From Devosia sp. YIM 151766 (GTDB taxonomy: Bacteria; Pseudomonadota; Alphaproteobacteria; Rhizobiales; Devosiaceae), in assembly GCF_030285925.1 (NCBI RefSeq), contig NZ_CP127251.1:2232001-2296000 (forward strand): a stretch of DNA of 64,000 nucleotides, read 5' to 3'. Numbering within the stretch: position 1 is the stretch's first letter; each line of letters begins with the position of its first letter. Under the pieces are notes generated by a model. That model did not search any database and was not told the DNA's origin. It saw nothing but the letters and a program-made list of their open reading frames with translations. The position numbers were made by a program, and so were the translations under genes. This document shows positions 1 to 64,000 of the stretch, in pieces.

Positions 1-78
1 CCCGATCCCGCCTCCGGCCGCCCCCTGATCGTCTATGACGACGCCGCTGCCGCAACGTCTCCATACAATCCCGATTGA
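1..78 (+). CDS. 3' end of an unidentified protein (partial)
   Basis: The first frame is open from the window edge and ends at a TGA at 76-78, giving a C-terminus reading ...RPLIVYDDAAAATSPYNPD. Codon use is GC-rich and coding-like. It is followed 74 bases later by the likely start of the flavin oxidoreductase in the same direction, so the two may share an operon. The fragment is too short to assign a family. Confidence 0.5.
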   Translation, partial: PDPASGRPLIVYDDAAAATSPYNPD

Positions 79-152
79 CAATCCAGCGCCAGCCGCCCAA
101 AAATTTGATCGACTGGTCAAATTTCAGACCGACAAGGGAGCTTAGGGACATC

Positions 153-1154
153 ATGGAATTCGGGATCACCTTCAAGGGCTTCGTCGAAGCCGAGCGGGCG
201 CGCTATCTGGTGCGCGCCGCCGAATATGCGGGCTTTTCCTATTGCTGGTTCTATGACAGCCACATTCTCTGGCGCGATTGCTACGCCGCCATCGCCATGT
301 GCATGGAACACACCACCGATATGCGCTTCGGCCCGCTGGTGACCAATCCCGATGTGCGCGACTGGTCGGTCGCCGCCTCCATTTTCGGCTCGCTCTCCAA
401 GCAGTCGGGCGGCCGCTTCGATCTCGCCGTGGGGCGCGGCGACAGTTCCATGCGCGTCATGGGCAAGAAGCCGGCCACCCTCAAGCGCGTCGCCGAATTC
501 ATCGACAAGACCAAGGCCATGGTGCGCGGCGAGGAAGTCAGCTATGGCGACATCCCCGCCGCGGTGAAATTCCCCTGGGCCATCGGCCACGACATGCCCA
601 GCTGGATCGCCGCCTATGGCCCGCTGGCGCTCAAGACCGCCGGCGAACACGCCGATGGCGTCGTCTTGCAGATCGCCGATCCGGGCCTGTGCAAATGGTT
701 CACCGACCAATGTATCGAAGCCGGCAAGGCGGCGGGCAAGGACATGGCCAATTTCCGCTCCATGGCCGCCGCCCCCGCCTATTTCGGCGACAAGAAGCGC
801 GCCATCGAACATGTGAAATGGTTCCCGGCCATGGTCGGCAACCACGTCGCCGACATCGTCGAGAAATACGGCGCCGACAGCGACAAGGTGCCCGCCAGCC
901 TCACCTCCTATATCGAAAAGCGCCGCGGCTACGACTATTCCAAGCACGGCCAGGCCGATAATCCCTATCTCGACTTCATCACCGACGATGTGGTGGAAAG
1001 CTTCTGCGTGCTGGGCGAGCCCGACGAGCACATCGCCAAGGTCCGCGATCTCGAAGCCGCCGGCATCACCCAGTTCAACATCTATCTCGACTCGGGCGAC
1101 GAGGAAGAAGTCATCGCCAATTACGGCCGCCACGTGATCCCGGCATTTCGCTGA
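153..1154 (+). CDS. LLM class (luciferase-like) flavin-dependent oxidoreductase
   Basis: A 333-residue TIM-barrel protein of the bacterial luciferase-like family. The first strand MEFGITFKGF, the central block GRFDLAVGRGDSSMR, the segment GEHADGVVLQI and the C-terminal FNIYLDSGDEE region fit this superfamily. From memory it most resembles the putative F420-dependent subgroup TIGR03842 (CPS_4043 type), but cofactor choice (FMN or F420) cannot be read from sequence alone. I chose the ATG at 153 because purine-rich ribosome-binding sequence (AAGGGAG, then AGGGA) lies just upstream and the barrel begins there. An in-frame ATG at 75 would add 26 residues without homologous character and overlap the upstream stop codon. 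The gene is convergent with the glycosidase; the substrate is unknown. Confidence 0.8.
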   Translation: MEFGITFKGFVEAERARYLVRAAEYAGFSYCWFYDSHILWRDCYAAIAMCMEHTTDMRFGPLVTNPDVRDWSVAASIFGSLSKQSGGRFDLAVGRGDSSMRVMGKKPATLKRVAEFIDKTKAMVRGEEVSYGDIPAAVKFPWAIGHDMPSWIAAYGPLALKTAGEHADGVVLQIADPGLCKWFTDQCIEAGKAAGKDMANFRSMAAAPAYFGDKKRAIEHVKWFPAMVGNHVADIVEKYGADSDKVPASLTSYIEKRRGYDYSKHGQADNPYLDFITDDVVESFCVLGEPDEHIAKVRDLEAAGITQFNIYLDSGDEEEVIANYGRHVIPAFR

Positions 1155-1194
1155 GCACGGCCCGTCCCACCGGCAAAGCATCGGCTCCTGCATT

Positions 1195-1216
1195 CCCCTC
1201 CCCCTTGAGGGGAGGG
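1195..1216. repeat. REP-like GC-rich palindrome, single unit
   Basis: The C-run/TTGA/G-run palindrome here (CCCTCCCCCTTGAGGGG core) matches the ends of the longer elements at 6061-6175, 9121-9254 and 10706-10828. Here only one half unit is present, between convergent genes. Confidence 0.55.
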
Positions 1217-1259
1217 CATCGCATATGGACCGAGCGGCCATGAGCTTGGCCCGATCATC

Positions 1260-1345
1260 GCTCGTCACCCTCGCGCTCGACGCGAAGGTCCTTGTTTATG
1301 GAAGCTGCCGCAAGAGCCCTCGCGTCGAGCGCGAGGGTGACGAGC
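1260..1345. terminator. Long inverted repeat between convergent genes
   Basis: Bases 1260-1284 and 1321-1345 are perfect reverse complements (25 base pairs, core CTCGTCACCCTCGCG). After one mismatch the stem continues to 1288/1317, leaving a loop of about 28 bases. It sits between a plus-strand stop at 1154 and a minus-strand stop at 1374. The simplest reading is a bidirectional transcription terminator, but the length and perfection of the arms also fit a dispersed palindromic element. There is no U-run. Confidence 0.6.
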
Positions 1346-1373
1346 CATAGACGATAGCCCTGGTCTTGAGGAC

Positions 1374-3290
1374 CTACCCCAGCTCCACCACAAACCGGAA
1401 CACCGCGCTCCCCTCCCACCACATGGGGAAATTGGTGCCCCATTTATTATTGTAGAGGTTGAACCTCAGCCCCGCCCCGAAATCGGGGATTTCCGGCTGG
1501 AACGGCATGAACGGCGCTGCCGCCGGCATCGCCAGGGCGCTGTCCAGCGGCGTCATGGTCACCTGCCCGTTCCGCACCGCCTCGACCGCCTGCAATTGCC
1601 CGCCGCCGCGGCGCACCACGTTGTCGCCCCGGTTCCACAGGCCCAGCTTGCGCAATTCCCAGCCCTCGCCGCCCGCCGGCGTCAGGTTCAGGAACCCCGC
1701 TTCCGGCATGCGATTGGCCGGCTTGTCGCGCAGCACCAGCATCAGTTCGAGCCGGTTTTCATCCAGGCCGCGAATGGCGATATCGACGCGGCGCGGCGCG
1801 CCCAATTGCGCTTGCGCTTCTTCCGGCATCTGGCCCGACGCCACCCGCCCGGAGCCATCCACCCCCAGATGCAGCGGCGCGAAACATGCAGTCCGCGCCG
1901 TCTTCGCCGTGGCCAGTCCCGGCTTGTCATGGTCGAGAACCGCCCATTCCTGCCGGTGTTGCAGATAGGTGTCGAGGTGGCGCTGCAATTCGGCCCAGTC
2001 ATAGCTTTCGTGGCGATAGCCGATCAGGCTGCCGCCCATCCCTTCCAGCACACGCCCGCCCGGCGAGCTCAGCCGCACGATATCGCCGCTCGCCGCATCG
2101 AGTTCCGCCGTCCAGCCGCCATCGCGCAGCGTCGTGCCGGCTACGGGCGCGGCTTCCGGCGCCACGACCAACGCCGCCAATGCCGCATCGGCTTCCGCCC
2201 GATCCGCCGGCCCCAAAGCCGCCAGCGCCGTCTCGATATAGGCCCGCTGCTCGGCCCAGGATTGCTCGGCATAGGCAAAGCGGTAATCGGTTCGGCGCGC
2301 CGCCTCGAAATCCGCCCGGTCCCAGGCGGTCTCGTCGCGCAGATAGGTCTTGATATCGACGCCCCAGGTATGTTCGGCCACCAGCGCCAGGCCGCGCCCG
2401 AAAGCCAGCCGTTCCGGCGTCAGCGTCCCGGCCCAGCCGGTATGGAGCCGCGACAGCGCCCGATAGCGCGCCAGCTTTTCCGGATCGCTGCCGGTGCCGT
2501 GGATCCAGCTATCGCCGATTTCCTGGGTCACCACCGGGAAGCTCTCGCGCCGCGCCCACATTTCGGCGCCGAAGGCATCGAGCGTCGAGGCGCGGATTTC
2601 CGTCTCGGGAAATTCATGGTGGATATGGCGCAACACCTCCACCGTCTGCGCCACGCTTTGCGGCCCGATATTGTCATTGGTATGGGCGAAGCTGAGGCCG
2701 ATATCCTTGCCGGCCGGAAAGTCGGTGGCCCCATAGGAGCCTTGATACATCACCACCACTTCCTCGCCCGAAGGCGCCTGCCAACGGAAGATCGGCGGCA
2801 CATCGGGCACCGGGCTGGCCGTGTTCACCCCCAGATGCAGGAAGTTTATGCCCGCCTCGGCCAGCAGCGGCACCATGCCCAGCGTATGGCCCGGCACATC
2901 GGTCATCTTGGCGGCGACGGTCCGTTTCCCGAACCTTTTGTCGAGCTCGCTCGCATAGGAGAGGCCGGCGCGGAACAGGGCCGGGCTCATCAGCTCGGTA
3001 TGGGTGGTGAACGGCAATCCATGCCAGGCGATCAGCCCGCGCTCGATCGCCTGTTCCAGCAGCCGCACCTTTTCGGGGGCCTGCGAATTGAGATGGTCCC
3101 AGATCAGCCAGGCGCCGGTGGTCCAGACAAAGGCCGGCGCGTCGGGATTTTCATTGAAGAAATGCGCGCCCGTGGCGATGGCCTGCGGAATGAACTGGTC
3201 ATGATATTGCCGGCGCACGGGCCCGGCATGGTCGGTGAACCCGATATCGAGATGGGTCTTGAAGACCAGGTGGATGAGAGGTGTCGTCAT
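1374..3290 (-). CDS. GH38-like glycosidase with DUF5054 domain
   Basis: A 638-residue cytoplasmic protein (no signal peptide). Its N-terminus reads LVFKTHLDIGFTDHAG; the H-x-D pair is the first metal-binding motif of GH38-type alpha-mannosidases. WTTGAWLIW and the HGLPFTTHTELM block are also typical. From memory this is the DUF5054 group, a relative of GH38 with no well-described substrate. The ATG at 3290 was chosen because the family N-terminus starts there and it lies 11 bases after the lacI stop, so the two form an operon. Together with the divergent importer operon, the protein probably cleaves an imported oligosaccharide or glycoside; the sugar is not known. Confidence 0.8.
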   Translation of the reverse strand: MTTPLIHLVFKTHLDIGFTDHAGPVRRQYHDQFIPQAIATGAHFFNENPDAPAFVWTTGAWLIWDHLNSQAPEKVRLLEQAIERGLIAWHGLPFTTHTELMSPALFRAGLSYASELDKRFGKRTVAAKMTDVPGHTLGMVPLLAEAGINFLHLGVNTASPVPDVPPIFRWQAPSGEEVVVMYQGSYGATDFPAGKDIGLSFAHTNDNIGPQSVAQTVEVLRHIHHEFPETEIRASTLDAFGAEMWARRESFPVVTQEIGDSWIHGTGSDPEKLARYRALSRLHTGWAGTLTPERLAFGRGLALVAEHTWGVDIKTYLRDETAWDRADFEAARRTDYRFAYAEQSWAEQRAYIETALAALGPADRAEADAALAALVVAPEAAPVAGTTLRDGGWTAELDAASGDIVRLSSPGGRVLEGMGGSLIGYRHESYDWAELQRHLDTYLQHRQEWAVLDHDKPGLATAKTARTACFAPLHLGVDGSGRVASGQMPEEAQAQLGAPRRVDIAIRGLDENRLELMLVLRDKPANRMPEAGFLNLTPAGGEGWELRKLGLWNRGDNVVRRGGGQLQAVEAVRNGQVTMTPLDSALAMPAAAPFMPFQPEIPDFGAGLRFNLYNNKWGTNFPMWWEGSAVFRFVVELG

Positions 3291-3301
3291 GAATGTTCCG
3301 G

Positions 3302-4336
3302 TCAGCCCACCGTGCTGCGCACGACCAGGCGGGTATTGAGGGTTTCTTCCAGCGCCGGCATGCCGGGATCGCTGAGGCGTCGCAGGATCAGCCGCACCAG
3401 CGCCCTGACGCGCTCGTCCAGGTCGAATTTCACCGTGGTGAGATTGTAGCTTTTCCAATGCGACTGGGCGATGTCGTCGAAGCCGACCACCTTGACGTCT
3501 TCCGGCACGCGCAGGCCCAGTTCGTGCCGCAGCGCATCGAGCACGCCGAACGCGCCCACGTCATTGGCGGCGAAAATGGCATCAGCGCCGCCATGCAGCC
3601 GAAACAGGTCGAGCGTGGCCGCATAGGCCATGTCATAGCTGAAATCGCCGGCCACCACGATAGGCGGCGGCAGGTCGCGCGCCGCCATCACCGAGCGCAG
3701 CATCTTCTCGCGCGCCGTATTGGCGCGGGATTTGTCGAGGCCGGAGACATAGGCGATCCGTTGCGCGCCATAGCCCTGCAACAGCGCCACCGCCTGCTCG
3801 ATGCCGTTGCGCTGCAAGACATTGAGCCGGTCATAAAGCGGCTCGGCCGCCGGCGGCACTTCGTCGGGATGGGGATAATGCACATAGATCGGCACGGCCC
3901 GGTCGAGAAACCGCACCAGCGTCGCCGGCTTGACGTTCTCGACGAAGGCGATCACCGAATCCGGATTGAAGCCGCGCATATAGGCCAGCAGCTTCTCGTC
4001 CATGCTGTAATCGGTGCGGGTCTTGAACAGCAGCGTCGCAAAGCCCTCGGCCTGCAAGGCCGTGGTCAGGGCATCGATTTCCTGGCTTTCCCAATGGCTG
4101 CACACATCCGGCACGATGACGCCGATCAAATGGCTGCGCCCGCTCACCAGCGCCCTTGCGGCGCGGTCCGGCGTGTAATTCAGTTCCTGGGCGATGCGCA
4201 GGATCAGCTCGCGCTTTTCCGGCTTGAGGGACGCACCCGGATTGAAGGCGCGCGACACGGCCACCCGCGAAACCTTGGCGCGTGCGGCGACCATTTCCGC
4301 CGTCGCCCGCCCATTGGGCAGCTGCTGATCGGACAA
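3302..4336 (-). CDS. LacI family transcriptional regulator
   Basis: A 344-residue repressor. The helix-turn-helix lies at about residues 11-60 (MVAARAKVSRVAVSRAFNPG, then the hinge LNYTPDRAARALVSGRSHLIGVIVPDV). A periplasmic-binding-protein-like effector domain follows, with the typical VVGFDDI segment near residue 275. The start is a TTG at 4336, supported by a strong GGGAGGG just upstream; no ATG is available before the HTH. It faces the ABC operon at 4644 and precedes the glycosidase. Two identical operator-like palindromes, at 4362-4375 and 4537-4550, are the likely binding sites, so it probably represses itself, the glycosidase and the importer until a sugar ligand binds. Confidence 0.92.
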   Translation of the reverse strand: MSDQQLPNGRATAEMVAARAKVSRVAVSRAFNPGASLKPEKRELILRIAQELNYTPDRAARALVSGRSHLIGVIVPDVCSHWESQEIDALTTALQAEGFATLLFKTRTDYSMDEKLLAYMRGFNPDSVIAFVENVKPATLVRFLDRAVPIYVHYPHPDEVPPAAEPLYDRLNVLQRNGIEQAVALLQGYGAQRIAYVSGLDKSRANTAREKMLRSVMAARDLPPPIVVAGDFSYDMAYAATLDLFRLHGGADAIFAANDVGAFGVLDALRHELGLRVPEDVKVVGFDDIAQSHWKSYNLTTVKFDLDERVRALVRLILRRLSDPGMPALEETLNTRLVVRSTVG

Positions 4337-4361
4337 ATGTCCCTCCCATCATCCGTCGGGA

Positions 4362-4375
4362 TGAAAACGTGTTCA
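4362..4375. promoter_or_regulatory. LacI-family operator candidate 1
   Basis: TGAAAACGTGTTCA is a near-palindrome with the central CG typical of LacI-family operators. It lies 25 bases upstream of the lacI TTG. On the minus strand it follows a TTGACA (4405-4400) that may be the -35 of lacI. The identical 14-mer recurs at 4537-4550. Confidence 0.75.
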
Positions 4376-4435
4376 TTTTCTGGCGCGGCGCACCGGCACT
4401 GTCAAGGTAGCGCCCGGGACAAGCGTGGGCAAATT

Positions 4436-4447
4436 CAATTCGAATTG
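4436..4447. promoter_or_regulatory. 12-base palindrome in the divergent promoter region
   Basis: CAATTCGAATTG is a perfect palindrome midway between the two LacI-type operators. It could be an accessory operator or chance; nothing else supports it. The rest of the 307-base gap 4337-4643 holds the two promoters, the two operators and the ribosome-binding site for 4644. Confidence 0.3.
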
Positions 4448-4525
4448 TCATGAGAACGTCGCAGAAAGCCGACACTTTCGCCCGGCGCTTCCCCGCGCCA
4501 CTTTTTAACAGGCGAATTCTCCGCA

Positions 4526-4550
4526 TTGACAGAAAGTGAAAACGTGTTCA
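4526..4550 (+). promoter_or_regulatory. Promoter -35 with LacI-family operator candidate 2
   Basis: TTGACA at 4526-4531 is a consensus -35 for the importer operon. The operator TGAAAACGTGTTCA at 4537-4550 starts five bases downstream, so a bound repressor would block RNA polymerase. A clear -10 is not obvious. Confidence 0.7.
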
Positions 4551-4643
4551 ACCTGATCGGGCCTATATCATCCGCCTGAGTGGATCGATGCGGGCCAAAC
4601 CGGCTACCGGAGAATTCGGAGCCATCCACAGGGAGGTATTGCC

Positions 4644-5990
4644 ATGAGCAATCGTCTGCGCAGCCTTGCGCTTGGTCTTGTCGGCGCCACGGCGCTCGCC
4701 ACGCCCGCTTTTGCCGTTGATCTCGACATCACCTGCCGCTGCGTCATCGGCGGCGTGAACTCCGCTACCGCCGAATGGCTCGAAGAGAGCGTCATTCCGG
4801 CTTTCGAAGCGGCCAATCCGGATATCAGCGTCACCCTCAACCAGTTCGGCGGCGAAGACGCCCAGCTCACCCAGCAGCTGGCGCTCGATTTCTCCACCGG
4901 CGCCGGCCCGGACATTACCGGTTTCGACGGCTTCCTCATTCCCTCCTTCGCCGAAGGCGGCCTGCTCAAGTCGCTCGACGAGCTGGTCGGCGACGACTAC
5001 GCCAATTGGGAAGGCTGGGAGCATATCTCCCCTGGCATCCGCTCCATCCTCTCCTATGAGGGCGAGACCTATGGCGTGGGCCTGGGCACCGATGTGCGCA
5101 TGCTCTTCGTGCGCACCGACCTGCTCGACCAGGCCGGCATCGACGCCGCCTCCTGGCAGCCCTCCTCCTGGGACGACGTGCTCGACGCTGCCCGCAAGCT
5201 CAAGGAATCCGGCGTCGAAGCCCCGTTCCAGCTCAATGCCGGCGTCGCCATGGGCGAAGCCACCACCATGCAGGGCTATTGGATGGCTCTCCTGGGCACC
5301 GGCGAAGGCGTCACCGACGCCGAAGGCAAATATATCGTCGAGAGCAAAGGCATTCTCGACACCCTCGACCTCTACAAGACCGTCTATGTCGATGAAGGCC
5401 TGGGCGACCAGCGCGCCCAGCTGCTGGCCGATGGCCGCAACCGCTCCTTCGCCAATTTCCGCGATGGCAAGACCGCCATGCTGGTCGAGGGCGACTGGTT
5501 CTATCGCGCGGTCACCTCGCCGGGCGCCGAATTCGAGGTTGCCGACCGCGACAATGTCATGGACTGGAAGAAGATGCCGGCCCAGGAGCCGGGCGCCGGC
5601 TGGAACGGCCAGGACTTCGTCTCGGTTTCCGGCGGCACCGGCTATGTGATCAACCCGAACACCGACAGCCCGCAGGAAGCCTGGCAGTTCCTCGCCTTCA
5701 TGATGAGCCAGGAACAGATGACCGCCTTCCAGGATTACCAGCCGGGCATTCGTTCGCGTTCGGACGTGCCGATCCCAGATTCGCCCTTCCTGACCGAAAC
5801 CAGCCAGGCACTGCTGCCGCTGACCACGGCGCGTCCCAACGACGCCAATTACAATTCGGTCAGCCAGGAAATCCAGCGCATGACCGAAGCCGTGGTTTCC
5901 GGCGAACTCTCGCCCGAAGAGGCCATGGCCCAGTACAAGAGCGCCGTCATCGCCATCGTCGGTGAAGAAAACACGGTCAGCCTGCTCTAG
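4644..5990 (+). CDS. ABC sugar importer, periplasmic binding protein
   Basis: A 448-residue family 1 extracellular solute-binding protein. The first 24 residues form a signal peptide (MSNRLRSLALGLVGATALATPAFA), followed by an alpha/beta binding-protein fold with typical segments such as GAGPDITGFDG, MLVEGDWF and GTGYVINPNT. A GGGAGGT ribosome-binding site precedes the ATG. It is the first gene of an operon with two permeases and an ATPase, facing lacI. It should capture an oligosaccharide or modified sugar in the periplasm and hand it to the permeases. A hairpin directly after the stop codon probably protects or partially terminates the message, raising the amount of this protein relative to the permeases. 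Confidence 0.92.
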   Translation: MSNRLRSLALGLVGATALATPAFAVDLDITCRCVIGGVNSATAEWLEESVIPAFEAANPDISVTLNQFGGEDAQLTQQLALDFSTGAGPDITGFDGFLIPSFAEGGLLKSLDELVGDDYANWEGWEHISPGIRSILSYEGETYGVGLGTDVRMLFVRTDLLDQAGIDAASWQPSSWDDVLDAARKLKESGVEAPFQLNAGVAMGEATTMQGYWMALLGTGEGVTDAEGKYIVESKGILDTLDLYKTVYVDEGLGDQRAQLLADGRNRSFANFRDGKTAMLVEGDWFYRAVTSPGAEFEVADRDNVMDWKKMPAQEPGAGWNGQDFVSVSGGTGYVINPNTDSPQEAWQFLAFMMSQEQMTAFQDYQPGIRSRSDVPIPDSPFLTETSQALLPLTTARPNDANYNSVSQEIQRMTEAVVSGELSPEEAMAQYKSAVIAIVGEENTVSLL

Positions 5991-6003
5991 AGCTCCCTCG
6001 GCC

Positions 6004-6029
6004 GCCCGGCGCCCTTCGGGGTGCCGGGC
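6004..6029 (+). terminator. UUCG-loop hairpin after the binding-protein gene
   Basis: An 11-base-pair stem (6004-6014 with 6019-6029, one G-U pair) closes a TTCG tetraloop, an exceptionally stable loop in RNA. It lies 14 bases past the stop codon and has no U-run. In this position it fits an mRNA-stabilising or attenuating element that sets binding protein above permease. Confidence 0.65.
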
Positions 6030-6060
6030 ACCTTTGTCAAGCACAGCATTGCCGGCTCCC

Positions 6061-6175
6061 TCGCCCCTCCCCCCTGCGGGGAGGGCTGGGGAGCGGGTGA
6101 TCGTGCAAGCTCGGATCGTTCGGCAGGAGCCGCGCGACCCTCTCCCCCGGCCCCTCCCCGCAAGGGGGAGGGAAT
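6061..6175. repeat. REPIN-like element 1
   Basis: Two C-run/G-run palindromes (about 6064-6085 and 6139-6173) lie in opposite orientation around a spacer of about 50 bases. The same arrangement recurs at 9121-9254 and 10706-10828 within this operon. Confidence 0.6.
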
Positions 6176-6193
6176 GGATGCCGCGAGACCGCC

Positions 6194-7141
6194 ATGACCA
6201 CCGAAACCATCCAGACCTCCCCCCGGCGCAAGGGCCGCAATTTCGCCCTGCTCTCCTCGCGCGCCGGCGCCGCCTTCCTCACGCCGGCCGGCATTCTGGT
6301 ATCGCTTTTCGTCATCGTGCCGTTCTTCTGGGTGATCTTCGTTTCCTTCACCAACCGCACCCTGCTCGGCCGCACCGCCCTCAATCCCGAATTCGTCGGT
6401 CTCGCCAATTATCTGGCGCTGTTCGATCCGGCGACCTTCTTCCAGCGCGGCCAGTTCGGCTTCTCGCTGATCCTGACCACCCAGTTCGTGCTGGCTTCGG
6501 CGCTGATCGGCCAGGCGCTGCTCGGCCTGCTGCTCGCCTGGCTGATCCAGACCGTGCCGCCGACCGTCAAGCGCATCACCGAAACCTTCGTCATCGCCGC
6601 CTGGATCCTGCCCGAAGTGGTCATCGGCTTTGCCTGGTTCGCCTTTCTCGACCGCGATGCCGGCACCCTCAACATGATCCTGACCAGCATCGGCTTCCCG
6701 CCCGGGGACTACCTGCTCGATTCCCCCTTCTGGGTCATCGTCGTCTTCAATACCTGGCGCGGCGCCGCCTTTTCGATGATGCTGTTCAATTCGGCCTTCT
6801 CCTCCATTCCGCCCTCCTATTTCCAGGCGGCGGACGTGGCCGGCGCTTCCTCCTGGCAGAAATTCCGCGATATCGGCCTGCCGCTCATTCGCGGCCATAT
6901 CGTCACCGACCTGATCCTCATCACCATGTGGACCTTCAACACCTTCACCCCCTTCCTGCTCACCAATGGCGGGCCGAGCTACCGGACCGAACTGGTCTCC
7001 ATCTACAATTACCGCGTCGCCTTCCAGGACTTCCAGTTCGGCAAGGGCGCTGCCGTCGGCGTCATCATGATGCTGATCAATCTGGCCTTCGCACTGGTCT
7101 ATCTGAGCATAGGCCGCAAGAAAAAAGCGCCGAAGACCTGA
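6194..7141 (+). CDS. ABC sugar importer permease, MalF type
   Basis: A 315-residue inner-membrane protein with about six transmembrane segments, the first at about residues 25-55 (PAGILVSLFVIVPFFWVIFVS). The cytoplasmic EAA loop, the ATPase contact site, appears near residues 210-235 (YFQAADVAGASSWQKFRDIG, then LPLIRG). It pairs with the next permease to form the channel. An ATG at 6194 follows the REPIN-like element; the ribosome-binding site is weak. It sits in the operon after the binding protein and 10 bases before the next gene. Confidence 0.9.
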   Translation: MTTETIQTSPRRKGRNFALLSSRAGAAFLTPAGILVSLFVIVPFFWVIFVSFTNRTLLGRTALNPEFVGLANYLALFDPATFFQRGQFGFSLILTTQFVLASALIGQALLGLLLAWLIQTVPPTVKRITETFVIAAWILPEVVIGFAWFAFLDRDAGTLNMILTSIGFPPGDYLLDSPFWVIVVFNTWRGAAFSMMLFNSAFSSIPPSYFQAADVAGASSWQKFRDIGLPLIRGHIVTDLILITMWTFNTFTPFLLTNGGPSYRTELVSIYNYRVAFQDFQFGKGAAVGVIMMLINLAFALVYLSIGRKKKAPKT

Positions 7142-7151
7142 GGACAATGCC

Positions 7152-7982
7152 ATGAAGCTGACCTTCCCCGCCCTGTTCGGACGCATCGCCTTCTCGGCCC
7201 TGGCCACCATTATCGGCATCATCTTCGCGCTGCCGCTGCTCTGGTTCCTGTTCGCGCCCTTCAATGCCCGCGCCGAATTGGGCCTGGCCCTGCCCGATCC
7301 CTGGACGCTCGCCAATTTCATGACCGTCTTCGGCAATTCCTTTGCCATGCAGGCCTTGTGGAACAGCTTCATCCAGGCCGTGGGCGGGGTCATTCTCGTC
7401 GGCGCGGCGGCCACGCTCGCCGCCTATGCCCTCTCCCGCTCCTCCATCCCCGGCAAGGGCGCCGTCACCTATATCCTCTTGCTCTTTTCCTCGGTGGTCT
7501 CGGGCTCGGCCGCCATGGTGCCGATCTTTCTCATCGTGTCCTCGATGGGCCTGATGGACACGCATCTGGCGGTCATCCTCACCTTTGCCGGCGGTCTCCT
7601 GCCCACGGCCATGTTCATCCTGCGCGATTTCATCGACGGCATTCCCAAATCCTACGAGGAAAGCGCCATGGTGGCCGGCGCTTCGCCGGTCCAGGCCTTT
7701 TTCGATGTCGCCCTGCCGGTCATCCGCCCCGGCATCGTCGTCATCGTCGTCTGGAGCTTCGTCAATATCTGGGGCAGCTTCCTCATCCCCTTCATCCTGC
7801 TGCGCTCCAGCGCCAACATGCCGGCCGCCGTCGCCATCTATTCCTTCTATTCGGAGGCCGGCACCCCGGTCGTGACGCTCTTGGCGGCCTATTCGCTCAT
7901 CTATTCGCTGCCCGTCGTGGCACTCTATCTCTTCGTCAGCTGGAGGTTCGGCTTCCGGTTCTTCGGCGGCATCAAGGCGTAA
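7152..7982 (+). CDS. ABC sugar importer permease, MalG type
   Basis: A 276-residue inner-membrane protein with about six transmembrane helices, beginning at about residue 10 (IAFSALATIIGIIFALPLLW). The EAA loop is seen near residue 170 (SYEESAMVAGASPVQAFFDV, then ALPVIRPG). It is the second half of the channel encoded by this operon. It lies 10 bases after the MalF-type gene and four bases before the ATPase gene, so translation is probably coupled. Confidence 0.9.
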   Translation: MKLTFPALFGRIAFSALATIIGIIFALPLLWFLFAPFNARAELGLALPDPWTLANFMTVFGNSFAMQALWNSFIQAVGGVILVGAAATLAAYALSRSSIPGKGAVTYILLLFSSVVSGSAAMVPIFLIVSSMGLMDTHLAVILTFAGGLLPTAMFILRDFIDGIPKSYEESAMVAGASPVQAFFDVALPVIRPGIVVIVVWSFVNIWGSFLIPFILLRSSANMPAAVAIYSFYSEAGTPVVTLLAAYSLIYSLPVVALYLFVSWRFGFRFFGGIKA

Positions 7983-7986
7983 ATCC

Positions 7987-9090
7987 ATGGCATCTGTTGA
8001 ATTCAAGAACGTCACAAAGAGCTTCGGCGAGTTCAAGGCCGTCAGCGATGTCAGCTTCGATATCGGCGACGGGGAATTCGTCTGCCTGCTCGGCCCCTCG
8101 GGCTGCGGCAAGACCACCTCGCTGCGCATGATGGCCGGCCTCGAAACCCCGACCTCGGGCCGGATTCTCATCGGCGGCGAGGAGGTGACCCATCTCCATC
8201 CCAAGGATCGCAACATCGCCATGGTGTTCCAGGATTATGCGCTCTATCCGCATATGAACCTGGCCGACAATATCGCGTATCCGCTCAAGGTGCGCGGAGA
8301 GCCCGTCGAAAAGCGCCATGGCCGCGCCAGGGAAGTGGCCGACGTGCTCAAGATCGGCCATCTGATGGACCGCCTGCCCAGCCAGATTTCCGGCGGCCAG
8401 CAGCAGCGCACCTCGCTGGCCCGCGCTCTGGTCTATCCGGCAAGGGTCTATCTGTTCGACGAGCCGCTTTCCAATCTCGACGCCAAGCTGCGTCTCGAAG
8501 CCCGTGGCTTCCTCAACCATTTGCAGCGCGACATGGGCATGACCGCCGTTTACGTCACCCATGACCAGGCCGAGGCCATGGCGCTGGCCACCCGCATCGC
8601 CGTCATGGATCACGGCCGCATCGTGCAATATGCCTCGCCCATCGAAATCTATCGCCGCCCCACCACCACCTTCGTCGCCAATTTCGTCGGCAACCCGCCG
8701 ATGAACCTGGTCGAGGTCGAAGGCAGGCAGGGCGACGGCCAGCTCCAGCTCCAGGCCGATGGCCTCACCATCGCCGCCCTGCCCATGGCCGACGCCATCG
8801 GCAAGGCCCTGTCCGCCGGCAGCAAGCTCACCCTCGGCGTCCGCCCCGAACATCTCCACATCGCCGCGCCCGACGCCGCCAACACCATCACCGCCCCGCT
8901 CTTCGCCAACGAGAATATGGGCCCCGAAAGCCTCGTCACCGTCGATCGCGGCGAAGGCGCCCGCGTCACCGCCCGCATCTTCACCGACGACCATCTCGAT
9001 CTCGGCGACAATGTCACCCTCAGCTTCACCGCCGAACACGTCCACCTGTTCGACAGCGCCGGCATGCGCATCCCGGCGGCGGGGGAGTGA
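7987..9090 (+). CDS. ABC sugar importer ATP-binding protein, UgpC/MsmK type
   Basis: A 367-residue ATPase. The Walker A is GPSGCGKTT at about residues 36-44, the signature SGGQQQR is near 137, and the Walker B VYLFDEP is near 155, followed by the H-loop THDQAEAM. The last 120 residues form the OB-like regulatory domain found in MalK/UgpC relatives. It powers the preceding two permeases, and closes the import part of the operon before the catabolic genes begin. Such ATPases can serve more than one importer. Confidence 0.93.
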   Translation: MASVEFKNVTKSFGEFKAVSDVSFDIGDGEFVCLLGPSGCGKTTSLRMMAGLETPTSGRILIGGEEVTHLHPKDRNIAMVFQDYALYPHMNLADNIAYPLKVRGEPVEKRHGRAREVADVLKIGHLMDRLPSQISGGQQQRTSLARALVYPARVYLFDEPLSNLDAKLRLEARGFLNHLQRDMGMTAVYVTHDQAEAMALATRIAVMDHGRIVQYASPIEIYRRPTTTFVANFVGNPPMNLVEVEGRQGDGQLQLQADGLTIAALPMADAIGKALSAGSKLTLGVRPEHLHIAAPDAANTITAPLFANENMGPESLVTVDRGEGARVTARIFTDDHLDLGDNVTLSFTAEHVHLFDSAGMRIPAAGE

Positions 9091-9120
9091 TTTGCCTGCC
9101 CTCCGCCACACCACAGGCAG

Positions 9121-9254
9121 CGCCTCCCCCTCCCCCTTGAGGGGAAGGGTTAGGGGTGGGGGTGCCGGCCCATCCTCGAATCCGAATGAGCTTTTAAGCG
9201 CCCTCAACCCGCAGCACCCCCACCCTCGTTCCCTCCCCCCAAGGAGGAGGGAGG
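9121..9254. repeat. REPIN-like element 2
   Basis: A C-run/TTGA/G-run palindrome at 9127-9149 is followed by TTAGGGGTGGGGGTG. An inverted counterpart GCACCCCCACCCTC and C-run/AAGG/G-run palindrome lie at 9213-9252. The central spacer shares words with the element at 10706-10828, which lies in the opposite orientation. Confidence 0.65.
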
Positions 9255-9276
9255 CGACGGACCGATTGTTCCCGTC

Positions 9277-10677
9277 ATGACCAAAATCACCACCCGCATC
9301 ACCCGCGCCGACCAGTCAGCGAACCCCTATTTCTACATCCCCTTCACCGTGCCTGAGGGCACGACCCGCATCGACGTCGCCCTCGCCTATCCAAAGGCCG
9401 AGGATTGTGTCATCGACCTCGGCGCCTTCGACCCGCGCGATGCGGGCTATCCCACCCCGGACGGTTTTCGCGGCTGGAGCGGCGGCGCTCGCGATAGCTT
9501 TTTCATCGCCACGGATGACGCCACGCCCGGCTATATCCATGGCGACATCCAGCCCGGCACCTGGAACGTCATTCTCGGGCTCTACAAAGTCCCCGAAGCC
9601 GGCGCCGAGGCGATCGTCACCATCACGCTCGACGCCGCCCCCCGCGCCCTCGCCCCCCAGCCCGCCCGCACCTGGCCCGTGCGCCAGAAAGCCGGCTGGT
9701 ACAAGGGCGACCTGCATTGCCACACCTATCATTCCGACGCCCGCGGTGCCCCCGAATTGCTGCATGAAGCCGCGAGGCAGGCCGGCCTCGATTTCCTCGC
9801 CGTGGCCGACCACAACACCATTACCCAGCGCCGCTATTTCCATCCCAATTCATCGCCCGATCTGGTCTTCGTCCGCGCCATGGAAGTCACCACCGCCATC
9901 GGCCATGCCAATGTCTATGGCGTCGATGACTGGATCGACTTCCGCATGACCCGGCCCTCCGACGCCCATGTGCTGGAAAAGCTGGTGCATGACAAAGGCG
10001 GCCTGCTCTCCATCAACCACGACAAGCCCACCATTCCCTGGGATTACGATTTCCCCGTCGCCGATTGCCAGGAGGTCTGGCAATCCACCTGGCTGGCCTG
10101 GAACTGGGTCTCGCTGGAGCGCTATCAGCAGCGCCTCGCCGCCGGCATGAAGCTCTCGGCCATCGGCGGCTCCGATTATCACCAGCCCGACCGGGTCCTG
10201 CCTGAAGGTCCGCTGGTCCTCGCCCGCCCCACCACCATGCTCTGGCTGCCCGAACTGTCCGAGGACGCCATTCTCGCCGCCATGAAATCCGGCCATGGCT
10301 ACATCACCGAAAGCCCCACCGGCCCGCATCTGGAAATCCACGTCGGCAACGCCGTCATGGGCGACACGCTATCTGCGCTTCCGGAAGTCACCGTGATCGT
10401 GCACGGCGCGCCGGGCGACCAGCTTGTCCTGATCGACGCCACCGGGCCCGTCGCCACGCTGGAGATCGACAGCGACGACTGGCAGGCTACCATCCCGGTC
10501 GACCCGCAAAAATTCCTCCGCGCCGAAATCATCGCCAAGGCCAGCCGCAGCGATCTCATCGCCCAATTCACCGCCGCCCTCGACGGCCGCGACCTCCCCT
10601 GGCAACTCCAGGGTGCCGATTTGGCCGAACAACCCGTCCGCCGCGCATTGAGCAATCCGATCTATGTGCGCGGCTAA
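9277..10677 (+). CDS. CehA/McbA family PHP-type metallohydrolase
   Basis: A 466-residue protein with an N-terminal beta-rich domain (about 1-140) and a PHP metallohydrolase domain. Metal-binding motifs are visible: DLHCHTYHSD at about 148, VADHNT near 176, a HDK near 250 and GSDYHQP near 300. From memory the CehA/McbA group includes carbaryl hydrolases and phosphoesterase-like enzymes, so the reaction here (ester, carbamate or phosphoester cleavage) cannot be assigned. There is no signal peptide, so it acts in the cytoplasm on the imported compound. It follows the ATPase gene after a REPIN-like element. Confidence 0.85.
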   Translation: MTKITTRITRADQSANPYFYIPFTVPEGTTRIDVALAYPKAEDCVIDLGAFDPRDAGYPTPDGFRGWSGGARDSFFIATDDATPGYIHGDIQPGTWNVILGLYKVPEAGAEAIVTITLDAAPRALAPQPARTWPVRQKAGWYKGDLHCHTYHSDARGAPELLHEAARQAGLDFLAVADHNTITQRRYFHPNSSPDLVFVRAMEVTTAIGHANVYGVDDWIDFRMTRPSDAHVLEKLVHDKGGLLSINHDKPTIPWDYDFPVADCQEVWQSTWLAWNWVSLERYQQRLAAGMKLSAIGGSDYHQPDRVLPEGPLVLARPTTMLWLPELSEDAILAAMKSGHGYITESPTGPHLEIHVGNAVMGDTLSALPEVTVIVHGAPGDQLVLIDATGPVATLEIDSDDWQATIPVDPQKFLRAEIIAKASRSDLIAQFTAALDGRDLPWQLQGADLAEQPVRRALSNPIYVRG

Positions 10678-10705
10678 TCAGGCTTTTGCTGCGGGTGCGG
10701 CTCCT

Positions 10706-10828
10706 TCGCCTCCCTCCCCCTGGAGGGGCGAGATCGAGAATGGGGGTGTCGGAGCATCCTCCAATGCCGCTCTGAACAAAACCCGCAGCAGCCCTATCCC
10801 TAACCCCTCCCCTCAAAGGGAAGGGGAA
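10706..10828. repeat. REPIN-like element 3, inverted relative to element 2
   Basis: It has terminal palindromes at 10710-10728 and 10804-10827. Its central part (GGGGGTGTCGG, CATCCTC, CCCGCAGCA) matches element 2 with substitutions. It lies immediately upstream of the next gene and supplies part of its ribosome-binding sequence (AAGGGGA). Confidence 0.65.
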
Positions 10829-10836
10829 CAGAACGA

Positions 10837-11700
10837 GTGACCCAAATGCTCATCGCCAACGCGCCCTGTTCCTGGGGCATCAATTATCCCAATGGCAATT
10901 CCTATTCCTGGCAGCAATATCTCGATGAGGTGGCCCAGGCCGGCTATCGCGGTACCGAGCTTGGCCCCTTCGGCTTCCTGCCCAAAGACGCCGCCCTGCT
11001 CAAGGACGAGCTGGCCGGGCGCGACCTGACGCTGATCGGCGCCACCCATGTCCACACTTTGGGCGATGCCGGCTCCGCCCCCGCCTTCATGACGACGCTA
11101 AGGGACCTCTCGAAACTTCTCGTCTCGCTCGACGCCGGCCACCTCGTCATCATGGATGAAAGCAATTTCTATCCCGAAGGAAGAGAAGGCGTGCTCGACG
11201 CCGCCGGCTGGAGCGGCCTGGTCACCATGGTCCGCGAGGCCCAGAAACTGGTCGAAGGCGAATATGGGCTCAAGCTCAGCTTCCACCCTCATGTCGGCAC
11301 CGCCGTCGAAAAGGAAGCGCAGATCGATCGCCTCTTGGCCGAAACCGAAATCGACCTCTGTTTCGACACTGGCCATCACGCCTTCTGGGATCAGGACCCC
11401 CTCGCCTATATGGACAAGGTCTTTTCCCGCATCGCCTATATGCATCTGAAAAATGTCGATCCGAAAGTCCGCGCCCGCGTGCTCTCGGGCGAGCTGTCGA
11501 TTGCCGCCTCCTACGGCGCCGGCGTCATGTGCCCCCTGCCCGATGGCGCCGTCGATATCCAGGCGATCATGCGCCTGCTCGCCGACCGCAGCTTCTCCGG
11601 CCCCATCGTGGTCGAGCAGGACGTCGCCGCCAATGCCGCCGAGACCCCGCTGCAGCTCGCTGCCCGCAACCTCGCTTATATGAACGGGATCAATTCATGA
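10837..11700 (+). CDS. IolE-like sugar phosphate isomerase/epimerase (TIM barrel)
   Basis: A 287-residue xylose-isomerase-like TIM barrel of the AP-endonuclease 2 superfamily. The opening ANAPCSWGINYP resembles myo-inosose dehydratase (IolE). Metal or substrate residues are expected in FHPHVGTAVE (about 150), FDTGHHAFW (about 178) and VVEQD (about 265). I kept the GTG start at 10837, nine bases after AAGGGGA; an ATG three codons later is too far from it. The stop overlaps the start of the next gene (ATGA). With the Gfo/Idh partner it may act on a keto-sugar intermediate; whether it isomerises, epimerises or dehydrates is unknown. Confidence 0.85.
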   Translation: MTQMLIANAPCSWGINYPNGNSYSWQQYLDEVAQAGYRGTELGPFGFLPKDAALLKDELAGRDLTLIGATHVHTLGDAGSAPAFMTTLRDLSKLLVSLDAGHLVIMDESNFYPEGREGVLDAAGWSGLVTMVREAQKLVEGEYGLKLSFHPHVGTAVEKEAQIDRLLAETEIDLCFDTGHHAFWDQDPLAYMDKVFSRIAYMHLKNVDPKVRARVLSGELSIAASYGAGVMCPLPDGAVDIQAIMRLLADRSFSGPIVVEQDVAANAAETPLQLAARNLAYMNGINS

Positions 11701-12773
11701 CCGCTCCCCTCAAGGTCGGCCTGATCGGTCTGGGCGAAGTCGCCCAGCTCATGCACCTGCCATTGCTCGCCGACGACAAGCGTTTTTCCATCGCCGCGAT
11801 CAGCGATGTGTCGCCCAGTCTCCTCAACTACGTCGCGGTGCGTTATGGCGTCGGCAAGCTACACCCAAATGCTAACAGTCTGTTAACCGATCCGGGTGTG
11901 GATGCGGTTTTCATCCTGACGCCGGACCACCTGCATGCCGAGCTGCTGGAAGCAGCCATTCGCTCGGGAAAACACGTCTTCATCGAAAAGCCCGCCTGCC
12001 TCACCGCCGGCCAGCTCGCGCCGATCCTGGCCATGCCGCGCCGGCCCGGACAGGTGGTTTTCGTCGGCTATATGCGCCGCTTCTCCCGCGCATTCCTCGA
12101 ACTCAAGCAGCGCCTGCCGCCGCTTGAAACCATCCGCCATGTCCGCATCCGCGACATCATCCGCGAAGCGCCCTTCTTCGTCGCGCAGACCCGTAACATC
12201 TTCAAGCCAAACGATATTTCGCCCGAGCTCATCGCCGAAGGCCGGGCCAAAACGCAAGCCATGCTGCGCTCCGTCATGGGCGAGGATTGCCCTCCCGACG
12301 CCCTGCGCGCCTATCAGGTTCTGACCGGCCTGGCCTCGCACAGCTTCTCGGCCATGCGCGATCTCCTGGGGCCGCCCCAAGGGGTGCGCTATGCCCATCA
12401 GCACCATGGCGAAACCGTCATCGCCCTCTTCGATTACGGCCATTTCACCGCCCTCTACGAGGCCGTCATCGACGACGTCTCCCGCTTCGACGCCGGCATC
12501 GAAGTGCTGACCCAGACCCAGCATTTCAAGATGAATTACGATACCCCCTATATCCGTAACCTCCCGACACGCCTCGAAATTACCACCTCGTCGGCCACGG
12601 AAACCGGCACCGAAATCATCGGCCCGATCTACGAAGATCCCTTCCGCATTGAGCTCAATGCCTTCCTCGACAGCGTGCAAAACGGCACCCCTAACAAGAC
12701 CAGCCTCGAGGATTCCATGGCCGATCTCGAACTTTTCGCCGCGGTCAGCCGCCACTTCCACCAAACCGTCTGA
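11697..12773 (+). CDS. Gfo/Idh/MocA family NAD(P)-dependent oxidoreductase
   Basis: A 358-residue dehydrogenase. The N-terminal Rossmann fold has VGLIGLGEVAQLMHLPLL, a G-x-G-x-x variant. The EKPACL motif of the family is near residue 97, followed by the C-terminal alpha/beta substrate domain. The ATG at 11697 overlaps the TGA of the TIM-barrel gene, which indicates translational coupling. Gfo/Idh and TIM-barrel isomerase pairs are known to act together on oxidised sugars, for example in inositol catabolism and in 3-keto-glycoside cleavage. It is the last gene of the LacI-linked operon. Confidence 0.9.
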   Translation: MTAPLKVGLIGLGEVAQLMHLPLLADDKRFSIAAISDVSPSLLNYVAVRYGVGKLHPNANSLLTDPGVDAVFILTPDHLHAELLEAAIRSGKHVFIEKPACLTAGQLAPILAMPRRPGQVVFVGYMRRFSRAFLELKQRLPPLETIRHVRIRDIIREAPFFVAQTRNIFKPNDISPELIAEGRAKTQAMLRSVMGEDCPPDALRAYQVLTGLASHSFSAMRDLLGPPQGVRYAHQHHGETVIALFDYGHFTALYEAVIDDVSRFDAGIEVLTQTQHFKMNYDTPYIRNLPTRLEITTSSATETGTEIIGPIYEDPFRIELNAFLDSVQNGTPNKTSLEDSMADLELFAAVSRHFHQTV

Positions 12774-12905
12774 CGCATCCGCACTTCCGCAGGTCAGGTG
12801 TTGCGCAGCGTCGGCAAACCCGAAATGTTTGTCGGACGCTGACCGCCCCCTTTTAGCCCGCTATCGCGCCGATAATGCGCCTGTGTCAGCCGAAGGAGAA
12901 GTGCA

Positions 12906-13214
12906 ATGAACGTGTCGAACCTGCAGCTTCAGGGGCTTTATATCGTCCTCGCCGGCATTTTCGAAGGTCTGGTCAGCAAGGGTGTGCTGACCCGGGAAGA
13001 GCTCGACCTGGCCCTGTCGCGCGCCGAACAGGCAGCTTTAGGCGAAGAGAGGTCGATGGAAGACCTGAACCCGGCCAGCCGGGACGCCCTGGCCTTTCCG
13101 GCCCGCCTGCTGAGACTGGCGAACAGCGAAGCGCAAAATGGCGAACTGGCCTCGTTCTCCGCGCTGGCGCGCCTGGTCGGGCAGACCAAGGGACATTATC
13201 CGGACGAAGAATAG
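12906..13214 (+). CDS. Small conserved-looking protein of unknown function
   Basis: A 102-residue acidic, helical protein with a GAAGGAGAA ribosome-binding site. It has a hydrophobic N-terminal stretch (LYIVLAGIFEGLVSKGVLT) too broken to be a convincing membrane segment, and charged helices (EELDLALSRAEQAAL). I do not recognise a family. It begins the stress-type island; unlike several neighbours it has no clear EcfG-type promoter in the 130 bases upstream. Confidence 0.65.
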   Translation: MNVSNLQLQGLYIVLAGIFEGLVSKGVLTREELDLALSRAEQAALGEERSMEDLNPASRDALAFPARLLRLANSEAQNGELASFSALARLVGQTKGHYPDEE

Positions 13215-13257
13215 CTCGCTTTTTTAAGAAGTGATCGGCGCTCGGTGAAGCGCGGAG

Positions 13258-13283
13258 GGAACGCTTGTCCGGCCTGCGGCATT
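13258..13283 (+). promoter_or_regulatory. EcfG-type promoter candidate for the SDR gene
   Basis: GGAAC at 13258-13262, 17 bases, then CATT at 13280-13283 (consensus CGTT, one mismatch). It ends 26 bases before the SDR start, the same distance as the other sites in this island. Confidence 0.5.
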
Positions 13284-13309
13284 GGCTTTCGCAGCGCAAG
13301 GAGGCCGCG

Positions 13310-14203
13310 ATGACAGACCGTTTCACCATGCAGGATCCCCGATATCAATATCCGGCGCCGCCTTTCCCGCGTCAGACCCAGCCACGCCCAGGCCTGGTGG
13401 GAAAGATGGAACCGCCACCGGACCATGGCGAGGAAAGCTATGCCGGATTCGGCCGGCTATTGGGCCGCAAGGCGCTCATCACCGGCGGCGATTCCGGCAT
13501 CGGGCGGGCGGCGGCCATCGCCTTTGCCCGGGAAGGCGCCGATGTCGCGATCAATTTCCTGGCCGTCGAAGCGGACGATGCCAATGAGGTGATCGGATAT
13601 ATCGACAAGGCCGGGACCAAGGGCATCGCCCTGCCCGGGGATGTCTCGGACGAGGCCACCTGCAAGCGCATCATCGCCGATGCGGTGGACCAATTGGGCG
13701 GCCTGGATATCCTCGTCATCAACGCCGGGCGCCAACAGGCCCGCGAGTCGGTGGAAGACGTCAGCAGCGCCGATTTCGACAAGACGCTCAAGACCAACCT
13801 TTATGCGCTGCATTGGCTTGCCAGGGCCGCCGTGCCACATCTTCCGCCGGGCGCTTCGGTTATCACCACCGCGTCCATCCAGGCCTATGAGCCCTCGGCC
13901 CACCTGCTCGACTACGCCACCACCAAGGCGGGGATCGTCGCCTATACCAAGGCCCTGGCCGAGCAATTGATCGAAAAGGGCATCCGGGTCAACGCGGTCG
14001 CCCCCGGCCCCTTCTGGACCGTCCTTCAGCCCAGCGGCGGACAATTTCCCGAGAAAGTCGAGACCTTCGGGCAGAACAGCGCCTTCGGCCGCCCCGGACA
14101 GCCCGTCGAACTGGCGCCGATCTATGTGCTGCTCGCCTCCCAGGAAGGCAGCTTCATCACCGGCGAGGTCTTCGGGGTCACCGGTGGCAAGGGCATCGCC
14201 TAG
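13310..14203 (+). CDS. SDR family oxidoreductase, general stress protein 39 (YdaD/YhdF) type
   Basis: A 297-residue short-chain dehydrogenase. It begins with a proline-rich 40-residue lead typical of the GSP39/YhdF subgroup. Then come the NAD(P)-binding ITGGDSGIGRA at about 53, NAGRQQ, and the catalytic S-Y-K with ASIQAYEP and YATTKAG. FITGEVFGVTGG closes the fold. The ATG at 13310 follows a strong AAGGAGG. In Bacillus, members of this group belong to the general stress regulon, which agrees with the EcfG-type promoter upstream. The natural substrate is unknown. It is followed eight bases later by a small membrane protein, probably in one transcript. Confidence 0.9.
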   Translation: MTDRFTMQDPRYQYPAPPFPRQTQPRPGLVGKMEPPPDHGEESYAGFGRLLGRKALITGGDSGIGRAAAIAFAREGADVAINFLAVEADDANEVIGYIDKAGTKGIALPGDVSDEATCKRIIADAVDQLGGLDILVINAGRQQARESVEDVSSADFDKTLKTNLYALHWLARAAVPHLPPGASVITTASIQAYEPSAHLLDYATTKAGIVAYTKALAEQLIEKGIRVNAVAPGPFWTVLQPSGGQFPEKVETFGQNSAFGRPGQPVELAPIYVLLASQEGSFITGEVFGVTGGKGIA

Positions 14204-14211
14204 GTGAAGCC

Positions 14212-14469
14212 ATGGCCGAAAAAATCACCGGCGAACAGCTTCGGGACGATATCGATGCCGGCAGGACCGGCGACAAGGTGGCCTTTCCCGATCCCGCCGC
14301 CGCGCCGCTGGAGACCGACGCGGAAGCAGGCGGGGTATCTACCCGTTTTCCGTCCGAAAGGCGCGATGTCGCTCACGATCCGGGCGATCGCTGGGGCGGA
14401 ATGGCGCTCTATATCGGCATGATCGTCGCCCTTGCCCTCGTCGTCGCCGCGATCTGGCTGGCGACATAG
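14212..14469 (+). CDS. Small single-pass membrane protein, unknown
   Basis: An 85-residue protein with a soluble, acidic N-terminal half and one C-terminal transmembrane helix (MALYIGMIVALALVVAAIWL, residues about 64-83). Tail-anchored topology places the soluble part in the cytoplasm. It starts eight bases after the SDR stop and probably shares its transcript. I do not recognise the family. Confidence 0.65.
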   Translation: MAEKITGEQLRDDIDAGRTGDKVAFPDPAAAPLETDAEAGGVSTRFPSERRDVAHDPGDRWGGMALYIGMIVALALVVAAIWLAT

Positions 14470-14513
14470 GGGCATCGGTCGACCCTTGGCGATATCATCG
14501 GGCCATTGCCGAC

Positions 14514-14538
14514 GAAACTCTGTTCCCGCCCGCGCGTT
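14514..14538 (+). promoter_or_regulatory. EcfG-type promoter candidate
   Basis: GAAAC at 14514-14518 (one mismatch to GGAAC), 16 bases, then CGTT at 14535-14538, ending 30 bases before the ATG at 14569. Confidence 0.5.
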
Positions 14539-14568
14539 GAGCTTCAAGGCGGAAAGTGGAGGAGCATC

Positions 14569-14766
14569 ATGGGCACCAATTTCGAACTGGCGGCAAAGAC
14601 GCTGGTGGACCAGCATTACGCCGCCGGGCCGGACCAGATGAAGCAGGTCCTGGCCCAGGCGCTGAAGGAGGCGGCGACGCCGCCGGAGCCTGTCGGCGAT
14701 CCGCGGAAGCGGCTGGAGCGGGAAGTGGCCGAACTTGAAAAAGCATCCGAGCGCGGATCGGAATAG
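14569..14766 (+). CDS. Small helical protein, unknown
   Basis: A 65-residue charged protein with two helical stretches (MKQVLAQALKEAATPPEP and RKRLEREVAELEKASE, the second with coiled-coil character). The ATG at 14569 follows TGGAGGAG at ideal spacing; an upstream in-frame ATG at 14506 lacks one. It lies eight bases before the PPC-domain gene and probably shares its EcfG-type promoter. Confidence 0.6.
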   Translation: MGTNFELAAKTLVDQHYAAGPDQMKQVLAQALKEAATPPEPVGDPRKRLEREVAELEKASERGSE

Positions 14767-14774
14767 GACCAATC

Positions 14775-15221
14775 ATGCAGAGCAAGCTTATCCACGAGGC
14801 CGATGGGCAAAAGACTTATGCCATCGTTCTGGCCAGCGGCGACGAAGCGATGGCCAGCCTGAAATCCTTCGCCCAGGCGGAACAGCTCTCGGCGGCCGGC
14901 TTCACCGCCATCGGCGCTTTCGAACGCGCTGAACTGGCCTATTTCGACTGGGAGACCAAACAATATCGCGCCATTCCTGTCGATGCGCAGGTCGAAGTCG
15001 CGAGTTTTACCGGCGATGTCGTGCTGGGGCCGGATGGCGAACCGGCAGTACACGCCCACGCGGTGTTGGGATTGCATAATGGCTCGGCTCTTGCCGGACA
15101 TCTTCAGAGAGGCATCGTGCGCCCTACCCTCGAAATTATCCTGACCGAGTCGCCGAGCTATTTGCGCAAGCGCCTGGATCCGGAGAGCGGCATCCCGCTT
15201 ATCGATCCGGGCAAAGCCTGA
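14775..15221 (+). CDS. PPC (DUF296) domain protein
   Basis: A 148-residue protein that is almost entirely one PPC/DUF296 domain: YAIVLASGDEAMASLKSFA at the start, FTAIGAFERAELAYFD, then VVLGPDGEPAVHAHAVLG and ILTESPSYLRKRLD. In plants this domain occurs with AT-hooks; bacterial stand-alone versions have been described as DNA-binding or trimeric small-molecule-binding proteins, with no settled role. It has no signal peptide. It is likely co-transcribed with the small gene at 14569. Confidence 0.88.
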   Translation: MQSKLIHEADGQKTYAIVLASGDEAMASLKSFAQAEQLSAAGFTAIGAFERAELAYFDWETKQYRAIPVDAQVEVASFTGDVVLGPDGEPAVHAHAVLGLHNGSALAGHLQRGIVRPTLEIILTESPSYLRKRLDPESGIPLIDPGKA

Positions 15222-15236
15222 CCTGAACCGCAACAG

Positions 15237-15262
15237 GGAGCCAAAGCCGGAGGATAGGCGTT
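15237..15262 (+). promoter_or_regulatory. EcfG-type promoter candidate
   Basis: GGAGC at 15237-15241 (one mismatch to GGAAC), 17 bases, then CGTT at 15259-15262, ending 27 bases before the ATG at 15290. Confidence 0.5.
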
Positions 15263-15289
15263 CAGGCTAGGCAATTGAGGAGCCATCAA

Positions 15290-15484
15290 ATGCCCGGCCC
15301 AAGCGAACCAGTCAGCCTCAACGACCCTCATTCGGAAGATGAAGAACATTATCACGATCAGGCCCGGCCCGGCGGCGCCAGGCCGCCGCCTGACACGGTC
15401 CAGAAGGTCAATCCCCAAACCCATAGCGGCAAGGCGCCAACGAAGCCGGCCCATGACGGGAAAACCGGCGGGGCGGGCAAATGA
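15290..15484 (+). CDS. Small disordered protein, unknown
   Basis: A 64-residue hydrophilic protein rich in Pro, Gly, His, Asp and Glu (HSEDEEHYHDQARPGG), predicted unstructured. The ATG at 15290 follows GAGGAG by seven bases. It starts the transcript that continues into TIGR02587 and TIGR02588. The composition is unlike an enzyme; function is unknown. Confidence 0.55.
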   Translation: MPGPSEPVSLNDPHSEDEEHYHDQARPGGARPPPDTVQKVNPQTHSGKAPTKPAHDGKTGGAGK

Positions 15485-15531
15485 ACGGCCCGTCCTCATC
15501 TCGATCGCTTTCGGCACAATCCCGGTGACGC

Positions 15532-16353
15532 ATGAGCGAGGTTTCAGATTCGTCGCTGCGCCCCCTGGCGGTTGATCTGGGACGCGCCTTTGGCGGCGCC
15601 CTGATCTTTTCCCTTCCCATGATCATGACCATGGAAATGTGGGAACTGGGCTTCACCATGAATCGCTGGCGGCTGCTGCTGCTATTGCTTGCCAGCGTCC
15701 CGGTGCTCATGTTCCTTTCTCACTATTCCGGCTTCGAGCGCACCGAGGGCTGGCAGGACGATCTCCGCGATGTCGGCGTCGCCTATGGCGTCGGCATCCT
15801 GGCCAGCGGCGCCATCATGCTGCTGCTCGCGATCACCGGTCCCGGCATGTCCCTGTCGGAGCTTGTCGGAAAGCTCGTGCTTCAGGCCGTACCCGCCGCC
15901 CTGGGCGCCCTGCTGGCGCGAAGTCAGCTTGGCCAGGACCGCGATGAAGATGGTCCGGAAGAGGGGTATCGAGGGGAACTGGGCGTGATGGCCGTAGGCG
16001 CCCTCTTTCTCAGTCTCAACATTGCCCCGACCGACGAGACCATGGTGATCGCCTATCGCATGACTCCCTGGCACAGCCTGCTGCTGGTCGTCGTCTCCAT
16101 TCTCGTCATGCATGGCTTCGTTTACGCCGTGGAGTTCAAGGGCAGCGGCGCCCTGCCTCAAGGCACCCCGATATGGCAACCGCTGCTGCGCTTCACACTG
16201 GTCGGCTATGTTATGGGCCTTGCCATCGCACTTTACGCGCTTTGGACTTTTTCCCGGCTGGATGGCATGTCGCTCCACCAGATCGTCGCCGCCATCATCG
16301 TATTGGGCTTTCCCGCCGCAATCGGCGCCGCCGCCGCCAGGCTCATCCTGTAG
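15532..16353 (+). CDS. TIGR02587 family integral membrane protein
   Basis: A 273-residue protein with about seven transmembrane segments, among them FGGALIFSLPMIMTMEMWELG, LLLLLLASVPVLMFL, VGILASGAIMLLLAI and a C-terminal pair. From memory it matches TIGR02587, a putative integral membrane family usually encoded next to TIGR02588, as here. Neither has an assigned biochemical role. An acidic loop (LGQDRDEDGPEEGYRG) separates the halves near residue 145. Its occurrence under EcfG-type control suggests a role in envelope stress. Confidence 0.82.
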   Translation: MSEVSDSSLRPLAVDLGRAFGGALIFSLPMIMTMEMWELGFTMNRWRLLLLLLASVPVLMFLSHYSGFERTEGWQDDLRDVGVAYGVGILASGAIMLLLAITGPGMSLSELVGKLVLQAVPAALGALLARSQLGQDRDEDGPEEGYRGELGVMAVGALFLSLNIAPTDETMVIAYRMTPWHSLLLVVVSILVMHGFVYAVEFKGSGALPQGTPIWQPLLRFTLVGYVMGLAIALYALWTFSRLDGMSLHQIVAAIIVLGFPAAIGAAAARLIL

Positions 16354-16361
16354 GAGCGCCA

Positions 16362-16766
16362 ATGTCGACCCCCGACGCAACCACGAAAAGCAACAATAAC
16401 GGCAAGGTCCATGCCGTGGAATGGGTCCTGGGCGGCTTGTCGGGCCTGATCGTCCTGGGCCTTGCGGGATTCCTGGTCTTTGAAGGGATCACCAAGTCCG
16501 GCGGCGAGCCATTGCTGAGCCTGCAAGTGGTCCGCATTGTCAATCACGCACAGGCATATGGCGTGGTGATCGAAGTGCGCAATGTCGGCCACGCCACCGC
16601 CGCCGAAGTGGAAATCGCCGGCATCCTGGCTGGCGACCCCCTGCCCCGCCATGCCGTCCTCGACTATGTGCCCGCCGAATCGGTGCGCGAAGTAACGTTC
16701 AATTTTACCGCGCCGGTTTCGGAGGACACGCTGGAACTCTTCGTGCTGGGATTTGTCGATCCCTAA
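16362..16766 (+). CDS. TIGR02588 family membrane-anchored protein
   Basis: A 134-residue protein with a short cytoplasmic tail, one N-terminal transmembrane helix (LGGLSGLIVLGLAGFLVFEG, about residues 23-42) and a beta-rich extracytoplasmic domain resembling a small Ig-like fold (VVIEVRNVGHATAAEVEIAG, LDYVPAESVREVTFNF). The ATG follows AGGAGCG. It is the standing partner of TIGR02587, eight bases upstream, so the two probably form a complex with the beta domain in the periplasm. Function is unknown. Confidence 0.8.
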   Translation: MSTPDATTKSNNNGKVHAVEWVLGGLSGLIVLGLAGFLVFEGITKSGGEPLLSLQVVRIVNHAQAYGVVIEVRNVGHATAAEVEIAGILAGDPLPRHAVLDYVPAESVREVTFNFTAPVSEDTLELFVLGFVDP

Positions 16767-16797
16767 CCCTCGAACCCCGGCCAAAAATTGCCGCTGC

Positions 16798-16823
16798 GGA
16801 ACGCCCGTCACCTCCCATTCGTT
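16798..16823 (+). promoter_or_regulatory. EcfG-type promoter, perfect consensus
   Basis: GGAAC (16798-16802), exactly 17 bases, CGTT (16820-16823) match the alphaproteobacterial general stress sigma factor consensus fully. It ends 28 bases before the ATG at 16852. A second, weaker copy (GGAAC 16841-16845, 16 bases, TGTT 16862-16865) overlaps the start of the gene. Confidence 0.75.
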
Positions 16824-16851
16824 GTTCCGGGCATCGCATCGGAACGACATC

Positions 16852-17088
16852 ATGAAAGCTTTGTTCGGGCCCCACCTGGGCAGTTCGGCCACTGAATTTC
16901 GCCTGTGTGTGTTTGAGGCTGGCATTCTGATCATGGCGCTCAACGCCAGCGATTTCCCCGCCGATCTCGCCTGCGTCGTGACCGGTACGCCGATAACGAC
17001 TGGAGAGTTCATCCAGCAGGGCGAACTGGTGCGGCTGGGTGCTTGGAGCGCACTTGCCTGGACCTGGATGCACAACCAAAGGGAATAG
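16852..17088 (+). CDS. Small protein, unknown
   Basis: A 78-residue frame placed by the perfect EcfG-type promoter 28 bases upstream. The ribosome-binding site for this ATG is weak, and an in-frame ATG at 16933 would give 51 residues starting MALNASDFPADLACVV. The later part (TGTPITTGEFIQQGELVRLG) looks coding. It stops four bases before the DUF6766 gene, suggesting coupling. It may be a leader for that gene rather than a functional protein. Confidence 0.45.
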   Translation: MKALFGPHLGSSATEFRLCVFEAGILIMALNASDFPADLACVVTGTPITTGEFIQQGELVRLGAWSALAWTWMHNQRE

Positions 17089-17092
17089 AACC

Positions 17093-17461
17093 ATGTCACC
17101 GATGCGCAAATATGGCTTCGCCTGGGTCACGCTGGGCTTTTTCGGCATCAGTCTTGTCGGGCATTGGCTGTTCGGCTGGTTCGCCTATGTCGACGAGCAG
17201 GCCATGCATCACGCACCGATACAGGTCGGCGGCTATGTCGTCGAGATGCTCCGGGACACCCTTGAGAACTGGCAATCGGAATTCCTGCAATTGTTATGGC
17301 AGGTGGTGGGCCTCTCGATCCTGCTTCAGGTGGGCTCGCCGCAATCGAAGGATAGCGAAGACCGCTCCGAGGCGAAGCTCGATGCGATCCTGCGCAAAGT
17401 CGACCCCCAGGGCGCCGACGAAACCCTCAAGACATTGAGTCGGAAATATCCAGATCATTAG
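17093..17461 (+). CDS. DUF6766 family membrane protein
   Basis: A 122-residue protein with an N-terminal transmembrane helix (FAWVTLGFFGISLVGHWLFG), a segment ENWQSEFLQLLWQVVGLSIL carrying the conserved ENW-SEFLQ signature I associate with DUF6766, a second helix, and a charged cytoplasmic tail. The ATG at 17093 follows AAAGGGA. It probably shares the EcfG-type promoter at 16798. The function of the family is unknown. Confidence 0.75.
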   Translation: MSPMRKYGFAWVTLGFFGISLVGHWLFGWFAYVDEQAMHHAPIQVGGYVVEMLRDTLENWQSEFLQLLWQVVGLSILLQVGSPQSKDSEDRSEAKLDAILRKVDPQGADETLKTLSRKYPDH

Positions 17462-17510
17462 CTGCTCAATTGCGCCGATATTTTCAGGCATCCTGCCGCA
17501 GACACTGGCG

Positions 17511-18128
17511 TCACGATGCTTGTTCCTGCCAAAGCTGAACCAAATCCTCGACGCTGGCGATGGTGAGCTGGGTCTGGAAGCGGTTCTTGTAGATTTCCAG
17601 CGTGGCATCATGCGTCGCATCGGCCGAACCGAACAGCGCGTCTATCGGCAGAACGACGTGATACCCCAGATCGATCGCCCCCATCACCGTGGCCAGAACG
17701 CAGATATCGGTTTCACCGCCGCTGATCACCACGGAAGTGATGCCCCGGGCGCGAAGCGCATTATGCAGCGCCCCCGAAAGCCAGGGCGAATAGATGGCCT
17801 TGTCGAAAAGATGCGCCGGCGGCACGAAGCGGGCCAGGGACGGAACCAGGTCCAGCAGGCCCGGCGCCAGATTTCGACGAACCATGCCGGGCCATCGTTC
17901 ATAATAGCGGCGCCAACCGCCTCCAGCGCTTTCCACCGTTTCCGGCGGCAGGAACCGGGTGAATATGGTGCGGGGCGCCGAAGCCGCCACGAGCTCCTCG
18001 ACGGCAGGAAGAATTCGCTTCAGCCATGGCGCGTGCCAATCGGTCTCCTCAGCGAAGAGCGATTGCATATCGACACAGATATGCACCCAGTTTCGATCCA
18101 GATCCAACACAGCATTTTCGCCCGTCAC
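17511..18128 (-). CDS. Isochorismatase-family cysteine hydrolase
   Basis: A 205-residue cytoplasmic hydrolase. The catalytic triad is visible: Asp in HICVDMQSLF (about 20), Lys in FDKAIYSPW (about 109) and Cys in GGETDICVLATVMGA (about 143). The GTG start overlaps the TGA of the upstream gene (GTGA), so the pair is co-translated. The family includes nicotinamidases, N-carbamoyl hydrolases and ureidoacrylate hydrolases; the substrate here is open. Confidence 0.85.
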   Translation of the reverse strand: MTGENAVLDLDRNWVHICVDMQSLFAEETDWHAPWLKRILPAVEELVAASAPRTIFTRFLPPETVESAGGGWRRYYERWPGMVRRNLAPGLLDLVPSLARFVPPAHLFDKAIYSPWLSGALHNALRARGITSVVISGGETDICVLATVMGAIDLGYHVVLPIDALFGSADATHDATLEIYKNRFQTQLTIASVEDLVQLWQEQAS

Positions 18129-18460
18129 GCGTCGCGGCTGGCCTCTGTCGCCCTGGCCAGCTCCAGCGCTTCCGCCTCATTGAGCCGAAGCGGCGCCGGG
18201 CCCAATTCGCCCCAGGCCGGCTGCCAGAGGTCGCTGCTTTGAAGAGCGATGACGATCTCGGAAAAGCCATATAATTCCCGCGCGGCCTCGGCTTTTTCCA
18301 AGGCCTCCTCGACGGAATTGCACATCGCCTCATCGGCATCCGCATCCGGGCGCGCGGGCCACCAGATGGAGGCTATTGGTGAACCGTTCTCGCCGCGCTC
18401 GATGCCGACGGTAACGGCGTCAGGCGCGTCTTCCCCGATTTCTATCTGCCGGTAATGCAT
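18125..18460 (-). CDS. Conserved small protein, unknown
   Basis: A 111-residue acidic protein (MHYRQIEIGEDAPDAVTVGIERGENG at the start, then NSVEEALEKAEAARELYGFSEIVIAL). I chose the ATG at 18460 for the GGAAGGGAGCGG ribosome-binding site just before it. It lies immediately downstream of the minus-strand half of the GGAACA-TGTTCC divergent element, and overlaps the hydrolase start by four bases. I do not recognise the family. Confidence 0.65.
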   Translation of the reverse strand: MHYRQIEIGEDAPDAVTVGIERGENGSPIASIWWPARPDADADEAMCNSVEEALEKAEAARELYGFSEIVIALQSSDLWQPAWGELGPAPLRLNEAEALELARATEASRDA

Positions 18461-18480
18461 GATCCGCTCCCTTCCCTGCT

Positions 18481-18508
18481 GGAACAATACTCAGCACGCT
18501 TTTGTTCC
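18481..18508. promoter_or_regulatory. Palindromic divergent EcfG-type promoter
   Basis: GGAACA at 18481-18486 and TGTTCC at 18503-18508 form an inverted repeat with 16 bases between. Read on either strand it gives GGAAC-N17-TGTT (one mismatch to CGTT). The minus-strand copy ends 22 bases from the ATG at 18460; the plus-strand copy serves the gene at 18594. Confidence 0.55.
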
Positions 18509-18593
18509 AAAAGCCGGGAGCCAATGTCATGGAGCCCCGTTGACTTCGAGCCCGGTATTTGGGCCGGCCAAACCTGACGCAGGATGCGATGAC

Positions 18594-18785
18594 GTGACCA
18601 AGGATCCTTGGATCGATCCGGAATTTGAGCATTCCGTACGGCAGACGGCCTATTTCCTCTGGGAGCAGGACGGCCGGCCGGAAGGAAAAGAGCAGGAATA
18701 TTGGTTCAAGGCCCTGGACCGTTGCCTGCGGCAGCGTGAAGCCGACCAACTCCTGCAAGTGCCGCCTCCACCGTCGAAGTCCTGA
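18594..18785 (+). CDS. DUF2934 family small protein
   Basis: A 63-residue protein whose core, VRQTAYFLWEQDGRPEGKEQ followed by EYWFKALD, is the DUF2934 signature. The GTG at 18594 follows AGGATG at good spacing; an upstream in-frame ATG lacks supporting sequence. It is transcribed away from the hydrolase pair, probably from the palindromic EcfG-type element. Such proteins are common in stress-type gene sets of Hyphomicrobiales; function is unknown. Confidence 0.72.
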   Translation: MTKDPWIDPEFEHSVRQTAYFLWEQDGRPEGKEQEYWFKALDRCLRQREADQLLQVPPPPSKS

Positions 18786-18819
18786 CCCAAGCCGATCATG
18801 CCGCCTCGGCGTCGCGACC

Positions 18820-19635
18820 CTATTTCGAACTGCCACCCAGAACGCCCGCGACAAACGCCCGCTGGAAGAGCAGGTATGCCAGAAGAATGGGGCCGATCGT
18901 GATGATGGTCGCCGCCATCAGGGTGCCGTGTTGCACCTGAAAGCCGCTGGTCAAGGCGTTGAGGGCGACCGTTACGGGACGGGCATTGTCGTTATTGGTC
19001 AGGGTCATGGCAAACAGAAGATCGTTCCAGACGGCACGGCTCTGAATGACGCTGAGCGCGGCCAGACCGGACCCGGATGCCGGCAAGAGGACCTTGTAGA
19101 AATATTGGCCGTGTCCACAGCCATCCAGAAGCGCCGCTTCGAACATGGAGCGCGGCACCGACGCGAAGAAATTGCGCATGAAGAAAGTGCAAATCGGTAC
19201 GCCATAGGCGACGTGGACCAGCCACATGCCCGGTATGGAATTGTAAAGCCCCAGATTGCGCATCAGCGAGAACAGCGGAATCTGGACGATCTGGTAGGGC
19301 ACGAGCATGCCCGTGAGCAGGAACATATAGATGACAAAGCCCAGCCGCCCTTTGATCTGGGCCAGCGGATAGGCGGCGATGGCGCCGACCAGCACGGAAA
19401 GCGCAACGCCCGGCACGGTGATCATCAGGCTGTTGGCAAAGGTCGGTCCGAGCCGCCGCCATGCTTCGGCATAATTGTCGAAGGTCGGGGCGAAGGGCAG
19501 CGACAGCACGTCGAGCACCTCTGCCGGGGTCTTCAGCGAGGTATTGATGGCGACCAGGATCGGCACTGCCATCAACAGACCGACGATCAGGGCCAGTCCA
19601 TGCCTGAGCCAGGATGTGCTTTGATCATTGATCAT
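18820..19635 (-). CDS. ABC sugar importer permease, MalG type
   Basis: A 271-residue membrane protein with about six helices, starting with LRHGLALIVGLLMAVPILVA. The EAA loop is near residue 165 (SMFEAALLDGCGHGQYFYKV, then LLPASGSG). Its start overlaps the end of the MalF-type gene by 11 bases, so the two are coupled. It is the last gene of the minus-strand transport operon and meets the DUF2934 gene tail to tail with a 34-base gap that holds nothing notable. Confidence 0.9.
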   Translation of the reverse strand: MINDQSTSWLRHGLALIVGLLMAVPILVAINTSLKTPAEVLDVLSLPFAPTFDNYAEAWRRLGPTFANSLMITVPGVALSVLVGAIAAYPLAQIKGRLGFVIYMFLLTGMLVPYQIVQIPLFSLMRNLGLYNSIPGMWLVHVAYGVPICTFFMRNFFASVPRSMFEAALLDGCGHGQYFYKVLLPASGSGLAALSVIQSRAVWNDLLFAMTLTNNDNARPVTVALNALTSGFQVQHGTLMAATIITIGPILLAYLLFQRAFVAGVLGGSSK

Positions 19636-20539
19636 TGGAGGCCTCCTCGACGCGGCGGGCCATATAGATGATGAACGGCAGGATTACTGCGGCGGAGATG
19701 AGCAGCATGAAGACCGCGATGGCGCTTGCTTCGCCCATTTTGAGCCGTCCGAAGGCGACGTCGAACATCTGCGTTGCCAGCACGTCGGACGCATAGGCGG
19801 GGCCGCCGGCGGTCGTCGCCCAGACGATGTCGAAAAGGCGCATGGCGTCGACGCTGGACATTCCCAGAGCCACAGCGGTGGAAGGCCAGAGCAGCGGAAA
19901 GGTCACCTTGGTGAAAGTCTGCCAGGCGCTGGCGCCATCGATGCGCGCCGCCTCCAGACATTCACGTGGCAGGTTCTGCAAGCCGGCGAAAAATACGATG
20001 AACGAGAAGCCCACCGACCACCATGCCGCCGACACCATCAGCGAATAGGTGACGATGGCGGTATCGCCGATCCAGTTCTGCGCCAGAAAGCCGAGGCCGA
20101 TTTCCTCCAGCACACGGGTGATGAGCCCCGCACTGGGCTCATAAAGCCAACGCCAGATGGCGGCGACCGCCACGGGCGGCAATGTATAGGGAAGGAAATA
20201 GACGAATTTCGCCAGCCCGCGTCCATGCACCAGCGAATTGGCCAGCAGCGCCAGCGCCAGGCCTAGCCCGGTTGGGGCAAGAACATAGAAGACCAGCCAG
20301 CGCAGATTGTTGAGCAAGGAGTTATGGAAACGGCCATCGCGCAGCAGGGCCGCGAAATTGCCGAAACCCACATCCACCCGATTGGGTGACAAGCCATCCC
20401 AACGCTGAAAGGCAAGAACGAAGGTCTCGAAGACCGGATAGATATAAAAAAGGCAGAACATGCCGACAGGCAGCGCTAGAAAAAGGGCATAGACGCGCAT
20501 CGAGCCGCTTTGCCAGGGGGCCGGAGGATCTTTTGCCAT
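19625..20539 (-). CDS. ABC sugar importer permease, MalF type
   Basis: A 304-residue membrane protein with about six helices, the first MRVYALFLALPVGMFCLFYIYP. The EAA loop is near residue 205 (ECLEAARIDGASAWQTFTKV, then TFPLLWP). It forms the channel with the MalG-type protein. No ATPase gene lies in this operon; the best candidate is the one at 26383 on the opposite strand of the same cluster. Confidence 0.9.
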   Translation of the reverse strand: MAKDPPAPWQSGSMRVYALFLALPVGMFCLFYIYPVFETFVLAFQRWDGLSPNRVDVGFGNFAALLRDGRFHNSLLNNLRWLVFYVLAPTGLGLALALLANSLVHGRGLAKFVYFLPYTLPPVAVAAIWRWLYEPSAGLITRVLEEIGLGFLAQNWIGDTAIVTYSLMVSAAWWSVGFSFIVFFAGLQNLPRECLEAARIDGASAWQTFTKVTFPLLWPSTAVALGMSSVDAMRLFDIVWATTAGGPAYASDVLATQMFDVAFGRLKMGEASAIAVFMLLISAAVILPFIIYMARRVEEASNDQ

Positions 20540-20585
20540 GTCGTCTGCTCCGATATAGGCGGATTTGGTCGTCGGATTTCAGCGA

Positions 20586-20613
20586 GAGGCGGCTGCCCGA
20601 AGACAGCCGCCTC
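20586..20613 (-). terminator. Hairpin after the binding-protein gene
   Basis: A perfect 10-base-pair stem (20586-20595 with 20604-20613, GAGGCGGCTG and its complement) and eight-base loop follow the binding-protein stop at 20640 on the minus strand. As at 6004, it sits between binding protein and permeases, without a U-run, and probably sets the expression ratio. Confidence 0.6.
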
Positions 20614-20639
20614 CTTGGCCCAGGAGGGAGGCCCCGGGA

Positions 20640-21911
20640 TTACCAAGTCACGAACAGGCCCTGATCCTTGGCGGACAGGCGCAGATTCTCCAGCGTGGCA
20701 ATCGCCGATTCCATCGTCGCGTCGGACGGGTCGGCGGCAAAGCGCTCGATCTGTACGCCCAGTTCCGAACCCAATTCGGTTGGCAGCAGGAAGAACAGAT
20801 TGGGCAGAACGGCGCCATTCTGTTCGGCCGCCATCATCGTCTCATAGGTCTTGACCCCGATGGCGTCATAGATGTCGGTCGGCGTTTCCAGATTGGCGGC
20901 GACCGAGCCCTTATGGACGTTGAACGCGGCCTGACCTTCCGGCCCCGCGGCAGCCCGCAGCAAGGCGTCGGCGGCCGCATTGGACATTTCGGTGCCGTTC
21001 GGCGTCGCGATGGCATCCACTTGGATCACCACTGCCCCGCCCGTGCCCGGCGCCGCGAAGAAATCGTAATCGGTGATCGCCTCCAGCCCGACATCCTTGA
21101 AATAGCCCGCAGCCCAATCGCCCATCTGGTAGAACACCGCCCTGCCGGCGACAACGTCATCGGCACCCTGCGGCCAGGTTTTACCCGACCAGTTGGCGAT
21201 ATAATGCTTGGCATAGGTGTCGCGGTAATTGGCCAGCGCGGCGCGGAACTCATCGCTGTCGAAAGACAATTCGCCCGAACCGAGCTGGAAATAGCCTTCC
21301 GCGCCCACGGCGGCGATCAGTGGCACGTAGAAATTGTAGAGGCTCCAGAAGGGTCCACCGGCATTGGCCAGGCAGCCTTTGCCGGCCGCTTCGATAGCTT
21401 CGCAAGCCGCCTGCAATTCCTCGAAGGTCGTGGGAATGGCGATACCGAGTTCGTCGACCAGCGCCTTGTTGTAGAAGATATTGCTGATCGCATGCATATT
21501 GAGCGGCACGGCGTAAGGCACGCCTTCCACTTTCATCACGCGTTGCAGCCCGACAGGGAAAATCCGGTCGCCACCGAACTCATCCCAAAGCGGGGAAATG
21601 TCACGAAGCTGACCTGCATCGGCAAAGGTCTTGAGTTCATAGCCCATGGAACTCTGATAGGCCGCCGGCGGTGTGCCGCCGAGCAATGCCGTCTGCAATT
21701 GCCGCCGCAATTCGATCGCGTTGCCGGGGAAATCCTGCCCCACAATGGGGGTTTCGGGCGATTGCTCATTGGCAACGGACAGCAATGCCTCGACAGCATC
21801 GAGTTCGGCGCCACCACCCCAATAGTGCCAGACCTGGCTGGCGTCCTGCGCGTGAGCGGAGGTGGAGAGCATGGTGGAGAGCGCGATAGCGGCTCCAAGT
21901 TTCTTCATCAT
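20640..21911 (-). CDS. ABC sugar importer, periplasmic binding protein
   Basis: A 423-residue family 1 solute-binding protein. The signal peptide is MMKKLGAAIALSTMLSTSAHA. Typical features follow: WHYWGGGAELDAVEALLSVA, QTALLGGTPPAAYQSSMGYE, VFYQMGDWAAGYFKD. I start at the ATG at 21911, five bases after AAGGGAG; a second ATG follows at once. A good promoter (TTGACT-N17-TTATCA) lies upstream. It faces the ROK regulator; the ligand is probably an oligosaccharide or amino sugar, which the sequence does not settle. Confidence 0.9.
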   Translation of the reverse strand: MMKKLGAAIALSTMLSTSAHAQDASQVWHYWGGGAELDAVEALLSVANEQSPETPIVGQDFPGNAIELRRQLQTALLGGTPPAAYQSSMGYELKTFADAGQLRDISPLWDEFGGDRIFPVGLQRVMKVEGVPYAVPLNMHAISNIFYNKALVDELGIAIPTTFEELQAACEAIEAAGKGCLANAGGPFWSLYNFYVPLIAAVGAEGYFQLGSGELSFDSDEFRAALANYRDTYAKHYIANWSGKTWPQGADDVVAGRAVFYQMGDWAAGYFKDVGLEAITDYDFFAAPGTGGAVVIQVDAIATPNGTEMSNAAADALLRAAAGPEGQAAFNVHKGSVAANLETPTDIYDAIGVKTYETMMAAEQNGAVLPNLFFLLPTELGSELGVQIERFAADPSDATMESAIATLENLRLSAKDQGLFVTW

Positions 21912-21958
21912 CAAATCTCCCTTGACTTGCGGATCTTTTTTTCTGATCCTAGGAAAAA

Positions 21959-21987
21959 TGATAACGACGAGCTTTACCAAGAGTCAA
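21959..21987 (-). promoter_or_regulatory. Sigma70-type promoter of the importer operon
   Basis: On the minus strand TTGACT (21987-21982), 17 bases, TTATCA (21964-21959). The predicted transcript starts about 40 bases before the binding-protein ATG. Confidence 0.6.
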
Positions 21988-22024
21988 GCGACAGCATAAA
22001 GAATTGAGAGCTTATAGAAAGATT

Positions 22025-22092
22025 GGCCAGTAATGGCCCGTCATATAGAGCAATCATGTAATTTTTTGGTAGAATTTACAATGTTCATTGTA
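22025..22092. promoter_or_regulatory. Two inverted repeats in the ROK/importer intergenic region
   Basis: TACAATG-TT-CATTGTA at 22077-22092 is a perfect 7-base inverted repeat. GGCCA-GTAA-TGGCC at 22025-22038 is a second one. The 314-base gap 21912-22225 is AT-richer than its surroundings and holds these sites, the importer promoter and the ROK leader. The first repeat is the better candidate for the ROK operator. Confidence 0.5.
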
Positions 22093-22225
22093 CTTTTCAC
22101 TCGAGAAGACTGCCAAAAAGTCCAACCATACTGCTCGATAGCGCACATAACTGCATGGATAGATCAAAAATACGCAGAAATTATGGCCTGAAGAAGCTGC
22201 GTCAGGGCTGCGAACCTCAAGATTA

Positions 22226-23437
22226 GTGCGAGCATCGGATAAAATGATCAGAGATAGCAGGGGAGTGGCCGGATCGCATTCATCGGTGCTGCGGAGGGCG
22301 AATTCGATCGAGATTTTTCACGCCATCCGCCTGCAGCCGGGCATATCCCAGCGCGAAATCGGCGACCGCACCGGCATCGACAAATCCACCATCTCGGCCG
22401 TCATCAATCAGTTCGATTCCCTGCGGCTTCTGGAGCGCGTCGCGGATGAAACCCGCAAGGGTCGCGGGCGGCCATCGGAAAGCTTCAAGCTCAATGGCGC
22501 CGCCGGAATGATGCTCGGCATCGATATCGAACCGGAGCGTCTTGTGGTCATCTCTGCCGGCATAGACGGACATCTGCTGCACACCAGCGAATATCCTGCC
22601 GTCGTGCACGAGAACGAATTCGCCGACAGCGTGGCCGCGGCGGTATCGACGCATCTCGACCAGAGCGGCAAATCCCTGGCCGAGGTGCGCTCCATCGGGG
22701 TCTGCCTGCCCGGTCTGGTCGATCGCAGCGGCAAACTCATTTCCTCGTCGAATTTCCGCTGGGGCACTGTCGACGTCGCGGGCGAACTGAGCCAGCGTCT
22801 CGGCCAGCGCGTCTGGGTGGACAATGACGCACGCGGCGCCGGGCTGGCCGAACGCCTGTTCGGCTGTTGCGTGGACGTCGACGACTACGTGTTCATCGAT
22901 TCCCATTCGGGCGTTGGCGGCGCGCTCTATCTGGAGGGCGCGATTTACGCCGGCTCGCTTGGCATTGCAGGCGAAATTGGCCACACCAAGATCGTGCCCT
23001 TTGGCCGGACCTGCCAATGCGGCGATGGCGGCTGTCTCTCCGCCTATATTTCCGGGCCCGCTTTGCGCCAAAGCTTCAAGGGGACCGGCCTCGTCGCCAA
23101 TTCATTTCCCGAGATGAAGGCATTGGCGGATCAGGGAATTCCGGAAGCATTGGGCGTGCTCGATGAAGCCGGCCAGATTCTCGGCCTGGCGCTATCCAAC
23201 TTCATCAACCTGCTCAACCCGCCCAATATCGTGATCGGCGGCGGGCTGGCAGTGCTGGCACCCCACCTGATGCCGCCGGCGGAACGCATATTGCGCCGTC
23301 ATGCCCTGCCCGAGGCATTGGCGCATTGCACGATCCTGATTTCAAAGCTTTCGCAGAAGCCGCATTCCCACGGCCCCCTGGCGGTGGCTCTGCAGGGACT
23401 TTCCTATCTTAACGCCGACGGACCATTCCCGTGGTGA
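22226..23437 (+). CDS. ROK family transcriptional regulator
   Basis: A 403-residue protein. An N-terminal MarR-like winged helix (RRANSIEIFHAIRLQPGISQ and REIGDRTGIDKSTISAVINQ, about residues 20-60) precedes a ROK sugar-kinase-like domain. That domain has LGIDIEPERLVVIS, the WVDNDARGAGLAE segment, GEIGHTKIVPFG and the zinc-binding CQCGDGGCL. The start may be the GTG at 22226 or the ATG at 22244; ribosome-binding sequence is poor for both. It faces the importer operon and precedes the peptidase genes, so it probably represses one or both in response to a sugar. Confidence 0.9.
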   Translation: MRASDKMIRDSRGVAGSHSSVLRRANSIEIFHAIRLQPGISQREIGDRTGIDKSTISAVINQFDSLRLLERVADETRKGRGRPSESFKLNGAAGMMLGIDIEPERLVVISAGIDGHLLHTSEYPAVVHENEFADSVAAAVSTHLDQSGKSLAEVRSIGVCLPGLVDRSGKLISSSNFRWGTVDVAGELSQRLGQRVWVDNDARGAGLAERLFGCCVDVDDYVFIDSHSGVGGALYLEGAIYAGSLGIAGEIGHTKIVPFGRTCQCGDGGCLSAYISGPALRQSFKGTGLVANSFPEMKALADQGIPEALGVLDEAGQILGLALSNFINLLNPPNIVIGGGLAVLAPHLMPPAERILRRHALPEALAHCTILISKLSQKPHSHGPLAVALQGLSYLNADGPFPW

Positions 23438-23462
23438 GCGCTTATTTTCCAAGGACCATCTC

Positions 23463-24959
23463 ATGACTGAATTGCGAATTGCCATTGTCGGCCTTTCCGT
23501 TGAGTGCCTGATCGGCTCGCCGCTCAAGACGGAACAGGCAGACATGCAGATTTATCGCGGCCAGGAAATGATCGATGGCGATCTGTGGATGGTGCGCGGC
23601 GTCCTGCAGCGCCTGGCCGAAGACGACCATGTCCTGGCCGTGCCGCTGATGTGGGCGACCGCTTTGCCCGGCGGCGCGCTGACATCCGATAATTATGCCG
23701 CGATCCGGAAGGAAACTGTCGAATTGCTGCGGCAAAACGGTCCTTTCGATGGTGTGGTTGTCATCAATCACGGCGCGCTCGAAGTGGATGGTCTCACCGT
23801 CCAGCCCGATGCGGACTTTCTCGAGGCGGTTCGCGAAGCGGTCGGCCCGGACGTGCCGGTCGGCGCTTCGCTGGATCTGCACGGCCATATGAGCCCGCGA
23901 TTCATCGAGTTGGCGACCGTCATCAGCGCGCTGCGAACCGCGCCGCATCGCGACGATCGCCAGACTGGCTATCGCACCACCGATCAGCTATTGCGCGTGC
24001 TGCGCACCGGCATCAAGCCGCATATCTCCGCCGTCACGATTCCGATCCTGACCGCCGGCGAGGCGGCGGTGACCACCACCGAACCCGGAGCGAGCCTTTA
24101 CGCGAGCCTTGCTTCATACGATGCGCGGGACGGAATCATGGAAGCCAATATTCTCGTCGGCTTCGCCTTCAACGACGTCCCCTGGGGCGGCATGACGGCG
24201 CTCGTCACCAGCGATGGCGACGCCGAACTGGCAACTTCCTGCGCGCAGGAATTGGCGAATGACATCTGGCAACGACGCCACGACTTCGTGCTGCGCATGG
24301 AGACAGCCAGCGTGACCGAGGGCCTTGCGCGCTTGGCCGCGGCAACGGAGGGGCCGGTCTTCGTCAGCGATTCCGGCGACAACACCACCGCCGGCGCGCC
24401 GGGGGACCTGACCGGCATATTGCAGGCGATGCTCGACCTGCCAGCCCCGCCTAAGGCCGTTGTCGCAGGCATCACGGCGCCGCAACTGGTGCGGAAAGCG
24501 CTCCGGGCAGGCATCGGCGCCCAGATCGAGATCACGCTGGGCGATGAGCATATCAGCCTCGCAGGCACGAAGAAGGTTGTCACCGGCGAGATCATCAATG
24601 GCGGCGAAGAACTGCACCTCTCCGGCTTCCAGCCCTATCGCAGCGTCGAGGCAGCCTGGACCGCGATCCGTTTCGGCGATATCGTGGCGACCTTCCACGC
24701 ACGGCCCATCGGCATAACCACGCCCGAGCACTTCGACTCCATGGGCCTTGACCGCGCTGCCTTTACCGCATTCGTGGTCAAGCTGGGCTATCTGCACCCG
24801 CGCATCGAAGACATCGCGCACCGCCATATCCTGCTATTGAGCGAAGGCACTGTTTCGCTTGACCTGGAAAACCGCGATTGGCGCCACATCGTGCGCCCGG
24901 CCTTGCCGGCCGACCCCGACTTCGCTTGGTCTCCGGGCAATTCCACCTATACCGGCTGA
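23463..24959 (+). CDS. M81 family metallopeptidase (MlrC type)
   Basis: A 498-residue protein. The opening IAIVGLSVECLIGSPLKTEQ, VVVINHGALEVDG, ASLDLHGHMSPRF (about 138) and the region LRTAPHRDDRQTGYRT are typical of the M81 domain; the separate C-terminal MlrC domain includes VFVSDSGDNTTAGAPGD near residue 305. The best-known member, MlrC, opens linearised microcystin, but most relatives have unknown substrates. There is no signal peptide. It sits in a run with the ROK regulator, an M24-fold protein and an ABC ATPase, so it probably processes the compound taken up by the facing importer. Confidence 0.87.
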   Translation: MTELRIAIVGLSVECLIGSPLKTEQADMQIYRGQEMIDGDLWMVRGVLQRLAEDDHVLAVPLMWATALPGGALTSDNYAAIRKETVELLRQNGPFDGVVVINHGALEVDGLTVQPDADFLEAVREAVGPDVPVGASLDLHGHMSPRFIELATVISALRTAPHRDDRQTGYRTTDQLLRVLRTGIKPHISAVTIPILTAGEAAVTTTEPGASLYASLASYDARDGIMEANILVGFAFNDVPWGGMTALVTSDGDAELATSCAQELANDIWQRRHDFVLRMETASVTEGLARLAAATEGPVFVSDSGDNTTAGAPGDLTGILQAMLDLPAPPKAVVAGITAPQLVRKALRAGIGAQIEITLGDEHISLAGTKKVVTGEIINGGEELHLSGFQPYRSVEAAWTAIRFGDIVATFHARPIGITTPEHFDSMGLDRAAFTAFVVKLGYLHPRIEDIAHRHILLLSEGTVSLDLENRDWRHIVRPALPADPDFAWSPGNSTYTG

Positions 24960-24998
24960 CAGCCACATCCAACCACCCTTTACAGAAGAAGGCTTGAT

Positions 24999-26363
24999 AT
25001 GACCGTCGTCCTCAAGGAAATTTCCGTTCCCGATTTCGGTGTGCCCGAGGCCCGCCCGAAAGTGCCCGCCGCCACCTACGAGGCTCGCGTAACCTCGCTT
25101 ATCAACCGCGCCGCCAGCGATTGGGTCGTGGTCTATGCCGACCGCGAACACCTGGCCAATATCGCCTTCCTGACCGGCTTCGAACCGCGCTTCGAAGAAG
25201 CCTTGCTCTTGCTGGGCCGCAATGGCGAGCGCATCATCGTCACCGGCAACGAAAGCATCGACTATACGCCCGTGGCGATCCTGCCGAACACGCGCGGGGT
25301 GCTGGCGCAAAGCTTCAGCCTCATGGGCCAGGATCGCAGCCAGTCTCCCGATCTCATCGCCATATTGCGCGAATGCGGCATTTCGAGCGGCCAGTCCATT
25401 GCCCTTGCCGGATGGAAATACCTGGTCGCCGAGGAGTGGAGCGATAGCGCCCCGACCTTCTTCGTGCCCGCCTTCGTTGTGGACAGCCTGCGCGCGGCGA
25501 CCGGCCCTTCCGGGCGGATCACCGATGCGACGGCGATCCTCATGAGCCCGGCCGATGGCATCCGCGCCATCGTCGATGCCGACGAAATCGCTCAGATTGA
25601 ATGGGGCTCGGCGCGCAGTTCCGCCGCCGTGTGGAAGATCGTGCAGGGCTCCAAGCCCGGCATGAGCGAATTGCAATGCGCAGCGCTCATGGAATATGCC
25701 GGCGAGCCGCTGAACTGCCATGTGATGATGAGTTCGGCCACCGCGCCCGAAGCCGTTATCGGCCTCCGCAGCCCCTCGGCCCGGCAGATCAGGCCGGGCG
25801 ACGGCGTCACCACCGCCGTGGGCTATTGGGGCGGCCTGTCGTGCCGCGCCGGCCTCATGGCCGATCACGACGATGCCTTCCTGGAAAAGGCCATTGCCTA
25901 TTTTGGGGCGTTGCGGGCCTGGTACGAGACCGTGGATATCGGCGTGGCCGGCAAGGACGTGGCAAAGGCGGTCGAAGCCGAACTGGCCACCGTCGGTCTG
26001 CGGCCGGCCCTGAACCCCGGCCACCTCATCAGCCACGACGAATGGATGAACTCGCCCTTGCGCGCGGGGTCCGAAGATGTGGTGAAGTCCGGCATGGTGT
26101 TCCAGGTGGATATCATTCCCGCGCCAATGGCCGCTGGCCAGGGGCTCAACTGCGAGGATGGCGTCGTTATCGCTGATGAACAATTGCGGGCCCGGATCGC
26201 CGAGACGCATCCGGAAGTCTATGCCCGCATGCAGGCACGGCGTGACTTCATGCGCGACGTTCTCGGCATCACGCTTAAGGACTGCATTCTGCCCTTGTCC
26301 TCGACGCCGCTGTGCTTCCCGCCGTTCTGGACCAAACCGAACCAGTTGCTCGTCGCAGCCTGA
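24999..26363 (+). CDS. M24-fold (creatinase/aminopeptidase P-like) protein lacking canonical metal aspartates
   Basis: A 454-residue protein with a creatinase-type N-terminal domain (LANIAFLTGFEPRFEEALLL) and a pita-bread C-terminal domain. Aligned by eye to aminopeptidase P, the region of the first two metal Asp residues reads GVTTAVGYWGGLSCRAGL, without either Asp. The His region is present (NPGHLISHDEW), the first Glu is replaced by Asp (MVFQVDIIP) and the last Glu remains (NCEDGVVIAD). A binuclear peptidase site therefore looks unlikely; a different hydrolase or lyase activity, as in creatinase, is possible. It follows the M81 gene by 39 bases. Confidence 0.8.
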   Translation: MTVVLKEISVPDFGVPEARPKVPAATYEARVTSLINRAASDWVVVYADREHLANIAFLTGFEPRFEEALLLLGRNGERIIVTGNESIDYTPVAILPNTRGVLAQSFSLMGQDRSQSPDLIAILRECGISSGQSIALAGWKYLVAEEWSDSAPTFFVPAFVVDSLRAATGPSGRITDATAILMSPADGIRAIVDADEIAQIEWGSARSSAAVWKIVQGSKPGMSELQCAALMEYAGEPLNCHVMMSSATAPEAVIGLRSPSARQIRPGDGVTTAVGYWGGLSCRAGLMADHDDAFLEKAIAYFGALRAWYETVDIGVAGKDVAKAVEAELATVGLRPALNPGHLISHDEWMNSPLRAGSEDVVKSGMVFQVDIIPAPMAAGQGLNCEDGVVIADEQLRARIAETHPEVYARMQARRDFMRDVLGITLKDCILPLSSTPLCFPPFWTKPNQLLVAA

Positions 26364-26382
26364 TCAAGACCGGAGAAACACC

Positions 26383-27450
26383 ATGGCCAAGGTTCGTATC
26401 GACGGTGTGCGGAAATCCTTCGGGGATGTCGAAGTCCTCAAGAATATCGACATCGACATCACCGATGGCGAATTTCTGGTTCTGGTCGGTCCCTCGGGAT
26501 GCGGAAAATCGACGCTACTGCGCTCGATTGCCGGACTTGAGGGCATAACCGCCGGACGAATCCACATTGGCGAAGAAGACGTGACGGAGCGCCCTCCCAA
26601 GGGGCGCGACGTCGCCATGGTGTTTCAGAACTACGCGCTCTATCCCCATATGACAGTGGCGCGAAACATGGGCTTCTCGCTCGAACTCAAGCGCGCATCG
26701 CGCGCCGAGCGGGAAGCCGCCGTGGCCAAGGCCGCAGAAATTCTCGGGCTGACCCCATTGCTCAAGCGCTATCCCCGCCAATTGTCCGGCGGGCAGCGTC
26801 AGCGCGTCGCCATGGGCCGGGCCATTGTGCGTAACCCGCAAGTCTTCCTGTTCGACGAGCCGCTCTCCAATCTCGACGCCAAGCTGCGCGTCACCATGCG
26901 GTCCGAAATCAAGCAATTGCACCAGCGGCTGGGCAGCACCATCGTCTATGTGACCCACGACCAGGTGGAAGCCATGACCATGGCCGATCGGATCGCCGTC
27001 ATGCATGGCGGGGTGCTCGAACAATTGGGAACGCCGCAGGAGCTCTATGAGCGTCCGGCCAACCGGTTCGTGGCGACCTTTATCGGCTCACCGTCGATGA
27101 ACCTCATCCATGGCGAGGTGATAGCGGAAGGCGGACAAGTCCTGTTCCGCACCATTGCCGGCACCCTGCCGCTTGCGCCGAAATACATGGCTCTGTCCGG
27201 CCGCTCGGTCGAAATGGGCATCCGTCCAGAAAATTTCGTGCTTGCCGATGCCGGATTGTCGGGAACCATCACCCAGATCGACCCGATGGGTGCGGAGCAG
27301 CATTTGTTCATCGATGTGGGCGGCCCCCAGATCGTGACTATCGACCGGGTCCGCCTCGATAACCGCGTCGGACAAACCGCCACCATCGCCTTGGGCGCCC
27401 ATGAGCCGCATTTCTTCGACCCCGATAGCGGTCGGCGGATAGACGCCTGA
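26383..27450 (+). CDS. ABC importer ATP-binding protein, UgpC/MsmK type
   Basis: A 355-residue ATPase. Walker A GPSGCGKST is near residue 37, the signature LSGGQRQR near 134, Walker B VFLFDEP near 155 and THDQVEAM follows; a C-terminal regulatory OB-like domain is present. The ATG at 26383 follows GGAGAAAC and lies 19 bases after the M24-fold gene. It is the only ATPase in the cluster, so it most likely drives the permeases at 18820-20539 across the divergent promoter. Longer upstream in-frame starts overlap the previous gene. Confidence 0.92.
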   Translation: MAKVRIDGVRKSFGDVEVLKNIDIDITDGEFLVLVGPSGCGKSTLLRSIAGLEGITAGRIHIGEEDVTERPPKGRDVAMVFQNYALYPHMTVARNMGFSLELKRASRAEREAAVAKAAEILGLTPLLKRYPRQLSGGQRQRVAMGRAIVRNPQVFLFDEPLSNLDAKLRVTMRSEIKQLHQRLGSTIVYVTHDQVEAMTMADRIAVMHGGVLEQLGTPQELYERPANRFVATFIGSPSMNLIHGEVIAEGGQVLFRTIAGTLPLAPKYMALSGRSVEMGIRPENFVLADAGLSGTITQIDPMGAEQHLFIDVGGPQIVTIDRVRLDNRVGQTATIALGAHEPHFFDPDSGRRIDA

Positions 27451-27478
27451 CATAAGATAAGGGCCGCCAGGGGCTGAC

Positions 27479-27494
27479 CGGGCCTCTCGGCCCG
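27479..27494. terminator. GC hairpin between convergent genes
   Basis: CGGGCC-TCTC-GGCCCG lies in the 52-base gap between the ATPase stop and the stress-protein stop. There is no U-run; weak evidence for a shared terminator. Confidence 0.35.
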
Positions 27495-27502
27495 AGCCGG
27501 TG

Positions 27503-28390
27503 CTATACTGCCGAATCCGGCACCACCAGAACATCGCATCCCGAACCGGCCAGGACCTTGCGCGCAACGCTTCCCAGCAGATGCTGGGTCACGGCGTTCG
27601 CGCCCTGCGTCCCGAGAGCCACCAGGTCCGTTCCGCGCCGGCGCGAAGCATTGAGCAGGACAATGGCCGGATTTCCCTGAACGATTCTAACCCGCGCCGC
27701 TTCCGGCAACCGCCCGTTCTCGCCGAATGTGTCCATGACCTGCTGACGGGCGGCCTTGGCTTTCGCCCGGCGATAGCGGTCGATTTCGGCTTGCGGCGTG
27801 CCCGCCTTGAGCATGGCCTGCTCGAATGCGAGTGGAATTTCGATTGTGTGAATGAACTCGCGCGATGCGCTGGGCGACACGCGCGCGGCGCAATGCGCGG
27901 CCGCTTTCGCATGATCGGAGAAATCGACGCCGATAGCGACATGGCCATAGGGCCCCAGCGCATGCTTGCGCACGATCAGCACGGGACAGGGCGCACATCT
28001 GACCACGCGATCCGCCGTGGAACCGAAGACCTTTTCTCGCAAGTTCCTGGCAATGCCGGGGCCGATGACGATCAGGTCGGCATGGTGGGAGCGCGCCAGC
28101 GTTTCAATGATTGCGTGGGGCTTGCCAGCATCGATATGGACGATTGCGGGCCTGTCTGCTTTCTGGAGCAGGGCTTGAAGCTGTCCGGCCCTCTCTTCCC
28201 TGATCATCGCCGACAGCGCGTCCGTGTCGATCGATAGCGGCAAGTCGGGATCGCGAGGCGGCAGGGTCTCGACGATATGCACGCCGACGAGTTGCGCTTT
28301 ATGCTCATTGGCCAGAGCGATGGCCCGATCGGCGACCTGCGTACTGTCGTCCTCCAACGCCATCGCAACCAATATGATCTTTATCGACAT
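27503..28390 (-). CDS. Tandem universal stress protein (UspA family)
   Basis: A 295-residue protein with two Usp domains. The first opens IKIILVAMALEDDSTQVADR and has the ATP-binding G-x2-G-x9-G-S pattern in GPGIARNLREKVFGSTADR. The second begins near residue 150 and has GTQGANAVTQHLLGSVARKV. Both halves therefore keep nucleotide-binding motifs. The ATG at 28390 begins the first strand; a longer upstream frame is unlikely. It lies 61 bases downstream of the baeRF-like gene on the same strand, so both may belong to one stress transcript. Confidence 0.9.
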   Translation of the reverse strand: MSIKIILVAMALEDDSTQVADRAIALANEHKAQLVGVHIVETLPPRDPDLPLSIDTDALSAMIREERAGQLQALLQKADRPAIVHIDAGKPHAIIETLARSHHADLIVIGPGIARNLREKVFGSTADRVVRCAPCPVLIVRKHALGPYGHVAIGVDFSDHAKAAAHCAARVSPSASREFIHTIEIPLAFEQAMLKAGTPQAEIDRYRRAKAKAARQQVMDTFGENGRLPEAARVRIVQGNPAIVLLNASRRRGTDLVALGTQGANAVTQHLLGSVARKVLAGSGCDVLVVPDSAV

Positions 28391-28451
28391 AGCGTCTTCC
28401 CCGTCGGAGTAAGTGCAAGGGGACGGCTGCCGCCCCCTTGCACGTTCCTTG

Positions 28452-29573
28452 TCAATGCGGATAGCGCAGGATCGCCGCCAGGTCGCCGCCGCCGGGAATG
28501 TCCTCGCGCCGGACCCCCAGCACCGTTGCGCCATTGACGAAAGCGCGGGCGGTGATCTGGTCGACCACGCCATAGGCCTTGGCGTCGTCCTGCTCAACGA
28601 AGGTCACGGCGCCGCTTTCATTGTCGATAAAACCGGCAACAACGGAATCGATGTCGACCAGCAGCGTCTGGATCGCTCCGAACGTCGCCGCGCGCGCCGC
28701 GTCGGAAATGTCTGTCGTCGTGCGGCGTTCCCCAGCGCGCTTGTCGAACACCGCCCTGATATCCGCAACCTGCTTGGCATAGGCATTGTCGAGAACCGGC
28801 CGCGCCCGTGCGACCAGTTCGGCTTCGGTCAGCCGGTCGGGGCTGTCTGCGATCGTCTCGGGCAACAGGGCCGAATAGGAACAGATCTGCTTGAACAATT
28901 CCGCGACCCTGCCTGTCGCCGCCAGGATCAGCGGGGTTTCGCGACCGGCAAGAACTGATCGCAGGGCTGCATCGACCTGTCGGACATATTGCTGGAGCCG
29001 GACATTCTGGCCTTCCGAACCATGAATGCGGCCGCTGAACGAGCGGTCGTTGAGCGTGGACTTCCCCAGCGCCGACGCGGCATCCTTCGGCAGGCCCGGC
29101 ACCTTGATTTCGCTTGCCGGCAGATCGGCATTCATTTCCACCAGCCGGACGGCGTTCTCCGACAGAGCAAGAATGAAGGCCGAGTGCGGAAAGGTAATCG
29201 CCCGGAACAGCGGCTTGAGATGGAAGCGGTCGGAAACCTGCACCATGGAGGTCAGCTCGTTGGCCAGCCGATATGTCTGGATGCTGTCCGGCGTGGCGAA
29301 GACGGCGAGGCTGTTCGCTTGAAACCGCCAGAACTCATCGTCGTCGAGCAGATCGTTGAGGCCATCCAGCAGCAAAGCCAACCGCCTTTTGTCCAGACCG
29401 GCTTCCTCGAGCTGAAGCTGCACCTCCTTGATGAAATTTTTCATTTCGATGCGGGACGCCTGTATGTTCTCGGTAACGGGCGTTGTTTTCAAATAAATCG
29501 AAACGCAGGCATCGGCGCGCTTGTCCGCCACCAGAGCAAATTCATTTCTAGTGGGAATGTCGAGATGAAGCAT
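28452..29573 (-). CDS. baeRF-like protein (release-factor-1-related family)
   Basis: A 373-residue cytoplasmic protein starting at the ATG at 29573 after GGAGAATTC. The pattern ACVSIYLKT, LDGLNDLLDDDEFWRFQANSL, LAVFATPDSIQTYRLANEL, VSDRFHLKPLF and FILALSENAVRLVEM resembles the bacterial archaeo-eukaryotic release factor (baeRF) families, which are distant eRF1 relatives thought to act on stalled or hibernating ribosomes. The assignment is from memory of family patterns. Its neighbour is a universal stress protein. The 265-base gap upstream, 29574-29838, shows no gene and no clear EcfG site. Confidence 0.6.
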   Translation of the reverse strand: MLHLDIPTRNEFALVADKRADACVSIYLKTTPVTENIQASRIEMKNFIKEVQLQLEEAGLDKRRLALLLDGLNDLLDDDEFWRFQANSLAVFATPDSIQTYRLANELTSMVQVSDRFHLKPLFRAITFPHSAFILALSENAVRLVEMNADLPASEIKVPGLPKDAASALGKSTLNDRSFSGRIHGSEGQNVRLQQYVRQVDAALRSVLAGRETPLILAATGRVAELFKQICSYSALLPETIADSPDRLTEAELVARARPVLDNAYAKQVADIRAVFDKRAGERRTTTDISDAARAATFGAIQTLLVDIDSVVAGFIDNESGAVTFVEQDDAKAYGVVDQITARAFVNGATVLGVRREDIPGGGDLAAILRYPH

Positions 29574-29838
29574 GAATTCTCCTTTCGCAATCGGATACCT
29601 TTGTACCCTGACAAGCCCGAAAGGCCATGGGTGTTCTCCGAACAAATGCTTGATGCGGCTCGATATCGCAGCTTGTTTGCTTTCGGACCTATCAAGAATT
29701 GACGTGCCGACACACAAATAGTTCGACACGCCGACAGCGTTGGCCATGCCAAGCCAGGCATGATCGCCGCCGCCGGCGCGTGGAGAAGGTCAGCGGTTGC
29801 AGCCGAGAACCGCTGGTACATTCCGGTTTCTGTTTCTC

Positions 29839-30693
29839 TCAGGAAGCCGGCTCTGCCCGGGTTATCACGAAATCGAAGGTCGAGCGCCAGGCGGTGTCGT
29901 CTGCTGCCTCCATTGTCGCGACAAGTGACGATTTGACGCCGAAGACGGCATCGGAGCTCAACCATTGATCGCCATCGACGAAGGTATGGGTGACGATGGT
30001 TTCATGGCCGGGAGCGCTGACAATGAAATGCATATGGGCCGGACGATTGGGATGGCGGCCGAGAGCGCCGAGCATTTGGCCCACCGGGCCGTCATCGGGG
30101 ATGGGGTAGGAAACCGGACGGATGCCGCGGAAACTATAGGCGCCATCGGCGCCGGTGACGAAAATGCCGCGATTGTTCCATTTCGGCTGAATGCCCGGCT
30201 GCTGCACGTCATAATAGCCATCGGCATTGTCGCACCACACATCGATGCGCGCGCCCTCGATCGGATTGCCGGCGCTATCGCGCACTTGGCCGGTAAACAG
30301 ACAGCTCTCGCCCTTGCCATCGAGCGATATATCGGTGCCCATGGGATATTCTGGAGCGCCGGGGACATGAAACGGCCCCAGCACCGTGTTCTCGGTAGCC
30401 CCCGAGGGCCGCCGATGATTGATGGCGTCCACCAGCATCGACAAGCCCAGCACGTCGCTGAGGAGAATGAATTCCTGCCTATTGGCGTCGCACATCTGAC
30501 CGGTGCGGGTCAGGAAATCGATGGCATAGGCCCATTCCTCCTGGCTCAGTTCCACATCCTTGGCAAAGGCATGCAGATGCTTGACCAGCGAGGTCATCAC
30601 CGCGGCAAGCCGCGGGGAGATATCGGCGCCCATGCTGGCATTGACCACTTCTTCACTGCGCTCTTCGGTGAAATAGTCGATTGTATCGGTCAT
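29839..30693 (-). CDS. Intradiol ring-cleavage dioxygenase A, hydroxyquinol 1,2-dioxygenase type
   Basis: A 284-residue non-haem Fe(III) dioxygenase. An N-terminal helical domain (about 1-100) precedes the catalytic beta domain. The four iron ligands are all visible: Tyr in DGYYDVQQPG, Tyr in PVSYPIPDDGPVG, and two His in RPAHMHFIV. Overall it fits hydroxyquinol 1,2-dioxygenases, which turn 1,2,4-trihydroxybenzene into maleylacetate. A GGAGGT site precedes the ATG at 30693. It is last in an operon with a flavin monooxygenase that would supply the triol and a maleylacetate reductase that would use the product. Confidence 0.88.
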   Translation of the reverse strand: MTDTIDYFTEERSEEVVNASMGADISPRLAAVMTSLVKHLHAFAKDVELSQEEWAYAIDFLTRTGQMCDANRQEFILLSDVLGLSMLVDAINHRRPSGATENTVLGPFHVPGAPEYPMGTDISLDGKGESCLFTGQVRDSAGNPIEGARIDVWCDNADGYYDVQQPGIQPKWNNRGIFVTGADGAYSFRGIRPVSYPIPDDGPVGQMLGALGRHPNRPAHMHFIVSAPGHETIVTHTFVDGDQWLSSDAVFGVKSSLVATMEAADDTAWRSTFDFVITRAEPAS

Positions 30694-30703
30694 GGATGAC
30701 CTC

Positions 30704-32488
30704 CTATTCGGCGGCCTGGCGGCCGGGAAGCGCGTCGCGATCAAGGATCGAGGACAGCACGCGGGTGAGTTCGGCCGCCGGATCGGCCATCATTTCCTCG
30801 GCGCGCCACGCGACGTGATGGTCGGGCCGCACCAGGACGCAGCCGCCATCGGCGACTTCCCGGGCCCGCGCCCATGAACCTTCCAGATCGGCCAGCGCGC
30901 GGCGCGGCCCGATGACATGGGCCACGAGGTCGATACCCAGCGACTTGGCGACCGTTTCGGCGGCTTTCGCCCAGGCTTCACCCGCAATACCCGTGAGAAT
31001 GGTGAAGCGGCCCTTACCGGTAATGTCGAGGATGGAATGCTTGGCGCCGCTGCTGTCGAAAAGCCAGGCATGCGGCACGCGAGCACCGGGCCAGGTAGTC
31101 GACTGGTAATGCAGTTCGGCATCAAGGTCGAAGCTCGGCTCCATCTGGCCATCGGTAACCGCGCCATCGGACTTGTAGCGCTGGTTCATTTCCACGCCAT
31201 GGGCGTCGAACTCGTATTTCTTGAAGGCGATGGCCTGGCGCAGGGCCTCGCGCTGGAGTTCGGCCGCCGGCGTCGCGTCGCAACGGGCGTCCATGGAGGC
31301 GCGAATTTTGTCGATATCGGAGCCGCCAGTCATGCCCAGGGCTTCGAAAATGGGGCCGAACTCGCCGATGGACTGATTGGCGCGGGTGACGATCTGCCTG
31401 GCGATCGGGGCGCGCTCCACCGAATAGGTGTCGAGCAGGCCGGGGCCGGCCTGGCCCTTGACCACCGCCGCCAGTTTCCAGGCCAGATTGAAGGCGTCCT
31501 GGATCGAGGTGTTCGAGCCCAGCCCGTTGGAGGGGGGATGCCGATGGGCGGCGTCGCCCATGATGAATACCCGCCCCTTCTGCAAATGGGTGGCGTACAT
31601 ATTGTTGACGGTCCAGACGCTGGCCGAGAGCAACTCGATCTCAAGCTCCGGATCGCCCACCAATTGGCGGGCGACGCCAGTGGCGAATTCGGCGTCGACG
31701 ACCGGAGCCGGCTGGTTGATGTCGTAACCCCAGACGATCAGCCATTCATGCCAGGGCCGCACCATGCGCACCAGCCCCATGCCGATGCCACCGACATCGG
31801 CGCCCGGCTGCATCACCCAATAGAGCACCGAGGGGCGATGGGCGACGTAACGCGAGAGGTCGGCGCGGAAATGGATGTTCATCGATCCGCTCACGCCCAT
31901 CTGGCCTTCGAAGGGCAGGTCGTCATGTTCGGCAACCTTGGAATTGCCGCCATCGGCGCCGACCAGATATCTGGAGCGGATGGTAATCTCCTTGCCGGTC
32001 AGGCGGTCGAGGCAGGTGGTGGTCACCCCCTCCTCGTCCTGCTCGTGGCGCAGATATTCGGTCGACATGCGCGATTGCGAGCCCCGCGCGCAGGCCGTCT
32101 TGAACAGCAGCGGCTCCATATAGGTCTGCGGCAGGTCGTTCATCCTGGTGGGAGAGGATAGCAGGTGTTCGGCGCGGGACAGGGGATGGTTGCCCCAACT
32201 CTTCATGCGTCCGATTTCCTCGCCCGCCAGGCTCTCACAGAAGATGTTCTCGCCCATCAGCTCCTGTTCGGTCGCGTAGAGATAGGCTTCCTGCTCGACC
32301 TCCTGCCCCAGATCGCGCAGCACTTCCATGGTGCGCTGGTTGGTGATGTGGGCGCGCGGCGTATTGGCCAGCCAGCGGTAGCGGTTGATGACCAGGTTAT
32401 CCACGCCATAGGTGGAGAGCAGGGCCGCGGTGGCCGATCCGGCCGGGCCCGTGCCGATGACCAGGACGTCGGTGGTGATATCCGCCAT
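30704..32488 (-). CDS. FAD-dependent aromatic monooxygenase, TfdB/PheA-like
   Basis: A 594-residue flavoprotein hydroxylase. It has the FAD-binding VLVIGTGPAGSATAALL at the N-terminus, YLVGADGGNSKV (the DG motif) near 178, and GDAAHRHPPSNGLGSNTSIQ near 310. A C-terminal thioredoxin-like domain follows, as in phenol hydroxylase and 2,4-dichlorophenol 6-monooxygenase (TfdB, about 598 residues). It should hydroxylate a phenol or resorcinol with NAD(P)H and O2. The ATG at 32488 is preceded by AAGGGAGGAATAA, which lies in the end of livM, so the genes are tightly linked. The substrate is probably what the upstream importer brings in. Confidence 0.88.
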   Translation of the reverse strand: MADITTDVLVIGTGPAGSATAALLSTYGVDNLVINRYRWLANTPRAHITNQRTMEVLRDLGQEVEQEAYLYATEQELMGENIFCESLAGEEIGRMKSWGNHPLSRAEHLLSSPTRMNDLPQTYMEPLLFKTACARGSQSRMSTEYLRHEQDEEGVTTTCLDRLTGKEITIRSRYLVGADGGNSKVAEHDDLPFEGQMGVSGSMNIHFRADLSRYVAHRPSVLYWVMQPGADVGGIGMGLVRMVRPWHEWLIVWGYDINQPAPVVDAEFATGVARQLVGDPELEIELLSASVWTVNNMYATHLQKGRVFIMGDAAHRHPPSNGLGSNTSIQDAFNLAWKLAAVVKGQAGPGLLDTYSVERAPIARQIVTRANQSIGEFGPIFEALGMTGGSDIDKIRASMDARCDATPAAELQREALRQAIAFKKYEFDAHGVEMNQRYKSDGAVTDGQMEPSFDLDAELHYQSTTWPGARVPHAWLFDSSGAKHSILDITGKGRFTILTGIAGEAWAKAAETVAKSLGIDLVAHVIGPRRALADLEGSWARAREVADGGCVLVRPDHHVAWRAEEMMADPAAELTRVLSSILDRDALPGRQAAE

Positions 32489-32490
32489 GA

Positions 32491-33576
32491 TTATTCCTCC
32501 CTTGCGGCAGTTTTGGATGCGAGGGGACCGCCGACGAGGCGCCGCCGAATAGGAAACAGCTGGATGCCGGTGCGGTCCGAGAAGCTTCCCCATAGCCCGC
32601 GTGGCGCGAGCAACATGACCCCGATGCCGATCAGGCCGAGAACCATCAGATACCAGGCGCCGTATTGGGCGAGCAGGCTTTGCAGGATGAAGAAGACCAG
32701 TACGCCCACGATCGGCCCCTCGATGGTGCCGATGCCGCCGATGACCACGATGAAGATCACATAGGCGGTCCAGTCATTGAGCGAGAACGCCGCATCGGGC
32801 GAGATGCGGGCCTTTTGCATGTAGATGAGCGCGCCGGTGAGGCCGGTGCCGAGCGCTGCCGTCAGGAAAACGACCCATTTGATCCTTTGGGCGTCAATGC
32901 CCACCGAACGCGCCGCCTGCGGGTTGTCGCGCATCGCCGCCAGCGCCAGGCCGCGCTTGGAGCGCAACAGCCAGTAGATGCCGCCAATGGCGATTATGGC
33001 GAGCGCCAGCGCCAGCCAATAGGCAAGGATGTCCCGCGCTGCCGGAGCGCGGACGCCAAACAGTTCGGCGATGGCGGCGGTGAACATGATGTTCTCGGTG
33101 GCGTCACGCGGCAGCGACGTGCCGGTGCCGCCCCCGACAGCGCGCCATTGCGCGACGACCAGGCGAACGACCTCGGCCAGGACCCAGGTACCAATCGCGA
33201 AATAGGCGCCCTGCAGCCGGAAGGCGAAAAAACCGAATGGCACGGCCAGTACCAGCGCCGCCAGCCCGCCCAGAAGAATGGCCGGCACGGGATCGAGCCC
33301 CCACAGGATCACGGCGGCGAAGAGCGCATACGCGCCCATGCCGACAAAGGCCTGCTGGCCGACCGAGACCAGGCCGCCATAACCCGCCAGCAGGTTCCAG
33401 AACTGCGCCAGGGTCAGCATGGTGAGAATGAAAAACAGATCCTGGACGAGGCTCCGCGACGCAAAGGCGGGCAGGACGACAAGCGCCGCAACGAGCGCGA
33501 TGGCCGCGACGCCCGCGACCACCGACATGCGGGTGCGCGTTTCGACGCGATAAGCATGGGATGTCGGATCAGTCAT
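32491..33576 (-). CDS. livM: Branched-chain-type ABC importer permease LivM
   Basis: A 361-residue membrane protein with eight to ten helices. The characteristic GYGGLVSVGQQAFVGMGAYA is near residue 68 and DNPQAARSVGIDAQRIKW, the coupling loop, near 215. It partners LivH. In this operon, with aromatic degradation enzymes on both sides, the importer more likely carries an aromatic compound than amino acids. It ends two bases before the monooxygenase start. Confidence 0.92.
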   Translation of the reverse strand: MTDPTSHAYRVETRTRMSVVAGVAAIALVAALVVLPAFASRSLVQDLFFILTMLTLAQFWNLLAGYGGLVSVGQQAFVGMGAYALFAAVILWGLDPVPAILLGGLAALVLAVPFGFFAFRLQGAYFAIGTWVLAEVVRLVVAQWRAVGGGTGTSLPRDATENIMFTAAIAELFGVRAPAARDILAYWLALALAIIAIGGIYWLLRSKRGLALAAMRDNPQAARSVGIDAQRIKWVVFLTAALGTGLTGALIYMQKARISPDAAFSLNDWTAYVIFIVVIGGIGTIEGPIVGVLVFFILQSLLAQYGAWYLMVLGLIGIGVMLLAPRGLWGSFSDRTGIQLFPIRRRLVGGPLASKTAAREE

Positions 33577-33585
33577 GGGCGGGCC

Positions 33586-34449
33586 TCAATCGAAGGCCCG
33601 CGGGAACAGCCCGCGCGGCTTGAACAACAGGACGAGCAGGAAGGCGACGTGGCCGGCGAGGATTTGCCATTCGGGATTGATGGCCGCCCCCAGCGTTTGC
33701 GCCACGCCGATAATGACCCCGCCGGCCAGCGTACCCCACAGCGATCCCAGCCCGCCGATGATCACCGCCTCAAAGGCATAGATCAGCCGCGCGGGCCCAA
33801 TGGCGGGATCGAAATTGGCGCGCATGCCCAGATAGAGCGCCGCAATGGTTACGATCATCATTGCTATGCCGGTCGCCTGGGCGAAGACCGCCTTGGGCTT
33901 TATGCCCATAAGGCTGGCCGTGACGGGATCGTCGGAGGTGGCGCGGAAGGCGCGGCCCATGGCCGTGCGATAGAATACCTGGTTGAGGATGACGATGACC
34001 GCCAATGCGGAAACGAAGGTGAGCACGGGCAGAACGCCTACAGTGACCGGGCCGAGATTGATGGAGGCAACGCCGATATCGCCGGTGGGCAAGCGGCGCG
34101 TATCGGCAGAAGCGCCCTGCAGCAAGGCATTCTGCACCACCACGGAAATACCGAAGGTGACCAGCAGCGGCGGCAGGATATCTTCACCGAGAACGCGGTT
34201 GAGCACCACCTTCTGGAGCGCATAACCCAGCCCGAACATGAGCGGCAGGGCAATGAGCGCCGCCAGAAAGGGCGAGAGCCCCAGCAGCGAAATGATCAGC
34301 AGGATCAGATAGGCGCCCAGAATGATGAGATCGCCATGGGCCAGGTTCACCAGCCGCATGATGCCGAACACGAGGCTGAGCCCGGTGGCGAACAAAGCAT
34401 AGAGTCCGCCCAGCAGCACGCCCTGAACGATTGTATCGACCCAATTCAT
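33586..34449 (-). CDS. livH: Branched-chain-type ABC importer permease LivH
   Basis: A 287-residue membrane protein. QGVLLGGLYALFATGLSLVF at the N-terminus and RLVNLAHGDLIILGAYL are standard LivH sequence; the loop GRAFRATSDDPVTASLMGIK near residue 180 contacts the ATPases. The ATG at 34449 overlaps the livF stop (ATGA); longer frames upstream are out of context. It lies nine bases before livM. Confidence 0.93.
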   Translation of the reverse strand: MNWVDTIVQGVLLGGLYALFATGLSLVFGIMRLVNLAHGDLIILGAYLILLIISLLGLSPFLAALIALPLMFGLGYALQKVVLNRVLGEDILPPLLVTFGISVVVQNALLQGASADTRRLPTGDIGVASINLGPVTVGVLPVLTFVSALAVIVILNQVFYRTAMGRAFRATSDDPVTASLMGIKPKAVFAQATGIAMMIVTIAALYLGMRANFDPAIGPARLIYAFEAVIIGGLGSLWGTLAGGVIIGVAQTLGAAINPEWQILAGHVAFLLVLLFKPRGLFPRAFD

Positions 34450-35153
34450 GCCGCCGCTCCGAAATAGGCATTGTGGATGGCTTCGCGGCTGAGGTCCTTG
34501 GCCGGCCCGGACAGCGTCACCCGCCCTTCCATCATGCAATAGACCCGGTCGGCGACTTTCAGCGCCTGCCCGATATCCTGTTCGACGATGATCAAGGCGG
34601 CGCCCCCCGAGCGGATCTGGGGCAGTGCATTGTAAATATCGCGGATGACCACCGGAGCGAGGCCCAACGAGATTTCGTCGCATAGCAACACGTCAGGATT
34701 GCTCATCAGAGCCCGGCCGATGGCGACCATCTGTTGCTGGCCGCCGGAAAGCGCGGTGCCGGGACTGTTGCGGCGCTCCTTGAGGATCGGAAAAAGCGCA
34801 TAGACCGCTTCGAGGGTCCAGGGGCCGTCCAGGCGGCGGGCATGCGCGCCGATCAGCAGGTTTTCCTCGACGCTGAGGGACGGAAAGAGCTTGCGCCCTT
34901 CCGGCACCATGGCGATGCCGCGTTTGAGCATTTCGTCGGCGGGACGGTCGCCCACAGCCACATCGTTGAAGCGGATCGCCATGGCATCGCTCTTCAGAAT
35001 GCCGGACAAGGCCCGCATCAGCGTGGTCTTGCCGGCGCCATTGGCGCCGATAATGGCGACGCATTCGCCCGGCTCCAGTGTGATATCGACGCCGAACAGC
35101 GCCTGAAACTGGCCGTAATGGGCGGTAAGGCCATGGGTGGAGAGGATGGGCAT
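34446..35153 (-). CDS. livF: Branched-chain-type ABC importer ATPase LivF
   Basis: A 235-residue ATPase. Walker A GANGAGKTT is near residue 37, the signature LSGGQQQMVAIGRAL near 135 and Walker B VLLCDEISLGL near 155. Its length and the short C-terminus are normal for LivF. Start and stop overlap livG and livH by four bases each (ATGA), so the three are translationally coupled. Confidence 0.93.
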   Translation of the reverse strand: MPILSTHGLTAHYGQFQALFGVDITLEPGECVAIIGANGAGKTTLMRALSGILKSDAMAIRFNDVAVGDRPADEMLKRGIAMVPEGRKLFPSLSVEENLLIGAHARRLDGPWTLEAVYALFPILKERRNSPGTALSGGQQQMVAIGRALMSNPDVLLCDEISLGLAPVVIRDIYNALPQIRSGGAALIIVEQDIGQALKVADRVYCMMEGRVTLSGPAKDLSREAIHNAYFGAAA

Positions 35154-35872
35154 CAGACCTCGATCCCCAGATAGATTTCGCGCACCTGGGGGCTCGCCAT
35201 AATGGCGGCCGGTTCGCCGATGCCGATGACCTTGCCGAAATCGAGGATCAGCAGCCGCTCCACCACCGAGTTGAGCGCGTAAAGGACGTGTTCGATCCAG
35301 ATGATGGTGGTGCCGCGAGCATGGATATCCTTGATCGTGGCCACGAGTTGCCGGCACTCGCCTTCGGTCAGTCCGCCGGCAATCTCGTCGAGCAATAAAA
35401 GCTTGGGATCGGTGGCCAAAGCGCGCGCCAATTCCAGGCGCTTGCGCTCCAGCAGCGATAGGCTGTCGGCAATGGCATTGGCGCGGGAGATAAGGCCGGT
35501 CCGCTCCAGGATCTCGGCGCATTGCGCCTCGACGCTGCGCTCGCTGCGGCCCTGGCCGAAGGCGCCAGCGACCAGCAGGTTCTCGAACACCGTCATCTTG
35601 CCGAAAGGCTGCGGAATCTGGAACGAGCGGCCGATGCCGCTCAGGCAGCGCTGCATGGCCGAAGCGCGCGTCACATCCTCGCCCATGAAATGGACGGTGC
35701 CACTATCGGCGGCGAGATTGCCGGTGATGAGGTTGAACAGCGTCGACTTGCCGGCGCCATTGGGGCCGATAATGCCCAGCGCCTCGCCCTCGCGCACCTC
35801 CAGGGAGATGGCGTCGGCGACCTTGAGAGCGCCAAAGCTTTTGCTGACATTGTCGAGCGCAATGATGGTCAT
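35153..35872 (-). CDS. livG: Branched-chain-type ABC importer ATPase LivG
   Basis: A 239-residue ATPase. Walker A GPNGAGKST is near residue 37, the signature LSLLERKRLELARAL near 140 and Walker B LLLLDEIAGGL near 165. The ATG at 35872 begins the conserved ALDNVSKSFGALKVAD strand. It follows the binding-protein gene by 49 bases. Confidence 0.93.
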   Translation of the reverse strand: MTIIALDNVSKSFGALKVADAISLEVREGEALGIIGPNGAGKSTLFNLITGNLAADSGTVHFMGEDVTRASAMQRCLSGIGRSFQIPQPFGKMTVFENLLVAGAFGQGRSERSVEAQCAEILERTGLISRANAIADSLSLLERKRLELARALATDPKLLLLDEIAGGLTEGECRQLVATIKDIHARGTTIIWIEHVLYALNSVVERLLILDFGKVIGIGEPAAIMASPQVREIYLGIEV

Positions 35873-35921
35873 TACGGGTGCCCCTTTGGCCGGGCGCTGG
35901 CGCGCCCGGCGGATATTGCGG

Positions 35922-37196
35922 TCAGGAAATGGCTTCCATGGTTCCGCCGGCGGGAATGTTCTCGAAGCCGGTATTATCCACGATGACCAGATCGTAGCCG
36001 CCGCCGTCGCGCATGCGCCACTGACCGCCCACCAGCGGCGTCTTGCAGACATTGGTGGCCGCGAAGGGCGGGACGCCGGCGCCATTGAACACGACCGGGC
36101 CGACGATGGTTTGCAGATCGGTAGCCGCAATCGCCTCGACCACGGCGTCGACATCGCCGGCATCGCTGACCCGGCCCATCACATTGGTGGCCATTTCCAG
36201 CAGCGCGTGCACGAAGCCGATCGGCTGGGTCCATTGCCTGCCGGTCTCGGCGGTATAGGCCTCGGCGAGTTCGGCCGAACTCATGCCGTTGAGCGAGGAC
36301 GAGAACGGATGGCTCGGCGACCACCAGACTTCGGACGACAGATTGTGCCCGGTATCGCCGAGTGCCTCCACGGCCTGCGGGAACAGGATGGCCTTGCCGA
36401 TCGAGGCCGCCTTGGGGGTAAAGCCCTGCTGGCGGGCCTGGGTCCAGAACGTGGTGAAATCGGGCGGGATCGGTACGCCGGTGATGATCTCGGCATTGGC
36501 CTGGCGGAAGGCGTTGATCTGGGCCGAGAAGTCGTCGGTGAGGTTCTGATAGCGGCCCGGATCGAAAATCTGGAAGCCTTTTTCGGCCAGGGCCGGCGGG
36601 AAGCCGCTGACGGGGTCCCCCCAGGCATTGCCGTCGGCATCGTTGGGAAAAAGTCCGCCCACGATCTTATTGGTCTCGAGCTGGCCCCACATATTGGTGA
36701 AGACCGAGATCACATCCTCCAGGCCCCAGAAGAAGTGATAGGCATAGTTGAACGGACGCCAGCTGTCCGGATCGCCCGGATTACCCTGCTGGCCGATGAA
36801 CCAGGGCTGCCAGGGCGCCATGGTGGAAATCAGCGGCACGCCTTCTGCTTCGGCGGTCGTGGTCACGGGATTGGTGGTTTCAGGCGTGGACGCCACCAGC
36901 ATCAGGTCGACTTCATCGGAAATGATCAATTCCTGAGCGACATCGGCGGCGCGGTTCGGGTTGGACTGGCTATCCTTGACGATGATCTCGAATTCGGACG
37001 CGGCCGCGCTCTGGGCGAAATTGGACAGGATGAAATTGTCGGCCTCGCCGAAGGCGGCCAATGGTCCCGATTGCGGACTGACATATCCGAGCTTGATCTT
37101 GGCGCCCTGGGCGATGGCGGGCATGGGAAAGGCGCCGGTCGCGGCGATGAGGCCGGTCGCGGCGGTGCCTTTGAGCAGATTGCGGCGGGTAATCAT
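35922..37196 (-). CDS. Branched-chain-type ABC importer, periplasmic binding protein with Tat signal
   Basis: A 424-residue type I binding protein of the LivJ class. The N-terminus MITRRNLLKGTAATGLIAATG is a twin-arginine signal, implying export of the folded protein. KIKLGYVSPQSGPLAAFGEA and DLMLVASTPETTNPV mark the first lobe. Aromatic residues are plentiful (GRYQNL, WWSPSHPF, PWQPWFIG), which would suit an aromatic ligand, though that is inference. I used the ATG at 37196 because the arginine pair lies directly after it. It lies 42 bases downstream of maleylacetate reductase. Confidence 0.9.
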   Translation of the reverse strand: MITRRNLLKGTAATGLIAATGAFPMPAIAQGAKIKLGYVSPQSGPLAAFGEADNFILSNFAQSAAASEFEIIVKDSQSNPNRAADVAQELIISDEVDLMLVASTPETTNPVTTTAEAEGVPLISTMAPWQPWFIGQQGNPGDPDSWRPFNYAYHFFWGLEDVISVFTNMWGQLETNKIVGGLFPNDADGNAWGDPVSGFPPALAEKGFQIFDPGRYQNLTDDFSAQINAFRQANAEIITGVPIPPDFTTFWTQARQQGFTPKAASIGKAILFPQAVEALGDTGHNLSSEVWWSPSHPFSSSLNGMSSAELAEAYTAETGRQWTQPIGFVHALLEMATNVMGRVSDAGDVDAVVEAIAATDLQTIVGPVVFNGAGVPPFAATNVCKTPLVGGQWRMRDGGGYDLVIVDNTGFENIPAGGTMEAIS

Positions 37197-37238
37197 GATT
37201 GGTTCTCCTCCCAAAAATCATGAGCCTTGCGGCGGGTA

Positions 37239-38312
37239 TCAGAAGGCCGGCGGATCGCCCTTCCAGGCGGCCGCCAACAGCGTGGCGATATCGTCTTTCG
37301 TTACCTTTTGCGGATTCCAGTAAGGCTTGGACGTGGCAATCTCCGCTGCCCTGTCCAGGTCTCGCTCCCCCAGCCCCAGATCCTTCAATGCCATGGGAGC
37401 GCCGAGTTTCTTGGCGAAGGAATGCAGCGCTTTGCCCGGTGCCGGATCGCCGAAAATCCGGGCGATCGGTTGCAACTCCCGCTGCGCGGCGCGCGCATTG
37501 AAGGCGATGGCATGCGGCAGGATGACCGCGTGGGTTTCGGCATGGGGCAGGTCGAACGATCCACCCAATGTGTGGCAAAGCTTGTGATGCAGCGCCATGC
37601 CGACCTGGCCCAGCACGGTGCCGCAGAGCCAGGCGCCATAGAGCGTGCGCGCACGGGCCTCCAGATTGCCCGGATCGGCAACGACCTGATCAAGGGATTC
37701 GGCGAAGGCCTCCAGGCCCTCGATGGCCAGGAGCGTCGAGATCGGGTTGCGGTCGCGCGCATAAAGACCCTCGGCAGCATGGGCCATGGCATTGAGCGCG
37801 CTGGTCACGGTCAACTCCACCGGAAGCGTGCGCACCAGTTCGGGATCGTACAGAATGACCTCGGGCTGCACCCTGGCATCGGTCAGCGTGGTCTTCTCGC
37901 CGTTTTCGGTCTGCCCCAGAATATTGGTCGCTTCCGAGCCGGCATAAGTGGTCGGCACGACGATCTGCGGCAGGTCGGTGCGCAGCGCTATGGCCTTGCC
38001 CAGCCCGGTGGTCGATCCGCCACCGATAGCCACGAGGCAATCGGCATTCACCGACAGCGCGTGGGCCACCGCCTCTTCCGTAACGGCCATGGGGGTGTGC
38101 ATGGTGGCGCGGGTAAAGACGCCCACCGCCATATCGCCGATTTCCTGGGCCATCTCCATGGCCGCGTCGGCCTGGGCCGGGGTGGACAGGACCAGCGCCC
38201 GCTTGCAGCCAAGGCGCGCCACCTCCTCGCTGACCTGGCGGCGAATTCCGACGCCGAACCGAACGCGGACCGAGGCGAGCTGGGCGACGAAACTCGAGGT
38301 GAAATGCGACAT
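37239..38312 (-). CDS. Maleylacetate reductase
   Basis: A 357-residue iron-type alcohol dehydrogenase family enzyme. The segment MALHHKLCHTLGGSFDLPHA, continuing ETHAVILPHA, is characteristic of maleylacetate reductases. The nucleotide-binding AIGGGSTTGLGKAIA lies near residue 92. It reduces maleylacetate to 3-oxoadipate with NAD(P)H, which is the step after hydroxyquinol or chlorocatechol cleavage. It is first in the operon that continues through the importer to the monooxygenase and dioxygenase A, and faces a LysR gene. Confidence 0.9.
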   Translation of the reverse strand: MSHFTSSFVAQLASVRVRFGVGIRRQVSEEVARLGCKRALVLSTPAQADAAMEMAQEIGDMAVGVFTRATMHTPMAVTEEAVAHALSVNADCLVAIGGGSTTGLGKAIALRTDLPQIVVPTTYAGSEATNILGQTENGEKTTLTDARVQPEVILYDPELVRTLPVELTVTSALNAMAHAAEGLYARDRNPISTLLAIEGLEAFAESLDQVVADPGNLEARARTLYGAWLCGTVLGQVGMALHHKLCHTLGGSFDLPHAETHAVILPHAIAFNARAAQRELQPIARIFGDPAPGKALHSFAKKLGAPMALKDLGLGERDLDRAAEIATSKPYWNPQKVTKDDIATLLAAAWKGDPPAF

Positions 38313-38402
38313 CAATCCCTCCCCCGCGGCCGGCAAGGCCACGCGGCTTCGGGCAAGATGCCACGAACTTCATACCATCTTGATCGAAATAGTGTGGCAT
38401 CA

Positions 38403-38419
38403 CATAACATCATGTTATG
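38403..38419. promoter_or_regulatory. LysR-type operator overlapping its own start codon (A)
   Basis: CATAACAT-C-ATGTTATG is a perfect 17-base palindrome whose last three bases are the LysR start codon. The core ATAAC-N5-GTTAT fits the T-N11-A LysR motif. The related site at 41967-41981 holds the same position relative to the second LysR gene. Confidence 0.65.
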
Positions 38420-39367
38420 AAGCTGGATCCGCGACATCTCGAAATCCTCGCCGCCATTGTCGATGGCGGTGGCCTGACCGAGGGCGCCCAGAGCGTCGGC
38501 CGGGCTCAGCCCAGCGTGTCTCGCACCATCGCCATGCTGGAAGCGCGGATCGGCGCCCCGCTGTTCGAGAAGAACAAGCGCCCGCTGGCGCCGACCGAAT
38601 TGTGCCTCAGCCTGGCCGGCGAGGGACGCCGCATCCGTGCGGCGGGGAACACGGCCTCGGCCATCGTCGCCACTTTCAGAACGGGGCACCGGGGGATGGT
38701 GCGCATCGGCGGTACACCGGTTTTCATGGACGGGGTAATTTCGGCGCTGATCGCGCAGTTTCAGCAGAAGCATCCGCAGGTGCGGATCGAGCAGTCTTAC
38801 AGCTACGTGCCCGGGCTTTTGAGCCAACTCAGCGCCGGAGCGCTGGATGTCGCGATCTGCCCGCTGAACCCGGCCGCGCTTGCCGAGGGCTTCCAGTTCG
38901 TGCCGGTGCTTCCGGGCCGCAATGTCATCGCCTGCGGCAGCCAGCATCCGCTGCTGCGCAAACGATCGCTGCGTCTGGCCGACATCGCGCCCTATCCGTG
39001 GATCGCGCCGCCGGCATCGAGCCCGCTCTACAAAGACATGCGCCATATCCTGAGCGATATCGGCGTCAACGATACGCGCATCTCCTTTTCCGGCGGCACG
39101 CTCGCCTCGATGACCGCCATCCTGTCCAATTCGGACGCTTTGACCGTGTTGCCCTATTCCGTGGTGTTCATGGCCCGGCGGCAGCGGGTGCTCTCGGCTC
39201 TGTCCATCCGCATTGGCCATCCCGAACGGATGCTTGGCATTCTCACCCGGGACGTCGACACAGCCGGACCCACCGTGCGCCGATTCCATCGCTTCATCGA
39301 AACCGAGTTCCGCAACCTGTCGCATTTCATCCAGCAACATGAGCAGAATACCGTCTGGCGCGATTGA
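38417..39367 (+). CDS. LysR family transcriptional regulator A
   Basis: A 316-residue regulator. The N-terminal HTH is LEILAAIVDGGGLTEGAQSV and GRAQPSVSRTIAMLEARIGA (about residues 7-50); the effector-binding domain follows. It shares length, start (MKLDPRHLEILAAI against MKLNERHLMQLAAV) and many segments with regulator B, so the two are paralogues. There is no ribosome-binding site before the ATG, which lies inside a palindrome; the transcript may be leaderless or the gene autorepressed. It faces the maleylacetate reductase operon and likely activates it in response to a pathway intermediate. Confidence 0.92.
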   Translation: MKLDPRHLEILAAIVDGGGLTEGAQSVGRAQPSVSRTIAMLEARIGAPLFEKNKRPLAPTELCLSLAGEGRRIRAAGNTASAIVATFRTGHRGMVRIGGTPVFMDGVISALIAQFQQKHPQVRIEQSYSYVPGLLSQLSAGALDVAICPLNPAALAEGFQFVPVLPGRNVIACGSQHPLLRKRSLRLADIAPYPWIAPPASSPLYKDMRHILSDIGVNDTRISFSGGTLASMTAILSNSDALTVLPYSVVFMARRQRVLSALSIRIGHPERMLGILTRDVDTAGPTVRRFHRFIETEFRNLSHFIQQHEQNTVWRD

Positions 39368-39381
39368 AGGAGCCGGCTGGT

Positions 39382-40038
39382 TCATCGCGCCGCCGCCAAT
39401 CCGGGGTCCTGCCCCGCCGCCAGGTCGGACAGCATGCCCGCCAGCATGCCGATCTCGGCATCGGACACTTCATGCTGCCGGCCGGGGAAGATGTCGGCGC
39501 GTAGACGAAGGCCCCGGCCGCCAAGCGCCAGCGCCGCTTCCGCCATCGCGGCAAGCGGAATCCAGGGGTCGGCGTCGCTGCCGCTGAGATAGGCCGGCAG
39601 ATTGGCGGCGGCGGCATCGGGCCGCTCGCAGCTCGGCGTGCCGACACGGCAGCCGGTCAGGGCCGCCAGCGCATCCGGTGCCGCATGGCCGCGGCAAACA
39701 TATTCGATAGAAAGGCAGGCTCCCTGGGAGAAGCCGGCCAATAGCAGGGGCAGCCCCGGATACTCCCCTTGCAGAGCCGTAATTTCCGCGTGCAAGGCCT
39801 TCAGCGCCTCGTCGAGCTGCGACCGCGTGCCATCGGTCAATGGATCGACCGCACGGGCATCGTACCAGACGCCGCCCGGCGCGCGCGGCAGGGCAAAGGC
39901 CACATCAGAAATATCGAGGCGCCGGAGAATATGGCGCTCCATTTCCTCGGGCGACTGGCCGCGGCCATGGACCAGGACGCAAAGCGCCCTGACCCCGGAG
40001 CCGGATGCCCCCAGCCGCATGCCGGCCTGCATTGACAT
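39382..40038 (-). CDS. Phospholipase/carboxylesterase-type alpha/beta hydrolase, MhqD-like
   Basis: A 218-residue serine hydrolase. LCVLVHGRGQSPEEM is the oxyanion-hole loop, LLLAGFSQGACLSIEY (about 115) carries the nucleophile Ser in G-F-S-Q-G, the Asp lies in SGSDADPWIP and the His in FPGRQHEV. In Bacillus subtilis the hydroquinone-resistance genes mhqO and mhqD encode a VOC dioxygenase and such a hydrolase; the same pair is seen here with a four-base ATGA overlap. The hydrolase probably acts on the ring-cleavage product or an adduct. Confidence 0.85.
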   Translation of the reverse strand: MSMQAGMRLGASGSGVRALCVLVHGRGQSPEEMERHILRRLDISDVAFALPRAPGGVWYDARAVDPLTDGTRSQLDEALKALHAEITALQGEYPGLPLLLAGFSQGACLSIEYVCRGHAAPDALAALTGCRVGTPSCERPDAAAANLPAYLSGSDADPWIPLAAMAEAALALGGRGLRLRADIFPGRQHEVSDAEIGMLAGMLSDLAAGQDPGLAAAR

Positions 40039-40997
40039 CAGACGAAATCCGCCTGTTCGAGGCCTTCGCGCAATTCGGCTTCGCGGTCCTTGAACCAGGG
40101 CGGGAACACCAGGGTCTTGCCGATCTGGCCCGGAGGCTCATCCGAGGTCCAGCCCTGCGGCGTGGTCCAGGCCAATTCGAACAAGGCGCCGCCGGGCGAC
40201 CGCACATAGCAGGATTTGAAGTAATTGCGGTCCTTCTGCTCCGAAATGTCGGTAAAACCGAGGCCCTCGATATGAGCACGCAGCTTGAGCTGGGTTTCCT
40301 CGTCGCCCACATTGAGCGCGAGATGGTGGATGGTGCCGCCCGACAAGGTCCAGGTGCCCTGGCTGCTCTCGCGGTCGGTGATCACCTCGACGCGCTGAAT
40401 GACGCCGCTGGCGTCGGGCACGCGATAGACGTCGCCATCATCGGTGCGCGATTCCAGTTCGAGCGGCAGCGCGATCGTCAGGAAATCGTCCATGGCGCTC
40501 TTGTCGGTAGTGGCGACGACGCTGCCATAAATGCCTTTGATGCCATGCTCCTTGCCAATGCCCTGCGCTTCATTGGTGATCGGCTCGCGGCTGTCGCTGT
40601 CGCTTTCCACCAATTCATGCGGAATGCCGCAAGGATGAGCGAAGATCACGCGCTCGGTGCCGAAGCGGGTGACCTTGCTGGCCTCGATGCCGCGACCATT
40701 CAACCGATCGACCCAGAAACCCGCTGCGCCCTTGGGAATGGCTTGCAGGATGGCCCGCGCCTGATTGGTGCCGCGCCGGCCATAGACGCCGGGCTTGCGG
40801 AACGGGAACGTGGTGATGATGGTCGAGGCATCGCCATCGGGCGAGCCGTAATAGAGGTGGTAGACGGGCAGGACGCCGTCGAACAGCACGGTGCGCTTCA
40901 CCGAATGCAGCCCGAGGGTCTTGGTGTAGAAGTCGAAATCCTCCTGAGCGCCGTCCGTGGACAGCGTCAGGTGATGATAGCCGTTGATGCCACTCAT
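40038..40997 (-). CDS. VOC-family ring-cleaving dioxygenase, MhqO-like
   Basis: A 319-residue protein of two glyoxalase-like (VOC) modules, about residues 1-140 and 150-300. Candidate metal ligands are His in NGYHHLTLST, His in GGTIHHLALNV and Glu in GGALFELAW. From memory it is the ring-cleaving dioxygenase group that includes MhqO/MhqA and para-dihydroxybenzene dioxygenases. Its start overlaps the end of dioxygenase B (ATGA) and its stop overlaps the hydrolase start. The target is probably a hydroquinone. Confidence 0.85.
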   Translation of the reverse strand: MSGINGYHHLTLSTDGAQEDFDFYTKTLGLHSVKRTVLFDGVLPVYHLYYGSPDGDASTIITTFPFRKPGVYGRRGTNQARAILQAIPKGAAGFWVDRLNGRGIEASKVTRFGTERVIFAHPCGIPHELVESDSDSREPITNEAQGIGKEHGIKGIYGSVVATTDKSAMDDFLTIALPLELESRTDDGDVYRVPDASGVIQRVEVITDRESSQGTWTLSGGTIHHLALNVGDEETQLKLRAHIEGLGFTDISEQKDRNYFKSCYVRSPGGALFELAWTTPQGWTSDEPPGQIGKTLVFPPWFKDREAELREGLEQADFV

Positions 40998-41890
40998 TTT
41001 TGGTTCCTTCCTGGCATGGGCTGCGCGCCGCCCTTGGGGCAGAGCACAAGGTTGATATCGAGGGCGTAGGCAATGCGCCCTTCGCGGTTTGGCAGGGCGC
41101 GAAAATCGGCCAATAGCTCGGGTTTGACGCCGAAAATGGCGTCTTCTCCGATGGCCGGATCGTCGCGGTCGAAAATATGGGTGGTCAATGTCTCGAAGCC
41201 TTCGGCCGAGACCCGCAGATTGAGATGGGCCGGCCGGTTAAGGGGCAGGCCCAATTGGGCCAGGAGCGTTCCCGCTGGCCCGCTTGCGGGCAGACAATAG
41301 CCGAGTGGCTTGACGGTCAGGAAACGAAACCGGCCCTGGGCATCGGTTTGCAGCTTGCCACGCAGATTGTGTTCCGGCTGCGCGTCCGGCTCCTGGTTCT
41401 CGTACCGGCCTTTTCCATTGGCCTGCCAGACTTCCACCATCGCCGCATCGATGGCAGCGCCGGCGAGAGCCGTCACCCGGCCGGTCACCAGCATCGGTTC
41501 GCCCTTGCCATCCCGGGAAATATCGTCGCCCGGCGCGAGAAGAGGGGCGTCGGCGCGATAGAACGGACCGGCCACGGTATCGGGCGTCGCGCCGGCGGGC
41601 CGCACGGAATGGATTTTCTCTATGGCGCTGGAGAGCCCCAGAGCATCTGCCAGCAATACCCATTCCTGCCGCCGGGCATCGGCATGATGACCCGTCTCGG
41701 TCAGGAAGGCGAGCAGCGCGCGAAATTCCGCGGGGCTTGGACGAAGGTCTTCGACAACCTCATGCAGATGCGCGCCGATAATGCCGACGGCCTCGACCAA
41801 CCGCGACGGCGCCAGCGTCGCCAGGCGCGCCTCGAAGGCCTGCCGCGCGCTGGCATTGACGTCGATGCTCGCGTGCTTGCCGCCGCCCAT
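40994..41890 (-). CDS. Intradiol dioxygenase B with substituted iron ligand
   Basis: A 298-residue relative of dioxygenase A. The two Tyr ligands are retained (GRYENQEPD and LGYCLPASGPAG). The H-x-H motif reads RPAHLNLRV, so the second His ligand is Asn (codon AAT in place of CAT or CAC). The codon was read directly from the sequence. Either iron binding is altered, another residue substitutes, or the protein has lost ring-cleaving activity. It is the first gene of module B and faces LysR B. The remaining architecture (helical N-domain, IFGVK near the C-terminus) is normal. Confidence 0.85.
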   Translation of the reverse strand: MGGGKHASIDVNASARQAFEARLATLAPSRLVEAVGIIGAHLHEVVEDLRPSPAEFRALLAFLTETGHHADARRQEWVLLADALGLSSAIEKIHSVRPAGATPDTVAGPFYRADAPLLAPGDDISRDGKGEPMLVTGRVTALAGAAIDAAMVEVWQANGKGRYENQEPDAQPEHNLRGKLQTDAQGRFRFLTVKPLGYCLPASGPAGTLLAQLGLPLNRPAHLNLRVSAEGFETLTTHIFDRDDPAIGEDAIFGVKPELLADFRALPNREGRIAYALDINLVLCPKGGAQPMPGRNQK

Positions 41891-41966
41891 CTCTATTGTC
41901 TCCCATCCCTGGAAAACAATCTGCCACGCACCGCCATGGATGTTGATGAATTGTGGTGGAGGTAAT

Positions 41967-41981
41967 ATAGCATTTTGCTAT
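41967..41981. promoter_or_regulatory. LysR-type operator overlapping its own start codon (B)
   Basis: ATAGCATTTTGCTAT is an inverted repeat ending at the second base of the LysR B start codon. It aligns with site A as ATARC-N5-GYTAT. The divergent dioxygenase B starts 76 bases away. Confidence 0.65.
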
Positions 41982-42930
41982 GAAGCTGAACGAGCGACAT
42001 CTCATGCAGCTTGCAGCCGTTCTGGATGCCGGCGGGGTATCGGAGGGGGCCGCGATGCTGGGCATGACGCAATCGGCGGTCAGCCGGTCGCTATCCATGC
42101 TGGAAGCGCGGGTCGGCGAAGCGCTGTTCGTTCGTGGCCGGCGCCCTTTGCAGGCCACCGCATTGGGCACACAATTGGCTGTTCACGGAAGGGCGATCCT
42201 CACCGCGTCGCGCCGTGCCACCGACGCGGTGGAAGGGCATCTCAAGGGCACGACTGGCTTGGTGCGTGTGGGCGGCGTGCCGTTCTTCATGGACGCCATC
42301 GTCAGCCAGATGATTGCCCAGTTTCATGAGCAGGAACCGGAAATCACCGTCCAACAGAGCTATGGCAATCTGCCCGAGCTGATTTCCGCGCTCGATGCGC
42401 AGATCATCGATCTGGGCATCGTTCCCATCGGCTCGACGCATCCGGGATCGCAATATGAATTCATCGAAATCCTGCCCGGACGGAACATCGTCGCCTGTCG
42501 CACCGGCCATCCGCTGCTTCGCCGGGCGCGTCCACAGGCCAGCGATCTGGCAGCCTATCCCTGGATCGCCCCCCTGCCCGGTTCACCGCTGATGACCGAC
42601 CTGCAGATGATCCTGACGAGCCTGGGTGTTTCCGAACTGAACATTCGATATTCAGGCGGCTCGTTGATGAGCGTGGTCAACTTTCTCGCCGATTCCGAGG
42701 CTTTGGCGGTGCTGCCATTTTCGGTGGTATTCGCATTGCGGCGGGAAAACCGGATCGTCACCCTGCCCTATTCCATTCCGCAGCCTGACCGCTCCCTTGG
42801 TATCCTGCGGCGTCACGATGCCCTCAAAGTCCCCGCTGCCGACCGCTTTGCCAACCACGTCATCAATGTGTTCGATGAACTCAAGCATATAATCAAGCGA
42901 CACGAAAACACCGTCGTCTGGGACCGCTAA
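41980..42930 (+). CDS. LysR family transcriptional regulator B
   Basis: A 316-residue regulator with HTH at about residues 7-50 (LMQLAAVLDAGGVSEGAAML and GMTQSAVSRSLSMLEARVGE) and a substrate-binding domain. It is a paralogue of regulator A. A GGAGGT lies 16 bases before the ATG, too far for normal use. It faces module B (dioxygenase B, VOC dioxygenase, hydrolase). Duplication of regulator, operator and intradiol dioxygenase suggests the two modules arose from one ancestor. Confidence 0.92.
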   Translation: MKLNERHLMQLAAVLDAGGVSEGAAMLGMTQSAVSRSLSMLEARVGEALFVRGRRPLQATALGTQLAVHGRAILTASRRATDAVEGHLKGTTGLVRVGGVPFFMDAIVSQMIAQFHEQEPEITVQQSYGNLPELISALDAQIIDLGIVPIGSTHPGSQYEFIEILPGRNIVACRTGHPLLRRARPQASDLAAYPWIAPLPGSPLMTDLQMILTSLGVSELNIRYSGGSLMSVVNFLADSEALAVLPFSVVFALRRENRIVTLPYSIPQPDRSLGILRRHDALKVPAADRFANHVINVFDELKHIIKRHENTVVWDR

Positions 42931-42932
42931 GT

Positions 42933-43020
42933 GCGAGCCCCCGGCCGAGCGCCCCCAGCCCACCGCTTCAATGCCGTGGTCACCAAGTTTTCCACGGTAT
43001 TGAAGGGCCGGGCGGCTCGC
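42933..43020. terminator. Bidirectional terminator with nested stems
   Basis: An inner 14-base-pair stem (42966-42979 with 42992-43005, one G-U) has a 12-base loop ending in TTTT. Outer arms 42933-42946 and 43006-43020 (GCGAGC... and ...GCTCGC) extend it. It lies between convergent LysR B and mgtE. Confidence 0.65.
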
Positions 43021-43028
43021 AGCCGTTT

Positions 43029-44366
43029 TCAGTTCAGGATTGTCTGGGCGATCCCAAAATAGATCAGAATTCCCATGACGTCGGCGATCGAGGCCACCAG
43101 CGGTCCGCTGGCCGTGGCCGGGTCCATATGCGCGCGTTCGAGGATGAAGGGGAGTATCATCCCAATCAGCGAGCCCGCGAGCACGATGATCATCATGGAG
43201 ATCGACACGGTAGCGGCGATGTCCGGACCCCCGCGCCACGCGCCGATGCCGTAAATGGCCAGCGCCATGGTCAGTCCGAGAAGCCCGGCGACCAGGATTT
43301 CGCGCCCCAGCATCCGTGTCCAGTCTCTTGGACGCACGTCGCCGGTCGCCATGGCGCGGATCGTCAGGGTCGAAGCCTGCGTGCCGGCATTGCCGCCCGA
43401 GGCGATCAGCAGCGGCAGGAAGAACAGAAGCGCCATATGGACGGCGATGACATCCTCGAAATGGGCCAGGCCGGCACCCGAGAAAATGTTACCGAAGACC
43501 AGCAGCACCAGCCAGCCCACCCGTGCCCGATACAGAATGAATATCGAGGCGCGTCCCACGCTCTCGGTCAGGCCCCGCACGGTGCTGGACTTGTGAAAGT
43601 CCTCGGTGGCTTCCTGGGTGAGGACGTCGAGCGCATCGTCATAGGTGACGATCCCCACAATGCGTTCGTCCGCATCGATCACCGGCAGCGCGATCTGGTC
43701 GTAATGGGCGATCTTGCGGGCGACCTCCTCCTGGTCCTCGTCAACCCGCACCGCGCGCGTATCGCGCTCCATGACGTTTCCGATCCGGGACGCCGGCGAC
43801 GCGAGGATGAGATCCTGAAGCCGGACCGAGCCGATGAGCTTGCGGTCCTCGTCGACGACATAGGAACGATTTATCGTCTCCTTGTCGGGGGCCTCGAGGC
43901 GAAGCTTGTCCAGCGCCTGGCGAGCGGTGAGTTCGGGCGACAGCACCGCATAATCCGAGGTCATGATCGCCCCGGCGGTCCCCTCCTCATAGGCGGCAAG
44001 ACGCCTTATATCCTCGCGCTCGGCCTGGGCGAGCGCCGGCAGCAGGGCTTCCTGCTCGTCCTCGGTAAGGGCATTGAAGAAGTCGGCGCGGTCGTCCGAA
44101 TTCATCTCGGTGACAATGCTAGCCAGCCGCTTGCGCGGAGCGGATTTGGCGAGCTCAACTTGCGTGCCGCGGTCGAGATAGCTCAGAACGTCGGCCTGCT
44201 TGGAGAGGTCCATAAGGTCGAGCACGCGCCAGTCGATCTCCGCGTCGTGTTCCTTGAGGAACTGCGCGATGTCGGCGGCGTGGCGGCTTGCGATGAATTC
44301 GCGATTGTTCTTGGTGTCGGCGTTCGAGCCGGTCACGAGCGCGTGGGCGAGTGTCTCGAAGGTCAT
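43029..44366 (-). CDS. mgtE: Magnesium transporter MgtE
   Basis: A 445-residue magnesium channel. The cytoplasmic N domain (helical repeats with MNSDDRADFFNALTEDEQEA) covers about residues 20-130, a CBS pair about 135-255, and five transmembrane helices the rest. MALLFFLPLLIASGGNAGTQ is the conserved pore-region signature. The ATG at 44366 follows GAGGTG. A hairpin leader lies directly upstream. Mg binding to the N and CBS domains closes the channel in characterised homologues. Confidence 0.93.
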   Translation of the reverse strand: MTFETLAHALVTGSNADTKNNREFIASRHAADIAQFLKEHDAEIDWRVLDLMDLSKQADVLSYLDRGTQVELAKSAPRKRLASIVTEMNSDDRADFFNALTEDEQEALLPALAQAEREDIRRLAAYEEGTAGAIMTSDYAVLSPELTARQALDKLRLEAPDKETINRSYVVDEDRKLIGSVRLQDLILASPASRIGNVMERDTRAVRVDEDQEEVARKIAHYDQIALPVIDADERIVGIVTYDDALDVLTQEATEDFHKSSTVRGLTESVGRASIFILYRARVGWLVLLVFGNIFSGAGLAHFEDVIAVHMALLFFLPLLIASGGNAGTQASTLTIRAMATGDVRPRDWTRMLGREILVAGLLGLTMALAIYGIGAWRGGPDIAATVSISMMIIVLAGSLIGMILPFILERAHMDPATASGPLVASIADVMGILIYFGIAQTILN

Positions 44367-44372
44367 GTTGCA

Positions 44373-44414
44373 CCTCGGTTTCTTTTCGCCGTCCCTCACG
44401 GACGACGACCGAGG
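44373..44414 (-). promoter_or_regulatory. Nested hairpins in the mgtE leader
   Basis: On the minus strand a 7-base-pair stem (44408-44414 with 44373-44379) overlaps the ribosome-binding sequence of mgtE. It encloses a smaller stem GGACG/CGTCC. Sequestering the ribosome-binding site could regulate translation, but it does not resemble the M-box that I can recall. The rest of the 375-base gap 44367-44741 shows no gene; a small hairpin at 44714-44730 follows the iron permease stop. Confidence 0.4.
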
Positions 44415-44741
44415 CGCGGCAATCAGCCGTGCAAGGTCGAACGTGGCGCGTGGGAGGCGGCACTTCGATTACTAGGAAAACGACTGGAAGGGTCGTCCAT
44501 GGGTTGATAGCCTATGCTTTTTCAGAATTGGCCAGCGCAGCATGCGCGCGCCGACTTGGGGCCTTATGAAGCACTTCCTGCTTGCATTCAAGCTCCGGCA
44601 TATTCGGTTCACGGGCATGTTGACGTCAAGCAGGCGAGGACGCGGTCGAATTTGCCAGGCAGCCATGATGTCACGCGGCTGCGGTATATCCGTACCCTGA
44701 CGGTTTATCGCCGCGCGACTGCCTGTCGCGACGAACCCGCA

Positions 44742-46394
44742 TCATATTCGCAATTCCCTGTGGCCGCCTGGCAGGCGCATGAGCAGGAACAGCGACAGCA
44801 TGGTCAGCACCAGCAGCAAGGTGGACAGCGCTGCGGCGGTCCCGAGCTGACCCCGGATCACCTGTGCATAGATGCCGAGCGACAGCGTCTGCGTCGAGGT
44901 GTTGTAGAGGAACAGCGTCGTGCTCAATTCGGTGATGATCGTCACCCAGCTAAGCACCGCGCCGGAGAGGATACCTGGGGCCAGAGCCGGCACGATGATG
45001 CGCACCAGCGTCCGGAATTTCGACGCGCCCAGGCTGATCGCGGCTTCCTCGATGCTGGGGTTGAGCTGATGCATGAGCGCGGTCGTCGAGCGGACCGAAT
45101 AAGGCAGGCGCCGGATCGTCAAGGCGATCACCATGATCGCGAATGTCCCGGTGAGCAGCAGCGGCCCCTGGCTGAAAGCGGTAATCAGGGCAATGCCGAT
45201 CACCAGTCCGGGCACGACGTAAGGCACCATCGTCATGGTATCGAGCGCGCCGGTCAGGATGCCTTTCCGCCGCACCGTGAGATAGGCAACCAGCACGGCG
45301 ATGACCACCAGGATCAGCAAGGCGGTGATCCCGATCCCGAATGTATTGCCGACATAGCGGAAAATGTCGCGCTGCGATTTGACGTAATTGTCAAAGGAGA
45401 AGCCATCGACGAACTGGCCATAGAGCGTATTCCGGAATGAGCTGACGACGACCACCACCAGCGGCGCCAGCGCCAGCGTCAGGAACCCGTACACATAGAG
45501 GTGGATGGCCACGCCCCGCCATCCCGGCAGCCGACGCGCCTCGATGGAGCGCAATGCCGTCATGGAAAATTGCTGGCGGTCGACGAGATATTTCTGCACC
45601 AGGAAAATGGCCAGCGTGACCACCATGACAATCACCGCGACCGCCGCGGCGAAGGTCTGGTCGATGCTCACCTCGCCCACGAAGGAGCTGTAGATGAGCA
45701 CGGGTATGGTGCGGAAGCCCTGGCCGATCAGCATCGGCGTACCGAAATCGGCGAAGGCGCGCACGAATACGAGCAGGCTGCCGGCAAGCACGGTAGGCCA
45801 AAGCAGCGGCGTGATCACCTGGACGGCGCGCCGCCAGCCGGTAATGCCCATGCCCTCGGCGGCTTCCAGCAGGGAGACGTCGATGGTGCGCCACGCCCCC
45901 ATCAGATAGGTGAAGATCAGCGGCACCAATTGCAGCGTCAGTACCAGCACGATCCCGGCAAAGCCGTAAATGCTCGGGGATTTGAAGCCGAAAACATTCT
46001 CGAACAGCCGCGTGATCATGCCGTTATTGCCGAGCAGCAATATCCATGAATAGGCGCCGATAAAGGGCGGCGACATCATCGAGGCCAGGATGAGCATCTG
46101 CACGGTGCGATTGCCGCGAACGCGGAACATCGTCATGAAATAGGCCAGCGGGAAGGCGATGACGAGCGCGAAAACGGTGACGCAAACCGTAACCAGGATG
46201 CTGTTGATCAATGTCCCGTAATATAGTCGCGACGAGAAGAAGGTCGCAAAGCCCGCCAGCGTAAATTCGCCGCCGCTGCTGACGCTGTTGATCAGAACCA
46301 TGACCAGCGGCAGGATCACCATCAGCAGATAGCCGCCGGTGAGCACAACGGCTACGGAGGTCCAGCCGTCCAAGCGGTCGCCGGGCAGCTTCAC
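44742..46394 (-). CDS. Ferric-iron-type ABC importer permease (fused, two modules)
   Basis: A 550-residue membrane protein with about twelve helices, two permease modules in one chain as in FbpB/AfuB. EAA-type loops are visible near residue 200 (LLEAAEGMGITGWRRAVQVI) and near 470 (SIEEAAISLGASKFRTLVRI). The GTG start at 46394 overlaps the ATPase stop (GTGA). It is the last gene of a three-gene operon of binding protein, ATPase and permease. Fe(III) is the usual cargo of this type; 2-aminoethylphosphonate or phosphoglycerate are alternatives. Confidence 0.87.
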   Translation of the reverse strand: MKLPGDRLDGWTSVAVVLTGGYLLMVILPLVMVLINSVSSGGEFTLAGFATFFSSRLYYGTLINSILVTVCVTVFALVIAFPLAYFMTMFRVRGNRTVQMLILASMMSPPFIGAYSWILLLGNNGMITRLFENVFGFKSPSIYGFAGIVLVLTLQLVPLIFTYLMGAWRTIDVSLLEAAEGMGITGWRRAVQVITPLLWPTVLAGSLLVFVRAFADFGTPMLIGQGFRTIPVLIYSSFVGEVSIDQTFAAAVAVIVMVVTLAIFLVQKYLVDRQQFSMTALRSIEARRLPGWRGVAIHLYVYGFLTLALAPLVVVVVSSFRNTLYGQFVDGFSFDNYVKSQRDIFRYVGNTFGIGITALLILVVIAVLVAYLTVRRKGILTGALDTMTMVPYVVPGLVIGIALITAFSQGPLLLTGTFAIMVIALTIRRLPYSVRSTTALMHQLNPSIEEAAISLGASKFRTLVRIIVPALAPGILSGAVLSWVTIITELSTTLFLYNTSTQTLSLGIYAQVIRGQLGTAAALSTLLLVLTMLSLFLLMRLPGGHRELRI

Positions 46395-47476
46395 TCCCCT
46401 GCTCCGCGCATGATCGAGACGCCGCTCTGCGCGTCGAAGAATGTCAGCATCTCCGTATTGAGCTCGAGGAAAACTTTTTCCCCGCGCTCCCACCGCGAGG
46501 AGCGGCGCGAGAATTCAAGGAATTCGATGGTTTCGCCGGTGGGCAGCTGCGCCCGAACCTGGGAATGCGAGCCCAGGAAAGTTTCATCGACGATCTCGGC
46601 GCCAAGGCCGCCATCGCCGGTATGCACGGCTTCGGGACGGACCGATACCTGAACTCGCCCACCCGCTGCGGGCTCGACCATGGACGTGACGTCGATCGTC
46701 ACGCCATCACCCAGTTCGATCACGGCGGCGCCGTTCCGACGGTGCAATTCGCGATCGAGCAGATTGGTCTTGCCGATGAATTCGGCGACGAACCGGTTTG
46801 CCGGATGACGGTAAATCTCGGCCGGCGATCCCACCTGTTGCACGACGCCCAGATTCATCACGGCGATGCGGTCGGACACCGCCATCGCTTCCTCCTGGTC
46901 GTGGGTGACATAGACCGTCGTAATCCCGGTCTCGCGCTGCGCTTCGCGGATGGTATCGCGCATCTCCACCCGGAGCTTGGCGTCGAGATTGGAGAGCGGC
47001 TCGTCCATCAGCAACACCGCGGGCCGGATCACCAGCGCCCGGGCCAGAGCGACGCGCTGCTGCTGCCCGCCCGACATCTGCCCCGGAAGCCGGTCCTTGA
47101 GATGCGCCATATGCACGGATTCGAGCGCCTCGCCCACCCGCCTGTCACTCTCGACCCGCTCGATCCTGCGGGTCTGCAAGCCGAACGCGACATTTTTCGC
47201 CGCGGTCATCTGGGGAAAGAGCGCGTAGCTCTGGAACACCATGCCGATATTGCGCGCGGCGGGCGACCGGTCGTTGATGACGATGTCATCGAAAGCGATA
47301 GTGCCGGATTCAATCGTGTTGAATCCGGCAATCATGCGCAACAAGGTGGTCTTCCCGCATCCTGACGGACCAAGGAGAGTGAAGAACTCGCCGTCGCGAA
47401 TATCCAGATCGAGGTCTGGAATCGCGACTTGCTGGCCATATTCCTTGCGCAGGGAGCGCAGCGCGATGCTGGTCAC
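46391..47476 (-). CDS. Ferric-iron-type ABC importer ATP-binding protein
   Basis: A 361-residue ATPase of the FbpC/PotA group. Walker A GPSGCGKTT is near residue 37, the signature MSGGQQQR near 136, Walker B VLLMDEP near 157 and THDQEEAM follows. A C-terminal regulatory domain (TOBE) includes VSVRPEAV. It starts 31 bases after the binding-protein gene. Confidence 0.9.
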   Translation of the reverse strand: MTSIALRSLRKEYGQQVAIPDLDLDIRDGEFFTLLGPSGCGKTTLLRMIAGFNTIESGTIAFDDIVINDRSPAARNIGMVFQSYALFPQMTAAKNVAFGLQTRRIERVESDRRVGEALESVHMAHLKDRLPGQMSGGQQQRVALARALVIRPAVLLMDEPLSNLDAKLRVEMRDTIREAQRETGITTVYVTHDQEEAMAVSDRIAVMNLGVVQQVGSPAEIYRHPANRFVAEFIGKTNLLDRELHRRNGAAVIELGDGVTIDVTSMVEPAAGGRVQVSVRPEAVHTGDGGLGAEIVDETFLGSHSQVRAQLPTGETIEFLEFSRRSSRWERGEKVFLELNTEMLTFFDAQSGVSIMRGAGE

Positions 47477-47507
47477 CGCGCTGCCCCGATATCAGCCCCG
47501 TTGAGCA

Positions 47508-48542
47508 TCAAAATTGTGCCTCGAGGATGGACTTGTACTTCGCCACGATCTCATCGCGATGCGTGGAAACATAGGCGCCGTCTTCCTCGATGGTCGGGAT
47601 GTCGGCAAGAGCCGGCAGGCCCGGCTTGGTCACGCCATCACGCAGCGGCCGGCCGGCGGTCTGCTCGGCAATGATCGTCTGGCCTTCCTCGGAGATCACG
47701 AAGTCGATGAAGGCTTCCGCCGCCGCCGGATTCGGCCCGTCCTTGATGATCTGGATCGTTGCGGGCAGGAAAGCGGCGCCCTCCGCCGGATAGACGATCT
47801 CCACCGGAGCGCCGCTCCTGACGAAATTGAGCGATAGCGGCTCATAGGTCAGGGCGACGATATATTCGCCATTGGCCACGTCCTGGGCCACCTGGGTGGA
47901 CGAGCCGATGGAAATGCCATCGAGCTGGACGACCAGAGAACGGACATAATCCCATGCCGCATCGGATTCATAATCGCCGCCGACCGCCTTGAGCATATTG
48001 GTCAATTGCGCAAATGCCGAGGACGACGCCGTGGGGTCGCCAAAGGCGATCTTGCCCTTGAGCTCCGGCGCCAGCAAATCGGCATAGCTGCCGATTTCCA
48101 GCCCGGCATCGGCCGCTGCGTTGACATTGACGAGCAGGTTGGAACCATCCGCCTGATAGGGGGTGATAGAGCCGGTAACGTTTTTGCCGGCATCGACCAT
48201 CGCGCTATCTTCGGGAGAGACATATTCGGCCCAGAGCTCGACATTGGCATTGGCCTGAGCCGCGCCGCCGCCGAACATGACGTCGCCCTGCGGGTTGGCC
48301 GCTTCGCTGCGGATCCGCTGGTAGAGCTCGCCGGTGCCCGCAGTGATCAATTGGACCCTGACGCCGGTTTCAGCTTCGAAAACCGGGATGAGGCTGTCCA
48401 GCATCCCTTCTTCGTTCGGCGTATAGACGACCAGGTTCGATCCGGAAATGCTGCCGTCCTGAGCGTGAACGCCGGAGAAGGTCGCCAGGGCCAGGGTAAT
48501 GGCCGCGAGGGCCGTGGCGCCGAAGAGAGGATTGCGATTCAC
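47508..48542 (-). CDS. Ferric-iron-type ABC importer, periplasmic binding protein
   Basis: A 344-residue family 1 binding protein. The signal peptide covers about residues 1-28 (PLFGATALAAITLALATFSG ... VHAQ). NLVVYTPNEEGMLDSLIPVF and TGTGELYQRIRSEAANPQGD are typical of the FbpA/PhnS/FutA group. The GTG start at 48542 is supported by AGGAGCG. A good sigma70 promoter lies 86 bases upstream. The Tyr pair used for iron in FbpA is not evident by eye, so iron is not certain. Confidence 0.87.
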   Translation of the reverse strand: MNRNPLFGATALAAITLALATFSGVHAQDGSISGSNLVVYTPNEEGMLDSLIPVFEAETGVRVQLITAGTGELYQRIRSEAANPQGDVMFGGGAAQANANVELWAEYVSPEDSAMVDAGKNVTGSITPYQADGSNLLVNVNAAADAGLEIGSYADLLAPELKGKIAFGDPTASSSAFAQLTNMLKAVGGDYESDAAWDYVRSLVVQLDGISIGSSTQVAQDVANGEYIVALTYEPLSLNFVRSGAPVEIVYPAEGAAFLPATIQIIKDGPNPAAAEAFIDFVISEEGQTIIAEQTAGRPLRDGVTKPGLPALADIPTIEEDGAYVSTHRDEIVAKYKSILEAQF

Positions 48543-48627
48543 GAGGCGCTCCTTTGATGAGATAAGCGGACAAATTTGGGCGGAATGCCGCACGTTTGGC
48601 AGCATCGCGCCCTGTGATCATGTTTTG

Positions 48628-48656
48628 ACCATATTGGCGCCCCCACGCCCAGTCAA
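48628..48656 (-). promoter_or_regulatory. Sigma70-type promoter of the first iron-type operon
   Basis: On the minus strand TTGACT (48656-48651), 17 bases, TATGGT (48633-48628). It gives a leader of about 80 bases before the GTG at 48542. Confidence 0.6.
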
Positions 48657-48738
48657 CGATTTGCAAAAGCCATGAGACCGATAGCATCGTCCGGACGAAT
48701 GACTGGCTGAGGCGCGTGGGAGCGGAGGGAGTCCACCT

Positions 48739-49755
48739 TCAGTTCTGCACCACTTGCTGAAACCAGGTATCGAGAAAGCGGCTGCGCTTGAGGGGATCGA
48801 GAAAGACGAGAAGTTCCGGCCCCAGCTCGATCATCTGCATATTCTCCATGCCGCTGCCGGCCCCGATCGGGATCAGCCCCATCCCGCTCAATGCCTGGCG
48901 GACAGGGGGCAGGAAAAACAGCCCCACAAGCTCGGATGGCAAGAGCATGCCGTCCTGTCTTCCCGCACGGGCCGGAACCAGGACCGTCCAGGGCAGGGCC
49001 AGCACATAATCCTGCGGAATGATGATCTGGATTTCCGGATCATTGCTGGCGGCGCGGCGGGCGGCGGAGAGCGGCACGTTATAGCCGAAATCGATGATCC
49101 CCTCGGAAAGCGCCGCCAGCAATTCCTCGGGAGTGTCGAAGATGCGCGCCCGCGATGCGCCGAAAGCGCCGGAAATGCGCCAAAACAGGGCCGAGCGCAG
49201 GGAATCCTGGGCCGCATAGCCATAGGCCACATTGTCGATACCGATATTGACCAGCCCCACCCGCCCCTGGAAACGGCTGCGATGGCGTTCCAGCATGCGG
49301 GCCAGCTCGATGCGGGACCGGGGCCCCTCTTCGTCCGCGACGCGCCGTTTATGGGTGACGAACACCGCCGCATCGTGGCCGACCACGAAGACCTCGTGGC
49401 GCCAATGCGGGGCCTGCAGGCCGGCCGGCAGCGCTTGCGGCAGGGTATGGCCCTCATTGGCGAGATATACAGCGAGATCGGGCGTCGGCAGCAGCACCAG
49501 ATGCGGCAGCGCCGCCGCGTCCGCCTGCGAGGAGAGGCGAGAGACGATCTGGGCCGGCCGGGCTTGCCGATAGTCAACGGCCAGCCCGCCGCTTTCCGCC
49601 GACTGGCCCAGGGCCTCGACCAGTCCCCGCATGACCTCCGGCGCTTCAGTGCCCATCAGCACCAGCGGCTGGCGTTCCTGCGCGGCGCCTCCCGACAATC
49701 CGGCCCCAAGCAAAGGCGTTGCCAGCATGAGCGAAAGAAAGGAGCGCCGCTTCAT
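48739..49755 (-). CDS. Periplasmic sensor/binding protein linked to two-component system (PgtC-like)
   Basis: A 338-residue binding-protein-like product. The N-terminus MKRRSFLSLMLATPLLGAGLSGGAA is an export signal with R-R, possibly Tat. The fold segments LVLMGTEAPEVMRGLVEALG and GLVNIGIDNVAYGYAAQD resemble family 1 binding proteins. Its ATG overlaps the histidine kinase stop (ATGA), so it is the third gene of a regulator-kinase-periplasmic protein operon. The layout matches PgtA-PgtB-PgtC of the phosphoglycerate system, where the periplasmic protein passes the ligand signal to the kinase. It probably senses the ligand of a neighbouring importer. Confidence 0.8.
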   Translation of the reverse strand: MKRRSFLSLMLATPLLGAGLSGGAAQERQPLVLMGTEAPEVMRGLVEALGQSAESGGLAVDYRQARPAQIVSRLSSQADAAALPHLVLLPTPDLAVYLANEGHTLPQALPAGLQAPHWRHEVFVVGHDAAVFVTHKRRVADEEGPRSRIELARMLERHRSRFQGRVGLVNIGIDNVAYGYAAQDSLRSALFWRISGAFGASRARIFDTPEELLAALSEGIIDFGYNVPLSAARRAASNDPEIQIIIPQDYVLALPWTVLVPARAGRQDGMLLPSELVGLFFLPPVRQALSGMGLIPIGAGSGMENMQMIELGPELLVFLDPLKRSRFLDTWFQQVVQN

Positions 49756-51146
49756 CGTCCGCCGCCTTTGTTGCCGCCGCTGCTGGGCAGGCGCACGGTG
49801 ATCGCCAGCCCGCCCCCCTCGCGATCCGCGATGCCGATGCTGCCGCCCATCGCCCTGGCGACATTGCGGGCGATGGGCAGGCCGAGGCCCGATCCGGGCC
49901 GGCTGCTGCCGGCGCGCTCGAAACGCTCGAACACCCTCTCCCGCATTTCCGGCGCAATGCCGGGGCCGCGGTCGGCGACCGTGAGGACAATGTCCTCGCC
50001 CTCCTGCCCCAGCGCCACCGCGATCGTGCCCGGCGCATGAATCTGGGCATTCTCGATCAGGTTGCGCACCATTTCGCGCAGGCTGGTCGGCTCGCCCTCG
50101 ACGATGACCGGCTCCTGAGGAAGCTCGAGTTGCAGCGCGCCGCCCAGATCGGGATAGGAACCTTCGGTCTGCAGGCGTTGCAGGGCGTCGCGGATAACCT
50201 GTCGCATATCGAGGTTTTCCCGCAGCCGGGTTTCAAGCGAATGCAGCGTCGTGGCGTCCGACAATATCTGGTTGGCGAGGATTGTGGCGCTGACCGAATT
50301 GGCATGGATGCGGCGCATGATTTCGCGATGGCGGCCTTCCGGCGCGCTTTCGAGCGACAGTTCCGAAAGCGCCCGCATCGCCGTCAGTGGCGTGCGCAAT
50401 TGGTGGGCGGCATCGGCGGTAACGCCCTTCAGCCCCACCAGCACCGAATCCAGCCGCTCCATGAATTCGTTGAGAGCCGAGACCAGGGCGCTGACCTCGT
50501 GCGGCACCGGCCCGGCCACCGGCCTCAGATCGGACGCGGTGCGCTGGCGCAGATCGGCCTCCACCGCCCGCAGCGGCACAAAGGCCTGTCGCACTGCCAG
50601 CCAGATCAGCAGGAAAGCCAGCAAAGCGAGCGCTATCGCCGGCAGGGCGGCATTGACGGTCAGTTGCAGGCCGAGCTGGTCGCGCGCCTCCCGGGTCTCG
50701 GCCACCAGCACATCCACCCAGCCGCCATCGGCCGCATCGGTGTGATAGCGCGCTGCAGCGGCGATGCGCACCGGCGCGCCGCGATGGGTGCTGGGAAAGA
50801 AGCGCAGGCCCGGCCCGGTGCCGTGCGGTACTTCGAGCCCGAGAATGGGCGAACCGGTAATGAGGGTCCCGTCGGGCGCGACGACACGATAAAAAATGCG
50901 GTTGAGGCGCGACGTGCCCAGAATGGCAAAGGCCGAATGCGGCAGATCGACCGTCGCCTCGCCCTCCTGGATCGACACCGTATCGGCTATCGACAGCGCC
51001 GCGGCGCCCAATACGCGGTCGAAGGCTTCTTCCGCCGCATCATGGGCATACCAGCGCACCACCAGGAACATGAACAGGCTGACAACGGCCAGCAGTGCCG
51101 CGCCACTGAGCAGCAGCCGCCTCTGAATGGAGAATTCACGCGTCAA
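49752..51146 (-). CDS. Sensor histidine kinase, TctE/PgtB-like
   Basis: A 464-residue kinase. A first transmembrane helix (LLLSGAALLAVVSLFMFLVV), a periplasmic sensor domain of about 150 residues and a second helix (ALPAIALALLAFLLIWLAV) are followed by HAMP. The H-box is DAAHQLRTPLTAMRALSELS, the N-box NLIENAQIHAPG, and the G-boxes DRGPGIAPE and GSGLGLPIARNV. The start is a TTG at 51146, seven bases after GGAAGGGA and overlapping the regulator gene by 11 bases; an upstream ATG is implausible. It phosphorylates the regulator in response to the periplasmic partner. Confidence 0.9.
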   Translation of the reverse strand: MTREFSIQRRLLLSGAALLAVVSLFMFLVVRWYAHDAAEEAFDRVLGAAALSIADTVSIQEGEATVDLPHSAFAILGTSRLNRIFYRVVAPDGTLITGSPILGLEVPHGTGPGLRFFPSTHRGAPVRIAAAARYHTDAADGGWVDVLVAETREARDQLGLQLTVNAALPAIALALLAFLLIWLAVRQAFVPLRAVEADLRQRTASDLRPVAGPVPHEVSALVSALNEFMERLDSVLVGLKGVTADAAHQLRTPLTAMRALSELSLESAPEGRHREIMRRIHANSVSATILANQILSDATTLHSLETRLRENLDMRQVIRDALQRLQTEGSYPDLGGALQLELPQEPVIVEGEPTSLREMVRNLIENAQIHAPGTIAVALGQEGEDIVLTVADRGPGIAPEMRERVFERFERAGSSRPGSGLGLPIARNVARAMGGSIGIADREGGGLAITVRLPSSGGNKGGGR

Positions 51147-51825
51147 CGGCCGTCCCTTCCGCGCGCCGGCGCAGCATATAGCCGATACCGCGATGGGTGA
51201 CGATTTCGAGATCGCTCCCCTCCAGCTTGCGCCGCACCCGCGAGACCAGCAGTTCAATGGCGTTGGGCGTGCCGGCATCCTCATAGCCGAACAGCTTCAG
51301 CACCAGCTTGTCCTTTCTGACGGTATGGCCGGAGCGACTGGCCAGCATTTGCAGCACGTCGAATTCGCGCCGCCCCAGATCGAGCGGCTTGCCCGCCACC
51401 ATCACTGCGCGCGAGGCGAGATCGATGGTGACCGCGCCCAGCCGCAATACCGGTTGGGCCGCGCCCAGATGCCGCCGCGCCACCGCGCGAATACGGGCCA
51501 CAAGCTCGGAAAGGTCGAAAGGCTTGACCAGATAATCGTCGGCTCCCAGATCGAGCAGCCCGACCTTGTCCGCCACCTGATTGCGGGCGGTGATGACGAT
51601 GACCGGCAGCAAGAGGCCGCTATCGCGGATGCTGCGCAATACGCCAAAGCCGTCCTTTCTCGGCAGGTTGATATCGAGAATGACCAGATCGTGCCCGCCG
51701 GCCATAGCCAAAGCTTCGCCGGCATCGCCGTCATGCGCGACGGTTACGCTATGGCCTTCATCTTCCAGCCGCATCGAGATGGCAAAGGCGATGTCGGGAG
51801 TGTCTTCAATCAGCAGGATACGCAT
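51136..51825 (-). CDS. OmpR-type response regulator, TctD/PgtA-like
   Basis: A 229-residue regulator. The receiver domain starts RILLIEDTPDIAFA; the phosphoacceptor Asp is in LVILDINLPRKDG (about 51) and the conserved Lys in DYLVKPFDLSEL (about 101). A winged-helix DNA-binding domain follows (about 130-222), ending VSRVRRKLEGSDLEIVTHRG. It is the first gene of the three-gene sensory operon and faces the PhnD-like binding protein, so it may control both iron-type importers. Confidence 0.93.
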   Translation of the reverse strand: MRILLIEDTPDIAFAISMRLEDEGHSVTVAHDGDAGEALAMAGGHDLVILDINLPRKDGFGVLRSIRDSGLLLPVIVITARNQVADKVGLLDLGADDYLVKPFDLSELVARIRAVARRHLGAAQPVLRLGAVTIDLASRAVMVAGKPLDLGRREFDVLQMLASRSGHTVRKDKLVLKLFGYEDAGTPNAIELLVSRVRRKLEGSDLEIVTHRGIGYMLRRRAEGTAVDA

Positions 51826-51935
51826 GTTCCAGCAAGTAACAGGATTATGACAGCATCGGCCAGTATCATCGGCGTTACGTCAAAACCCGGAAACCCATAT
51901 GGGCGAAACCGGCGGTCGGAGGTAGAGGAAACAGG

Positions 51936-52895
51936 GTGTCAGGGCATCTGGCTGCGAGCTTGGCATTGTGCATGATGCTGCTGTCGTCGCTGACGACGGT
52001 GGCGGCAGAGCAATGTGCCGCCCAGGGCGCCCTGCACGAGCGCTATTGCGACGCCGATGGCGACCAGGTCGCGGACCTACCCGCCGATCCGGCCCTGTGG
52101 CGTGATCCGCAAACCCTGGTCTGGGCCTATGCGCCCATCGAAGACCCGGCGGTCTATGCCAATCTCTTCAAGACCTTCACCCGCCACCTCGAAACCTGCC
52201 TTGGGCGGCAGATCGTCTATTATCCAGTGTTGAGCACCGGGGCCGAGATCGAGGCGATGCGTTCGGGGCGTCTGCATTTTGCCGGCTTTTCCACCGGGCC
52301 GACCGTGGAAGCGGTCAACCATGCCGGCGCCGTTCCTTTCGCGGCCAAGGGCATAGGCGACCAATTGCGCGGCTATCGCGTCCTCGCCATCGTGCGGGCG
52401 GATTCGCCTTATCGGGACCTGGCCGATCTGGCCGGGCGCAAGGTGGCGCATACTTCCGCCCTCTCCAATTCGGGGCATCTGGCGCCCCAGGTCTTCTTCC
52501 CCTCCGAGGGATTGGTGCCGGGCGAGAATTATGTGCCGCTGATGTCCGGCGGCCATGACCGCTCGATTCTCGGCGTGGCCGACGGCGATTACGACATGGC
52601 GGCGGTGGCGTCCGACGTTCTCGAACGGATGATCGAGCGCGGCATGGTGCGCCGTGAGGCCTTTCGCGTCATCTATGAGAGCGGACTTTTCCCGACCTCC
52701 TCCTTCGCCCATGCGCATGATCTGCATCCCGACCTCGTCGCCGAGATGAAGCGCTGCTTTTTCAACTTCACCTTCACCGATGAGATGAAAGCCGAATTCG
52801 GCGGCGACGAGCATTTCCTGCCGATCAGCTATGATCGCGACTGGGCCTCGGTCCGCGAGGTGATCGAGCGGGTGAGCGATCCGCCGCCCTTCTGA
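51936..52895 (+). CDS. PhnD-like periplasmic binding protein (phosphonate/phosphite type)
   Basis: A 319-residue protein with signal peptide (ASLALCMMLLSSLTTVAAEQ) and PhnD-type fold. VWAYAPIEDPAVYANLFKTF, SGRLHFAGFSTGPTVEAVNH, GRKVAHTSALSNSGHLAPQV and GDYDMAAVASDVLERM are hallmarks of the phosphate/phosphite/phosphonate binding group. Four Cys residues (EQCAAQ, YCDADG, ETCLGRQ, KRCFFN) could form disulphides. The GTG start follows GAGGAAAC. It has no phosphonate permease beside it; the next gene is an iron-type permease, so it may supply that importer or act as a sensor. Confidence 0.87.
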   Translation: MSGHLAASLALCMMLLSSLTTVAAEQCAAQGALHERYCDADGDQVADLPADPALWRDPQTLVWAYAPIEDPAVYANLFKTFTRHLETCLGRQIVYYPVLSTGAEIEAMRSGRLHFAGFSTGPTVEAVNHAGAVPFAAKGIGDQLRGYRVLAIVRADSPYRDLADLAGRKVAHTSALSNSGHLAPQVFFPSEGLVPGENYVPLMSGGHDRSILGVADGDYDMAAVASDVLERMIERGMVRREAFRVIYESGLFPTSSFAHAHDLHPDLVAEMKRCFFNFTFTDEMKAEFGGDEHFLPISYDRDWASVREVIERVSDPPPF

Positions 52896-52979
52896 ACCAA
52901 GAGCAATTTCCAAGCATCCCCCCGGCAGCTGGCCAGAACGCCAGGCCGCTGCCCCGCACACCCGCAATCAGGGAAAGTC

Positions 52980-54776
52980 ATGCAGAATCCCGGCAGAAGC
53001 CTCTATCAAATCAAGGTCCATAATCAGGATCCGACCACGCTGATTGGCGTGGCGCTGGCAGTGCTGTTTTCCTACCTGATCGCCGCGCCGGTCATATTGC
53101 TGGTGGCCGACGCGTTTCTGGTCCAGTTCGCCGACCAGACGCGGGCGCAGCAGGCCATGGGCGAGGTGACGCTCTATTACGTCAATCGCGTGCTGTTCTC
53201 CGCCATTTCGACGGATGTGTTCTGGCGGCCATTGATGCACACGGCGCTGATCGCCCTCTGCGCCATCACCATATCGCTCGCAGTCGGCCTGCCGCTGGGC
53301 TGGCTCATCAGCCGCACCGACCTGCCGGCCAAGAAGTGGTTCTCCACGGCTCTCATCGTGCCCTATATGCTGCCAAGCTGGACCTTTGCGCTGGCCTGGA
53401 TGACGCTGTTCAAGAACCGCACCACCGGCGGCTCGGCCAGTTGGATGGAAAGCCTCGGCTTCACCCCGCCCGACTGGCTCGCCTATGGTTTCTTGCCCAT
53501 CACCACCATTCTCGCCCTGCATTATACGCCCTTCGTCATCCTGCTTTTCGGCAATGCATTGCGCCAGTTCGATTCCTCGCTGGAGGATGCCGCCCGCAGC
53601 ATCGGCGCCGGCGGCGGCACCATTGCGCGCAAGATCATCCTGCCGCTGATGCTGCCCTCGCTGGTTTCCGCCTCGACGCTGATCTTTGCCAAGTGCCTGG
53701 GTGATTTCGGCGTCACCTATATCCTGGGCGTACCCGTCGGTTTCGACGTGCTGGCAACCTCGCTGTTTCGCGCCATCTCGACTAACCAGACCGGCATGAG
53801 CGCCCTGCTGGCGCTCACCATCGTCATTCTGGGCTCGTTCTCGATTCTCATCGACATGTACCTGCTGAAGGAAGCACGCCGCTTCGTCGTCATCGGCTCC
53901 AAGGGATCGATGAACCGCGCGACCCGGCTGGGTCGCTGGCGGCTGCCTGCCTTCGGCTTTGCCGGACTGGTCTTTGTGGTCAGCGCCTTCATTCCGCTGA
54001 TGGCGCTGTTCCTCACCACCATCATGAAAGTGCCGGGTGTGTTCTCGCCCGACAATTTCACCCTCGAATACTGGATCGGCACCGGCCTGGGCACCGTCGC
54101 GCTGCAACAGGGTATCCTGCTGACGCCCGAATTCTGGCGGGCGACCTGGAACACGCTGTGGATCGTGGGCGTCGCCTCGCTTGGCGCCGGCTTTCTCGGC
54201 CTTCTGGTCGGCTATGTCGTGGCGCGCACCGAAGTGAAGGCCGTCGCCATGTTCCTGCGGCAGGTCACGTTCCTGCCCTATCTGGTGCCGGGCATTGCCT
54301 TTGCCGCCGCCTATCTGACCATGTTCGCCGTGCAGCGCGGGCCGGTTCCGGCACTTTATGGCACGCCGATCATCCTCGTTCTCGCCATCATGGCCGACCA
54401 GATGCCCTTTGCCTCGCGCGCCGGCATCTCCTCAATGATGCAATTGGGCCGCGATCCGGAAGAGGCGGCGCGCAATGCCGGCGCCGGCTTCACCCGCCGG
54501 CTGACCTCGGTGGTGATCCCGATCCAGAAAGGCGCGCTGGTTTCGGGTGTGCTGCTGCCGTTCATCTCCGGCATCAAGGGGTTGAGCCTCGTTGTCGTGC
54601 TCGCGGTTCCGGGCACCGACGTGCTCACCACCTATGCGCTGCGCCTGGTCGATTACGGCATGGCGCAGGCCAGCAATGCCGTCATGCTGATGATCTGCGT
54701 CATCGCCTTCGGCGGCACGCTCTTCGTGCAGCGGCTCACCAAATCCAAACTCTCCGATGGCCTGGGAGGCAATTAA
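52980..54776 (+). CDS. Iron-type ABC importer permease (fused, two modules)
   Basis: A 598-residue membrane protein with about twelve helices. EAA-type loops occur near residue 205 (LEDAARSIGAGGGTIARKII) and near 500 (EEAARNAGAGFTRRLTSVVI). It is the same class as the permease at 44742 but clearly divergent in sequence. It ends by overlapping the ATPase ATG by one base. It lies 84 bases after the PhnD-like gene. Confidence 0.88.
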   Translation: MQNPGRSLYQIKVHNQDPTTLIGVALAVLFSYLIAAPVILLVADAFLVQFADQTRAQQAMGEVTLYYVNRVLFSAISTDVFWRPLMHTALIALCAITISLAVGLPLGWLISRTDLPAKKWFSTALIVPYMLPSWTFALAWMTLFKNRTTGGSASWMESLGFTPPDWLAYGFLPITTILALHYTPFVILLFGNALRQFDSSLEDAARSIGAGGGTIARKIILPLMLPSLVSASTLIFAKCLGDFGVTYILGVPVGFDVLATSLFRAISTNQTGMSALLALTIVILGSFSILIDMYLLKEARRFVVIGSKGSMNRATRLGRWRLPAFGFAGLVFVVSAFIPLMALFLTTIMKVPGVFSPDNFTLEYWIGTGLGTVALQQGILLTPEFWRATWNTLWIVGVASLGAGFLGLLVGYVVARTEVKAVAMFLRQVTFLPYLVPGIAFAAAYLTMFAVQRGPVPALYGTPIILVLAIMADQMPFASRAGISSMMQLGRDPEEAARNAGAGFTRRLTSVVIPIQKGALVSGVLLPFISGIKGLSLVVVLAVPGTDVLTTYALRLVDYGMAQASNAVMLMICVIAFGGTLFVQRLTKSKLSDGLGGN

Positions 54777-55861
54777 TGTCCAACATCAGCATCCGCGACG
54801 TCCGCAAGGCCTATACCAAGTCGGCGCCGCCCGCCGTCGACCGGCTCAGCCTGGAAATCGTCAAGTCGGATTTCCTCTGCCTGCTCGGCCCCTCCGGCTG
54901 CGGCAAGACAACGACGCTGCGCATGATCGCCGGCCTCGAACATCCAACCGAGGGCCAGATCGTCGTGGGCGACCGCACGCTGGTTTCCGTCGATGAGGGC
55001 ATTTATGTGCCGGCCGAGAAACGCGATATGGGGCTGGTCTTCCAGAACTATGCGCTCTGGCCGCATATGAGCGTGGCGCAGAATGTCGAATTCGGCCTCA
55101 AGCTGCGCAAATTGGCCAAGCCCGAGCGCGACCGCATCGTCGCCGAGGTTCTCGAAAAACTGGGCATCGCCCGCTACCGCGACCGCCTGCCCTCGCAGCT
55201 TTCCGGCGGCCAGCAGCAGCGCGTGGCGCTGGCCCGCATGCTGGCGCTCAAGCCCGACGTGATCCTGCTCGATGAGCCGCTGTCCAATCTCGATGCCAAG
55301 CTGCGGCTGGAAATGCGCGCCGAATTGAAGCGCATCCACCAGGAGGTCGGCGCCACTATCGTCTTCGTCACCCACGACCAATGGGAAGCGATGACATTGG
55401 CCACCAATATCGCGGTGATGAGCGAGGGCGAATTGCAGCAGCTGGGTACGCCCGACGACATCTATGAGCGTCCCGCCAATCGCTTCGTCGCCGAATTCGT
55501 CGGCAATCTGCCGATCAATATCATCGAGCTGAAGGACGGGGCCAGCGGCCCGCTGGTCGACTGGGTGCGCACCATGCTGGCAAAGCTCGCTCTGCCCGAA
55601 GCTGCGGGCTCGGTCGGCATCCGCCCGGAATCGGTGCATCTGACCAGCGAAACCGACGACGAAACCCGCTCGGCACAAGTGGTCGACATCGTCCCCACCG
55701 GCGGCAGTTGGATCGTCGAATTGTCGGTCGACAACGATAAATTCTTCGCCATTACGCCCGAAGCGCCTCGCGTGGCGCCGGGCGGCAATGTCGGTCTCTC
55801 GGTCTCCCGGGAGCACCTGCACATCTTCGACGCGGCCGGTCGCCGCATCGAAATTCAATAA
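54776..55861 (+). CDS. Iron-type ABC importer ATP-binding protein
   Basis: A 361-residue ATPase. Walker A GPSGCGKTT is near residue 39, the signature LSGGQQQR near 140, Walker B VILLDEP near 162, then THDQWEAM; a TOBE-type C-terminal domain includes VGIRPESV. The ATG at 54776 overlaps the permease TAA by one base. Longer frames upstream lie within the permease gene. Confidence 0.92.
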   Translation: MSNISIRDVRKAYTKSAPPAVDRLSLEIVKSDFLCLLGPSGCGKTTTLRMIAGLEHPTEGQIVVGDRTLVSVDEGIYVPAEKRDMGLVFQNYALWPHMSVAQNVEFGLKLRKLAKPERDRIVAEVLEKLGIARYRDRLPSQLSGGQQQRVALARMLALKPDVILLDEPLSNLDAKLRLEMRAELKRIHQEVGATIVFVTHDQWEAMTLATNIAVMSEGELQQLGTPDDIYERPANRFVAEFVGNLPINIIELKDGASGPLVDWVRTMLAKLALPEAAGSVGIRPESVHLTSETDDETRSAQVVDIVPTGGSWIVELSVDNDKFFAITPEAPRVAPGGNVGLSVSREHLHIFDAAGRRIEIQ

Positions 55862-55888
55862 TTCAACGGACAATACAAGGAGGAGCAG

Positions 55889-57046
55889 ATGACTCTCACG
55901 TCCAAGACCCACGCCCGCGCCCGGATGGCGCTCACCGCCGGTATTTCGGCACTGGCCCTGATGCTTTTGGGCCCCGCCGCCGCCCAGGAAATCGGCTTGT
56001 CCGATGCGGATTATTCGCTCGACGCCCTGATCGAGGCCGCCCAGAAGGAAGGTCCGATCACCGTTATCGACGCCACCGGCAAGATCGTCGACATGGCCAA
56101 TGCCTTCACCGAGAAATACGGCATCGAAGCCACCGGCGTGAAGATGAGCGGCCAGGACCAGGAGCAGATCATCCTGCGCGAGGCCCAGGCCCAGAACGTG
56201 CAGACCGACGTGTTCAACATGTCCAACCTGCCTTCGGTGACGACCCAGATCATGGTGCTGGGCGCCGGCACCAGCTGGATGCCGCCCGATCTGATCGACC
56301 AGGTCCCCGCCGAATACCAGAACCCGGCCATTACCAGCCTCAACCCCTGGGTCTGGGCCTATAATACCGACGTGCACACCGATGGCTGCCCCATCGACAA
56401 TCTATGGGCGCTGACCACCGAGGAATGGACGGGACGCGTCGCCATCCCCGACCCGCTCCTGCGCAACGAGACCATGTTCTGGTTCAACCAGATCGCCACG
56501 CATGACGACGCCGAAATGCGCGCGGCCTATGAGGCTTTCTTCGGTGAGGAGCTCGTGACCGACGAGGACAGCGCCACCGCCGAATGGGTCAAGCGCCTGG
56601 CCCAGAACAAGCCGAGCGTTGCCCGTTCGGACACCGATGTCGGCCCGGTCATCGGCGCGCCCGGCCAGGAAAACCCCTTCATGGGCTTCCTCTCGACCTC
56701 GATCTTCCGCGATGCGCAGAAGAATGGCTATGGCATGGGCATCTGCGATGGCCTCAAGCCGTGGGTCGGCCAGCTTACCCCCCGCGTCGCGGTTATCGCC
56801 AGCGGCACCAAGCACCCGAACGCCGCCAAGCTCTTCTCCCATTTCATGATGTCGGGCGAGGGCATGATCCCGCAGCTCGATGACGGCAAGCTGGCGACCA
56901 ACACCAATGCCACCATGCCGGAAACGGAAGCCTCGGGCATCATCAACTATCTCGACCAGATGCATGTCCCGCATTCGGAAACCGCCGCCAGCGACTTCGA
57001 GCATCTCCAGGATTGGCAGGATTTCTGGCTGATCAATTCGCGCTGA
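55889..57046 (+). CDS. Iron-type ABC importer, periplasmic binding protein
   Basis: A 385-residue family 1 binding protein. The signal peptide ends near residue 32 (MALTAGISALALMLLGPAAA). PITVIDATGKIVDMANAFTE and MSGQDQEQIILREAQAQNVQ fit the FbpA/AfuA-like superfamily. Cys residues in DGCPIDN and GICDGLKP may be paired. AAGGAGGAG precedes the ATG. It is the last gene of the operon and is followed by a strong terminator. The cargo is uncertain (Fe(III) or an organophosphorus compound). Confidence 0.87.
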   Translation: MTLTSKTHARARMALTAGISALALMLLGPAAAQEIGLSDADYSLDALIEAAQKEGPITVIDATGKIVDMANAFTEKYGIEATGVKMSGQDQEQIILREAQAQNVQTDVFNMSNLPSVTTQIMVLGAGTSWMPPDLIDQVPAEYQNPAITSLNPWVWAYNTDVHTDGCPIDNLWALTTEEWTGRVAIPDPLLRNETMFWFNQIATHDDAEMRAAYEAFFGEELVTDEDSATAEWVKRLAQNKPSVARSDTDVGPVIGAPGQENPFMGFLSTSIFRDAQKNGYGMGICDGLKPWVGQLTPRVAVIASGTKHPNAAKLFSHFMMSGEGMIPQLDDGKLATNTNATMPETEASGIINYLDQMHVPHSETAASDFEHLQDWQDFWLINSR

Positions 57047-57075
57047 ATATAGCCGCGCCGACACCCCAAGCCCGG

Positions 57076-57103
57076 AAAGGCGCGCTGCCCGCAGCGCGCC
57101 TTT
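57076..57103 (+). terminator. Rho-independent terminator
   Basis: A perfect 12-base-pair stem (AAAGGCGCGCTG, 57076-57087, with 57092-57103) closes a CCCG loop, and the downstream arm ends in TTTCTAT. It lies 30 bases past the binding-protein stop. Confidence 0.85.
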
Positions 57104-57120
57104 CTATAATCTGAAGCGAT

Positions 57121-57327
57121 CTATTGGACGGAAAAACCGATCAGGGCGACGAGTTCAGCATAACGCGGCGATTGGCTCAGGACGGCTACGGGCAATTCCA
57201 GCCTGACGCCGAGAACATTGGGTTCATTCCGCTGGACAGCGAGTTCGAGATAGTCGAGCGCGCTGTCCACAGGAGGCCCAAAGCCCGCATGACGCCATAG
57301 CGGCTCTGAAGATCGCTCAAAAAGCAC
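57121..57327 (-). pseudogene. Possible 3' remnant of a TPR or cyclase-type gene
   Basis: This 68-codon frame ends ALDYLELAVQRNEPNVLGVR, then SQSPRYAELVALIGFSVQ. The C-terminal D/SPRxxxLVxxIG pattern resembles the end of TPR-containing adenylate cyclase or regulator proteins. There is no credible start or promoter, and adjacent frames carry the upstream coding character, suggesting decay. It occupies most of the 57047-57392 gap. Weak evidence. Confidence 0.25.
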
Positions 57328-57392
57328 TCTTCAGCGCGTTCTGATCCGAGAGGCGTCTCGGCCCGAATGCGCACTCGTGGCGTCAGTGACCG

Positions 57393-57971
57393 TCAGCGGA
57401 TGCCGATCGCGGGGATATCGAACGTGGCAAGGGCGTTGATCGCTTCGCCGCGCACCGTTCCCAAATCTCCGAGGAAGGCGCGAACTCCATCCTCGCCATA
57501 ACCCCGGCGGCTAATGGCGAACAGGGCAACGCCTTCGCCTTCGGCGAGCGGCAAGTAGCGATAGGCATTCCACTCGACCAATATCGGATCGGCGCTGAGG
57601 TCACTGACCAGGAAGTCGAGCAGCACTTCGCCGGTTACCTCGTTGCGAATGATTTCATGATTGACTACCGGATCGGTGTCCTTGCGCGAGGCAAGCATCT
57701 CGACCTGCGACGCCGCCGCCTGCGCCGGGGTGATCGCTCCGGCCACAGCTTCGACCAGCACCATGTCGGCATAGGTCTCGACCGCCTGCCCCACCGGCAC
57801 ATATTCCTGCTTGAAATAGGCATCAGAAGGCTGCGATGTCCAAGCCAGAGCATAGTCCTCGCCCTGGAACAAAATCGGCCCGGGTACGCCCAGCATATCG
57901 GTCTGGGCCAGGGCGGGAGCGGTTAAGAGAACGGCCATCGCGGCTGCGGCGGTCAGCTTGGGATGCATCAT
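57393..57971 (-). CDS. Secreted protein of unknown function
   Basis: A 192-residue protein starting at the ATG at 57971 (double ATG, after GAGGTTC). The signal peptide is MMHPKLTAAAAMAVLLTAPALA. The mature part (ETYADMVLVEAVAGAITPAQ, EIIRNEVTGEVLLDFLVSDL, VEWNAYRYLPL, GEGVALFAISRRGYGEDGVR) is a compact alpha/beta domain that I cannot place. It is transcribed toward the remnant at 57121 and lies downstream of sorC on the same strand with 132 bases between. Confidence 0.7.
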   Translation of the reverse strand: MMHPKLTAAAAMAVLLTAPALAQTDMLGVPGPILFQGEDYALAWTSQPSDAYFKQEYVPVGQAVETYADMVLVEAVAGAITPAQAAASQVEMLASRKDTDPVVNHEIIRNEVTGEVLLDFLVSDLSADPILVEWNAYRYLPLAEGEGVALFAISRRGYGEDGVRAFLGDLGTVRGEAINALATFDIPAIGIR

Positions 57972-58103
57972 GGAATGAACCTCGAGATTAAATTGCACAA
58001 GTAAGACGATAGAGCGCGCCTCATCCTTGGTCCCGAACAAAATGGGCCGACCAAAACCTGACGTTTCCGCGCCGACGCTGCGCTTTTTCACCAATTTGCA
58101 AAT

Positions 58104-59087
58104 CTAGCTCGGCTGTATCAATTGCAACGCCGTATCGCCATCGATGATCAGCCCACGGCAGAGGCCGGACCGCAGAAGGGCCTTGGCCGCCTTGACCTTG
58201 GCAATCCCCGCGACCAGGGCAACAATGCTGGCCTCCTTGAGCTCATCGAGCGGCATCGCGATGGTTCGGCGCGCCAGATCGTGTTCAACGGGAACGCCAT
58301 TCTGGTCGAAGAAGATGCCATTGGTATCCCCAACGGCCCCTAAATCCCGCAGCGCCGCAAGTTCATCCCTGGTGATCATTTCCTGCTGGCGCAGCAAAGA
58401 ATCTTCGGTCAATTCGCCAACGCTGACATAGGCCACACTGGTGGTGCGGGCGATGTCCAGCGCCCGCTGCACCGAGCGTTGCGACAGCAATACTTGGCGG
58501 TCTTCGGCACTGTCGGCGATGAATGGCACCGGCAGGAAGAAGCCCTGCCCGCCGGTATTCCGGGCGAGCGCATGCACCACTTCGAATGGATTATAGGCCG
58601 AATTGGCGGTCAGCGACCCCATCAGACTGATGAAGCGGGCGTGGGGCGCACGCATGCCGGCAAGCTGTAACGTCATCTGCTCTATGGTTCGTCCCCAGCC
58701 CGTGCCGATGACCGGATGCGCACTCTCGGCCAGAACCTCGCGCAGATGCGCCGCCGCCGCCGCCCCAACGGCCCGAAACGCGAACTTCTGGCTCAAATCG
58801 CCATCTTCTTCGGCACTGAGGTTGAGCGCCGGCGTACAGATACAGAAATCCAGGCCATATTCGGCCTTCAGCGCTTCCTCGACCGGCAGAAGGCCGACAT
58901 CAGCCTGATTGATACTGATGCTGACCAGTCCCGACTCGCGAGCATCGGACAGCATCTTGTTGACGCGGGCCCGGGTAATGCCGAGGCGTTTTGCGGTGCT
59001 CTCCTGGTTCAAACCAGCCACGTGATAAAGCCAGGCGGCCTTTGCCACCAATTCGGTTTCGCTCACAAAGCCCTCATTTCCAATCAC
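58104..59087 (-). CDS. SorC/DeoR-type sugar-binding transcriptional regulator
   Basis: A 327-residue regulator of the SorC family. The HTH is at about residues 12-50 (AAWLYHVAGLNQESTAKRLG then ITRARVNKMLSDARESGLV). The sugar-phosphate-binding domain shows GTGWGRTIEQM near residue 130 and DTNGIFFDQNGVPVEHDLAR further on. It faces the truncated binding-protein gene at 59209. Two direct repeats in the gap are likely operators. With its target importer destroyed by the insertion element, it may now regulate little. Confidence 0.9.
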   Translation of the reverse strand: MIGNEGFVSETELVAKAAWLYHVAGLNQESTAKRLGITRARVNKMLSDARESGLVSISINQADVGLLPVEEALKAEYGLDFCICTPALNLSAEEDGDLSQKFAFRAVGAAAAAHLREVLAESAHPVIGTGWGRTIEQMTLQLAGMRAPHARFISLMGSLTANSAYNPFEVVHALARNTGGQGFFLPVPFIADSAEDRQVLLSQRSVQRALDIARTTSVAYVSVGELTEDSLLRQQEMITRDELAALRDLGAVGDTNGIFFDQNGVPVEHDLARRTIAMPLDELKEASIVALVAGIAKVKAAKALLRSGLCRGLIIDGDTALQLIQPS

Positions 59088-59104
59088 TTAGATCCCCCTA
59101 GAAT

Positions 59105-59134
59105 ACAAATGTAATTTCGTTTGACAAATGTAAT
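59105..59134. promoter_or_regulatory. Direct repeats, SorC operator candidate
   Basis: ACAAATGTAAT occurs at 59105-59115 and again at 59124-59134, 19 bases apart (about two helical turns). TTGACA (59121-59126) overlaps the second copy and could be the -35 for the gene at 59209. On the minus strand TTGTCA-N16-TATTCT could serve sorC. Confidence 0.55.
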
Positions 59135-59208
59135 ATCAACATGCGACGGTTTGATCGTCGGTGGAGGCCGATCCAGCAAATCCTAGATGTCTAGGGAGGA
59201 GAACGGAT

Positions 59209-59325
59209 ATGAAAACTGCTCGTCTTGCAACACTGATGGGCGCGTCGATGATCGCTCTGATGGCAGCCAACACTGCTGTCAATGCGCTTGAAATTGCATT
59301 CATGTCAATCGGCACCGAACTTTGA
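59209..59325 (+). pseudogene. Solute-binding-protein gene truncated by IS21-family insertion
   Basis: After a strong GGGAGGAG the ATG at 59209 opens a signal peptide (MKTARLATLMGASMIALMAA, then NTAVNALEIAF). Codon 32 enters the insertion element and the frame stops at 59325. The sequence up to AxAxEIAF is typical of sugar ABC binding proteins, and the position opposite a SorC regulator fits a sugar importer operon. The rest of that gene is not found on the far side of the element, so the operon is lost from this place. Confidence 0.75.
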
Positions 59326-59433
59326 CCCCTTATCGGCGCCCAATATTGACCCCCTTATTGGATGGCTGTGGAGCGGGGCGGATGGCAGAGCTGGTCAGGG
59401 TTGCGGCGCTATCCGGCCCGCGGGGGCAGGATG

Positions 59434-60165
59434 TCAGATACGGTTTTTGAAGCGCCAGCTGTCGTTGCCGGTTTCGACGATATCGCAGTGATGGGTGAGC
59501 CGGTCGAGCAGCGCCGTGGTCATCTTGGCGTCGCCGAAGACGGACGGCCATTCCCCGAAGGTGAGGTTGGTGGTGACGATGACCGAGGTCTGCTCGTAGA
59601 GGCGGCTGATCAGGTGGAACAGCAACTGGCCTCCTGACTGGGCGAAGGGCAGATAGCCCAGTTCATCGAGCACGACGACGTCCTTGCGGCCCATATAGTC
59701 GGCCAGGCGCCCCTGCCGACCGGCGCGGGTCTCTGCCTCGAGCCGGTTGACCAGATCGACGACGTTGAAGAAGCGGCCTCGCGCGCCGTTGCGGATGCAG
59801 GCCCGGGCAATGGCGATCGCCAGATGGGTCTTGCCAGTTCCGGTACCACCGACCAGCACCAGGTTACGCTGCATGGCCAGGAAGTTGCCGGCGGCCAGAT
59901 CGCGCACCAGGGTCTCGTTGATGCCAGTGCCTTCGAAGGTGAAGTCGTCGATGTCCTTGGCCAGGGGCAGCTTGGCGATGGTCATCTGGTACTTGATCGA
60001 GCGGGCCTGCTTCTCGGCGATCTCGGAGGTGAGCAGGTCCGAGACGATGCGAGCGGGCTGATGCTCGCGTTTGATCGCCGTGGCGATGATCTCGTCATAG
60101 GCGCTCTTCATGCCATAGAGCTTGAGCGTGTTCATGGTGGTCAGGATCTCGGAGCGTTCCATCAT
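59434..60165 (-). CDS. istB: IS21-family ATP-binding protein IstB
   Basis: A 243-residue AAA+ ATPase. Walker A is [11 protein letters not shown] near residue 105 and Walker [14 protein letters not shown] near 165; the N-terminal helical region [20 protein letters not shown] is standard. It assists the transposase in target choice. Its start overlaps the istA stop by four bases (ATGA), the usual IS21 arrangement. The reading frame is intact. Confidence 0.95.
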
Positions 60166-61664
60166 ATTGCCCTCCTCAGGCTGTCGTAGCGGGAACAGTC
60201 GGCCATGGGCTCGACGCGGAGCCGGAGGGCCTGTGGGGTATTGAGGATGGTGACCGGGCTGCGGGGTTCGCGCTGCCGGGCCAGGATGTTGAGCACGATA
60301 TCGGCGGAGCAGACCCCTTCACGCAGCGCCTCGGCACAGGCCGCCTCGACCGCCGGCAAGCCATCGCTGAGCACGGCGGTCAGGATGGTGACCATCTGCC
60401 GGCCCCCATCGGTTGCCGAGCCCAACCGGCGCCGGATCTTCTCGATGCTGGCCGGCAGCACCCAGTCCTTGAAGGGCGCGCCATTGCGCCAGGCGCCGGG
60501 CTTGCGCGCCAGCACCGGCACGTAATGCCAGGGGTCATAGACGGTCTGGTCGCGACCGAAGATGCGGGGATGTTCACCCACTGGCCTGCCGTCCTGACGC
60601 AGCTCGATCCGATCGGCATAGGCCCGGATCTCGACCGGTCGCCCCACCGCACTGGCCATCACCGAGTACTTGTTGTTATCGAACCGAACCAGGCAGGTCT
60701 TGGAGACCGAGGCCGTCACCGCATGGAAGCCGTCGAACCGGCCGGCATAAGGCACCAGACTGCCGCGCTCTGCCTCGAAGGCTTCCCAGATGGTCTGGTC
60801 GCGGAACTCGGGATGGCGATGCGCCCGGGCATAGGCAATGGTCTTGTCCAGCAGCAGGGCATTGAGCTCGTCATAGCTGCTCACGCGCAGGCGGGGCGTG
60901 AAGAAGCGCTCCCGCACCAGCCCGACCTGGTTCTCGACCTGGCCCTTCTCCCAACCTGAGGCGGGTGTGCAGGCCACAGGGTCGATCAGATAATGCCCGC
61001 ACATCTGCAGGAACCGGCGATTGTAGACTCGATCCTTGCCCACCAGGATCGTATCGACCGCCGTCTTCATGTTGTCGTAGATGCCGCGCGTGCAGGTGCC
61101 CTTGAAGAAGGCGAAGGCCCGATCATGAGCGTCGAACACCATCTCCTGGGTCTCGCGTGGATAGGCCCGCACGAACAGCATCCGGCTATGGCAGAGCCGG
61201 ACATGGGCGACCTTGACCGTCACCGTGGTGCCGTTGATCAGCACCACGTCGTGGCTCCAGTCGAACTGGTAGGCCTCGCCCGGCGCAAAGCTCAGCGGCA
61301 CGAAGGCGGATGCAACCGTAGCGGAGCGATCCTGATCCCAGTTCCGGGCATAGCGACGAACTGCATCGTAGCTGCCCGAATAGCCCAGTCCCGTGAGTTC
61401 CTCGAACACCCGGATCAGCGTCAGCCGCTCACGCGCAGCCTTCCCTTCATTGGCCAGCAATAGCTTATCCAGATCCCCCTGCCACGGACCGATCCGGGGC
61501 AGCGGCTGCTTCTCACGCTCATAGGAAAAGCTCGTCTCACCCGACCGGATGATCTTGCGCACCGTGTTGCGCGCAACATGCAACTCCCGCTCAATCTGCT
61601 TGATGGACTTGCCCTGCACAAAATATGCCCGACGAACCCGTGCAATCGTATCCACGCACTTCAT
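60162..61664 (-). CDS. istA: IS21-family transposase IstA
   Basis: A 500-residue DDE transposase. The N-terminal HTH is [20 protein letters not shown]. Likely catalytic residues are Asp in [10 protein letters not shown] (about 135), Asp in [11 protein letters not shown] (about 197) and Glu in [10 protein letters not shown] (about 240). The reading frame is intact, so the element may still be active. Confidence 0.95.
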
Positions 61665-61759
61665 CCCCCAACCGCCTATCCCAAACCAAAGGACGGACAG
61701 TCTGCCTAAAACACAAAATGGGGGGTCAATATTGGACGCCGATTACCCCCGGTAAGGGG

Positions 61760-62164
61760 TCAAATTTGCATGCCGAAACACAGGTTACCAGCATCATCGA
61801 CTGTCAGCTTTATGCCGATAATTGAAATCGGGGTATCGTGAAAGAATCGCGAAAATGGAACGATCAGTTCCTTCCATTCCGTTGAAACGATTATCGCACG
61901 TATTTCATCGTCACGTGCCCCTAGATGGCTTTTGACGGCCTCAACGTATTTATGTATCTCGTGTATTGCTTGGCGCGCGGCTGCATCGCTCCTTTTGAGC
62001 TCGATCAACACCCAGCGGCCACGGCGATCTTTGGCTAGTATATCGATAAAGCTTCTAGTACCCAGAGAGCTAGGTAAATACTGTTCTATTTTGATTAATT
62101 CGATGCCGTCTTCTATTATTTCTAACTGCGTCGAGAGCAAGTCTCTTAAACGGGATTCTAACAT
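61760..62164 (-). pseudogene. PD-(D/E)XK nuclease, C-terminus truncated by the IS
   Basis: The frame gives 134 residues. The nuclease core is visible: RSFIDILAKDRRGRWVLIEL followed by KR, which supplies the D-x(n)-E-x-K active-site pattern, then AIHEIHKYVEAVKSHLGARD. It resembles the DUF91/NucS-type nuclease domain. The last eight residues (LCFGMQI region) are encoded by the insertion element end, so the natural C-terminus is missing. Base composition is AT-richer than the rest of the window. It may originally have been a defence or repair nuclease. Confidence 0.65.
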
Positions 62165-62304
62165 TGATTTTCCAGAGTAATTTTACAATAAGGCAAATTA
62201 CTATTCATGCTATATTATATACAATAGAAACTGACGCGCGGTGTCTAGCGCAGCTTATTATGAGGGTTTTGACCTTATCATATAAGACGATTATGCAGCT
62301 GCGG

Positions 62305-62335
62305 ATGCGGTGATTAAAGTGGTCATTCACCGCAT
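62305..62335. promoter_or_regulatory. Inverted repeat upstream of the Fic gene
   Basis: ATGCGGTGA at 62305-62313 and TCACCGCAT at 62327-62335 are perfect inverted arms 13 bases apart. The half-site AATCACCGCA returns at 62381-62390 within the second palindrome, giving three related half-sites before the gene. Confidence 0.6.
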
Positions 62336-62375
62336 TTTGAGCGGCGAATAAGGTTGCTTTATGCGACGAATATCT

Positions 62376-62410
62376 GGCATAATCACCGCAAGGAGTGCGG
62401 AGATTATGCC
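62376..62410. promoter_or_regulatory. 35-base palindrome enclosing the Fic ribosome-binding site and start codon
   Basis: GGCATAATC (62376-62384) pairs with GATTATGCC (62402-62410), then CCGCA (62386-62390) with TGCGG (62396-62400), with one A-A mismatch. The five-base loop is AGGAG, the ribosome-binding site, and the start codon at 62406 lies in the right arm. It can act as a DNA operator or as an RNA hairpin hiding the start. Confidence 0.7.
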
Positions 62411-63527
62411 CATAAACTATAACCACCAGCTGTCGGATTGGCCTAATTTCACATGGGATGACAAAGCGCTGTCAGACCAGCTTGCTGCTGTCCGCCATCG
62501 GCAAGGGCGCTTAATTGGACGCATGGAGGCACTGGGCTTCGAACTGCGCGGCGAGGCCGTTCTCCAAACGCTTACGCAGGACGTTATTAAGTCTAGCGAG
62601 ATCGAAGGTGAAAGCCTCGACGCAGACCAAGTGCGATCATCCATTGCTCGGCGCCTTGGTATGGATATAGGCGGCCTCGTTCCAGCAGATCGTGACGTCG
62701 AGGGCGTTGTAGAAATGATGCTGGATGCCACGCAGAACTATACGAAACCACTAACCCAAGAACGCTTGTTCGATTGGCATGCCGCCCTGTTTCCAACAGG
62801 ACGCTCCGGCATGAGCCGCATAGTGGTTGGCGCGTGGCGCGATGATCGAGACGGCCCCATGCAGGTTGTGTCTGGCCCTATGGGGCGAGAGCGCATTCAT
62901 TATGAAGCGCCAGAGGCAGCGCGCTTGGATGCTGAGATGTCTGCGTTTCATGACTGGATTGAGGGTTATGCAAAACTGGATTTGGTGCTCAAGTCGGCCA
63001 TCGCGCATCTTTGGTTTGTGACCATTCACCCGTTCGAAGATGGTAACGGGCGTATTGCGCGGGCGATAGCAGATTTGGTCTTGGCGCGTTCCGAAGGCAG
63101 CGCACAGAGGTTTTACTCAATGTCCGCGCAGATACGCATCGAGCGCAACGACTATTACGATATTCTGGAGAGCACGCAAAAAGACGGCTTGGATATCACT
63201 CCCTGGCTGTCATGGTTCTTGGGCTGTTTGGATCGTGCCTTTGACCATGCTGAAGAAACGCTAGCCAACGTCCTGCGTAAGGCGCGGTTTTGGGAGTATC
63301 ACGCCAACGATGCATTCAACGAACGCCAGCGTGACATGCTGATGCGCCTGCTAAATGGCTTTTTTGGAAACCTCACATCGGGTAAATGGGCGAAGATTCA
63401 GAGATGCTCATCCGATACGGCGCTGCGCGATATCAACGATCTGCTTGATCGCGGTGTGTTGGCAAAGGTGCCGGGCGGTGGCCGCAGTACAAGCTATGCT
63501 CTTGTTCCTCCCAACATGGAGCAATAG
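62406..63527 (+). CDS. Class II Fic family protein with N-terminal DUF4172-type domain
   Basis: A 373-residue protein. The Fic core motif HPFEDGNGRIAR (about 208-219) is complete, including the catalytic His. The inhibitory helix motif SSEIEGE (about 69-75) lies N-terminal to it, which defines class II. A winged-helix-like C-terminus (SGKWAKIQRCSSDTALRDIN, LLDRGVLAKVPGGGRSTSYA) suggests DNA binding. Fic enzymes usually attach AMP to protein hydroxyls. The ATG at 62406 is placed by AGGAG; an ATG at 62361 is less likely. The neighbouring coupling-protein gene suggests a mobile element cargo. Confidence 0.88.
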   Translation: MPINYNHQLSDWPNFTWDDKALSDQLAAVRHRQGRLIGRMEALGFELRGEAVLQTLTQDVIKSSEIEGESLDADQVRSSIARRLGMDIGGLVPADRDVEGVVEMMLDATQNYTKPLTQERLFDWHAALFPTGRSGMSRIVVGAWRDDRDGPMQVVSGPMGRERIHYEAPEAARLDAEMSAFHDWIEGYAKLDLVLKSAIAHLWFVTIHPFEDGNGRIARAIADLVLARSEGSAQRFYSMSAQIRIERNDYYDILESTQKDGLDITPWLSWFLGCLDRAFDHAEETLANVLRKARFWEYHANDAFNERQRDMLMRLLNGFFGNLTSGKWAKIQRCSSDTALRDINDLLDRGVLAKVPGGGRSTSYALVPPNMEQ

Positions 63528-63619
63528 CTCGATCTCAAAGCTCACATCGAACGGTGGCAAACTGAAGAATCTGCCACCGAAATGATACACTCTGAGCGCG
63601 AGAGCATAAGCAGTGTGAG

Positions 63620-64000
63620 CTACGACAAGATATTGCCTAGCAGCCAAATCACCGATGCCACAAAGCCCAGATAGATGGCGGTGCGTAGAAATGCCCTAGT
63701 TTTGGAGAACCGCACGGATTGCGCCGTGGCGCTTACGCTTGCATCAATGGTTTTGGGCATTGCTCGATTGGCTTTTCGTCCTTGGACTTTCTGTTGGGCG
63801 CAAGCTTCGTCCATAATCGCTCTGATGAGCGATATGGGTTCGGCGTGGTCACGATGTGGATCGAACAGACCTTTGAACTTTGGGTCCGTGAAGTACATCG
63901 TGCGTTTGAGGGCCAGGGGCTGCAGGCCTGATGTTATAGCCAGCATGGCAGGGTTTTCGCGGTTTCCGAACAAGCGCCCGACTTCATCGGGGTTGAGCAA
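63620..64000 (-). CDS. C-terminal part of a VirD4/TraG-like coupling protein (partial)
   Basis: At least 126 residues; the gene continues past the window edge. MLNPDEVGRLFGNRENPAML and MYFTDPKFKGLFDPHRDH match the last conserved region of type IV secretion coupling proteins, where a xLxPDEVxxL motif is followed by YxxDPxFxxxxDP. The C-terminus ends in a hydrophobic helix (AFLRTAIYLGFVASVIWLLG), which is not usual for this family. It indicates a conjugative or mobilisable element extending to the right. The 92-base gap to the Fic gene shows nothing notable. Confidence 0.65.
   Translation of the reverse strand: MLNPDEVGRLFGNRENPAMLAITSGLQPLALKRTMYFTDPKFKGLFDPHRDHAEPISLIRAIMDEACAQQKVQGRKANRAMPKTIDASVSATAQSVRFSKTRAFLRTAIYLGFVASVIWLLGNILS

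What the first reader, a model, noticed from the sequence alone, without database searches (positions are those of the whole stretch)
62305..62410. Fic gene preceded by nested palindromes that hide its own start site
A 35-base hairpin has AGGAG exactly as its loop and the ATG in its stem, and a second palindrome 40 bases upstream shares the half-site AATCACCGC. The encoded Fic protein has a winged-helix-like C-terminus, so it could bind these sites and repress itself, or the RNA hairpin could control translation. Either would be an uncommon control of a potentially toxic AMPylator.
Basis: partly seen in the sequence, partly recalled or inferred. Interest (0 to 1): 0.7.

Follow-up and report, generated by a model that had tools for sequence, protein, structure and literature searches.

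The report
Fic gene's conserved self-binding operator
The palindromes in front of this Fic (AMP-transferring) enzyme gene are part of a six-part DNA operator kept with the gene across several bacterial phyla, and one base of it changes together with a residue in the enzyme's own DNA-reading helix, so the enzyme very probably switches off its own gene.

Summary
The hairpin (62376-62410) and the upstream palindrome (62305-62335) belong to one array of six 11-bp half-sites, TGCGGNGAWTA, in two tandem three-site modules offset 56 bp (62306-62406). A -35-like box lies between the modules, the -10-like box overlaps the hairpin's left arm, and the start ATG overlaps the last half-site. Of 149 distinct leaders (the window's included), 123 carry the full array (score at least 44 of 54; shuffles at most 31), Planctomycetes among them. 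In the window's own genome the palindromes occur only here. In a tree-corrected scan of 960 residue tests, Leu340, in the predicted recognition helix of the Fic winged helix, best predicts half-site base 6 (p 7e-11). So the best reading is DNA autorepression by Fic itself. The RNA-hairpin reading is not supported: transcription should start in the loop, and the arms show no clear RNA-type covariation at base 6. Autorepression by an HTH-bearing Fic is known (CccR); CbFic2, the closest solved relative, was tested with random DNA. A conserved six-site operator with a specificity residue appears new. Fic-free copies of the module in viral contigs are unexplained.

The parts
62324..62334 (-). half-site H2 TGCGGTGAATG (module 1; right arm of the second palindrome)
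62340..62350 (+). half-site H3 AGCGGCGAATA (module 1, just upstream of the -35-like box)
62354..62359 (+). -35-like box TTGCTT; TTG[ACT] stands between H3 and H4 in 121 of 123 arrays
   Evidence: the general scan did not list it in the window (8 of 12 consensus matches, my count)
62362..62372 (+). half-site H4 TGCGACGAATA, in the -35/-10 spacer (module 2)
62378..62383 (+). -10-like box CATAAT, 18 nt after the -35-like box, overlapping H5
   Evidence: column counts; start point about 62390 inferred
62390..62395 (+). AAGGAG ribosome-binding sequence, the hairpin loop plus one base
   Evidence: read from the sequence
62396..62406 (+). half-site H6 TGCGGAGATTA (right arm of the hairpin), whose last base is the A of the start ATG
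62406..63527 (+). fic gene, 373 aa, class II: DUF4172 + inhibitory SSEIEG (S63 to G68) + Fic motif HPFEDGNGR (208-216) + C-terminal winged helix (about 306-366)
63411..63449 (+). codons 336-348 of the predicted recognition helix of the winged helix; residue 340 (Leu) is the specificity-linked position and 336 (Ser) a weaker one

Best explanation
The palindromes are a composite DNA operator, built of six 11-bp half-sites in two rigid three-site modules, that overlaps the sigma-70-type promoter and start codon of a class II Fic adenylyltransferase gene. The Fic protein's own C-terminal winged helix reads the half-sites, so that Fic occupies the -35/-10 region and represses its own transcription, keeping a potentially toxic AMPylator low. 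Shown here by computation: the array, its geometry, its conservation with fic and its absence elsewhere in this genome, and the link of one recognition-helix residue with one half-site base. Inferred: physical binding, repression rather than activation, the transcription start in the hairpin loop, and which half-sites one dimer holds.
For: The six-site array scores at least 44 of 54 in 123 of 149 distinct leaders (the window's own included) against 27.3 (sd 1.3, maximum 31) in 60 mononucleotide shuffles; H5-H6 is 16 bp in 123 of 123, H2-H3 16 in 122, H4-H5 18 in 118, H1-H2 18 in 111. A TTG[ACT] box stands between H3 and H4 in 121 of 123, 17 or 18 nt from a YATAAT-like box in 107 of 121. Own genome: both palindrome patterns with up to 3 mismatches occur only here. 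Searches by DNA alone: in 398 genomes of the window's phylum each pattern hit 5 genomes, with fic directly downstream in 4 of 5 both times, the window's own genome being one of the first four (coordinates). Covariation: residue 340 Leu goes with mixed base 6, other residues mostly with A; discovery 49 against 26 loci, p 4e-10; independent 44 against 24, p 5e-6; tree-corrected scan of 135 loci and 960 tests puts residue 340 first, t 7.1, p 6.6e-11, with 14 Leu/non-Leu changes on the tree; with 14 other responses (other bases of the half-site and two control traits) no residue exceeds t 4.7. Residue 340 lies in the predicted recognition helix. Precedent: CccR.
Against: No binding, repression or start-site data exist for this gene. 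A third small set shows the same direction but no significance (15 Leu against 5 non-Leu loci, p 0.28). Asn and Gln at residue 340 go with only partly A-rich sites, and Leu is permissive rather than exclusive. An odd number of half-sites per module fits no simple dimer model. Of 149 leaders, 26 fall below the cut-off and 3 (L066, L108, L109) are no better than shuffles. The same module occurs without fic in viral contigs and in genome G471, so another protein may read it too.
Confidence: 0.84

Rival explanations
1. An RNA hairpin in the mRNA sequesters the AGGAG and ATG and controls translation (thermometer- or riboswitch-like).
For: The 35-nt hairpin would be very stable if transcribed (-20.5 kcal/mol, z -7.5). 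At half-site position 9 the arms H5 and H6 agree in 0.715 of the 123 arrays, more than the other four pairs counted.
Against: The conserved promoter puts the start near 62390, so the left arm is not transcribed; RNA from 62390 to 62470 folds no better than shuffles (z +0.67). Base-6 agreement of H5-H6 is 0.485 against 0.432 (sd 0.045) for random pairs of the same locus. H2-H3, with the same spacing but upstream of the promoter, also agrees well at position 9 (0.65). Four of the six sites lie outside the hairpin. No Rfam family reaches its gathering score.
Confidence: 0.04
2. The operator is read by another DNA-binding protein, not by Fic, and merely travels with fic.
For: Modules without fic occur in 28 of 29 viral records tested and in genome G471.
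Against: The best predictor of operator base 6 in the whole Fic protein is a recognition-helix residue. The palindromes are unique to fic in this genome and follow fic across phyla, which is hard to explain for a host regulator.
Confidence: 0.08
3. The half-sites are recombinase core sites (11-bp arms, 7-bp spacer) that mobilise the fic gene.
For: H1-N7-H2 and H4-N7-H5 have the form of a tyrosine-recombinase core (recalled), and palindromes with varied 7-bp spacers are common in viral contigs.
Against: No gene family lies within 4 kb of more than 9 of 98 distinct fic-free sites. The sites sit rigidly on a promoter and start codon and covary with Fic.
Confidence: 0.03

Closest known systems
CccR of Yersinia pseudotuberculosis (PMC9755527; passages, first of two parts of section 10)
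   Same: Class II Fic with C-terminal HTH that represses its own promoter through inverted repeats near the -35 and -10 boxes (EMSA, footprint, lacZ fusion in that paper).
   Different: CccR's operator is one pair AGATAATCAT-N26-ATGATAATCT, not found in the window with up to 3 mismatches. Here there are six half-sites of another sequence, conserved across phyla. CccR is a T6SS effector; nothing seen here suggests secretion, which was not tested.
CbFic2 (PDB 8CIL; PMC10628234, outline and passages)
   Same: Same domain order (DUF4172-Fic-wHTH), closest solved relative: E 9e-96 by sequence, TM 0.87 and 0.89 and 42% identity for chain A by structure. Binds DNA through the HTH, and DNA changes its activity.
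   Different: That paper used random DNA and leaves a specific target open. The upstream DNA of its gene was not fetched here (control-listed germ).
SoFic / EcSofic single-gene phage defence (PMC12249575, outline and passages)
   Same: Class II Fic with inhibitory helix and C-terminal domain; PADLOC SoFic profile matches at 1.1e-45.
   Different: Far below NCBIfam's SoFic cut-off (49 of 550 bits); no widely conserved small gene downstream; no operator is described in the passages read.
Type II toxin-antitoxin autoregulation, such as Phd-Doc (recalled)
   Same: A toxin locus that regulates itself through palindromes over its promoter.
   Different: There the antitoxin carries the DNA-binding domain; here one polypeptide would be enzyme, inhibitor and repressor.

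Membership tests
Class II Fic adenylyltransferase | Fic motif HPFx[D/E]GN[G/K]R | tested here: met
   HPFEDGNGR at 208-216; H208 and D212-R216 invariant, P209 and F210 nearly so in 38 aligned sequences; PF02661 1.4e-16
Class II Fic adenylyltransferase | N-terminal inhibitory motif [S/T]xxxE[G/N] | tested here: met
   S63-SEI-E67-G68 by sequence; I66, E67 and G68 invariant in 38 aligned sequences
Class II Fic adenylyltransferase | AMP transfer to a target | not testable with these tools
   needs a biochemical assay
DUF4172-Fic-wHTH family of CbFic2 | DUF4172, Fic and C-terminal wHTH in one chain | tested here: met
   PF13776 1.3e-35; model helices 306-316, 325-332, 336-348 and two strands; 8CIL match over the chain
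SoFic anti-phage defence | match to the defence profile | tested here: inconclusive
   PADLOC 1.1e-45, but NCBIfam SoFic equivalog cut-off not met, 49.2 of 550 bits
SoFic anti-phage defence | AS1-like small antitoxin gene downstream (described for E. coli H397) | tested here: not met
   a 30-75 aa frame starts near the fic stop in 20 of 77 loci; by eye only close relatives share one (L026/L031; L045/L063/L069/L080). AS1 itself was not compared
SoFic anti-phage defence | protection against phage | not testable with these tools
   needs plaque assays
Autorepressing Fic (CccR type) | inverted repeats at the -35/-10 of its own gene | tested here: met
   in the window the match to sigma-70 consensus is weak
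Autorepressing Fic (CccR type) | the CccR operator sequence AGATAATCAT-N26-ATGATAATCT | tested here: not met
   0 matches in the window with up to 3 mismatches
Autorepressing Fic (CccR type) | the Fic HTH binds its own promoter and represses it | tested here: inconclusive
   covariation of recognition-helix residue 340 with base 6 supports binding; binding itself not measured
RNA hairpin translational control | arms covary as base pairs | tested here: inconclusive
   H5-H6 base-6 agreement not significantly above random pairs; position-9 agreement is the highest of five pairs
RNA hairpin translational control | both arms in the transcript | tested here: inconclusive
   the conserved promoter predicts a start in the loop; no 5' end was mapped

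The most novel reading that the evidence does not exclude
These phage-borne copies could be decoys or switches aimed at host Fic proteins of a possible phage-defence family: a replicating phage would fill the cell with operator DNA and so titrate the Fic repressor or change its activity, either disarming it or serving as the signal that arms it.
Probability: 0.07. Interest if true: 0.88.

Novelty: new variant of a known kind. Interest (0 to 1): 0.62.

Why it matters
Class II Fic proteins with a winged helix are widespread and some are reported to defend against phages, but what their DNA-binding domain reads was given, in the three papers looked into, only for CccR. Here a precise operator, its geometry on the promoter and one specificity residue are named for the family to which CbFic2 belongs, so target DNA, autorepression and DNA-dependent switching of AMPylation become directly testable with defined DNA instead of random DNA. 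If true, one chain would be enzyme, its own inhibitor and its own repressor in several phyla. The searches that found no printed description of this operator are (listings and starts of abstracts seen); they cover only open-licence PMC papers.

Tried and rejected
RNA-level control was tested and not supported. A general promoter and terminator scan of 62160-62460 found nothing above its thresholds; the promoter rests on the family comparison. The idea that residue 336 His goes with base 5 T (2 of 2 such loci, L058 and L065, against 1 of 141 others with at least three sites) could not be tested further: no such operator was found in viral contigs or in 398 genomes. An AS1-like downstream antitoxin was sought and not seen. 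Fic-free modules: no shared neighbour gene, mostly not terminators (12 of 65 with a T run), 26 of 76 sites of the N5 pattern without adjacent fic lie in one recurring phage coding stretch and were set aside, and isolate phages gave no match covering 80% of a query. A third covariation set was not significant. Other palindromes of this kind in the own genome were sought and not found; single half-sites were not sought genome-wide.

Rows dropped: of 232 loci then held, 209 gave a plus-strand fic match and 150 distinct leaders; one shorter than 120 nt was left out of the 149. Loci with fewer than three sites were left out: L066 in the discovery set; L101, L108, L109, L161 and L222 in the independent set. 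23 loci lying in reverse orientation were first missed; they and nine further loci were examined, where 20 of the 32 entered the count (two were duplicates, one had a short leader, the rest scored below 38; two of those counted, L324 and L325, have one clear module only). The tree scan used 135 loci with array score at least 38, few gaps and distinct proteins. Shuffles keep base composition only, and close relatives remain.

Full report
What is there. Read with an 11-bp half-site TGCGGNGAWTA, the region 62306-62406 holds six copies: H1(+) 62306, H2(-) 62324, H3(+) 62340, H4(+) 62362, H5(-) 62380, H6(+) 62396. Each of H4-H6 lies 56 bp after its partner in H1-H3, so there are two tandem modules of the form plus-18-minus-16-plus. 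Of the 9 places in the 64-kb window that match with at most one mismatch, 6 are here.

The gene. The start is ATG 62406, giving 373 aa. It is a class II Fic protein: DUF4172 (1.3e-35) and Fic (1.4e-16; both, scanned with the longer frame from 62361), inhibitory SSEIEG and HPFEDGNGR, largely invariant among 38 aligned sequences. AlphaFold2 gives mean pLDDT 92.0 and a C-terminal winged helix with helices 306-316, 325-332, 336-348 and strands 352-355 and 363-366. The best solved match is CbFic2 (8CIL chain A), TM 0.87 and 0.89, 42% identity, E 9e-96 by sequence. PADLOC's SoFic profile matches at 1.1e-45 but NCBIfam's SoFic cut-off is far from met.

Conservation. The leaders of 80 homologues found by protein (best 80 kept of 583) show the same array at first sight. 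I then took 232 loci, of which 209 gave a plus-strand fic match and 150 distinct leaders, the window's own among them; 149 were long enough for placement. With positions 5 and 6 left out of the score, 123 of 149 place all six sites at 44 or more of 54; 60 shuffled leaders reach 27.3 on average and 31 at most. Three of the 149 (L066, L108, L109) are no better than shuffles, two of them among the most distant homologues (35-37% identity). The spacing is rigid within modules (H1-H2 18 in 111, H2-H3 16 in 122, H4-H5 18 in 118, H5-H6 16 in all 123) and loose between them (H3-H4 18 to 23). The sources above the cut-off include Alphaproteobacteria, the planctomycete Singulisphaera acidiphila (complete genome, L071), and metagenome bins labelled Acidobacteria (L028) and Nitrospina (L018); a bin labelled Omnitrophota (L076) scores 40.4 (titles, scores). 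A Hymenobacter plasmid (Bacteroidota) has one clear module directly at its fic. Bin labels may be wrong.

Promoter. Between H3 and H4, 121 of 123 arrays have TTG[ACT]; with a -10 hexamer starting two bases before H5 (consensus YATAAT), the spacer is 17 nt in 83 and 18 nt in 24 of the 121. In the window these are TTGCTT (62354) and CATAAT (62378). H4 fills the spacer, H5 overlaps the -10 and H6 reaches the start codon: ATG at H6+10 in 54 arrays and at H6+8 in 20 of 123. The general consensus scan lists no promoter here; the match is 8 of 12 by my count. A start about seven bases after the -10 (general knowledge) falls near 62390, inside the hairpin loop.

RNA or DNA. If so, the hairpin's left arm is not in the mRNA; RNA from 62390 to 62470 folds no better than shuffles, although the whole 35-mer would be very stable. 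Among the 103 arrays with variable base 6, H5 and H6 agree in 0.485, random pairs of the same array in 0.432 (sd 0.045); 13.7% of resamples reach the observed value. Against this, position 9 of H5 and H6 agrees in 0.715, the highest of the five pairs counted, but H2-H3, which has the same spacing upstream of the promoter, reaches 0.65; I read this as a property of the 16-bp geometry.

Who reads it. The half-sites vary between loci mainly at base 6. From the first 81 loci I formed the idea that Leu at alignment column 355 (residue 340 of the 373-aa protein) goes with mixed base 6 and other residues with A. Discovery set: 49 Leu against 26 other, p 4.2e-10. Independent loci: 44 against 24, medians of the A fraction 0.33 and 0.71, p 5e-6, with Asn (n=7, mean 0.59), Gln (n=5, 0.40) and Val (n=2, 0.42) weaker than Tyr (n=7, 0.86), Ser (n=2, 1.0) and Ile (n=1, 1.0). 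A third small set (15 against 5) is not significant, p 0.28. To correct for relatedness I built a tree from residues outside the winged helix and ran phylogenetic regressions for the residue columns in 135 loci: of 960 tests column 355 is first, t 7.1, p 6.6e-11; next come columns 340 and 341 (t 4.8 and 4.4), 133 and 351. With 14 other responses, namely other variable bases of the half-site and two control traits, the best residue anywhere reaches t 4.7, so only column 355 stands clear of background. Residue 340 lies inside the predicted recognition helix 336-348. This is the strongest evidence that Fic itself reads the operator.

Uniqueness and searches by DNA alone. In the 3.29-Mb genome of the window both palindrome patterns with up to 3 mismatches occur only at this fic, reversed controls none. 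Searching 398 genomes of the window's phylum (not named by the tool) by DNA alone, the N5 pattern hit 5 genomes, 4 with fic directly downstream, the window's own included; the N7 pattern hit 5 genomes, again 4 at fic by coordinates. The exception both times is G471. In plasmids a module consensus hit 24 records: 12 lie at a fic gene (four fetched, with fic confirmed; the other eight by coordinates), two have no fic within the 3-4 kb fetched on each side (L323, L327), and ten were not checked. A DNA search from the G471 stretch in 80 genomes of its family gave six matches confined to the array, all fetched: five at fic and one without fic within about 2 kb.

Mechanism. Best supported: Fic binds the array, blocks RNA polymerase and so limits its own synthesis, as CccR does with a different operator (PMC9755527: EMSA, footprint, lacZ and ITC, read). 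For CbFic2 random DNA was used and a specific target is left open (PMC10628234, passages). Not known: which half-sites a dimer holds, why modules have three, and whether operator DNA also changes the enzyme's activity.

Unexplained. The N5 palindrome occurs in 82 stretches of viral contigs (80 listed), the reversed control in none. In one search, 9 sites in 8 of these 82 stretches are at fic; 76 sites (75 viral, and L317 of G471) are not, but one of them, L278, is the first module of a fic that lies just beyond the piece. 26 of the 76 sit in a recurring phage coding stretch, and 36 of the other 50 (L317 and L278 among them) have the third half-site at the module's spacing. Of 29 viral records searched whole, 28 encode no such fic, though records may be fragments; G471 has only a weak 73-residue match, E 1e-5. 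The two arms share base 6 in 0.51 of 65 distinct fic-free sites, against 0.57 for H1-H2 of fic operators, so they look like protein sites rather than hairpins, and 12 of 65 have a T run. No gene family lies within 4 kb of more than 9 of 98 distinct sites. I cannot say what they do.

Verdict. A real, conserved operator; autorepression very likely; the RNA reading unlikely. Kind known (CccR), variant new.

Noticed in passing
viral loci L233-L314 and L359-L440; L317 (genome G471); L354 (G699); L323 and L327 (plasmids): Copies of the Fic half-site palindrome or three-site module occur without adjacent fic in many viral contigs, two plasmids and a few bacterial genomes; reversed controls give 0 and 1 hits.
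   Followed up: partly
L317 1450-1545 and L329 (genomes G471 and G664): Two related genomes keep a five-half-site array between genes that look like fliR and flgL (names by recalled resemblance) while the spacers have diverged.
   Followed up: partly
62361-62405: An upstream in-frame ATG opens a 388-aa frame whose first 15 codons are operator DNA; operator conservation makes tblastn matches run through it, so automatic annotation may choose too early a start.
   Followed up: yes
61760-62164 (-): Divergent 134-aa frame resembling the NucS C-terminal or PD-(D/E)XK nuclease domain (2e-12), with weak PADLOC candidate-defence matches; it ends beside the IS21 element and may be cut short by it.
   Followed up: partly
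59434-61664 (-): IS21-type istA/istB pair beside the fic region.
   Followed up: no
63620-64000 (-): Frame with a weak match to type IV secretion DNA-transfer protein (0.007, below cut-off), cut by the window end.
   Followed up: no
L235-L311, for example L238 1730-3682: A phage gene of about 650 codons carries a recurring coding stretch that matches the palindrome pattern; set aside as coding.
   Followed up: no
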